Below the pieces are notes generated by a model that saw only the letters and a program-made list of their open reading frames with translations, had not been told where the DNA came from and ran no database searches. 36,048 nucleotides of DNA, from NCBI GenBank assembly GCA_903892635.1, contig CAITJH010000074.1, positions 1 through 36,048 on the forward strand, in the 5' to 3' direction. This stretch comes from an uncultured Actinomycetes bacterium (GTDB lineage Bacteria; Actinomycetota; Actinomycetes; S36-B12; UBA5976). The position numbers and the translations under genes are program-made. Below are positions 1 to 36,048 of this stretch, piece by piece; the stretch's first letter is position 1; each line of letters opens with the position of its first letter.

Positions 1-2625
1 GATAAACATTTGGTAGCACGAAATACCTTCGGCAAGCCATGCCTCACGATCGCTGGGATCTGGACTTTGCTTGACGACGAATCCGCCCTTTGCGCCGGAT
101 GGAACGATGACGGTGTTCTTAACCATCTGCGCCTTAACGAGACCAAGGATCTCAGTGCGGAAGTCTTCAAAACGATCTGACCATCGCAAACCACCACGAG
201 CCACCATGTCGAAGCGAAGGTGAATACCTTCTACTCGCGGCGAGCACACCCAAATTTCAAACATTGGAACAGGCAACGGCAGTTCAGGCACTTCACGTGA
301 AGCAATCTTGAACGACATCACACTCTTGTAAGTACCATCAGCATTGCATTGGAACACATTGGTGCGAATAGTTGCTCGTACCAATGCGATGCTAGAACGC
401 AGAATCCGATCATGGTCAAGACTCTTGACCGCATCAAGCGACTTATTTATAGATTCCACCAACGAAGCCTGCACGGCTGCCCGATCGTCAGTGAACTGAG
501 GATCGAATCGAGCGCGGAATAATTGCAGCAACATCTGAACGAGCCCGACGTTAGCCAACAAAACTTGTTGCAGGTAGCCCTGACTGAATGGCGTACCAGC
601 TTGTCGCAGGTAGGCAGCATACGCACGAATGATCGCAACGTTGCGTGCTGTGAGACCAGCATGAACGACCAGCGCGTTGAAGCCGTCACTTTCAACTTCA
701 CCATTCCATGACGCCATGAAAGATTCGCAGAATCGTTCTGCTAATGAATCCAATGCCGGAACTGCATCGACATCGAACCCAATTCCAAAGTCATAGACGT
801 ATGCCGGCGCAGCACCTGCGCGACGAATGTCGAAGGCACGTTCGTCAATTACTTCGATACCCATGTCATGCAACATGGGAAGGATTGCCGACAATGTAAT
901 TGGCTTACCCAAGCGGTAGATCGTGAATCGACGGGCGCCTTCTTCAGCATCATGAGATTCACTCAAAGCGACTGAGATTGCATTTTCTAGAGCAAATTCA
1001 AGGGCTTCAAGTCGAGTAACGTGTGCCACGGCATGCTCTGCCGGAACGTGCTCTTTGAATGATTCAGGGAAGCTCGTTGACCACTTGCGTTGAATTCGCG
1101 AGGCATTTTCTTCACCCAACTGATCAACAACAGCATCAGCGAAATCGTCCTCCCAGAAGCGGGTTGCGTCCGCGAGAGCGATTTCTAATTCATCAAGATC
1201 AATCTGTGGAACTGTAACTCCGGCAGGCATTCGCACATCAAATGACAAACGTGCAAGCACTGACTCGGTAAGCCACGCCTTGAAGTCGACACTTTCTGCC
1301 CCATAACGATCGATCAAAATGTCTTCCATGCGAACGCGCACTTCAGTCGTGTATCGATCACGTGGGAAGTACACCATGACACTGGCGAAACGATCTAGGG
1401 CTTCGGTGCTTGCGAATACTCGCACTTGGCGACGCTCTTGTAGCTGCAAAACGCCACGAGCAATTTCTTCAAGTTCAGGTGCCTCGATTTGGAAGAGCTG
1501 GTCGCGCGGGTACGTCTCAAGGAATTGGATCAAGTCTTTTCCGCTGTGCGAATCGGAGTCAAGCGCGAAAGCCGACATTACAGTTTCGGCCTTACGTGCC
1601 ACAACAGGAATCGTGAACACTGATTGCGTGTATGCCGCAGACGTGTACAAGCCAAGGAAACGATATTCACCGACGACATTTCCCTTTGCATCTGTCTTGG
1701 CAATCGAAATGTAGTCGACATATGACGGACGATGAATAGTTGAACGCGAGTTACCTTTAGTAACTAATAGCAGTGGACCATGCGACGCTCCAGCATGAGC
1801 TCGAGCCACCATGGCGACGCTGTCTTCTTGTGAAGCGGAACGCAAAATGCCCAGACCTGTGCCTGACACAGGATTCGCGAGGCCTGCAGAATTAAATGTG
1901 TACTCCGCGTAGCCGGTGAAAGTGAAATGACTTTCAGTGATCCATTTGAGAAAGGCAACCGCATCTGCAATTTCTTCTTGCGAGTAAGTCGTTGCTGAAA
2001 TCGGCAATGCAGCAGCAAGTTCGCCAGCACGTTCGCACATTGCTGACCAATCATTGACAGCAGCGCGTACATCACCAAGGACACTCAGTAAATGTGATTC
2101 GATGTCACGCAAGTCTTCGTCATCGGTCTCGCGATCAATCTCGATCGACATCCACGACTCGGCAATGTAACCTGCTGGAATCTCTTGCGTCGTTTCTTGA
2201 TCAAGGACTTCGATCAAAGCACCTTGCGCATCGCGCTTAACGGCAAAAATTGGGTGAATCACCAAATGGATGCCGCGTCCCTGACGCGACAATTCGGCTG
2301 TGACGGAATCAACGAGGAATGCCATGTCATCAGTAACGATCTGGACAACAGTGTGAGCAGAGGCCCATCCATCGTTTTCCAGTGTTGGTGCTACGGCATG
2401 AACTTTAACTGTGTCTGCTGGACGTGACTGCGCCACACTCATGTGAGCGTTGATCATCGCGCTGAGATCGCGGACTTCTCGACCAACCATGTCCTCTGGT
2501 GCAACGAGCTCGAAATATCGGTGAGCCACATTTGCAGCGTTCGCGGGAACTGCTGCAACAACTTGCTTAACCAGGCCTTGTAGAGCCTCTTCCAGACGTC
2601 GCGTAGTACGCGGAGCATCGGACAT
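1..2625 (-). CDS. gdh: NAD-specific glutamate dehydrogenase, large (180-kDa) type, N-terminal 875 codons (partial)
   Basis: Oxidatively deaminates glutamate to 2-oxoglutarate with NAD in the cytoplasm. The reading frame runs without a stop from ATG 2623-2625 to the window edge, giving 875 codons of a family that is usually about 1,600 residues, so the C-terminal half lies outside. The first ~740 residues are the regulatory region typical of this family. Near the window edge the catalytic domain begins with the family signature: VARGGLRWSDR (positions ~181-220), then KAQMVKNTVIVPSGAKGG with the conserved lysines. The start is supported by GGAGG eight bases upstream. It is transcribed away from the DUF2505 gene across a 163-base divergent gap. 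No frameshift was seen. The identification is secure; the physiological direction (glutamate breakdown) is family knowledge. Confidence 0.95.
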   Translation of the reverse strand, partial: MSDAPRTTRRLEEALQGLVKQVVAAVPANAANVAHRYFELVAPEDMVGREVRDLSAMINAHMSVAQSRPADTVKVHAVAPTLENDGWASAHTVVQIVTDDMAFLVDSVTAELSRQGRGIHLVIHPIFAVKRDAQGALIEVLDQETTQEIPAGYIAESWMSIEIDRETDDEDLRDIESHLLSVLGDVRAAVNDWSAMCERAGELAAALPISATTYSQEEIADAVAFLKWITESHFTFTGYAEYTFNSAGLANPVSGTGLGILRSASQEDSVAMVARAHAGASHGPLLLVTKGNSRSTIHRPSYVDYISIAKTDAKGNVVGEYRFLGLYTSAAYTQSVFTIPVVARKAETVMSAFALDSDSHSGKDLIQFLETYPRDQLFQIEAPELEEIARGVLQLQERRQVRVFASTEALDRFASVMVYFPRDRYTTEVRVRMEDILIDRYGAESVDFKAWLTESVLARLSFDVRMPAGVTVPQIDLDELEIALADATRFWEDDFADAVVDQLGEENASRIQRKWSTSFPESFKEHVPAEHAVAHVTRLEALEFALENAISVALSESHDAEEGARRFTIYRLGKPITLSAILPMLHDMGIEVIDERAFDIRRAGAAPAYVYDFGIGFDVDAVPALDSLAERFCESFMASWNGEVESDGFNALVVHAGLTARNVAIIRAYAAYLRQAGTPFSQGYLQQVLLANVGLVQMLLQLFRARFDPQFTDDRAAVQASLVESINKSLDAVKSLDHDRILRSSIALVRATIRTNVFQCNADGTYKSVMSFKIASREVPELPLPVPMFEIWVCSPRVEGIHLRFDMVARGGLRWSDRFEDFRTEILGLVKAQMVKNTVIVPSGAKGGFVVKQSPDPSDREAWLAEGISCYQMFI

Positions 2626-2788
2626 GAAAATGCCTCCAGAAATGAGTAGCCACCTCGTTGTGAGTACCTCAAAAGTCAGCCTACCCAACGACAAGGGGGT
2701 ATCAAAGTGAGGTCCGCGCCTTAACTACCGCGGCGGGGCAGCCTACCCGCGATGCTCTTGGAAGTCGCTTTTACGTCATGATTAAGGA

Positions 2789-3280
2789 GTGAGCACAACC
2801 TGCGACCTGACTTTGGACTACGCCGCTCCTGCCGAATTGGTGTGGACGATGTGGCTAGATGACGCGTTTTTGCAAGCCAAAGGCGAGAACACGGCGCAAA
2901 GTACTCACATCATCGACCAGACTGGCGAGCAAACAATCTTGACGATCACTCGGGTCATCAATGAAGGCATTCCGGCAATTGCCAGAACATTTCTTGGTGA
3001 GTCGATCACGCTCGTTGAAACTCAAACGTGGGGCCATCCCGTTGACGGTGTGCGTAACGCCACAGTCGGACTGACTGTCCGCAATGCACCGGCAACTGTG
3101 ACTGGGACTATCTCACTGAATCCGATCGCTACCGGCACTCTTGTATCAATTCATTTCGATATCAAAGTGGCAGTTCCACTTTTTGGCGCAACTGCCGAAT
3201 CAGTTATTAAAGAACAACTAGAACGTTTCATTCGTGCCGAACAAGTCATCGGCAATGCGTGGTTGGCATCACACCAGTGA
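2789..3280 (+). CDS. DUF2505 family protein (SRPBCC-like fold), function unknown
   Basis: A 163-residue protein matching the actinobacterial DUF2505 pattern: an N-terminal strand with the APAELVWTMW motif (residues ~14-22), alternating beta strands, and a C-terminal amphipathic helix (about residues 135-160) that in SRPBCC/START-like folds closes over a ligand cavity. No catalytic residues can be named and no signal peptide is present, so it is cytoplasmic. The frame is open only from GTG 2789 because TAA precedes it at 2783-2785. The purine-rich AAGGAG overlaps that GTG and is too close to act as a normal ribosome site, so the mRNA may be leaderless; CATGAT at 2777-2782 would suit a -10 box. 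Its TGA overlaps the GTG of the next gene, indicating translational coupling with the methyltransferase. Confidence 0.8.
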   Translation: MSTTCDLTLDYAAPAELVWTMWLDDAFLQAKGENTAQSTHIIDQTGEQTILTITRVINEGIPAIARTFLGESITLVETQTWGHPVDGVRNATVGLTVRNAPATVTGTISLNPIATGTLVSIHFDIKVAVPLFGATAESVIKEQLERFIRAEQVIGNAWLASHQ

Positions 3281-4491
3281 CTCTTGACGTTGAATGGCTG
3301 GCAAGTGCACCGGCGCAACACATTATTAATGTCGCAGAGAGTGTGTCGATCGAAGCGAATGATATTCAAAAATTCCGTGCAGAATTTCCAGACATTGACA
3401 TCGACCTGATCGGTTCAGCAATCCATCAGGCATGGTTGCGCAAGCGCGCGTTTTCTCGTTGGGGTGCGCCCACTGCGTTTCTCATGACCACAGACGGATT
3501 GAGCCAAGCCACAAGACCTGTGGTTGCCAACTGGCATGCACAATGGATCACCGACAACATTGGACCAAACTCTCATGTGCTCGACCTGACCTGTGGACTT
3601 GGTTTTGACGTGGCTGCTATCGCACGGGCTGGACATCGAGTCACCGCTATCGAGCTTGATCCTGAGATCGCAGCACTAGCAACACATAACCTCGAGCCTT
3701 TTGGTGTGACGGTGCAGTGCGCAGAAGCCACAACGTTCAACATTCCAGAGGATGTTGATGTGATCTTCGTCGATCCAGCTCGCCGCGATCCCAAGGCTGC
3801 AAAAACTGCGACCGGCGATACGGTACGGAATTTTAGTTCGCGCAATTGGTCACCTTCTTGGGATTTCGTACAAGGACTAGCAAAATCACACCGAGTGATA
3901 GCCAAAGTTGCACCCGGCGTCGATGGCGACACCATCGCAGATTGGGATGCTACTTTCGTCAGCGTTAACGGCGACTTAGTCGAAGCACTACTGACAAGTC
4001 ATGGGAGCCGAGCGCGCAATGCTCTGCTGTTTGATCAGGTGTCTGAAGTTCACACACTTCTGACAGGCGGAAGTGACACCAATACTGCCGAGCTCGGCAA
4101 ATACTTGATCACACCCGATACTTCACTTGTTCGAGCCCGCGCACTGTCGACAATCGCACATCGATGTGATGCAGGACTGGTCAACCCTCACATTGCGTGG
4201 CTCACGAGCAACAATCGTGCGGCCGTCGAATCACTCGTGGCTGACTCGCCTCGCATTGCGCAGGCTTTCGACATTCTCGAGGTAGTGCCCTTTTCGCCGA
4301 AAACGTTGAAGCGCGATATTGCGCAATATGAAGCAAGTGCTGTCACTATCATGACTCGTGGTGTGCAAGTCAATGTAGACGAGCTGCGCAAGAAAATTAT
4401 TGGCAAGCTTGATAAGTCAGCACCGGAACTCGTCGTTGCGATCTATCGAGATGATGCAGGCAACAAGGCAATCATTGCTCGTAGGCTTTAG
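3277..4491 (+). CDS. Class I SAM-dependent methyltransferase with C-terminal THUMP-like domain
   Basis: A 404-residue protein. Numbered from the chosen start, SAM motif I is DLTCGLGFD near residue 110, followed by the acidic end of strand 2 (IELDPE) and a DPARRDPK motif IV near residue 170, which resembles the DPPY-type sites of nucleic-acid methyltransferases. The C-terminal part ends in a THUMP-like fold pattern (ELVVAIYRDDAGNKAIIARR). This architecture is widespread in actinobacteria as a putative RNA or DNA methyltransferase; the substrate is unknown. I chose GTG 3277 because it forms a GTGA overlap with the preceding TGA; an in-frame GTG at 3259 would add six residues. Its TAG stop shares four bases (TTAG, 4488-4491) with the convergent mmuM stop. 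Confidence 0.8.
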   Translation: MTLDVEWLASAPAQHIINVAESVSIEANDIQKFRAEFPDIDIDLIGSAIHQAWLRKRAFSRWGAPTAFLMTTDGLSQATRPVVANWHAQWITDNIGPNSHVLDLTCGLGFDVAAIARAGHRVTAIELDPEIAALATHNLEPFGVTVQCAEATTFNIPEDVDVIFVDPARRDPKAAKTATGDTVRNFSSRNWSPSWDFVQGLAKSHRVIAKVAPGVDGDTIADWDATFVSVNGDLVEALLTSHGSRARNALLFDQVSEVHTLLTGGSDTNTAELGKYLITPDTSLVRARALSTIAHRCDAGLVNPHIAWLTSNNRAAVESLVADSPRIAQAFDILEVVPFSPKTLKRDIAQYEASAVTIMTRGVQVNVDELRKKIIGKLDKSAPELVVAIYRDDAGNKAIIARRL

Positions 4492-5399
4492 CGCAACGTA
4501 GCCAAATCGCGATCCATCGCTGTGATTGCGTTGGGCCCAAGACCGCAGCAGCCGCCAATCAACTTGGCGCCTAAAGCAACCCACTCGTTGACTGCCTCAA
4601 CAGGAATGGTGTCGAGGCCCTCCCCGATCCAGCAATGGTTCGGGCCATCCCACACTCGGCCCGCGTTTGGGTACACCACAAATGGCTTGTCCGTGTACTT
4701 TCGTAATTCAGTAAATAACGGTGCGATGTACTCCGGCATTGTGCAGTTCATGCCGATAGCAACAATCTGATCGTTGCCCGCCACAGCTTGGGCGAATTCC
4801 TCGATTGGCTGACCTGCACAAGTGTGTTCGGCATCTTTGCAACTCATCGTGATCCACGCAGGAATATGCGGAAAATCTGCGAGCACCTCAAGAAGCGCAT
4901 TTACTTCAACAATGTCGGGAATGGTTTCGCAGGCAAACAGATCTGGTTCGGCACTTGCAAGAACCGTAAGGCGCTCTCGATGAAAATCAACAAGTTCTTG
5001 ATGAGTCTTGCCGTAGTTGCCGCGATATTCTTCCCCGTTACCAAGAACTGCGCCATACGGTCCAACACTTGCCGCAACCCATACTTTGGTCGGTGCCTTA
5101 GAAGCAACATCCTTAGCAATGGTGATTGATGCTCGCATCAAGTCATCGGCTTGTTCATGTGTTAAACCAGCATTGGCGAATCCAAATCGACTGGCTTGGT
5201 ACGACGAGGTGATGATTACGCGTGCGCCTGCATCAACATAAGCCTGATGAACGGCGGCAATTGCCGCGGGATCATCCTTGAGTAAACGCGCCGACCACAA
5301 ATCATCGGACAAATCATTACCCAACTTTTCGAGCTCGCCTGATAACCCACCATCAATTGGCCAAGGACCTTCTGCTACCCATTCACTAAATGAACTCAT
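4488..5399 (-). CDS. mmuM: Homocysteine S-methyltransferase
   Basis: Transfers a methyl group from S-methylmethionine (or SAM) to homocysteine, making methionine, in the cytoplasm. The 303-residue length is normal for the family. The zinc-binding cysteines are visible as Cys219 in GMNCT and Cys284-Cys285 in GGCCGLGP. The N-terminal DGGL and the ITSSYQAS segment are also family features. The ATG overlaps the tsaD TGA (ATGA), so it is the last cistron of the acpS-alr-tsaE-tsaB-rimI-tsaD run. No S-methylmethionine permease is adjacent, so SAM or a salvage metabolite could be the actual donor. Its stop overlaps that of the convergent methyltransferase gene by four bases, leaving no space for a separate terminator. 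Confidence 0.9.
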
Positions 5400-6439
5400 G
5401 CGACTACTTCCGTTACTTGCATTGATGAATCTGAGCCAAAATCGAGTCGGCTAGCATCGCGACCTCGACGAACAAGTTCCGAGCCTAATGCAGCTACCAT
5501 CGCGCCATTGTCAGTGCATAACTTTGCACTTGGAATACGCAACCTAATTTTATGTTCGGCGCATCGCTCTTCGGCTACCGCTCGCAATCGCGAGTTCGCG
5601 GCCACGCCACCACCGATCACGAGCGTGCCCACTTCATTTGTCAGACACGCATCAATCGCTTTACGCAACAAAACATCAACAACGGCCTCTTGGAACGACG
5701 CTGCTACATCGTTGACCATAATCGAGTTTCCAGAACGTTCTTCACGTTCAACCCAACGCGCAACAGCGGTCTTGAGTCCTGAGAACGACACATCAAAGCG
5801 ATGCTTTTCCATATCCTTGGGGCTCGTTAGCCCACGTGGGAAATCAATCGCATTGGGATCACCATCTCGCGCAGCAAGATCAATGTAAGGTCCGCCGGGG
5901 AACGGCAATCCCAACACACGCGCAATCTTGTCGAATGCTTCGCCAGCAGCATCGTCAATAGTTTGGCCAAGTGGCTGCACCTCGCCAGTGATGTCTGGCA
6001 CGAGTAACAACGATGAATGCCCACCTGACACCAACATTGCAACGCTCGGTTGATCAAGCAATCCATGTTCCAACTGATCGACGCATACGTGGGCCGCTAA
6101 ATGGTTGACTCCATACAAAGGTTTGTTTAACGCAAGTGCCAGTGACTTTGCTGCTGAAACTCCGACAAGTAACGCGCCTGCGAGTCCTGGACCCGCAGTT
6201 ACTGCGAATGCGTCAACATCGTCAAGTGTGATTCCTGCAGTCTGACAAGCGCGTTCAATTGTGGGAACCATCGCTTCTAAATGCGCGCGGCTTGCTACCT
6301 CGGGAACAACTCCCCCAAAGCGCGCATGTTCGTCCACGCTTGATGCAACAGTGTCAGCCAGCAATGTCGTGCCTCGCACAATGCCAATGCCGGTCTCGTC
6401 ACAGGAGGTTTCAATACCCAAAATCAATGGTTCGCTCAT
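5396..6439 (-). CDS. tsaD: tRNA N6-adenosine threonylcarbamoyltransferase TsaD
   Basis: Catalytic subunit for the final step of t6A formation at position 37 of ANN-decoding tRNAs, acting with TsaB and TsaE on threonylcarbamoyl-AMP. The 347-residue protein has the ASKHA fold start [11 protein letters not shown], the metal ligands His113 and His117 in the HLAAH motif, the SGGHSSLL and [11 protein letters not shown] phosphate loops, and a C-terminal metal-binding Asp310 in CTDNGAM. Its start codon overlaps the rimI stop (ATGA) and its stop overlaps the mmuM start. tsaE and tsaB are in the same operon, so three of the four t6A genes are co-transcribed here; tsaC/sua5 is not in the window. Confidence 0.97.
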
Positions 6440-6888
6440 GCGCTCAACTTCTTTCGCATGACGAGTGCATCAACGCCAGAAACGTAATAGTTAGGCCGCA
6501 TGTCAATGCGCTCATAGCCATCAGCGTGATACATCGCGATCGCCACAGCATTGTCACTTCGAACTTCGAGAAACATCTCGAGCGACCCATGTGAGCGAGC
6601 AGTATCTTCGATCCATGTCATGAGTTGTCGACCGATTCCTTGACCTTGTCGATCACTCTTGACCGCAATCGTGTTCACGTCACTTTCGGTTGCAACAAAT
6701 CGCAAGGATGCGTACCCCACGATATCTTCGCCATCGATCGCAACCATCACTTCACGCGATTCGGGCACTGCAGCAAGTTCGGACCAAAACATCTCAGGTG
6801 TCCATGGATCAACTGGAAATAAGTCAGCCTCAATTGCTGCTACTTCAGGAATATCTGGCCACTGCATTGGTCGCAAAGTCACACTCAT
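6436..6888 (-). CDS. rimI: Ribosomal protein S18-alanine N-acetyltransferase (GNAT family)
   Basis: A 150-residue GNAT acetyltransferase. Strand 4 and the acetyl-CoA pyrophosphate loop are visible as [20 protein letters not shown] (about residues 72-91), and the C-terminal motif B region contains [17 protein letters not shown]. Family members acetylate the N-terminal alanine of S18. That specificity is inferred mainly from length and from the conserved tsaB-rimI-tsaD position; GNAT sequence alone would not settle it. ATG overlaps the tsaB stop (ATGA). Confidence 0.88.
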
Positions 6889-7505
6889 GGTCCGACCTTT
6901 TTCCGCACGGTGCCAGCAACTGCATCTGGAATTCGCAGATACATCGGTGATACGTCAACAAGGTGCGCAGTTCCGGCAGCAAACAACTCAGCCAGAGCCG
7001 CAGCACGTAACGAAACGATTTCGCCATTAATGACGTCCGAATACATCTGAGCAGCCGGACCAACAAATTTCATTTGCGGATGCAGGGCCTTGAGTTCGGC
7101 TGGAACCATCACGTGCGGACCATCAATGCGCCCGCCGTCATAACGTGCCCAATACAACTCTTTACGCCGTGCATCAGTCACGACAATGCATTCGCCACCC
7201 GCATCATGTCCCACAGCATCAAGTGAACAGATTCCGTGCACTGGGATTCCACGCGCATGGCCAAAGACAGTGGCCGTCACAATGCCAACGCGCAATCCTG
7301 TGTATGGACCGGGACCTACTCCGACTACAACGTCAGTCAGATCTGCAGCTGTCCAACCTGCCTGCACAAGAAGCTCAGAGATCATCACTGTGGTGAGCTC
7401 ACCTTGAACACCATGTTCAGTTCGCGTGGCTTCGGCGATAACACTGTGGCCGTCATGAAGTGCCACAGAAATTCCTACTGCGGTATCGATTGCAAGAATT
7501 TTCAT
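6885..7505 (-). CDS. tsaB: t6A biosynthesis scaffold protein TsaB
   Basis: A 206-residue inactive paralogue of TsaD that forms the TsaB-TsaD heterodimer needed for threonylcarbamoylation of tRNA. The N terminus [11 protein letters not shown] and the GVGPGPYTGLRVG segment (about residues 61-74) are diagnostic. It lacks the TsaD metal-binding HLAAH motif, as expected. Its ATG overlaps the tsaE TGA and its TGA overlaps the rimI ATG, so translation is probably coupled through the operon. Confidence 0.94.
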   Translation of the reverse strand: MKILAIDTAVGISVALHDGHSVIAEATRTEHGVQGELTTVMISELLVQAGWTAADLTDVVVGVGPGPYTGLRVGIVTATVFGHARGIPVHGICSLDAVGHDAGGECIVVTDARRKELYWARYDGGRIDGPHVMVPAELKALHPQMKFVGPAAQMYSDVINGEIVSLRAAALAELFAAGTAHLVDVSPMYLRIPDAVAGTVRKKVGP

Positions 7506-7999
7506 TCGCTCGCCACACTCAGATCAATGCCATTCCAGCGCGGTCCGTGACTTGCGATCGTGATTAGCCGCGGCCCACTAGCGGGATCCGCATCATCAAT
7601 GCTGTGATCATCTCGGGCAATACGCACCTCAAGCCAACTGTCGCCCAACTCGTCGGCGTATGGCAATCCCCACTCCACAACAAGAACATCGTCGGGCCGT
7701 TCATCAAGTTCCAAATCAGTGAGATCCTGTGCGCCAGACAATCGGTAGGCATCGACATGAACTAAGCCAACGCCGCGCGGTCCTGCACGATGTACTCGAG
7801 AGACAACGAAAGTAGGACTCGTCACAGCGCCTGTCACACCGAGGCCCTGTCCCAGCCCTTGTGTGAATGTTGTCTTGCCCGCACCGAGCGGTCCATCAAG
7901 AATCAGCACGTCACCGCCATTCAAGAGCGCAGACAGGCGCAATGCACATGCCCGCATGGCATCTGCATCGACGATGGTGAAGCTGACTGACGAACTCAC
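7502..7999 (-). CDS. tsaE: t6A biosynthesis ATPase TsaE
   Basis: A 165-residue P-loop ATPase that resets the TsaB-TsaD complex during t6A synthesis. Walker A is GPLGAGKTT at residues 36-44, followed by the conserved TSPTFVV switch and the HVDAYRL segment, then the VVEWG motif. The C-terminal ~45 residues are less conserved. The gene lies 11 bases downstream of alr on the same strand and overlaps tsaB by the ATGA junction. Confidence 0.94.
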
Positions 8000-8010
8000 G
8001 TAAGACCTAG

Positions 8011-9141
8011 TTAAAAAGGTGAGTTGATGTAATCGCGCACGACACGAGGTCCGATACGAGTAATGATTTCGTAGCCGATCGTGTCAGCGGCAGCTGCCCA
8101 CTCTTCGACGCTTGGGTGACCCTTTGCAGGATCTCCAAACAAAACAACCTCATCACCCAGTTTCACATTCAAACCGCCGACATCCAACACGAACTGATCC
8201 ATACATACACGTCCAGCAACTAAACGCTTTTCACCACCAACCAACACGGGCCCTTTATTCGAGGCTGCGCGTGGCACTCCATCGGAATAGCCCGCAGGAA
8301 TTAGAGCAACTGTCGTATCTTCCTTTGTGTAGTAAGCATGGGCATACGACAAGCCGGTTCCTGCAGGAACGTTTTTCAGCAACGCAATGTTGGACTTCAA
8401 CGTCATGACTGGTGTGATGCCAAGCGATGCTGCCGTGCCCACTTGATCACCTGGAGTTACGCCATACATCGCAACACCAGGTCGAACGAGGTTGAAGTAA
8501 GTGTCCGGCAAACCCATCGTTGCAGCTGAGTTCGACAAGTGCTTCACCTCGAGCTCAAAACCTGCTGCCTCGAGCTTGTCGACAGAATCTTTAAATACCT
8601 GAATCTGTTTCGCGATTGTTGGATTCGTCGGTTCATCCGCATACGCAAAGTGCGACATCACACCAACGACTTCTAGATTTTCACTCTGCTTCTGTAATTC
8701 CAGAATGAGCTCGTCCAAATCATCGAACGTGACACCGTTACGTCCTAATCCAGTGTCGACCTTGACATGCACTCGCGCGCGGCAATCTACGTTGTATGCC
8801 GCGTTTGCAATTGCACGCGCTGACTCGACTGAGTTAACCGCCAAATCAATATCGCGCGACACACATTCCATAAAGCGATCGTCAAAAGTGTTTAGCCATG
8901 TCAATACGCGCTCACGCACGCCCGCTTCGCGTAATGCGATTGCTTCGCTGAGCAACGCCGTCGCTAGCCATGTTGCTCCGCCAGCAACTGCTGCACGTGC
9001 GCTAGGAATCAGACCGTGTCCGTAGCCGTCAGCTTTGACCACAGCCATGACCTCTGGGCCATTAACTTTAGATTTGATCAAGGCAACGTTTGAGGCTAAT
9101 GCGCCTAAGTCAATGACGGCCGTGCAATGCGGTGTACTCAT
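8011..9141 (-). CDS. alr: Alanine racemase
   Basis: PLP enzyme that converts L-alanine to D-alanine for peptidoglycan. In the 376-residue protein the PLP lysine is Lys36 in VVKADGYGHG, the second catalytic base is Tyr266 in the GLSYAHAYYT segment, and the CMDQ motif lies at 313-316. The phosphate-binding and barrel motifs (KVDTGLGRNG, SNSAA) are intact, so it should be active. It follows acpS by 17 bases and precedes tsaE by 11, an order common in actinobacteria. The nnr (NAD(P)H-hydrate epimerase) gene that often lies between acpS and alr in this group is absent. Confidence 0.96.
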   Translation of the reverse strand: MSTPHCTAVIDLGALASNVALIKSKVNGPEVMAVVKADGYGHGLIPSARAAVAGGATWLATALLSEAIALREAGVRERVLTWLNTFDDRFMECVSRDIDLAVNSVESARAIANAAYNVDCRARVHVKVDTGLGRNGVTFDDLDELILELQKQSENLEVVGVMSHFAYADEPTNPTIAKQIQVFKDSVDKLEAAGFELEVKHLSNSAATMGLPDTYFNLVRPGVAMYGVTPGDQVGTAASLGITPVMTLKSNIALLKNVPAGTGLSYAHAYYTKEDTTVALIPAGYSDGVPRAASNKGPVLVGGEKRLVAGRVCMDQFVLDVGGLNVKLGDEVVLFGDPAKGHPSVEEWAAAADTIGYEIITRIGPRVVRDYINSPF

Positions 9142-9158
9142 ATCCTCAATCTTTTCAG

Positions 9159-9527
9159 TTAACGTTGTTCAGCGATGACATAAGCAATCGCAACTGGTCC
9201 GTCGTGACTAATTGACACGTGCCAATGCGTGACGCCAAGTTCATCGGCTACCTGGGCCACCGTGCCTGTGATTGTGACTTGTGGAGCACCACCATTACTA
9301 ACTTCACAATCATGAAATTCCATGCCTGCCGGGGCTCCAAGTGCTTTGGCAACTGCCTCTTTGACTGCAAATCGTCCAGCAAGACTCATCAGCGGCAACT
9401 GATGCCCAGCTGCGCTGGTTTGCTCTGCCTTTGTAAAGAGGCGATCAACTATGGCTGGAGTTTTCTCGACTACGCCGGCAAATCGCTCCAAGTCGACCAC
9501 ATCGACGCCGATTCCCACGATTGCCAT
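9159..9527 (-). CDS. acpS: Holo-[acyl-carrier-protein] synthase
   Basis: Transfers 4'-phosphopantetheine from CoA to the serine of acyl carrier protein. The 122-residue length is typical. Mg/CoA-binding residues are visible as Asp9 in GIGVDVVDLERF and Glu57 in RFAVKEAVAKALG; the C-terminal HVSISHDGPVAIAYVIAE strand is the family ending. It is the first gene of the acpS-alr-tsaEB-rimI-tsaD-mmuM run. A purine-rich AAAGG precedes the ATG. A promoter with a perfect palindrome across its -10 region lies about 45-75 bases upstream, suggesting that transcription of the whole run is controlled there. Confidence 0.94.
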   Translation of the reverse strand: MAIVGIGVDVVDLERFAGVVEKTPAIVDRLFTKAEQTSAAGHQLPLMSLAGRFAVKEAVAKALGAPAGMEFHDCEVSNGGAPQVTITGTVAQVADELGVTHWHVSISHDGPVAIAYVIAEQR

Positions 9528-9571
9528 GCCTTTACTTTGCCCTGAATACGGGATTTCTCAAAAAGGAAGCA

Positions 9572-9589
9572 AATTACACTCGTGTAATT
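9572..9589. promoter_or_regulatory. Perfect 8+8 palindromic operator candidate
   Basis: AATTACAC-TC-GTGTAATT: two perfectly complementary 8-base arms with a 2-base centre. It covers the -10 box of the proposed acpS promoter and lies 14 bases upstream of the -35 box of the divergent NlpC gene. The size and symmetry suit a dimeric helix-turn-helix regulator. I do not recognise the regulator and saw no second copy in the window. Confidence 0.55.
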
Positions 9590-9601
9590 CACAATAGTCA
9601 C
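9573..9601 (-). promoter_or_regulatory. Candidate acpS operon promoter
   Basis: Read on the minus strand: -35 GTGACT (9601-9596), a 17-base spacer, -10 TGTAAT (9578-9573). Each box differs from the sigma-70-type consensus by one or two bases, and transcription would start near 9566, about 40 bases before the acpS ATG. The palindrome at 9572-9589 overlaps the -10 box and spacer. No experimental support. Confidence 0.5.
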
Positions 9602-9603
9602 TT

Positions 9604-9631
9604 TTGCAACATGCGTAACAATCACTATTCT
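9604..9631 (+). promoter_or_regulatory. Candidate promoter of the NlpC/P60 gene
   Basis: -35 TTGCAA (9604-9609), a 16-base spacer, -10 TATTCT (9626-9631). A transcript would begin near 9638, almost exactly where the strong leader hairpin starts. Moderate match only. Confidence 0.4.
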
Positions 9632-9638
9632 GGAAGTC

Positions 9639-9676
9639 CACTCGATGCTGCTGAGAGGAAGCAGCAGCAACGAGTG
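9639..9676 (+). promoter_or_regulatory. 5' leader hairpin of the NlpC/P60 mRNA
   Basis: Outer stem CACTCG (9639-9644) with CGAGTG (9671-9676) and inner stem GCTGCTG (9647-9653) with CAGCAGC (9662-9668) are perfectly paired around a symmetric 2x2 internal loop and an 8-base apical loop. A second CACTCG at 9685-9690 can pair with the same CGAGTG, so two mutually exclusive folds are possible. The structure ends 46 bases before the start codon. It does not match a riboswitch class I can recall. Confidence 0.5.
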
Positions 9677-9722
9677 CCCAGTGCCACTCGTTTGGCTTTC
9701 GCCCAGTTAAGGGACCTTCCTC

Positions 9723-10379
9723 ATGCGTCGTTTAGCAATTCTGATTCTGACTCTTGCAGTCAGTGCAGTCACGGCGCCTGCACAAGCTACGACACAACAT
9801 TCAACTAAATCTGCATCGTCACGGTCGACAGCGAAAAAAGCTAAGAAACCAAAAAAGAAGAAACCTGCTGTTGTAGCACCTAAGCCCTCACCGAGCGCCG
9901 CCGCAACGACCACTCCAGTACCAACTGCGACTCCCAGTCCTTCAGTCGATACACCCGCTACACCAGTGATTGTCAGTCCACCAACATCTGCTGTGATACC
10001 GCAAGCGCTCGTCGCAATGAACTTCATGACTGCTGCAGTCGGACAGCCGTATGTTCTTGGTGGCACCGGCAATCCCGGTTATGACTGCAGCGGTTTAGTC
10101 ATGATGGCTTTCGAGTCAGCAGGTATCACGCTGCCTCGAACGTCTGGACAACAATTCGCAGCTACGATGCGGATTGCCCTAACCGACATTGCGCCTGGTG
10201 ATTTACTTTTCTACGGCCCAAACGGATCACAGCATGTTGTGATGTACCTCGGTGACGGAAAAGTTGTCGCTGCGGCAACTCCCGCCGATGGTGTGAAGAT
10301 TTCAAATATGAATGGTGCTTGGTATATCGCTAACTTAGCGGGTGCCGGTCGCGTTATTGCGCCAACGCCAAGTTCCTAG
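9723..10379 (+). CDS. Secreted NlpC/P60-like cell-wall hydrolase with atypical active site
   Basis: A 218-residue exported protein. Residues 1-22 form a signal peptide (MRR, hydrophobic core, cleavage likely after AQA). Residues 23-95 are a Lys-rich (KKAKKPKKKK) and then Pro/Thr/Ser-rich linker suited to wall association. Residues ~96-215 are an NlpC/P60 domain, with the nucleophile Cys122 in YDCSGLV and His171 in SQHVVMYLGDG. Such enzymes cut D-Glu-mDAP-type bonds in peptidoglycan. The third polar residue of the triad, expected 12 residues after the histidine (Glu/His in relatives), is Ala183. Activity may therefore be low, or another residue may substitute. The TAG stop at 10377-10379 directly abuts the TAA of convergent glmS. 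Confidence 0.88.
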   Translation: MRRLAILILTLAVSAVTAPAQATTQHSTKSASSRSTAKKAKKPKKKKPAVVAPKPSPSAAATTTPVPTATPSPSVDTPATPVIVSPPTSAVIPQALVAMNFMTAAVGQPYVLGGTGNPGYDCSGLVMMAFESAGITLPRTSGQQFAATMRIALTDIAPGDLLFYGPNGSQHVVMYLGDGKVVAAATPADGVKISNMNGAWYIANLAGAGRVIAPTPSS

Positions 10380-12221
10380 TTACTCGACAGTCACACTCTT
10401 GGCTAAGTTGCGCGGCTGATCAACGTCGTAACCCTTAACAGTGGCCATCTCGCACGCAAAAATCTGAAGTGGAACTGTGGCAACTAACGGCTGTAGCAAA
10501 TCAGGACACTTCGGTAGACGAATGATGTGATGAGCGAATTCATTGATTGTCATGTCATCGTCTTCGGCTAAAACAATTGTCTTTGCACCACGTGCTCGAA
10601 CCTCTTGGATATTTGAGACGATCTTGTCGTGTAGTTCGTGTCCTTGTGGCGGAACGACAACGATGACTGGCAAGCCTTCTTCGAGCAATGCGATTGGGCC
10701 GTGCTTGAGCTCCCCTGCCGCAAATCCTTCAGCGTGCATGTAAGCAAGTTCTTTGAGTTTCAAAGCGCCCTCGAGAGCAACTGGGAAACCGACGCTACGT
10801 CCAATGAACAAGATTGATTGTGCATCACTAATTTCCTGAGCTAACTCACGGATCGCTTCACTGGTATCGAGAACTAAGTCAACCTTTGCGGACATGCGGC
10901 CTAGCTCAAGAGCAATGTCACTACTGGATTCTCCAAAGCCAGTGCCTCGTACCTGTGCCAGATACATAGCAAAGAGGTAGCAGGCCACAATTTGTGTGAG
11001 GAACGCTTTCGTCGATGCAACAGCCACTTCAGGTCCAGCGTGGGTATAGATCACGCCATCGCTTTCGCGTGGAATTGTTGAGCCATTGGAATTGCAGATT
11101 GCTAAAACTTTCGATCCTTGTTCGCGCGCGTAACGCATCGCCATCAAGGTATCCATCGTTTCACCAGATTGTGAAATTGAGATCACTAAAGTGTCGTCAG
11201 TCAAAATTGGATCGCGGTAGCGAAATTCTGAAGCAAGCTCTACTTCACAAGGAACACGTGTCCAGTGCTCAATTGCATACTTAGCAATCATTCCTGCGTG
11301 ATACGCCGTACCACAGGCAGTGATAATGATTTTCTTCATTGATTTAAGTTCGTCATCACTCAAGCCAATTCCTTCGAGGGAAACTTTGCCTGTTGCATCA
11401 ATGCGTCCAAGTAACGTGTCGGCAATTGCTTTAGGTTGCTCTGCAATTTCCTTGAGCATGAAAAGGTCGTAGCCACCTTTTTCTGCAGCAGATGCATCCC
11501 ACGTGACTTCGTATTCGTGCACAGTTGCTGGCGCTCCAAAAAAGTCAGTCACCGTAATTGAGTCAGGAGTGATCTCTACAACTTGGTCTTGGCCTAGTTC
11601 GATGGCATTTCGAGTGTGTGCGATAAAGGCCGCAACATCTGATGCTAAAAAGTTTTCGCCAACTCCACGTCCAACGACTAAGGGCGAGTTACGGCGAGCT
11701 GCAACAACCACATCGGGTGTTTCGGAATGCACTACGACTATTGTGAAAGCACCCGTTAAACGTTGACATACCGCACGTAACCCATCAGCTAAGTTTGATG
11801 AAGTTTTCATTTGAGCAGCAAGTAAGTGAGCAACCACTTCAGTGTCTGTCTCGCTACGAAGCTTGACTCCATTGGCGATGAGTTCGTCCCGAAGCACTGC
11901 AAAGTTCTCGATGATTCCATTGTGAATCACAGCAATTGTGCCGTCTTCACTCACGTGTGGGTGTGCGTTCACGTCATTAGGAGCACCATGTGTGGCCCAC
12001 CGCGTGTGACCAATCCCTGTGTGAGACGCAGGTAGCGGGTCGAGTTCGATTTCAGCCTCGAGGTTGGCTAGTTTGCCAGCCTTCTTGCGAGTATCAATGC
12101 GGTGATCGGCAACAATCGCTACACCGGCAGAATCGTAGCCACGGTATTCAAGGCGGCGAAGGCCTTCGATAACGACATCAAGTGCCTGTTTCGGGCCAAC
12201 ATATCCCACGATTCCACACAT
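10380..12221 (-). CDS. glmS: Glutamine-fructose-6-phosphate aminotransferase (isomerizing)
   Basis: Makes glucosamine-6-phosphate from fructose-6-phosphate and glutamine, the first committed step to UDP-GlcNAc. The 613-residue protein begins with the N-terminal nucleophile Cys2 (MCGIVGYVG), has the glutaminase motif GIGHTRWATHG, and carries two SIS domains (ITACGTAYHAG; ISQSGETMDT) and the C-terminal NLAKSVTVE. All catalytic features are intact. It lies 65 bases downstream of glmM on the same strand; I saw no glmS ribozyme core in that gap, which is too short for one. Confidence 0.97.
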   Translation of the reverse strand: MCGIVGYVGPKQALDVVIEGLRRLEYRGYDSAGVAIVADHRIDTRKKAGKLANLEAEIELDPLPASHTGIGHTRWATHGAPNDVNAHPHVSEDGTIAVIHNGIIENFAVLRDELIANGVKLRSETDTEVVAHLLAAQMKTSSNLADGLRAVCQRLTGAFTIVVVHSETPDVVVAARRNSPLVVGRGVGENFLASDVAAFIAHTRNAIELGQDQVVEITPDSITVTDFFGAPATVHEYEVTWDASAAEKGGYDLFMLKEIAEQPKAIADTLLGRIDATGKVSLEGIGLSDDELKSMKKIIITACGTAYHAGMIAKYAIEHWTRVPCEVELASEFRYRDPILTDDTLVISISQSGETMDTLMAMRYAREQGSKVLAICNSNGSTIPRESDGVIYTHAGPEVAVASTKAFLTQIVACYLFAMYLAQVRGTGFGESSSDIALELGRMSAKVDLVLDTSEAIRELAQEISDAQSILFIGRSVGFPVALEGALKLKELAYMHAEGFAAGELKHGPIALLEEGLPVIVVVPPQGHELHDKIVSNIQEVRARGAKTIVLAEDDDMTINEFAHHIIRLPKCPDLLQPLVATVPLQIFACEMATVKGYDVDQPRNLAKSVTVE

Positions 12222-12286
12222 GAAGAACAGTCTACTGAGCCATCAGTTTTCGCCGGTGACCCCGGCAATTGGCAAGGCGTGGAAAG

Positions 12287-13642
12287 TTATAGACCGCAGT
12301 ATTTGGTCACAATTGATGCAAGCCGCTCGGCTATGTCTTGCGCTGAACTTTGAGTGGGCGCTTCAACCATCACTCGGATGACTGGTTCAGTGCCTGATGG
12401 ACGTAGCAAAATTCTTCCAGTGCCAGCAAGTGACAATTCGAGTGTTGCGATTGCGTCACGGACCGCTTGGTGATTGACACCAGCCTTATCAACATTCTTC
12501 ACGTTAATCAGTACCTGAGGAAGGCGCTGGATCTGTCCTGCAAGTTCCGACAGCGACTTGCCTGATGCCTTCACAATTGATGCCAACTGGAGAGCGGTCA
12601 AAATTCCATCGCCGGTTGTGGCGAAGTCTGACAAAACAACGTGGCCACTTTGTTCGCCACCAAGTGTGTAGCCATTCGCGCGCATTTCTTCGAGTACGTA
12701 GCGATCGCCTACTGCTGTAATGACAACATCAATACCCGCTTCACACATAGCGATAGTGAATCCAAGGTTCGACATCACAGTGGCAACCACTGTGTTCTTT
12801 TCTAGAGTTCCTTGATTCTTCATACGCATCGCGACCAGTGCAAGGATTTGATCGCCATCAACGATCTGACCATTCTCATCTACGGCTAAGCAACGATCAG
12901 CATCGCCGTCGTGTGCAATACCAAAATCTGCGCCGTATTGCTTAACGGCCGCCACGAGATCATCCATGTGCGTTGAACCGCAGTTGTCGTTGATATTGAT
13001 GCCATTTGGTTCGCAATGAATGGTGATGATGTCGGCACCTGCGCGGCGGAACACTTCCGGTGCAGCTAGCGCAGCTGCTCCATTAGCGGCATCGATAACA
13101 ACCGTCAGGCCGTCCAAGCGCACATCTGTCGAGTTCGAAATGTGATGCAAGTACTTTTCAACTAAGTCATGGTCACTGCGCAATCGACCGACGCCGGCGC
13201 CAGTGGGTAGCTCACTAACAATTTCTAAGTGCGCTTCAATGTCATCCTCAATGGCATCATCAAGTTTGACGCCACCACGAGCAAAAAACTTAATTCCGTT
13301 GTCGGGCATTGCATTGTGACTCGCGGATAGCATCACACCAAAGTCGGCACCTGTTACATCAGTGAGGTAGGCAACCGCTGGTGTGGGAAGTACTCCAACG
13401 TCAATGACATCAACGCCAGCACTTGCGAGCCCAGCTGAAACAGCAGCTTGCAAGAACTCACCACTAGCCCGCCCATCCCGACCAACAATGGCGAATGGAC
13501 GATCATCAACGTGAGACGCAAACTGCCCACGTTCACTAAGAACCTGGGCAGCAGCCACGCCTAATGACGTAGCAAGTTTTGCGGTGAGCAGACCATTAGC
13601 AAGTCCGCGCACACCATCGGTGCCAAAGAGGCGATCCGACAT
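12287..13642 (-). CDS. glmM: Phosphoglucosamine mutase
   Basis: Interconverts glucosamine-6-phosphate and glucosamine-1-phosphate. In the 451-residue protein the phosphoserine is Ser108 in the LSASHN motif, the metal loop is HDGDADRC, the sugar loop is GGEQSGH, and the phosphate-binding [16 protein letters not shown] is near the C terminus. N-terminal LFGTDGVRG is also typical. It begins six bases after the rpsI stop, which places amino-sugar synthesis directly behind the rplM-rpsI ribosomal operon and upstream of glmS. Confidence 0.97.
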
Positions 13643-13648
13643 AACGAA

Positions 13649-14155
13649 TTAACGCTTTGAGTATTGAGGTGCCTTACGAGCCTTCTTCAGACCGTACTTC
13701 TTACGTTCCTTAATACGTGCATCGCGGGACAAGAAGCCAGCCTTCTTAAGGTCTGGGCGGTTGCCTTCGACATCAATTTCGTTAAGGCAACGTGAAATGC
13801 CAAGACGCAATGCGCCGGCCTGACCTGAGATGCCGCCGCCGCTGATGCGTGCGATGACGTCGTAAGCGCCTTCGAAGTTAAGAGTCTTGAACGGATCGTT
13901 CACCAATTGCTGATGCACCTTGTTAGGGAAGTAATCCTCAAGAGTGCGGCCGTTGATAACCCAACGTCCAGTGCCAGGAACTAGACGCACACGTGCGATA
14001 GCTTCCTTGCGACGACCTGTGGCTAGTGCCTTCTTGTCAGCTGGTGCCTTGCGTGGCTCACGAGCAACAACAGGTGCGCTTTCGCTGGTGTATTCGGTTA
14101 ATTCTTCTGCGTCATCGATGTCATCGATTACGTCAACGTCATTTACTTCGGTCAT
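13649..14155 (-). CDS. rpsI: 30S ribosomal protein S9 with acidic N-terminal extension
   Basis: The S9 core begins near residue 43 ([20 protein letters not shown]) and ends with the conserved basic tail [12 protein letters not shown], which reaches the ribosomal P site. The first ~35 residues are an Asp/Glu-rich extension ([16 protein letters not shown]) typical of actinobacterial S9; the role of the extension is unknown. It lies 31 bases downstream of rplM. Confidence 0.97.
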
Positions 14156-14186
14156 GTTCAGTAATTCCTTTTATCTATCCGGGCGC

Positions 14187-14630
14187 TTACTGAGCGACCT
14201 GGGAAATTTCGAATGGCTTTGGGTTCTGAGCACCGTGTGGATGTGACTCACCTGCGTACACCTTGAGCTTGCTGATCTGCTGGTTGCTCAACTTGTTGTG
14301 AGGCAGCATTCCCTTGACGGCCTTTTCGATGGCGCGACGTGGGTTGGTTTCTAGCAGCTCGGTGTAGTTCGTTGCACGAAGACCGCCTGGGAAACCGGAG
14401 TGACGGTAATCCATCTTGGTGTCGCGCTTGGTGCCACTAAGTGCAACCTTTTCTGCGTTGATAACGATGACGAAGTCGCCAGTGTCAACGTGTGAAGCGA
14501 AGGTTGGCTTGTGCTTGCCACGTAGCAGGTTTGCAACCTGCGACGCCAAACGTCCAAGGACAACGTCAGTTGCATCAATTACATGCCATTCGCGAGTTAC
14601 GTCGCTTGGCTTTGGGGTGTACGTGCGCAC
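14187..14630 (-). CDS. rplM: 50S ribosomal protein L13
   Basis: A 147-residue L13 with N-terminal [40 protein letters not shown], and the conserved [25 protein letters not shown] near the C terminus. It is the first gene of rplM-rpsI-glmM-glmS. An upstream leader of about 80 bases from the proposed promoter separates it from the preceding ABM gene. Confidence 0.97.
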
Positions 14631-14716
14631 GATTCAGCCTTCTTTATTGCTCTTTAAGATGTGGTTGGCCACATGGGCCACAAATCCCTTATTTTCTAAG
14701 GCACTTGCGAACTCAA

Positions 14717-14746
14717 AGATTACCTCCAAGTTCAGGGTGCGGTCAA
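14717..14746 (-). promoter_or_regulatory. Candidate rplM operon promoter
   Basis: Minus-strand -35 TTGACC (14746-14741), an 18-base spacer and -10 TAATCT (14722-14717), giving an expected start near 14710 and an ~80-base leader. The leader includes a short inverted repeat (TGGCC/GGCCA). The 241-base gap 14631-14871 holds no gene; this promoter and the possible terminator beside it are the only elements I can support. Confidence 0.4.
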
Positions 14747-14763
14747 AACAAGCCTTCGGCTCG
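14745..14763 (-). terminator. Possible intrinsic terminator after the ABM gene
   Basis: In the minus-strand RNA, CGAGCC-GAA-GGCUUG forms a six-pair stem (one G-U) followed by UUUU. It would end transcription from the ABM gene about 110 bases past its stop. The stem is short and overlaps the rplM -35 region, so this is tentative. Confidence 0.3.
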
Positions 14764-14871
14764 CTTTGAGCCTGAAAATTCAGCCAAAAAACCTCCAAAA
14801 CAATGGGTTTTCAATTGAGCCGGTTCCTGGGTGAAATCGCCTACCATCGAGCTACATCAGCCCTGCTTGGA

Positions 14872-15162
14872 CTACTCGAACAGATTCCAATGCTCCACAG
14901 CCGGCGGATTTGCGAAAAATGGTCCGAGCAGAGCGCGCCAAGCAACGAACAAATCAGAGTTTCGGAAGCCCTCCATGTGGTCCTCGACCGTGTCCCAACC
15001 GATTGCCAACATGTAAGTGCTCGGGCGTTCAATTCCACGATGAACGTACAAATGGTTAAATCCCTTGGCCTGCGAGACGATGCCCTTGGCCTGTTCGATC
15101 GCAGCTTCGAATTCGAGTTCTTTGCCAGGGACGATGTCCATGTAGGCAGTTTCCATAATCAT
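14872..15162 (-). CDS. Antibiotic biosynthesis monooxygenase (ABM)-like ferredoxin-fold protein
   Basis: A 96-residue cytoplasmic protein with the dimeric alpha-beta barrel pattern: METAYMDIVPGKELEFEAA as strand 1 and helix 1, GFNHLYVHRGIERPSTYML as the central hairpin, and WDTVEDHMEGFRNSDLFVAW as the second helix. Members include quinol or heme monooxygenases and proteins of unknown role. No heme ligand or substrate residue can be assigned. ATG 15162 is preceded by GGAG 11 bases upstream. It is divergent from the serine hydrolase gene across 47 bases. Confidence 0.7.
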   Translation of the reverse strand: MIMETAYMDIVPGKELEFEAAIEQAKGIVSQAKGFNHLYVHRGIERPSTYMLAIGWDTVEDHMEGFRNSDLFVAWRALLGPFFANPPAVEHWNLFE

Positions 15163-15209
15163 GTCGTGTTTTGCTCCATCGCGGGTATCTCAACGTGAAT
15201 ACTCTAAGC

Positions 15210-16334
15210 ATGACACGTCCCGATTTGAGCAACTGGCTGGACCCAGACCACAACCGATGGTCGTTGAGAAATGCACGTGAGTTGTTGCCCACTGGCGAAG
15301 TTGCCGCGCCTGCTCACTTTCGCTCACTTGGCCATGCAATTGATTCCACGATTAGTAACATGACATTCGAGTCAAACTCAGGCTCTCGAGTAGTCAGTGA
15401 ATTTCTCGACACCTCTCGCAGTGACTCACTCACAGTTATCAAAAATGAAGACATCGTTTTCGAATGGCGCACTCCAGGGTTTGCAGAAAATGAAGTTCAC
15501 CTTATTTTCAGTGTGACAAAGTCAGTTACCTCTTTGTTAGCAGGCGCACTTGTTCGTGAGTGCGGACTCGATGTCAACGCGCCGGTAACAAAATACGTAC
15601 CCGAGATTGCTAAAAGCGCGTTTGGCGATGCAACCGTGCGCAACTTGCTCGACATGACAGTGTCGATGAAATTTGTCGAAGACTACACACCAGGACCTGA
15701 CGTTCGCGACTATCGATACTCGGTTGGTTGGTACCCAGCGCCATGGGATGCACCACGCTTGCATGACTTTCTTGCATCACGCGAAAAAGAAGGCGAGCAC
15801 GGACAGCGTTTTCGTTACCTCTCCCCCGTTACCGACATGTTGGGTTGGGTCACCGAAGCAGTCAGTGGGATGCCTTATCACCGTGCGTTGTCACAATTTA
15901 TTTGGCAACCCATGGGAGCTGAGTTTGCAGCCAACATCACCATTGATCGGAACGGTTCACCACGAGCCGCTGGTGGGTTGAGTACTTCGCCAAGAGATCT
16001 CGCTCGAGTGGGAATGTTGGTCCGAGACGGTGGAATGGGCGCAGTAGATGCCGAGTACTTGAACGATGTCTATACACAAGGCAGTCACGAACAATGGGCA
16101 ACTGGAGACTTCAAGGATGTCTTTGCCAATGGCATTTATCGTTCGTGTTTCTACAAGCCAGGTGTTGATCCCGGCGTAGTCATGGGAATTGGCATCTACG
16201 GTCAGATGCTTTATGTAGACCGCCCGCGCGGTGTCGTCATTGCCAAGCAATCATCGTGGGCAACGCCTGATGAAGCAGTTGATCATGATGATGCCTACCT
16301 GCTCTGTCGCACAATTGCACGCAGTTTGAGTTAG
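15210..16334 (+). CDS. Class C beta-lactamase-fold serine hydrolase (NylB/EstB-like)
   Basis: A 374-residue penicillin-binding/beta-lactamase-type protein. The nucleophile-lysine pair is SVTK (Ser101, Lys104), and a Tyr-x-Ser motif appears in the FRYLSPVTDMLGWV segment. The GIYGQMLYVDRPRGVV strand near the C terminus replaces the classical KTG/HxG motif. No signal peptide is visible, so it is probably cytoplasmic, like 6-aminohexanoate-dimer hydrolases and related esterases; the substrate is unknown. The frame is open back to TTG 15171, but ATG 15210 leaves the divergent promoter free and is the first ATG. Its TAG shares TTAG with the stop of the convergent ABC-F gene. Confidence 0.8.
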   Translation: MTRPDLSNWLDPDHNRWSLRNARELLPTGEVAAPAHFRSLGHAIDSTISNMTFESNSGSRVVSEFLDTSRSDSLTVIKNEDIVFEWRTPGFAENEVHLIFSVTKSVTSLLAGALVRECGLDVNAPVTKYVPEIAKSAFGDATVRNLLDMTVSMKFVEDYTPGPDVRDYRYSVGWYPAPWDAPRLHDFLASREKEGEHGQRFRYLSPVTDMLGWVTEAVSGMPYHRALSQFIWQPMGAEFAANITIDRNGSPRAAGGLSTSPRDLARVGMLVRDGGMGAVDAEYLNDVYTQGSHEQWATGDFKDVFANGIYRSCFYKPGVDPGVVMGIGIYGQMLYVDRPRGVVIAKQSSWATPDEAVDHDDAYLLCRTIARSLS

Positions 16335-18004
16335 CGCTTAGCGCGGACGACTTCCCAAACTGGGTCAGTAGATTCACTCACGGTTGCATCTTGTCCGAAA
16401 ATAATAAAACGATCAAAAGACTTGGCGAACCAACGATCGTGCGTAACTGCAAGAACAGTACCTTCAAATGCATCGAGCGCTTTTTCGAGAGCTTCGGCCG
16501 ATTCCAGATCCAAGTTGTCAGTTGGTTCGTCCAGCAATAACAACGTGGCTCCGGATAGTTCCAACAACAAGATTTGGAAACGTGCTTGTTGCCCACCTGA
16601 CAATGAATCAAACTTCTGTTCGCTGGCGTGAGCAAGTCCATAGCGGTCAAGTGCGCGGGCCGCTTGTTCGCGAATCATTCCACTGCGATGTTCGTCGCCA
16701 CGATGAAGAATTTCAAGCAACGTCTTGCCCAGAAGTTCTGGATGATGATGTGTTTGTGCAAACCATCCTGGTCGCACCCGAGCGCCTAATTTAGCCACTC
16801 CCGAATGTTCGACTGGAGCAATCGATATTTCACTCACTGGTAGGTGTTCAACCTCTGGATCCGATCCACCCGCAGCAAGCAGCCGAAGAAAATGGCTCTT
16901 TCCTGAACCGTTTGCCCCCAGCACACCAATGCGCTCACCAAACCAAATCTCAAGATCGAATGGCTTCACTAAGCCAGTTAGTTCGAGTTGCTCACACACC
17001 ACTGCGCGCTTACCGGTTCGACCACCTTTGAGCCGCATGGACACATTCTGCTCAACTGGAACCGCCTCAGGTGGGCCAGCTTCTTCAAACATTCGTAATC
17101 GCGTTCGAGCAGCCTGAAGTCGTGAAGCTAATCCATCATTGAATTTCGCCTTCACTGCATACATCTGTACTAAGTCCTTAATCTTTTGATGCTCTTCGTC
17201 CCATCGACGACGCAATTCTTCGAGTCGAGAGAATCGTTCTTGGCGAGCTTCGTTGTAATTACCGAATCCACCACCATGTATCCATACTGAGTTTCCGGCT
17301 ACACCGAGTTCGAGCGTGATGATGGTTTTTGCGGACTGGTTCAGCAGTTCGCGATCATGGCTAACGAACAGCACTGTCTTTTTAGTTTCGTTCAACTGCT
17401 GCTCTAGCCAACGCTTACCAGGAACGTCAAGGTAATTGTCTGGCTCGTCAAGAAGCAATACCTCTTCGGGACCACGCAGCAGTGCCTCGAGTACTAGTCG
17501 CTTTTGTTCGCCACCAGAAAGTGTCGATGCAGCACGATGTTGCGCACGTTCAAACGGTAATTGCAACGCAGCCATTGTGCAGACATCCCACAACACTTCA
17601 AGGTCATAGCCACCAACATCTGCCCAGTCAGCTATCGCTTGCGCATAAGCCATCTGATTGTCTTCGCTGTCATCATTCATCATGGCCAACTCAGTCGCAT
17701 CAATGCGTGCTGCAACTTCGACAACTGCCTCGGGCGCAACAGTGAGAAGTAAATCTCGCACTGTTCCATCTGTCATGTGGCCAATGAACTGACGCATGAC
17801 ACCAAGACCACCAGTGCGGACAATCGATCCCTCTTGCATGTCGGCATCGCCAGCTATGAGTCGCATCAATGTCGACTTACCGGCACCATTGGCACCAATA
17901 AGAGCGGCGACATCGCCGTCTCCTACACGGAACGAAACATCGAGCAACAACACGCGGCCATCAGACAAACTGTAGGTCACGTGTTGAACGTCAACGTGAC
18001 CCAT
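16331..18004 (-). CDS. ABC-F family ATPase
   Basis: A 557-residue soluble protein with two ABC domains and no membrane segment. The first Walker A is GANGAGKST (about residues 37-45) with signature LSGGEQKR and Walker B LLLDEPDNYLD. The second is GANGSGKSH with LSGGQQAR and LLLDEPTDNLD. Between them is a charged helical linker (NEARQERFSRLEELRRRWDEEHQKIKD) of the kind that reaches into the ribosomal E site. Family members act as translation factors or antibiotic-resistance factors; the sequence does not decide which. The second Walker A has His after GKS instead of Thr/Ser. The start overlaps the truA stop by 14 bases, so it is likely co-transcribed with the L17-truA end of the rpoA operon. 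Confidence 0.92.
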   Translation of the reverse strand: MGHVDVQHVTYSLSDGRVLLLDVSFRVGDGDVAALIGANGAGKSTLMRLIAGDADMQEGSIVRTGGLGVMRQFIGHMTDGTVRDLLLTVAPEAVVEVAARIDATELAMMNDDSEDNQMAYAQAIADWADVGGYDLEVLWDVCTMAALQLPFERAQHRAASTLSGGEQKRLVLEALLRGPEEVLLLDEPDNYLDVPGKRWLEQQLNETKKTVLFVSHDRELLNQSAKTIITLELGVAGNSVWIHGGGFGNYNEARQERFSRLEELRRRWDEEHQKIKDLVQMYAVKAKFNDGLASRLQAARTRLRMFEEAGPPEAVPVEQNVSMRLKGGRTGKRAVVCEQLELTGLVKPFDLEIWFGERIGVLGANGSGKSHFLRLLAAGGSDPEVEHLPVSEISIAPVEHSGVAKLGARVRPGWFAQTHHHPELLGKTLLEILHRGDEHRSGMIREQAARALDRYGLAHASEQKFDSLSGGQQARFQILLLELSGATLLLLDEPTDNLDLESAEALEKALDAFEGTVLAVTHDRWFAKSFDRFIIFGQDATVSESTDPVWEVVRAKR

Positions 18005-18830
18005 CGCGACTGTGCTTAGTCTCGAGAATTCGAGCGGCTAATTGATCGTCACTTGGATAAGTAACTTTCATAAAGGTCAGTCCAAGTGCTGGTGCCACGA
18101 AGACAGCAGGAACTTTTGAACGTCCAGCAAGATATTCAGCAATCCACGACGGGTCACGTCGTCCAGCACCTATGTCAACGAGTGCGCCAACGATTGCTCG
18201 AACCATGGAATAGCAGAAAGCATCAGCAGTGATGTCGAAGTGAATAACACGTTCTTCATCGCGATACACCGACATCTCTTGTACTTCGCGAATCGTTGTC
18301 GCAAATTCTTTTTGCTTGCAGAATGCCGCGAAGTCATGCAGTCCAAGTAAGTGCTGTGCACCTGCCGCCATCAAATCAACATCGAGTTTCCAGCCGTAGT
18401 TGTAAACATGGCGACGTGTTACAGGGTTGCGCACACCGTCATTGATGAGGTACCGATAGCTTCGTGACAGCGCAGAGAAGCGTGCATCAAATCCATCAGG
18501 TGCAATGTCAATGTCCGTTACTGACACATCTTCAGACAAGATCGCGTTGAGTTTGTACATCATGTCTTGACGTCCGGGATAGCGATCCGCAGGCACATCA
18601 ATGTGAAAAACTTGGCCAACTGAATGCACTCCAGCATCCGTGCGTCCAGCACATGTCACTACGAGTCGGTCAGTTCTCATCAACTGCGCAAAGACTTCTT
18701 CAAGTTCACCTTGTACAGTGCGTCGATCGGGTTGCATTCCCCAACCCGAGAAGTTCTTGCCGTCATACGCGATCGTGCCGCGTAAACGAACGAACCCCTC
18801 GGCAACATCGCTGCCAAGGGGTTCGTTCAT
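17991..18830 (-). CDS. truA: tRNA pseudouridine(38-40) synthase
   Basis: Isomerises uridines 38-40 in the tRNA anticodon stem. In the 279-residue protein the catalytic Asp65 lies in AGRTDAGVHS, with RLRGTIAYDGKNFSGW near the N terminus and the SFCYSMVR-like motif (FCYSMVRAIVGALVDIG). It starts 10 bases after the rplQ stop. There is no obvious ribosome-binding site, and codons 1-14 are buried in a very strong hairpin (18788-18828), so expression probably depends on ribosomes arriving from rplQ. Confidence 0.96.
   Translation of the reverse strand: MNEPLGSDVAEGFVRLRGTIAYDGKNFSGWGMQPDRRTVQGELEEVFAQLMRTDRLVVTCAGRTDAGVHSVGQVFHIDVPADRYPGRQDMMYKLNAILSEDVSVTDIDIAPDGFDARFSALSRSYRYLINDGVRNPVTRRHVYNYGWKLDVDLMAAGAQHLLGLHDFAAFCKQKEFATTIREVQEMSVYRDEERVIHFDITADAFCYSMVRAIVGALVDIGAGRRDPSWIAEYLAGRSKVPAVFVAPALGLTFMKVTYPSDDQLAARILETKHSRDGSR
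18788..18828 (-). promoter_or_regulatory. 17-bp hairpin at the truA start codon
   Basis: Arms 18788-18804 and 18812-18828 are complementary over 17 positions with a single C:A mismatch in plus-strand DNA terms. In the minus-strand mRNA that position becomes a U-G wobble, so the RNA stem is continuous. The loop is 7 bases. The stem starts at the G of the truA ATG and contains codons 2-14. Possible roles are transcript attenuation after rplQ or translational coupling. Confidence 0.7.
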
Positions 18831-18840
18831 GAGCTTAAAT

Positions 18841-19449
18841 TTACTCAGCGGCTGCTTCTTCAGCAGCTTCTGCCTCTGCAGTTGCTTCGTCAGATGAGGC
18901 AGCTTCAGCTTCTAGAGCTTCAACTTCTTCAACTGCTGCAACTTCTTCAGCACTGTCGACTACGTCGTCAACTACGGTCTCTTCAGGAGCTTCTTCAACT
19001 ACTGGAGCCGCAGCTGCAGCGGTAGCTGCTTCTGCACGTGCAGCTTCCTTGGCGGCGCGCTTTGCAACTGCTTCAGCTGCGCGAGCGGCGTCAAGTGCCT
19101 CAACGAGTTCAATGACTGCCATAGGCGCGTTGTCACCCTTGCGTGGACCCACCTTGATAATGCGGGTGTAGCCACCGTCGCGGTTCTCGTAACGAGGGCC
19201 GATCTCGGCGAAGAGGTGATGAACCACGTCCTTGTTGCGGATAACCGCCAAGACACGACGACGTGCGTGCAAGTCGCCCTTCTTGGAGATCTGCACTAGG
19301 CGCTCTGCAACTGGCTTCAGGCGCTTAGCGCGTGCTTCCGTTGTGGTGATGCGACCGTGCTCGAACAAAGCGGTAGCGAGGTTTGCCAAAATGAGGCGCT
19401 CGTGCGCTGGGCTTCCGCCCATACGTGCACCCTTTGCTGGTCTTGGCAT
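18841..19449 (-). CDS. rplQ: 50S ribosomal protein L17 with long Ala/Glu-rich C-terminal tail
   Basis: Residues 1-~118 are the L17 core ([20 protein letters not shown], then [15 protein letters not shown]). Residues ~119-202 are a low-complexity Ala/Glu/Val tail ending in repeated EAxAE units, far longer than the ~120-residue standard protein. Such tails occur on actinobacterial L17, but this one nearly doubles the length of the core and is very acidic. It follows rpoA by 42 bases. Confidence 0.96.
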
Positions 19450-19491
19450 GGTGTTCTCCTGTCGTTTCTTCTGCGTTGAACGATCAGCGGG

Positions 19492-20592
19492 TTAGCGCTG
19501 TTCGTCCTCTGCAAAGCTCTGGTCGTCATCGTCCTGCACATCTGCTTCAACAGCAGGTGCAGCTAGTGAATCCTCAGACACTGCTGAGAAAGCAATGTCG
19601 TCATCTTCGTAATCGTCATCAAAGTTTGATGCGTACTGTGAAGGATCGAATCCTGGAGGGCTGTCCTTAAGGGCAATACCCATCGAGGCCAACTTGTCCT
19701 TAACTTCGTCGATTGACTTTGCACCGAAGTTACGGATGTCCATCAAATCTGCTTCGGAACGTGAGATGAGTTCTCCAACAGTGTGGATACCTTCACGCTT
19801 GAGGCAGTTGTACGAACGAACTGTGAGGTCCAACGCTTCAACAGGCATGTTGAGTTGTTCTGCAGCGAACTGATCGGTTACTGATGGACCAATTTCGATA
19901 CCTTCAGCGTTTTCGTTCAATTCACGAGCTAGACCGAATAGTTCAACCAAGGTGTGACCTGATGATGCAACTGCATCGCGAGGTGAGATTGAACCCTTGG
20001 TCTCGACATCGAGTACGAGTGAATCGAAGTCGGTGCGCTGTTCAACACGAGTTGCTTCAACCTTGTAGGTGACCTTCAACACTGGTGAGTAGATCGAATC
20101 CACTGGGATACGACCAATTTCGCCACCGGATGCCTTGTTGTTAGCAGCCGAGATGTAACCGCGACCCTGTTCAACAACGAATTCAATTTCAATTGAACCC
20201 TTGTCGTTCAGTGTTGCGATGTGAAGTTCTGGGTTGTGAATTTCAACGCCTGCTGGAACCTGAATGTCAGCTGCAGTAACAACGCCAGCACCGGACTTGC
20301 GAAGATGCAATTCCACTGGCTCGTCGAACTGTGATGACACTACGAGATTCTTGATGTTAAGAATCAGTTCAGTGACATCTTCCTTAACGCCTTCAACAGT
20401 GGTGAACTCGTGAAGTACGCCGCCAACCTTGATGCTTGTTACAGCTGCACCAGGGATTGACGAGAGAAGCGTACGACGTAGTGAGTTACCCAATGTGTAA
20501 CCAAAACCTGGCTCAAGTGGAGCGAGGACGAAACGTGAACGGGTGTCCGAGATAACCTCTTCGGTCAGTGTCGGGCGTACTGAAATCAGCAC
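19492..20592 (-). CDS. rpoA: DNA-directed RNA polymerase alpha subunit
   Basis: A 366-residue alpha subunit. The N-terminal dimerisation domain (about residues 1-230) contains [22 protein letters not shown]. The C-terminal domain (about 245-315) contains [23 protein letters not shown] and the helix-hairpin-helix [10 protein letters not shown]. The last ~45 residues form an acidic tail ([20 protein letters not shown]) typical of actinobacteria. Gene order rpsD-rpoA-rplQ is conserved. Confidence 0.98.
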
Positions 20593-20646
20593 AGTGTCTT
20601 CCTTCCGGCGACAACCTCTATTTGAAGTCGCAGTTAGTGGGGGATG

Positions 20647-21273
20647 TTACTTCGAGTAAAGTTCGACGATCAGCTGTTCCTGGACCTGCGTATCAATTGC
20701 TTCGCGGGCAGGAAGAGAGTGAACCAAGATGCGCATGCCAGCTGGAATTACTTCCAACCAACCTGGGACAGTGCGTTCGCCAATTTCGGCGTAAGCAACC
20801 TGGAACGGTGTTAGTTCAAGTGACTTCTTGGTTACTTCAACTACATCGTTAGGGCTAACGCGGAACGATGGGATGTCTACCTTCTGGCCATTAACCAAGA
20901 TGTGTCCGTGACGAACAATCTGGCGTGCCATGTCGCGGCTCTTTGCAAAGCCTGCGCGGTACACAACGTTGTCGAGGCGTGATTCGAGGATACGAAGCAG
21001 GTTTTCACCAGTCTTGCCGTGCTTGCGGCTAGCTTCTTCGTAGTAACCACGGAACTGCTTTTCGAGCACACCGTAAATACGTGCAGCCTTCTGCTTTTCA
21101 CGCATCTGCAATAAGTACTCTGAATCCTTTGAGCGTCCACGACCGTGCTGGCCTGGAGGGTAAGGACGGCTTTCCATTGGGCACTTCGGTGAATCACACT
21201 TTGAACCCTTAAGGAAGAGCTTGGTCTTTTCGCGACGGCAACGCTTGCAGTCGGGGCCGGTATAACGAGCCAT
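20647..21273 (-). CDS. rpsD: 30S ribosomal protein S4, zinc-binding form
   Basis: A 208-residue S4 that nucleates 30S assembly. It retains the zinc site Cys9, Cys12, Cys26 and Cys31 near the N terminus (the C+ form), so it is not a zinc-independent paralogue. The S4 RNA-binding domain appears as [31 protein letters not shown]. In some bacteria S4 represses its own operon; the 54-base gap to rpoA shows no clear pseudoknot. Confidence 0.97.
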
Positions 21274-21300
21274 TTTCTTTTTTCTCCTAAAACTTATTCG

Positions 21301-21708
21301 TCAGACGCGGCGGCGCTTTGGTGGGCGGCAACCGTTGTGAGGGACAGGGGTCATGTCTTGGATCGTGCCGACCTCAAGACCAGTAGCTTGCAGGGAACGG
21401 ATCGCAGTTTCGCGACCTGAGCCTGGGCCCTTGACGAATACGTCTACCTTGCGCATACCGTGCTCCATCGCGCGCTTAGCAGCTGCTTCAGCAGCCATCT
21501 GTGCGGCGAATGGGGTGCTCTTACGGCTGCCCTTGAAACCAACTTGACCAGCGGATGACCAAGAGATCACAGCGCCAGTTGGGTCAGTAATGGAAACGAT
21601 TGTGTTGTTGAAGGTGCTCTTGATGTAGGCCTGGCCCACAGCAATGTTCTTCTTTTCCTTGCGACGGATCTTCTTAGCTCCGGCCGCGCCAGCTTTCTTT
21701 GGAGGCAT
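21301..21708 (-). CDS. rpsK: 30S ribosomal protein S11
   Basis: A 135-residue S11 with the basic N-terminal extension [56 protein letters not shown], and the C-terminal signature [18 protein letters not shown]. It sits in the conserved order rpsM-rpsK-rpsD. Confidence 0.97.
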
Positions 21709-21744
21709 TTAAATTTTCCTAAATCTCTACGGGGAATCAGACGA

Positions 21745-22122
21745 CTACTTAGTCGCCTTCTTCTTTCCAGCCACGGTCTTCTTAGGACCTTTACGGGTAC
21801 GGGCGTTGGTGTGGGTGCGCTGTCCACGGACAGGTAGGCCACGACGATGACGAAGACCCTGGTACGAACCGATCTCGACCTTGCGACGAATGTCAGCCTG
21901 GACCTCACGACGAAGGTCACCTTCAATCTTGAAGTTGGCTTCGATGTAGTCACGAAGTGGAACGAGCTGTTCGTCAGTCAGATCCTTGACGCGCAAGTCT
22001 GGGCTGATTCCAGTAGCTGCGAGGATTTCATCCGCGCGGGTACGGCCAATGCCGTAGATGTAGGTAAGTGCGATCTCTAGACGCTTTTCGCGTGGGAGGT
22101 CGACACCAACAAGGCGTGCCAT
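21745..22122 (-). CDS. rpsM: 30S ribosomal protein S13
   Basis: A 125-residue S13 with N-terminal [26 protein letters not shown], and [25 protein letters not shown] at the C terminus, which contacts the P-site tRNA. The Shine-Dalgarno upstream of ATG 22122 is weak. A 157-base leader with two short hairpins separates it from rpmJ. Confidence 0.97.
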
Positions 22123-22279
22123 CAGGCGTTACTCATTTCTTTTTTAGTCAAAGGTCTGGAACATTCACCGGTCCTTGCCGCCTGACAAGGTCTCTAGCCT
22201 TTGAACGCCTAGAGGTATCGTTCCGTTCTCACGCACGCGTAAGAAGCGGGATCGGGTGATTGTTTTGGGAAGTGTCTAT
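22123..22279 (-). promoter_or_regulatory. rpmJ-rpsM leader with two hairpins
   Basis: This is the longest gap inside the infA-to-truA ribosomal run. Two inverted repeats lie close together: CTCTAG (22192-22197) with CTAGAG (22209-22214), and CCTTG (22173-22177) with CAAGG (22186-22190). The weak ribosome site of rpsM follows. A leader for autogenous control or an internal promoter is plausible, but no known ribosomal-leader consensus was recognised. Confidence 0.35.
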
Positions 22280-22393
22280 CTAGCCTTGGCGCTGTTTGTG
22301 GCGTGGGTTTTCACAAATGACCATGACGACACCGTGACGACGAATGACTTTGCACTTGTCGCACATTGGCTTAACTGAGGGGTTAACCTTCAC
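22280..22393 (-). CDS. rpmJ: 50S ribosomal protein L36, zinc-binding form
   Basis: A 37-residue protein starting at GTG 22391-22393: [20 protein letters not shown] and on to the tail RHKQRQG, TAG stop at 22280-22282. The zinc ligands Cys11, Cys14, Cys27 and His32 are all present, so this is the C+ form. The length is exactly that of the family, and the infA-rpmJ-rpsM order is the standard one. It is easily missed because it is very short and starts with GTG. Confidence 0.95.
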
Positions 22394-22409
22394 TTTTTCT
22401 CGTCCTTGA

Positions 22410-22628
22410 TTACTTGTAGCGATAAACGATGCGTCCACGAGTCAGGTCATATGGAGATAACTCCACAATCACCTTGTCGTCAGGAAGAATACGGATGTAG
22501 TGCATACGCATCTTGCCTGAGATATGTGCAAGAACTTTGTGACCGTTCTCTAGCTCTACACGGAACATAGCGTTCGGTAGAGACTCGAGGATGGTGCCTT
22601 CGAGTTCGATGGCGCCGTCTTTTGCCAT
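22410..22628 (-). CDS. infA: Translation initiation factor IF-1
   Basis: A 72-residue OB-fold protein that occupies the ribosomal A site during initiation. It reads [20 protein letters not shown] at the start and [20 protein letters not shown] at the end, both highly conserved. It precedes rpmJ by 16 bases. The 188-base gap upstream (22629-22816) separates it from the foreign-looking island, so it must have its own promoter or read-through from that island. Confidence 0.98.
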
Positions 22629-22652
22629 AAAGTAACTAACACTCCCTAGACA

Positions 22653-22675
22653 CGGCCCAGACTTTTTCTGGACCG
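22653..22675 (-). promoter_or_regulatory. Hairpin in the infA leader
   Basis: Arms CGGCCCAGA (22653-22661) and TCTGGACCG (22667-22675) pair at 8 of 9 positions around a 5-base loop. The hairpin ends 25 bases upstream of the infA ATG. Just beyond it is a 10-base-period direct repeat CCAAAACA (22691-22698, 22701-22708). Either could be a control element for infA now that it is separated from map. Confidence 0.35.
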
Positions 22676-22732
22676 ACTCACGATGTTATGCCAAAACACC
22701 CCAAAACATGAAATCGGCCTAGATCGGTCCCA

Positions 22733-22770
22733 TAGATTACGACCAATTCGGGCACGGCCACTGTAATCTA
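22733..22770. repeat. Perfect 8-bp inverted repeat at the island edge
   Basis: TAGATTAC (22733-22740) and GTAATCTA (22763-22770) are exact inverted copies separated by 22 bases. It lies between the last island gene (stop at 22817) and infA. With no U-run it is a poor intrinsic terminator; a protein-binding site or a recombination remnant is possible. Confidence 0.4.
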
Positions 22771-22816
22771 GGGTTAGTTTGTGCTTCAATTCAACTACAT
22801 GACGACTTTATAGATA

Positions 22817-23284
22817 CTATCCACCAAAAAGCCAACGGTAAAGCGACATTTCTTGACTTCCGGCATGCAACTGAGCCAGCGCCAAGATCGCCAGCCATGG
22901 AGTGGCTACCGCCAGAGTTAAATGTAACCGAGCCACTCCAACCGCCAAAATGTATAGAACCAAAAGTGTGGCCGATACCCGTTCCACAGTAATTTCGGGT
23001 GACAAGATGGAAATTGCAACTGCAGGCAATATTAATAAAACTGCCACAACTGAAGATGCAAGAGCTTTTAGTGACCAAACTTGGCGATTCAACGTTCGCT
23101 CTAGGCATTCGTCACCGTAGGCGAAAAGTAACGCCGAGAATGAGGCAGCCACCGCGGGCATTACGAGCCAAATTAACGGTGTCGAAATAAGGCCCTCCAC
23201 TACTACAAAGGTACCGATAGCCAATTGCACAAATACGCCACCGGCCAATACCTCCCAAAATCGCCATGCCTTAAGTGCCGTCAT
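22817..23284 (-). CDS. Small integral membrane protein, likely second subunit of the ABC system
   Basis: A 155-residue protein with about four hydrophobic segments (residues ~10-30, 33-53, 74-94, 103-140 where two may be close together), few charged residues and no recognised domain. The frame is open upstream to 23338, but ATG 23282-23284 forms an ATGA overlap with the permease stop and is the better start. The tight coupling with the ATPase and permease genes suggests it is part of the same membrane complex. I do not recognise a family. Confidence 0.7.
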   Translation of the reverse strand: MTALKAWRFWEVLAGGVFVQLAIGTFVVVEGLISTPLIWLVMPAVAASFSALLFAYGDECLERTLNRQVWSLKALASSVVAVLLILPAVAISILSPEITVERVSATLLVLYILAVGVARLHLTLAVATPWLAILALAQLHAGSQEMSLYRWLFGG

Positions 23285-24534
23285 GCGCGACTGCCTACGA
23301 TATCCGAGCTGAGTTCGCATCTTGGCATACTTGACCAAATTGATTGCAAAAGCGACTTCACTTCAACATCTGATAGCCCATTGAGATAACTAACTTGCTT
23401 ACTAACTTCGGCAACCGAACTATGCGAGGACATCCGATATTTAGCTTCGGAATCCTCAGAAAACCAAAGGTAAAGCAGATCCAAAACCGAATGCCAATCG
23501 TCTCGGCGTTCTTGAGGTAGTCCTGCAAAGCAAGAACCCGTTTCTTTCCAAAAAGTTGGGTAGACCGAATTGAATATGTTGTAAGGCGTCATAACTTGGT
23601 TATCTACACGGGCCATAGTCACATGTAGTACGCCCTTCGCTTCCACATTTTCAGTTTTGCTATCAATCAGGATTCGACTTGGCGCAAGATGTGCAAGCAA
23701 CTCCTTACGTAGCATTTGATTGATGCCATTCGAAAGATAAGGCAAAGCGTCAACATACGTTGCGGGAACGCAAACATCAACCTCCGCATGCGAACAACGT
23801 AAAGCCACAGCTTCGTTTCCCTTCGCGCCCAGAGGCTGCACGAGGAGAGCAGTGAAGATAAACAATCCGAGAGCGCCGATTTTATAGATTGCACGCCCGC
23901 GCGACCCAATTAAATACATAATCGCAGTTAAGGCTAAATACCAAATTGAAATAGTCAGATATTGCAGCTGTGGGTGCCAACCAAAATCCCAAGTCTTCCA
24001 ATGCGTTGGAAATAGATCTGAACACAAATAGATATCACCAAAATTAATAACAAGAAACTGAATGAAAATAACTATTGGGATTGTGAGAACCCTGCAAAAT
24101 TTATATCCGATCACAAAACTCAAATAACTTATGGGTAACAGGCAAGTGCCCGACAGCAAAAGTTCATCCAAATTGGGCCAACCTACCGCACCACGCAATT
24201 TCAGTGTCACCGTCGCAAGCGATATAAAGACGATGTTTCCAGAAATTACAGCGATTACCGACCAAAAAGCATGACGTAATGCCACATCAGAAACACCTCT
24301 TAGAGTTGTGGGCAAAATAGGCCCAACTGACTCACTCGAGGTGCTGATGCCCGCATTCGTAGATAGCGCAGAAATAACCAAAGACGTAATCACGAATGAA
24401 TGAAGCGGTGCGGAACTAGCTTCGCCCATCAGAGGTAGGTCCTTCGTCCTTTCAGCGAACCAAACCCACAAGGAAGCCAGAGCGGAAACGGTAAACAAAG
24501 TGGCGAAGTTCCATCTCAATACAGAAAGTCTCAC
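23281..24534 (-). CDS. Polytopic ABC-transporter permease-like protein with exported C-terminal domain
   Basis: A 417-residue protein. About seven hydrophobic segments occupy residues ~8-245 (for example HAFWSVIAVISGNIVFISLATVTL and VLTIPIVIFIQFLVINF). These are followed by a soluble ~170-residue region that starts right after the last segment with paired cysteines in RCSHAEVDVCVPATYVDALP and has two further cysteines later. That C-terminal region probably faces outside and could be disulfide-bonded. Actinobacterial ABC permeases with a similar post-membrane C...VCV motif exist, to my recollection. GTG 24532-24534 overlaps the ATPase TGA (GTGA). The partner ATPase, rather than a homology call, is the main evidence for a transporter role. 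Confidence 0.65.
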   Translation of the reverse strand: MRLSVLRWNFATLFTVSALASLWVWFAERTKDLPLMGEASSAPLHSFVITSLVISALSTNAGISTSSESVGPILPTTLRGVSDVALRHAFWSVIAVISGNIVFISLATVTLKLRGAVGWPNLDELLLSGTCLLPISYLSFVIGYKFCRVLTIPIVIFIQFLVINFGDIYLCSDLFPTHWKTWDFGWHPQLQYLTISIWYLALTAIMYLIGSRGRAIYKIGALGLFIFTALLVQPLGAKGNEAVALRCSHAEVDVCVPATYVDALPYLSNGINQMLRKELLAHLAPSRILIDSKTENVEAKGVLHVTMARVDNQVMTPYNIFNSVYPTFWKETGSCFAGLPQERRDDWHSVLDLLYLWFSEDSEAKYRMSSHSSVAEVSKQVSYLNGLSDVEVKSLLQSIWSSMPRCELSSDIVGSRA

Positions 24535-25193
24535 GATAGGAATTCTTTGTTTTTACAGAGGTCTTTTCGAATATCGATCTTTGTAAATTGGAATGATTCG
24601 GCTATAAATCTATTATGCGTTGCCATAAGCACCGTCATTTCTGGATACTTAGATATCTGGTCGAGCAATAGTTGCGTAAAGACATCATCAAAGCCCGTAT
24701 CCGGTTCATCGAGAATCAATAATCTAGGCCCGTTGAGGAATGCTTGAGCAACTAAAACTCTTCGAATAGTTCCTCCGGACAATTTCTTAATCGTCTCATT
24801 ACCAAGTTTTTGCAACTCAAAATCACGTTGAACTTGACTCACGGCAATGTTCGATTCAGCCTTTGATAACTTTTTCAGCCATGCGACATACCTGAGGTAG
24901 TCCACAACCGAGAGATGGGAAAGCACACCACCATGTTGAGGAACGTATCCCAAATACTTGGGCAAGGATCTTCGGTCAACTTCCTGACTCTCAATTGAGT
25001 AGTCAAGATTGCCACCAACCGGCAACTGAGCCGCAGCGATTGTACGCAAAAGAGTGGATTTTCCACATCCGTTACTGCCGACAAACGCTACTTTGCTACC
25101 CGCAGGTAACTCTAAGTCAATCGCTTCGAGGATTGGCGAGCCTCTATAACCGACCGCCAATCCCCGAAGCTCAATTTGCACGCCTATTGGCAC
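24531..25193 (-). CDS. ABC transporter ATP-binding protein
   Basis: A 220-residue ATPase with Walker A GSNGCGKST (residues 39-47), Q-loop in GYVPQHG, signature LSGGT (138-142), Walker B LLILDEPDTGFDD (158-170) and the H-loop in MATHN. It is a stand-alone nucleotide-binding subunit that would energise the permease encoded immediately downstream. It starts at GTG 25191-25193, overlapping the end of the secreted-protein gene by 10 bases; AAGG about 11 bases upstream supports this over a second GTG at 25179-25181. The signature residue after LSGG is Thr, slightly unusual but seen in peptide/immunity-type transporters. Substrate unknown; the neighbouring secreted protein is the obvious candidate. 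Confidence 0.9.
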   Translation of the reverse strand: MPIGVQIELRGLAVGYRGSPILEAIDLELPAGSKVAFVGSNGCGKSTLLRTIAAAQLPVGGNLDYSIESQEVDRRSLPKYLGYVPQHGGVLSHLSVVDYLRYVAWLKKLSKAESNIAVSQVQRDFELQKLGNETIKKLSGGTIRRVLVAQAFLNGPRLLILDEPDTGFDDVFTQLLLDQISKYPEMTVLMATHNRFIAESFQFTKIDIRKDLCKNKEFLS

Positions 25194-25594
25194 TTGAGGT
25201 CGACCTTGCCAGATGAAGTCGCACCACCATTTGATGCTGCCGCAACTGTTTTGTAGCCATACTTCACCCCAGGGGCATCACAGCGACTTGCATACGCATG
25301 GAAGTTGTCCGCCGAATTTTGGGTGTAGTCATAAGCAGAAACCATGACCAAATCCGGAAGTAGCGTCCTCACTTTAACCAAAGAGGCCTTAACCCAACCG
25401 CCAGTGTAAGTCCCAGAGCAATAGAGCCATGTATGTGCAGTGATGTATTCCGAAATTCCAGGATTATCTATGTATGGAAGTTCAGCGCCTATAGACGTAC
25501 ATGAGTACCCAGCTGCCTGCGATGACGATGCCACACTTACGTTTAGGCTCAGGAAAGCAACAAGTGCTGCGGCCGTCGCTAATATTTTCTTCAT
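25184..25594 (-). CDS. Small secreted four-cysteine protein (bacteriocin- or signal-like), unknown family
   Basis: A 136-residue protein with a clear Sec signal: MKK, hydrophobic core to about residue 22, and cleavage likely after SQA at residue 27. The mature ~109 residues contain four cysteines (32, 59, 105, 135), enough for two disulfides, with the last one residue from the C terminus. The mature chain is rich in Gly, Ser, Tyr and Ala. A perfect AAGGAGGT ribosome site sits 4 bases before the ATG, so expression may be strong when induced. It is the first gene of a four-gene overlap-linked operon with ATPase, permease and small membrane protein. The arrangement resembles secreted bacteriocin plus ABC immunity modules, but I do not recognise the family and the function is inferred only. 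Confidence 0.75.
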   Translation of the reverse strand: MKKILATAAALVAFLSLNVSVASSSQAAGYSCTSIGAELPYIDNPGISEYITAHTWLYCSGTYTGGWVKASLVKVRTLLPDLVMVSAYDYTQNSADNFHAYASRCDAPGVKYGYKTVAAASNGGATSSGKVDLKCQ

Positions 25595-25620
25595 AAAACC
25601 TCCTTGGTTTTATTGTTGTC

Positions 25621-25648
25621 AATCTACATCGTTACACATTTCTTACAA
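25621..25648 (-). promoter_or_regulatory. Candidate promoter of the secreted-protein operon
   Basis: Minus-strand -35 TTGTAA (25648-25643), a 16-base spacer, and -10 TAGATT (25626-25621), each 4 of 6 to consensus. The -35 box is part of the first TTTCTTACAA repeat, the arrangement expected if an activator bound at the repeats contacts RNA polymerase. Confidence 0.4.
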
Positions 25649-25677
25649 TAATCAGGCATTTCAGACAATTTCTTACT
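25638..25677. repeat. Phased ATTTC(TT)AC direct repeats, candidate regulator sites
   Basis: ATTTCTTAC begins at 25638 and 25668, exactly 30 bases apart, and a partial copy ATTTCAGAC begins at 25658, so the copies fall on 10-base steps and the same DNA face. The core TTTCTTACAA also occurs at 27179-27188, directly beside the start codon of the XRE-type regulator. Confidence 0.5.
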
Positions 25678-25903
25678 TTGATACCACAAAGCCGATTTCG
25701 GCGAGAATCACTTCGGAAATATCGACGTTAACGGCAAGCATTTTCTAACTTAGGCATCGAAGAGTTTCACATCCGAGCAAGAAACTCAGCCGGTGAAATC
25801 GAAACCCTCGCCTGGTGTAACTAAAAATAGACTTAAATATGCCGCGGGAAAGTCAAATACTTTCATTGGCGATCGTGCTTAAAAACCGAATTCGCAATCG
25901 CGT

Positions 25904-27178
25904 TTATCTACTTATTGTCATCGAATAACCCAGAGCTGCTTCGTAGAATTCAATCGACTCTTTCTCCAACCCCTCCTGCGCAAGTATCCTTGCGGCGTAA
26001 TGCAGAAATTTTGGAATTTCAACACTGCCATGGCCTCGAGACCTCACTAACAGGTCCTTGGCGTTTAAGAGAATTGAGATGTCATTTGAAATATGAAACT
26101 TTGCTTTAGTTTCCAAGATACTTAACTCAATAAACGCGCCCGAAGTAGTCTTTCCCAGAAGCCTTAGCCCTTCAGCAGAAATATCAAGTGCTGAATCGAA
26201 GTTCTCCCCCTTTAACGCAATTTCAGCGCGAGCCACACATGCAGAAGCGGCGTCAATTGGTTTACCCATCGCTAAAGCTTCGATAAAGGCAGTTTCCGCC
26301 AACTCCTCGGCATCTAGTTCAGCGACCGACCCCGCGACTTCGACACCCATATTTGCCAATGCCGCACGCATTCGAGGTAGCGACTCTATGAGTTCAGCAG
26401 CTTCAGCCCAATTGATGGCTTGTTGCATATATGTGAAAGCTCTACCGGCATCTCCGCTTTCTTGAGCGATTCCCGCTTGATTCCAAAGCACTTGAGAAAG
26501 TGACAGAGGAGAACTAAGCCCTGCAGCCATCTCTTTCGCGCGTATTGTTAAACGACTGGCCATGCTGAGTCCGCCGATTTGGATGTAACAAGATGCCAAT
26601 TGACAAAGCAAAGAAATTTGGTCCGTCAACAACCAGGAATTGAATTCTTTCGAGCGAATTGCAATCTCACCTTTTACCGCTCCAGTCGCTGCATCATTAA
26701 CAGAGTAGTAGCAGCGAATTAAATCAAGCCAAATTTCTGGTTCTAGCTTTTCACCCGCTACAAAATTAGTTGAAGTGAGGTTTTCGAGGATCTCTATCGC
26801 TTCAGCAATTTGATTAAGTCCGTAGGCGCACTTAGCGTTCAAATGAACTGCCTGTATTTGAATGCTTTTCGAAATCGAATCTTGCGACAAAATTTTGATA
26901 ATCGATGCTCGCGCTTGGTCATACTCTCCAAGATGAATCGCAACTTTTGCTGAATTTAGTAACTCGAACATTTCAGAGTCAGGCAACTGATTTTGCAACT
27001 GATCTAGACCGACGGAAAAACGTTCAGCGAATGCCTCCAGCATATCTAAGGTTGGCGTTCTTGATCCAGACTCAACTAAAGAGATATAGCTCGAAGCACA
27101 GATGCCTTCCGCCGCTTGACTTTGAGTCAATCCCGCCAAAAGACGGGCACTTTTAAAGCGTTTCGCAAATTCTTCCAT
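25904..27178 (-). CDS. XRE-family regulator with TPR-like helical repeats (RRNPP-like)
   Basis: A 424-residue cytoplasmic regulator. Residues ~4-60 form an XRE helix-turn-helix (KRFKSARLLAGLTQSQAAE, then SYISLVESGSRTPTLDMLEA). Residues ~70-424 are a run of helix pairs with TPR-like spacing (for example LLNSAKVAIHLGEYDQARASI and AEIALKGENFDSALDISAEGLRL). This architecture is that of RRNPP regulators (PlcR, NprR, Rgg, PrgX), whose helical repeats bind a short imported peptide. The frame is open to 27364, but ATG 27178 begins exactly at the HTH and avoids overlapping the divergent 42-codon ORF. The Shine-Dalgarno is weak (TAAGAAA). No ligand-specific residue can be identified by eye, so peptide binding is inference. 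Confidence 0.82.
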   Translation of the reverse strand: MEEFAKRFKSARLLAGLTQSQAAEGICASSYISLVESGSRTPTLDMLEAFAERFSVGLDQLQNQLPDSEMFELLNSAKVAIHLGEYDQARASIIKILSQDSISKSIQIQAVHLNAKCAYGLNQIAEAIEILENLTSTNFVAGEKLEPEIWLDLIRCYYSVNDAATGAVKGEIAIRSKEFNSWLLTDQISLLCQLASCYIQIGGLSMASRLTIRAKEMAAGLSSPLSLSQVLWNQAGIAQESGDAGRAFTYMQQAINWAEAAELIESLPRMRAALANMGVEVAGSVAELDAEELAETAFIEALAMGKPIDAASACVARAEIALKGENFDSALDISAEGLRLLGKTTSGAFIELSILETKAKFHISNDISILLNAKDLLVRSRGHGSVEIPKFLHYAARILAQEGLEKESIEFYEAALGYSMTISR

Positions 27179-27245
27179 TTTCTTACAAACTACCTTACTG
27201 CCTGTAAATATATATTGTAAATTATGGATAACTGGAAGGAAACCC
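27179..27245. promoter_or_regulatory. 67-base divergent promoter region between regulator and 42-codon ORF
   Basis: AT-rich. It contains direct repeats TGTAAAT at 27203-27209 and 27216-27222 (13 bases apart), an inverted pair TTACAA (27183-27188) and TTGTAA (27215-27220), and the TTTCTTACAA core at 27179-27188 shared with the secreted-protein promoter. A plus-strand promoter TTACTG (27195-27200), 17-base spacer, TAAATT (27218-27223) is possible. The layout fits a regulator controlling its own gene and the divergent peptide ORF. Confidence 0.45.
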
Positions 27246-27374
27246 ATGAAAAGAATACTCGCTATCTTGCTAGCAACAGTGCCCGGAACAAATTCAGTTG
27301 GTATTTCATTTAGTTCGACAGCAAATAGCTGGAGACTTGCTTCAAACCCCAACCCAAGCTTCACTATCTGCTAG
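27246..27374 (+). CDS. Candidate 42-residue secreted pre-peptide, divergent from the XRE-TPR regulator
   Basis: ATG 27246 to TAG 27374. GGAAGGA ends five bases before the ATG, one of the best ribosome sites in the island. The protein begins MKRILAILLATV: two basic residues then a hydrophobic run, followed by a Ser/Asn-rich segment (possible cleavage near SSTANS) and a C terminus PNPSFTIC. In RRNPP systems the cognate signal is such a short pre-peptide, encoded beside the regulator, exported by Sec, trimmed and re-imported. It also resembles the start of the nearby secreted protein (MKKILA, similar Ser-rich stretch), so a decayed paralogue is the alternative. It is only 42 codons long and unsupported by homology. 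Confidence 0.45.
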   Translation: MKRILAILLATVPGTNSVGISFSSTANSWRLASNPNPSFTIC

Positions 27375-27382
27375 TTTCCGCT

Positions 27383-27967
27383 ATGCATAACGCGAAGAAA
27401 ATCATCTCAGCGGTTGTGTTCGCGCTACTAATCGCGAGCACAACCTCTGGCTGCGGAAAAACGAAGCCTAAAATTTTAGAAACGCCATTCGTTGATCAGT
27501 CTGTATACGAAATGGCCTACGGACTGGGATTCACGATTGCTTATAAACCTTCCTTGGATCCTCAATCCAGTGATGGTCTCATAAAGTACCCAAACATCGA
27601 AGTGGTTGCCTTTCGAGCTGGTGACTACATGGTGCCCAGCAATCAGCTGTGCGCTCCAAATAACTCTGTGTCCACACATCATTTAAATAGTGCATGTGCT
27701 CCAATTAATGGCCGAAAAGACCAACTTCACATTTGGACGATTCCAAAGAATCAAAAAACTTTCTCTATTTCATTGTTACAAGATGACAGCATCGTTGACG
27801 CCTACATTTTGGAACTACCTGACAATGTTCCATGTAACTTTGCGATGTGGTACGGGCCTCAACCATTTCTAAATGACCCCATTCCATCGGATACATCTGA
27901 TGCCTCACTGACGGATACGCCTGATTCCACTCCACATGTAAACACGAAACTCCCAACAACTTGGTAG
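27383..27967 (+). CDS. Probable lipoprotein of unknown function
   Basis: A 194-residue protein with an N-terminal export signal (MHNAKKIISAVVFALLIAST) and a lipobox-like TSGC at Cys24, predicting a membrane-anchored lipoprotein. Three more cysteines follow in NQLCAPNN, NSACAPIN and NVPCNFAMW. The last ~30 residues are Pro/Asp/Ser/Thr-rich and disordered-looking. No family is recognised. It starts eight bases after the stop of the 42-codon ORF and lacks a clear Shine-Dalgarno, so its translation is probably coupled to that ORF. In the context of a peptide system it could be a surface receptor, binding protein or immunity factor; this is speculation from position. Confidence 0.7.
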   Translation: MHNAKKIISAVVFALLIASTTSGCGKTKPKILETPFVDQSVYEMAYGLGFTIAYKPSLDPQSSDGLIKYPNIEVVAFRAGDYMVPSNQLCAPNNSVSTHHLNSACAPINGRKDQLHIWTIPKNQKTFSISLLQDDSIVDAYILELPDNVPCNFAMWYGPQPFLNDPIPSDTSDASLTDTPDSTPHVNTKLPTTW

Positions 27968-27998
27968 TCCGTCTGTACGTACATCAAGTGAGAGTGTT

Positions 27999-28826
27999 TT
28001 AGCCCTTTGCGGCGGCAGGGCTTGGGATGCCATGAGCCGCGAAATACTCGGCTCCCCCATCAAGTGCAGTCAGAACCCACGGACCATCTTCGGTGATGGC
28101 CACTGTGTTTTCCCAGTGGCTCGCACGTGAACCGTCATCGGTGACAACAGTCCAGTTATCGGCAAGCGTATGCACATGGCGCTCGCCTAGTGTGACCATC
28201 GGTTCGATAGCAAGGGCCATGCCGGCTTGAAGTTCAACTCCGCGTCCCGGTGAACCAAAATTTGGAACCGCTGGATCCATGTGCATCTTTGTGCCGATAC
28301 CGTGTCCAACATATTCTTCGAGAATTCCGTAGTCGCCCGCCGAACGAATTGTTGTCTCGACTGCGTGACTGATGTCGGTCAAACGATTTCCAACAACTGC
28401 TTTTGCAAGGCCGGCCCACATTGATTCGCGAGTGACATTCGACAGTTGCGTTTGTGCAGCAATCGGAGTTCCAATTTCAATTGTGATTGCAGCGTCTCCA
28501 TGCCAACCATCAACGATTGCGCCGAAGTCGATGGACAACAAATCACCATCAACAAGTTTGCGATCGTTCGGAATGCCGTGCACAACTTCATCATTTGTCG
28601 ATGCACAAATCACTGATGGATATCCGTAGTAACCAAGGAACGATGAGTCAGCGCCAAAGCGGGTTAATTCTTCTCGCGCGATGCGATCAAGATCGTTTGT
28701 TGAAACACCGACGCCGGCTTCAACTTTCATGCGCTCGAGCACAGTGCCGACAACAATGCCGGCCTTGCGCATCAAGTCAATTTGCGCAGGTGTTTTGATT
28801 TCGATTTTGTCTTTGCGTCCGAACAC
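27999..28826 (-). CDS. map: Methionine aminopeptidase, type I
   Basis: Removes N-terminal methionine from nascent proteins using two metal ions. In the 275-residue protein the metal-binding residues are visible in SIDFGAIVDGWHGDAAIT, VGHGIGTKMHMDP, and MALAIEPMVTL with the C-terminal glutamate in ENTVAITEDG. It starts at GTG 28824-28826 nine bases after the adk stop. In most actinobacteria infA follows directly; here the next same-strand ribosomal-cluster gene is ~5.4 kb away. Confidence 0.96.
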   Translation of the reverse strand: MFGRKDKIEIKTPAQIDLMRKAGIVVGTVLERMKVEAGVGVSTNDLDRIAREELTRFGADSSFLGYYGYPSVICASTNDEVVHGIPNDRKLVDGDLLSIDFGAIVDGWHGDAAITIEIGTPIAAQTQLSNVTRESMWAGLAKAVVGNRLTDISHAVETTIRSAGDYGILEEYVGHGIGTKMHMDPAVPNFGSPGRGVELQAGMALAIEPMVTLGERHVHTLADNWTVVTDDGSRASHWENTVAITEDGPWVLTALDGGAEYFAAHGIPSPAAAKG

Positions 28827-28835
28827 GTCGGCTAC

Positions 28836-29393
28836 TTAAGCGTTAAGTGCAGTGAAGATGCGATCGGTGACTTCGGCAACATCGCCAAGTCCGTCGACAC
28901 CAACGAGAATTCCGCGGCTGCTGTAAAGCTCGGTAAGCGGAGCTGTCTGCTCGGTGTACACCTCGAGGCGACGACGAATGACGTCTTCGGTGTCATCGGC
29001 GCGACCTTGTTCCTGCGCACGATTCAGCAAACGGCGAACAACTTCATCGGTATCTGCAGTCAGTTCAATGACCTTGTCCAGACCTTTGCTCGACAGCATT
29101 CCATCGAGTTCTGCAACCTGTTGGATTGTGCGCGGGTATCCATCGAGCAAGAATCCATTTGCGGTGTCATGCTCTGCAAGACGTGCGCGAACCATGCCAT
29201 TAGTTACGGAGTCTGGAACATACTCTCCAGCATCCATGTACTTCTTAGCCTCTTCGCCAAGTGCGGTGCCTTCGGCCAAGTTTGCGCGGAAAAGATCGCC
29301 AGTTGAGATGTGTGGGATGTTCAGACGTTCACAGATAACTGCGGCCTGAGTACCTTTGCCAGCTCCGGGTGGACCCATAATTAACAGACGCAT
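28836..29393 (-). CDS. adk: Adenylate kinase (short-lid form)
   Basis: Converts ATP and AMP to two ADP. The 185-residue length marks the short-lid type that lacks the ~27-residue lid insertion; the P-loop is GPPGAGKGT, with LLDGYPRT and RADDTEDVIRRRLEVY. It begins with a TAATG one-base overlap with secY. Confidence 0.97.
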   Translation of the reverse strand: MRLLIMGPPGAGKGTQAAVICERLNIPHISTGDLFRANLAEGTALGEEAKKYMDAGEYVPDSVTNGMVRARLAEHDTANGFLLDGYPRTIQQVAELDGMLSSKGLDKVIELTADTDEVVRRLLNRAQEQGRADDTEDVIRRRLEVYTEQTAPLTELYSSRGILVGVDGLGDVAEVTDRIFTALNA

Positions 29394-30685
29394 TACTTGA
29401 GGAATCCCTCGTAGTTGCGCTGTTGCAATTGGCTTTCGATCTGCTTAACAGTATCTAGACCAACGCCGACCATGATCAGCAAACTTGTTCCACCGAAAAT
29501 AAATCGCTTGCCAACACCAAGTGCATCGAATGCGATGTAAGGAATTGTTGCAATCAAGCCAAGATAAATTGCACCTGGCAACGTGATGCGGTTAAGGACA
29601 TAACGAAGGTAATCTGCAGTGGGCTTACCAGCACGAATACCTGGGATGAATCCACCGTACTTCTTCATGTCGTCAGAAACTTCTTCTGGATTGAAAGTAA
29701 TCGAGACATAGAAGTAAGTGAAGAAAATAATGAGCAAGAAGTTTGCGGCAAGGTAAGCCGAACGACCTGGTGCCATGTACGTCGACACCCATTGTGCCCA
29801 ACTCGACTGCGAACCTGTCAGTTGAACAATCAAACTTGGCAAGTACAGCAACGACGAAGCGAAAATGACTGGGATAACGCCAGCTTGGTTCACCTTGATT
29901 GGCAAGTAACTTGTTGCGCCTCCGAGTTCCTTACGTCCAACCATGCGCTTGGCATACTGAACCGGAATTCGACGTTGAGCTTGTTCAACGAATACCACAC
30001 CAGCAATAGTCAGAAGTCCAACACCGATGGTGAGGAAGAACTTCATTGATCCATCGATCTTCCAGATCGAAGACAACTGACCGGGGAATGACGAAATGAT
30101 CGATGTAAAAATCAAGATTGACATACCGTTACCGACACCGCGATCGGTAATCAATTCACCGAGCCACATGATCAAAGCAGTACCAGTTGTCATTACTAAG
30201 ACCATGGTGAGCAACAACGAGATTGACTGATTTGGCATCAACTGTTGATTACAACCTTGGAACAAACGTCCTGGTGTACGAGCAAGAGTGATGATGGTCG
30301 TTGACTGAAGAACTGCAAGAGCGACTGTGAGGTAACGCGTGTACTGCGTAATCTGCGTCGTGCCTGCTTGGCCTTCCTTCTTGAGTGCTTCAAGGCGAGG
30401 AATGACAACACCTAGCAACTGAATGATGATGCTTGAGGTGATGTAAGGCATGATGCCGAGTGCAAAAATCGAAAGTTGGAGTAATGCTCCACCTGAGAAG
30501 AGGTTGATCAAACCGTAGATCGAGTTGTTGTGGACTTGATTGATGCAGGTATGAATCGCTTCGTAGCTCATACCTGGGGTTGGAACAACTGAGCCAAGAC
30601 GGAACAACGAAATAATGCCCAGCGTAAAGAGCAACTTCTTTCGCAAATCCGGTGTTCGGAATGCTGCTGCAAATGCGCTGAGCAC
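29393..30685 (-). CDS. secY: Protein translocase subunit SecY
   Basis: The main channel of the Sec translocon in the plasma membrane, 430 residues with about ten hydrophobic segments. Motifs include LFRLGSVVPTPGM near the N terminus, IMPYITSSIIIQLL, GVGNGMSILIF, and YGGFIPGIRAGKPTADYL. It starts at GTG 30683-30685 with AGGAGG just upstream. A perfect 16-bp inverted repeat sits between its ribosome site and rplO. Confidence 0.98.
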   Translation of the reverse strand: MLSAFAAAFRTPDLRKKLLFTLGIISLFRLGSVVPTPGMSYEAIHTCINQVHNNSIYGLINLFSGGALLQLSIFALGIMPYITSSIIIQLLGVVIPRLEALKKEGQAGTTQITQYTRYLTVALAVLQSTTIITLARTPGRLFQGCNQQLMPNQSISLLLTMVLVMTTGTALIMWLGELITDRGVGNGMSILIFTSIISSFPGQLSSIWKIDGSMKFFLTIGVGLLTIAGVVFVEQAQRRIPVQYAKRMVGRKELGGATSYLPIKVNQAGVIPVIFASSLLYLPSLIVQLTGSQSSWAQWVSTYMAPGRSAYLAANFLLIIFFTYFYVSITFNPEEVSDDMKKYGGFIPGIRAGKPTADYLRYVLNRITLPGAIYLGLIATIPYIAFDALGVGKRFIFGGTSLLIMVGVGLDTVKQIESQLQQRNYEGFLK

Positions 30686-30703
30686 TAGTGCCTCCTATGA
30701 GAA

Positions 30704-30743
30704 GTCGGTCGCTTAGCCAAATGTTACTGGCTAAGCGACCGAC
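30704..30743 (-). promoter_or_regulatory. Perfect 16-bp hairpin between rplO and secY
   Basis: GTCGGTCGCTTAGCCA (30704-30719) and its exact inverse complement TGGCTAAGCGACCGAC (30728-30743) are separated by 8 bases. The mRNA hairpin ends about 8 bases before the AGGAGG site of secY. There is no U-run after it. It may be a partial terminator/attenuator, an RNA-processing or stability element, or a control of secY translation. Confidence 0.8.
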
Positions 30744-30758
30744 GCCTAATTAAATTTC

Positions 30759-31202
30759 CTACTTAGCTTCGTTGACTGAACCACCGGCAGCGGTGATCTT
30801 TGCCTTTGCTGAATCTGAGAACTTGTCGGCTGTCACGTTGACCTTGACCGAAATGTCTCCTTGGCCAAGAACCTTGACGAGTTCGCCCTTGCGAACTGCG
30901 CCGGCCTTAACCAAATCAGCGATGGTGACGTCTCCACCCTGTGGGAACAGAGCGTTGATCGTTGCGACGTTGACTACTTGGTATTCAACACGGAATGGAT
31001 TCTTGAAGCCCTTGAGCTTTGGTGAACGCATGTGAAGTGGCATCTGGCCACCTTCGAAACGTGCTGGAACCTGGTAGCGAGCCTTCGTACCCTTGGTACC
31101 GCGGCCTGCAGTCTTACCCTTTGAACCTTCACCACGACCAACGCGGGTCTTGGCTGTCTTGGCACCTGGGGCTGGACGGAGGTGGTGAACCTTGAGAGTC
31201 AT
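30759..31202 (-). CDS. rplO: 50S ribosomal protein L15
   Basis: A 147-residue L15 with N-terminal [36 protein letters not shown], the Gly/Lys-rich 23S-binding region, and a mixed alpha/beta C-terminal domain. It follows rpmD by two bases and ends just before the strong hairpin and secY. Confidence 0.97.
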
Positions 31203-31204
31203 AA

Positions 31205-31387
31205 CTACTTAACCTCCTCAACGCTGACCAGGTGACGGACAACGTTAATCATGCCGAGGATCTCAGGACGAGCTTCCTTAACAACTGAATCACCGATGTG
31301 CTTTAGGCCCAACGAGCGAAGTGAATCGCGTTGGTTCTGCTTGCCACCGATTTCTGACTTGAGCTGAGTGACCTTAACTTGCGCCAT
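31205..31387 (-). CDS. rpmD: 50S ribosomal protein L30
   Basis: A 60-residue L30 with [31 protein letters not shown], the complete conserved core. It starts with a TAATG overlap on the rpsE stop. Confidence 0.97.
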
Positions 31388-31998
31388 TACGCACCAACCT
31401 TCTCTGCATTAGCGCGAAGAAGTGCTGCTGGTGCAACCTGCTCTAGTGGCAGACCGCGACGCTTTGCAACATCTTCTGGACGCTCGAGCATCTGTAGCGC
31501 TGCAACAGTCGCATGCACGATGTTGATTGCATTGTCGGAGCCAAGTGACTTCGAAAGCACATCGTGAATACCTGCACACTCAAGTACTGCACGCACTGGT
31601 CCACCGGCGATAACACCAGTACCAGGAGCAGCAGGACGGAGCATAACAACGCCAGCTGAATCTTCACCCTTAACTGGGTGAGGGATTGTTCCTTGGATGC
31701 GAGGAACTGAGAAGAAATTCTTCTTAGCTTCTTCAACACCCTTAGCGATTGCTGCAGGAACTTCCTTAGCCTTGCCATAGCCAACGCCAACCTTGCCATC
31801 GCCGTCACCGACAACTACAAGTGCGGTGAAGCTGAAGCGACGACCACCCTTAACAACCTTTGATACGCGGTTGATTGTTACAACACGCTCAACAAACGCG
31901 CTCTTCTCGACAGGTGCCTGATCGCGACGATTGTTGTCACGACGGTCGCGGCGCTCGTTGCCTTCGCGCTCGTTTCCGCCTCGCTGATTTCCAGCCAT
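31387..31998 (-). CDS. rpsE: 30S ribosomal protein S5
   Basis: A 203-residue S5 involved in decoding fidelity. The first ~30 residues are a charged Arg/Asn/Glu-rich extension; the double-stranded-RNA-binding domain ([47 protein letters not shown]) and C-terminal domain ([17 protein letters not shown]) follow. Overlaps rpmD by one base. Confidence 0.97.
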
Positions 31999-32022
31999 AA
32001 TTCTTTTCCTCTTCCCTTTGGC

Positions 32023-32403
32023 CTAGAACTCGAGGCCGCCCTCGCGGGCGCCATCTGCTAGGGCCGCGATACGACCGTGATACTTATTGCCACCGCGGTC
32101 GAATACGACTGCATCGATGCCGGCTGCCTTGGCGCGTGATGCGACAAGCTTGCCAACTTCCTTGGCCTTATCGGACTTGTCACCAGTTGCCTTACGAAGA
32201 TCGGCTTCCATTGTGGATGCTGATGCCAACGTGCGGCTTGTGGTGTCGTCAACTACCTGCACGAACAAGTGACGTGCAGAGCGGTTAACTACCAAGCGTG
32301 GACGAGTTGCTGTGCCAGTGACCTTTTTACGGACACGAGTGTGACGACGCTTACGCGCGACAGCCTTCTTGTTACCTGAACCTAATTTGGCTACGACAGA
32401 CAT
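32023..32403 (-). CDS. rplR: 50S ribosomal protein L18
   Basis: A 126-residue L18 that binds 5S r[40 protein letters not shown] and the C-terminal [33 protein letters not shown] overlap with rplF. Confidence 0.97.
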
Positions 32404-32945
32404 TACTTCTTGCCAGCCTTTCCAGCCTTGCGGCGAATAACTTCACCTGAGTAACGGACACCCTTTGCCTTGTATGGATCTGGCTTACGAAGCTTGCGAA
32501 GGTTGGCTGAAACTTCGCCGACCTTTTGCTTGTCGATACCAGATACATGCAACTTGGTTGGGGTTTCCACGGTCAAGGTGATGCCCTCAGGAGCATCGAT
32601 CTTGATTGGGTGGCTGTAGCCAAGTGCAAATTCAAGGCCAGTGCCTTGCTGAGTTACACGGTAACCAGTACCTGAGATTTCCAAAGTTTTGGTGTAACCA
32701 TCAGTTACGCCAATGACCATGTTTGAAATCAAGGTGCGGGTCAAACCATGAAGTGAGCGGCTCTTGCGTTCGTCGTTTGGACGAACAACTGTGAGCACGC
32801 CGTTTTCGTCGCGCGAGACCGAGATCGGTTCTGCAACTACGAGGCTAAGAGTTCCCTTTGGCCCCTTAACAGCAACGTTGGAACCATCAATGGTTACCTC
32901 GACGCCGGCAGGAACGTTAATTGGAAGACGACCAATACGTGACAT
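32403..32945 (-). CDS. rplF: 50S ribosomal protein L6
   Basis: A 180-residue L6 beginning [21 protein letters not shown] and ending [25 protein letters not shown]. The frame is open to 33005, but ATG 32943-32945 is the conserved start and has AAGGGGA upstream in the 11-base gap to rpsH. Confidence 0.97.
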
Positions 32946-32956
32946 CAGTGATCCCC

Positions 32957-33355
32957 TTACCAGACGTAGGCGAGAACTTCTCCGCCTACACCCTTCTGTG
33001 CACACTGCTTGTCAGTCATCAGACCAGCAGAAGTTGAAATGATTGCGATACCAAGTCCACCAAGAACCTTTGGAAGGGTCGTTGTCTTTGCGTACACGCG
33101 AAGACCTGGCTTTGATACGCGCTTTACGCCAGCGATTGAACGCTCGCGGTTTGGGCCGTACTTAAGGCTGATCGAGAGTGTCTTGCCTACGGTTGCAGCT
33201 TCGACTGAGAAGTCGCCGATGTAACCTTCACGCTTCAAGATTTCAGCAATGTGCTCTTTCATCTTGGAGTGTGGCATTGACACATGCTCATGATGAGCTG
33301 AGTTTGCATTGCGAACACGCGTCAGCATGTCTGCAATCGGATCTGTCATTGTCAT
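32957..33355 (-). CDS. rpsH: 30S ribosomal protein S8
   Basis: A 132-residue S8 with [22 protein letters not shown] at the start and [35 protein letters not shown] and GEVLAYVW at the end. In several bacteria S8 autoregulates the spc operon; no target site could be confirmed here. Confidence 0.97.
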
Positions 33356-33409
33356 TGTGGCTTGTCGCCTTCCTCGCCGTGGTATCCCTTCGGACCTACG
33401 GCGTAATTG

Positions 33410-33595
33410 TTACCAGGAGCTCTTTGTGATACCTGGAAGTTCGCCGGCATGTGCCATCTCGCGGAAGCAAATGCGGCAAAGACCGAACTTACGGTAGACC
33501 GAATGTGGACGTCCACAGCGTTGGCAACGGGTGTAGCCACGTACTTTGAACTTAGGAGTCTTTTCTGCCTTGTTTTTTAGACCTGTTTTAGCCAT
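33410..33595 (-). CDS. rpsZ: 30S ribosomal protein S14, type Z (zinc-binding)
   Basis: A 61-residue S14 of the short type with a zinc ribbon Cys24, Cys27, Cys40, Cys43 ([20 protein letters not shown]). It lies three bases after rplE and 54 bases before rpsH; the gap holds no gene. Confidence 0.97.
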
Positions 33596-33598
33596 GGC

Positions 33599-34162
33599 TT
33601 ATGCCTCCTTGAACGGAAAACCAAGGTGCTTTAGCAGAGCTCGGCCTTCTTCATCGGTCTTTGCTGTGGTTACCAAAGTGATGTCCATGCCACGGGCACG
33701 ATCAACACTGTCTGGATTGATTTCGTGGAACATAACCTGTTCGGTCAAACCGAAGGTGTAGTTGCCATTGCCATCGAACTGCTTTGGTGACAAACCACGG
33801 AAGTCACGGATACGCGGAAGCGCAAGTGTCAACAGACGATCCAAGAATTCCCACATACGATCGCCACGAAGTGTCACGTGTGCACCAATTGGCATGCCTT
33901 CGCGCAGCTTGAACTGTGCGATCGACAAACGAGCCTTGGTCACCTGTGGCTTTTGGCCGGTGATTGCGGTGAGGTCGCGGATTGCGCCTTCGATCAACTT
34001 CGAGTCACGAGCTGCTTCGCCAACACCCATGTTCACAACGATCTTTACAAGACCTGGAACCTGCATTGGGTTTGCGTACTCGAACTCGGCCTGTAGTGCA
34101 GGCACGATGTCGGAACGATACTGACCCTTCAAACGAGGGGCAGCGTTAACTGCGGTAGACAC
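33599..34162 (-). CDS. rplE: 50S ribosomal protein L5
   Basis: A 187-residue L5 (5S rRNA and P-site tRNA contact) with [41 protein letters not shown], and [21 protein letters not shown]. It starts at GTG 34160-34162 in a one-base TAGTG overlap with rplX. Confidence 0.97.
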
Positions 34163-34509
34163 TAGGCGTCCTTTCCAGTCTTGCGTGCAACACGAACGCC
34201 ACGAGTGGTTTCGTATGTCGAGCCATCTGCACGAGTCTTTTCAGCCTTTTCGCGACGCGCGCCAACCTTGGTTGCCTTACCGTCTGCTACTAGTGCAACG
34301 TTCGAAATGTGAATTGGTGCTTCAACTGTTTCAATGCCACCTACAACGGCACCACGAGTTGTGGTGTCTTTGCGTACGTGACGCTTCATGCGGTTAACGC
34401 CTTCAACGATTACGCGATCGCGGTCGTTAAGAACTGCAAGAACTGTGCCCTTTGCGCCCTTATCCTTACCGGCGATAACGATTACTTCGTCACCAGTCTT
34501 GATTTTCAT
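34162..34509 (-). CDS. rplX: 50S ribosomal protein L24
   Basis: A 115-residue L24 with the KOW motif ([25 protein letters not shown]) and [16 protein letters not shown] junction with rplN; one-base overlap with rplE. Confidence 0.97.
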
Positions 34510-34877
34510 TACAAAACCTCCGGTGCAAGCGAGATGATCTTCATGTACTTCTTGTCACGAAGCTCGCGACCAACTGGACCGAAGATACGGGTTCCACGTG
34601 GTTCGCCGTCATTCTTAAGAATGACTGCTGCGTTTTCATCGAAGCGGATGTATGAACCGTCTGGACGACGACGTTCCTTCTTGGTGCGAACGATGACAGC
34701 CTTGACGACGTCACCCTTCTTTACGTTGCCACCTGGGATAGCGTCCTTAACGGTTGCGACGATGACATCGCCGATACCTGCATAGCGACGAGCCGAGCCA
34801 CCGAGCACGCGGATGCAAAGTAGTTCCTTTGCTCCGGTGTTATCGGCGACGCGTAGTCGCGACTCTTGCTGAATCAC
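34509..34877 (-). CDS. rplN: 50S ribosomal protein L14
   Basis: A 122-residue L14: [42 protein letters not shown] and the C-terminal ARIFGPV-type motif ([29 protein letters not shown]). Standard length and position after rpsQ. Confidence 0.98.
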
Positions 34878-34892
34878 TTCTGGTCCCTACCC

Positions 34893-35156
34893 TTACTTGG
34901 CCTTCTCGAGAATCTCGACCATGCGCCAGCGCTTGGTAGCGCTGAGTGGGCGAGTTTCCATCAACAGAACGCGGTCGCCAATGCCTGCGGCATTGCTCTC
35001 GTCGTGTGCCTTCAGCTTGCTTGTGCGACGCACAACCTTGCCGTAAAGCGGATGCTTGAAACGGTCTTCGACAGCAACAACGATGGTCTTTTCCATCTTG
35101 TTGCTCACTACTAGACCTTCACGAACCTTGCGGTCGCCACGAGTTTCTTCGCTCAT
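34893..35156 (-). CDS. rpsQ: 30S ribosomal protein S17
   Basis: An 87-residue OB-fold S17: [30 protein letters not shown] and [27 protein letters not shown] overlap with rpmC. Confidence 0.97.
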
Positions 35157-35386
35157 GCCACACCCTCATTTCCTTCAACAGGCGTAATACCTAGTTCACG
35201 TTCACGCATGATCGTGTACAGGCGTGCGATTTCCTTGCGGACCTCGCGCAGACGGCCATGGCTCTCGAGCTGGCTTGTTGCTGCCTGGAAACGAAGGTTG
35301 AACAATTCTTGCTTTGCTTCGCGAAGCTTGCTGACCAATTCATCGGTAGCAAGTCCACGCAAATCTGCAGTGTTTGTGGAAGCCAT
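35153..35386 (-). CDS. rpmC: 50S ribosomal protein L29
   Basis: A 77-residue L29, a two-helix protein at the tunnel exit: [50 protein letters not shown]. Its ATG directly follows the rplP TAA; GAGGAG lies just upstream within rplP. Confidence 0.97.
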
Positions 35387-35800
35387 TTAGATCTCCTCTC
35401 GCGCGATGATGCGGCACTTCATCGGCAATTTGTGCATTGCACGAGTCAGCGCTTCATGCGCGACCTTTTCGTTAGGGAATGCGATTTCGAACATCACGCG
35501 ACCTGGCTTGATGTTTGCAACCCACCATTCAGGTGAACCCTTACCGGAACCCATTCGAGTTTCAGCAGGCTTCTTTGTCAGTGGACGGTCTGGATAAATA
35601 GTGATCCATACCTTTCCACCACGACGGATGTGACGAGTCATCGCGATACGCGCTGATTCGATCTGACGGTTAGTGACGTATGCAGGCTCTAGAGCTTGCA
35701 AGCCCCACTGACCGAATACAACTGCGTTTCCGCCCTTTGATGCGCCGTGACGATCTGGGTGGTGCTGCTTACGGTGCTTAACACGACGTGGAATTAACAT
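35387..35800 (-). CDS. rplP: 50S ribosomal protein L16
   Basis: A 137-residue L16 (A-site tRNA and peptidyl-transferase region) with [53 protein letters not shown] and [19 protein letters not shown]. Three bases separate it from rpsC. Confidence 0.98.
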
Positions 35801-35803
35801 GCT

Positions 35804-36048
35804 TTAGCCTTCCGTCACTTCTGCTGCAACTGGTGCTGCTTCGACTGCAACTGGAGCTTCTTGAGCTGCAGCCGCTGGACGAGGTGCACGTGGTGCGCGG
35901 GATGGCTTTGCAGCGCGAGCTGATGCTGCGGCTTGTTCACGCTCTGTGCGTGAACCCAAAGCTTCACCCTTGTAGATCCAAACCTTGACGCCAATGCGAC
36001 CGAAAGTGGTACGTGCTTCGTAGAAGCCGTAATCAATGTCAGCGCGCA
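35804..36048 (-). CDS. rpsC: 30S ribosomal protein S3, C-terminal 81 codons (partial)
   Basis: Only the 3' end is in the window; TAA is at 35804-35806. The visible part begins in the conserved C-terminal domain ([28 protein letters not shown]) and continues into a ~50-residue Ala/Pro/Arg and then Ala/Glu/Val-rich tail ending VAAEVTEG, as in actinobacterial S3. The main body lies beyond the window edge. Confidence 0.95.

Follow-up and report, generated by a model that had tools for sequence, protein, structure and literature searches.

Remnant of a small pre-peptide gene beside a PlcR-like regulator and a candidate Cys-Cys peptide signalling system in Actinomycetia

Results

A PlcR-like regulator and a divergent small ORF

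The DNA analysed here (the window) is a 36,048-nucleotide stretch from an uncultured bacterium of the Actinomycetes (contig CAITJH010000074.1, positions 1 to 36,048). Its minus strand encodes, at positions 25904 to 27178, an XRE-TPR regulator of 424 amino acids that reads from an ATG at 27178 down to 25904; homologue fit, Pfam, a PlcR profile match and the regulator tree all bear on this assignment. We rejected an alternative GTG start at 27364 (486 aa), which would cross the neighbouring small ORF, since the homologues fit the ATG at 27178. Pfam places the helix-turn-helix model HTH_3 on residues 9-61 (E 6e-9); among the TPR models TPR_8 passes its cut-off and others match more weakly. In a profile search PlcR is the top natural full-architecture match in the PDB (E 5e-14, residues 5-186); a search with the single sequence matched the helix-turn-helix alone. 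The sequence profile supports the PlcR-type layout that the sequence-only reading had proposed for this protein, an XRE helix-turn-helix followed by TPRs. The length of the regulator also falls within the 250-500 aa range of RRNPP receptors, which combine a DNA-binding helix-turn-helix with TPRs. Its AlphaFold2 model, built from an alignment of two sequences, those of the window and of its closest relative, was set aside for its pLDDT of 52, and no peptide groove was read from it. The TPR region resembles weakly the NsdA-family TPR regulators of Streptomyces (NF053720, E 0.004); the score lies far below the curated cut-off, and the protein does not belong to that family.

The window, one contig of a genome of 1.68 Mb, has a single near-identical relative, the Candidatus Nanopelagicales assembly FCJ.28. 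The corresponding locus of FCJ.28 (G008:C173, hereafter L008) carries a regulator 97% identical to that of the window.

Divergent from the regulator, with 67 bases between the two start codons, lies a plus-strand ORF of 42 codons (27246-27374). It is preceded by a Shine-Dalgarno sequence, GGAAGGA (27234-27240), identical in L008, and its product begins with MKR followed by a hydrophobic stretch. The sequence-only reading described these features accurately and took the ORF for the pre-peptide of an RRNPP-type pair, with its C-terminal residues as the predicted signal.

The 42-codon ORF is a fusion of two genes

Alignment to L008 leads to a different identification of the 42-codon ORF, namely a chimeric remnant. 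The intact counterpart in L008 (4430-4552) is an ORF of 40 amino acids, MKRLLAILLATALAGALTSPANAATNLISPVTYGHGHTCC, that ends in ...GHGHTCC. Codons 1-11 of the window ORF (27246-27278) match the start of this ORF, ribosome site included, and correspond to the beginning of its signal peptide. Codons 12-42 and the stop codon (27279-27374) match the tail of another L008 gene: identity is 84% (E 4e-11) to the 31 C-terminal residues of a secreted protein of 275 aa, here called protein B. About 840 bp of the FCJ.28 sequence is absent from the window. The junction (27274-27294) contains a shared CAACA, and identity to the L008 DNA falls there from 94.5% to 84.6%. Counted in full 200-nt bins, identity is 93-97% over the regulator and 79-94% past the junction; dS relative to L008 is 0.16 for the regulator and 0.76 for map and adk. 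Because its halves come from different genes and both identity and dS change there, the ORF appears to straddle a recombination or deletion boundary. The reverse event, an insertion in L008 instead of a loss from the window, is much less likely, for it would have had to create a full-length secreted protein with exactly the tail of the ORF.

The pre-peptide proposed earlier thus reduces to a truncated signal peptide joined to the tail of protein B. It retains, formally, the size (10-100 aa), position and ribosome site of a small adjacent propeptide, yet it is a fusion. Compared with L008 the Sec signal peptide has a shortened core, cut after 11 codons, and has lost its AxA site. A match to the Phr_nterm model (E 0.21) was set aside as signal-peptide noise. 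The C-terminus of the ORF, which as a mature signal would be expected to be conserved as such in relatives, belongs to protein B and, the ORF being a fusion, would not be a signal. Conservation with a synonymous bias had been put forward as a check on the ORF. The bias does exist (11 synonymous codon differences to one nonsynonymous over codons 17-42 against L008), but it is misleading, because selection acted on the 275-aa protein and not on a pheromone.

Operator, lipoprotein gene and insertion hotspot

The divergent intergenic region contains an element of the form TTAC-N8-TTAC-N5-GTAA-N9-GTAA (27183-27220). The same arrangement, with an outer gap of N8, is conserved in the corresponding region of genome G019, where the regulator is just 36% identical, and TTAC-N5-GTAA also occurs upstream of two remote paralogues. 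It is likely to be an operator, and its placement suggests that the regulator and the divergent genes are under joint control. Downstream in the divergent operon is a gene for a lipoprotein-like protein of 194 aa (27383-27967, plus strand). Close relatives of this lipoprotein and of the regulator at this site are found together in exactly three of the 166 genomes of the order. In the map-infA interval of G019 the 36%-identical regulator is divergent from a related lipoprotein, and a peptide ORF was not found between the two; the regulator may therefore work without a peptide.

The map-infA interval as a whole (about 22750-27998 in the window) is a cargo hotspot, which measures about 200 bp when empty. 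In the relatives compared, seven loci in all, its contents include RelE/Phd-like, histone-deacetylase-like and ion-channel-like genes or acetyltransferases, as judged by eye. Relative to L008 the window has an insertion of about 3 kb (22755-25730) holding an operon for a 136-aa secreted protein, an ABC ATPase and two membrane proteins of 417 and 173 aa that have no Pfam family. Its layout resembles that of lactococcin-972-like bacteriocins and their exporters, with no family reaching the cut-off. The insertion ends inside the remnant of a Phd-type antitoxin gene, of which the C-terminal part, GIEEFHIRARNSAGEIETLAWCN and the stop codon, is left at about 25731-25824 (plus strand) and which is intact at L008 5970-6263. 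On either side of the insertion, positions 22219-22754 and 25731-27282 are 94-98% identical to FCJ.28; neighbouring genes are about 85% identical and other regions 77-79%. This segment was probably exchanged recently.

Related regulators adjoin genes for Cys-Cys-ended pre-peptides

The 40-aa ORF of L008 prompted a scan of the relatives of the regulator. A class-wide survey covered 297 genomes, 76 of them with a match, and 90 loci were inspected. Nine of the first 13 regulators were accompanied by a small divergent ORF whose last codons are Cys, Cys and stop (a -CC ORF), and further ones were found beside 25 of 29 and then 11 of 60 regulators in later batches of loci. With every position counted, a small ORF with this ending adjoins 52 of the 101 related XRE-TPR regulators, which come from 50 genomes of nine families and one Streptomyces plasmid for these 52. 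Conservation of the small ORF beside homologues of the regulator, a check suggested in the sequence-only reading, is thus seen in the form of -CC ORFs of which the window retains a remnant.

The -CC ORF lies divergently upstream in 45 regulators and downstream in seven. Six of the downstream ORFs are on the opposite strand, next to regulators that have no upstream one, and one is co-directional (Streptomyces sp. Mg1 plasmid pSMg1-1, 71 aa, ...KDIPLCC, WP_008741297.1, paired with M444_RS35900). The divergent ORFs encode 39-49 amino acids and all 45 have an AxA-type signal peptide, a property judged by motif and hydrophobicity that was not among the selection criteria. Most -CC ORFs have a Shine-Dalgarno site. 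The residues ahead of the Cys pair are variable, an aromatic residue or Met at -3 and Gly or Pro at -5 being common. Beside eight more regulators the signal-peptide ORF ends differently, as with ...GGQWCCDAIPA or, in one clade, ...SPWQWPI, and beside several of the regulators examined a signal-peptide ORF was not found. Pfam and NCBIfam hold no family matching the -CC peptides.

Several variants were seen. In a sub-clade of five loci the divergent signal-peptide ORF is kept and ends in ...GWNHPG, ...GPWGYPI or ...PWQWPI; by its sequences, the type of signal has changed here within one clade. One large clade, f23, has a monocistronic peptide gene, and the gene that follows is convergent in most of the f23 loci examined and encodes a protein that by eye resembles HisC or another aminotransferase. 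At four loci in f23 genomes the regulator is followed, on the opposite strand, by an additional -CC ORF with a signal peptide, which ends in ...TPDGGSDFCC and is possibly a second signal. In a genus with large genomes, two remote XRE-TPR regulators are accompanied by divergent signal-peptide ORFs of 50-65 aa that lack the Cys pair and are possibly a further variant.

Association and coding selection

Within 500 nt of the close regulators a signal-peptide -CC ORF is found divergently in 36 of 53 cases and on the same strand in none of 53 (Fisher p = 2.5e-15, a value that overstates the evidence because related sequences are not independent). Remote XRE-TPR clades differ from the relatives of the window regulator in lacking such ORFs: within the same distance one was found beside one of 36 remote regulators (p = 1e-10, overstated for the same reason). 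The -CC ending is spread over many separate clades of the regulator tree. Pooled over nine pairs of close -CC ORFs, pN/pS is 0.47 in frame, compared with 1.03 and 1.68 when the alternative frames are read; an indel put one pair out of alignment, and constraint is slight in a further two. Selection in the reading frame supports the view that -CC ORFs are coding.

In the tree, whose deep branches are long and uncertain, the window regulator groups beside relatives that bear -CC ORFs, and we presume it to be the receptor of the peptide of this family, here without an intact partner. TPR domains have many kinds of binding partner. The genome that carries the window encodes OppA-like binding proteins, and a search for a second intact -CC peptide gene of the L008 type elsewhere in this genome did not find one (best E 0.3). 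The regulator therefore looks like an orphan receptor. Among the viral contigs searched there was no close relative of the regulator; one phage record contains a regulator-like protein, 24% identical, beside which a signal-peptide ORF was not found.

Discussion

A candidate peptide-signalling cassette

The locus is, we think, probably a degraded copy of an actinobacterial cassette in which a Sec-exported -CC peptide is sensed by a PlcR-like regulator. Somewhat more guardedly, we lean towards the existence in Actinomycetia of a widespread class of pheromones with intracellular receptors, made from Sec-exported precursors of 40-50 aa with C-terminal Cys-Cys and read by adjacent PlcR-like XRE-TPR receptors, a class in which the window lineage has lost the pheromone and kept the receptor.

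The mechanism we propose draws on the analogy to PlcR-PapR. In an intact cassette the XRE-TPR regulator would adjoin, usually divergently, the gene for a -CC pre-peptide of 39-49 aa. This pre-peptide would be exported by Sec, cleaved at the AxA site and possibly trimmed, and the resulting -CC peptide of 6-19 residues would re-enter the cell through the oligopeptide permease (Opp). Binding of its -CC end to the TPR domain would then alter what the regulator does at the promoter region shared with the divergent gene. In the window lineage, recombination or deletion would have joined 11 codons of the pre-peptide gene to the tail of the downstream secreted-protein gene, leaving the regulator, the operator and the downstream lipoprotein in place.

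Other readings of the window and of the family

Two other readings concern the window itself. That the 42-codon ORF encodes a functional pheromone precursor whose C-terminal signal is new, as the sequence-only reading proposed, is very unlikely: its start codon, ribosome site and promoter are those of the pre-peptide gene of the family, it still ends in Cys and the changes in its tail are almost purely synonymous, but the core of the signal peptide is cut, the AxA site and the Cys-Cys end are gone and the conservation of the 31 C-terminal residues is explained by their being the tail of another protein. The junction might instead be an artefact of metagenome assembly, the living cell having an intact pre-peptide gene. 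L008 does come from a metagenome assembly, the window genome is fragmented into 92 contigs and a CAACA repeat coincides with the step in identity; the gene order of the ribosomal-protein operon is nevertheless kept on both sides, as is the register of the map gene and the lipoprotein gene, and we consider an artefact improbable.

For the family, a reading with a real if minor chance is that the -CC peptides are secreted end products, for instance small toxins or peptides that bind metals or thiols, which the regulator controls while sensing something else. The conserved Cys pair could serve as a metal ligand or be joined in a disulphide, and a role as secreted effector is possible because at two loci, L008 and L012, a gene for another secreted protein comes after the peptide gene. 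Against this, the peptide ORF is common beside this clade of regulators and rare beside other XRE-TPRs, the peptide is the sole gene of its unit in one large clade, and the Cys pair is fixed while the preceding residues vary, as in pheromones matched to their receptors. Alternatively the -CC ORFs could be cysteine-responsive leader peptides. Short actinobacterial ORFs with consecutive Cys codons have a precedent in the polycysteine ORFs of mycobacteria, which, according to what PMC9094748 cites from Canestrari et al. 2020, are leaderless, cysteine-responsive attenuators upstream of operon genes. Such attenuators lie upstream in an operon with the gene they regulate and have no signal peptide. 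The -CC ORFs do not fit this pattern: they have just two Cys codons each, a signal peptide with AxA in all 45 divergent cases and mostly a ribosome site, and they can be monocistronic, with nothing downstream to attenuate in most f23 loci examined because the next gene is convergent. The chance that they are attenuators is accordingly slim, and a peptide signal remains our preferred reading.

Relation to known systems

RRNPP_detector defines such receptor-propeptide pairs by five criteria and was applied to Firmicutes and viruses (PMC10075063); signalling in actinobacteria is described as based mainly on small molecules or on modified or cyclic peptides (PMC10075063, PMC4748050). The relatives of the window regulator display all five of these features, with secretion judged by motif. 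As in PlcR, NprR, Rgg and ComR of Firmicutes, an XRE helix-turn-helix is followed by TPRs, and a small Sec-type propeptide gene is adjacent. They differ from that set in belonging to Actinomycetia, in having peptides that mostly end in Cys-Cys and in a peptide gene that is usually divergent but may also lie downstream on the opposite strand, and in the window that gene is broken. By genomic signature the -CC system resembles RRNPP systems in its working and is a candidate member. The actinobacterial pair claimed in the sequence-only reading thus holds for the family, where Sec-type -CC pre-peptides adjoin related regulators, and fails for the copy in the window.

In the ComR-ComS (XIP) system of streptococci, a short peptide with a conserved C-terminal double tryptophan is read by an XRE-TPR regulator. 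The -CC peptides may be comparable, but the pair of residues is Cys-Cys here, the phylum is another one, and competence genes were not seen near the window locus.

Conclusions

We did not find a description of the -CC peptide family in the open-access literature, and the signalling system proposed here is apparently both widespread and undescribed. The 42-codon ORF was convincing when viewed alone, yet it is the remnant of a fusion; small-ORF calls beside such regulators need comparison with relatives. If the proposal is true, the pair can be recognised by a simple rule, a signal peptide and a Cys-Cys-stop ending beside an XRE-TPR gene. It would then extend over at least nine families and a Streptomyces plasmid, and peptide quorum sensing in actinobacteria would become directly testable with synthetic peptides.
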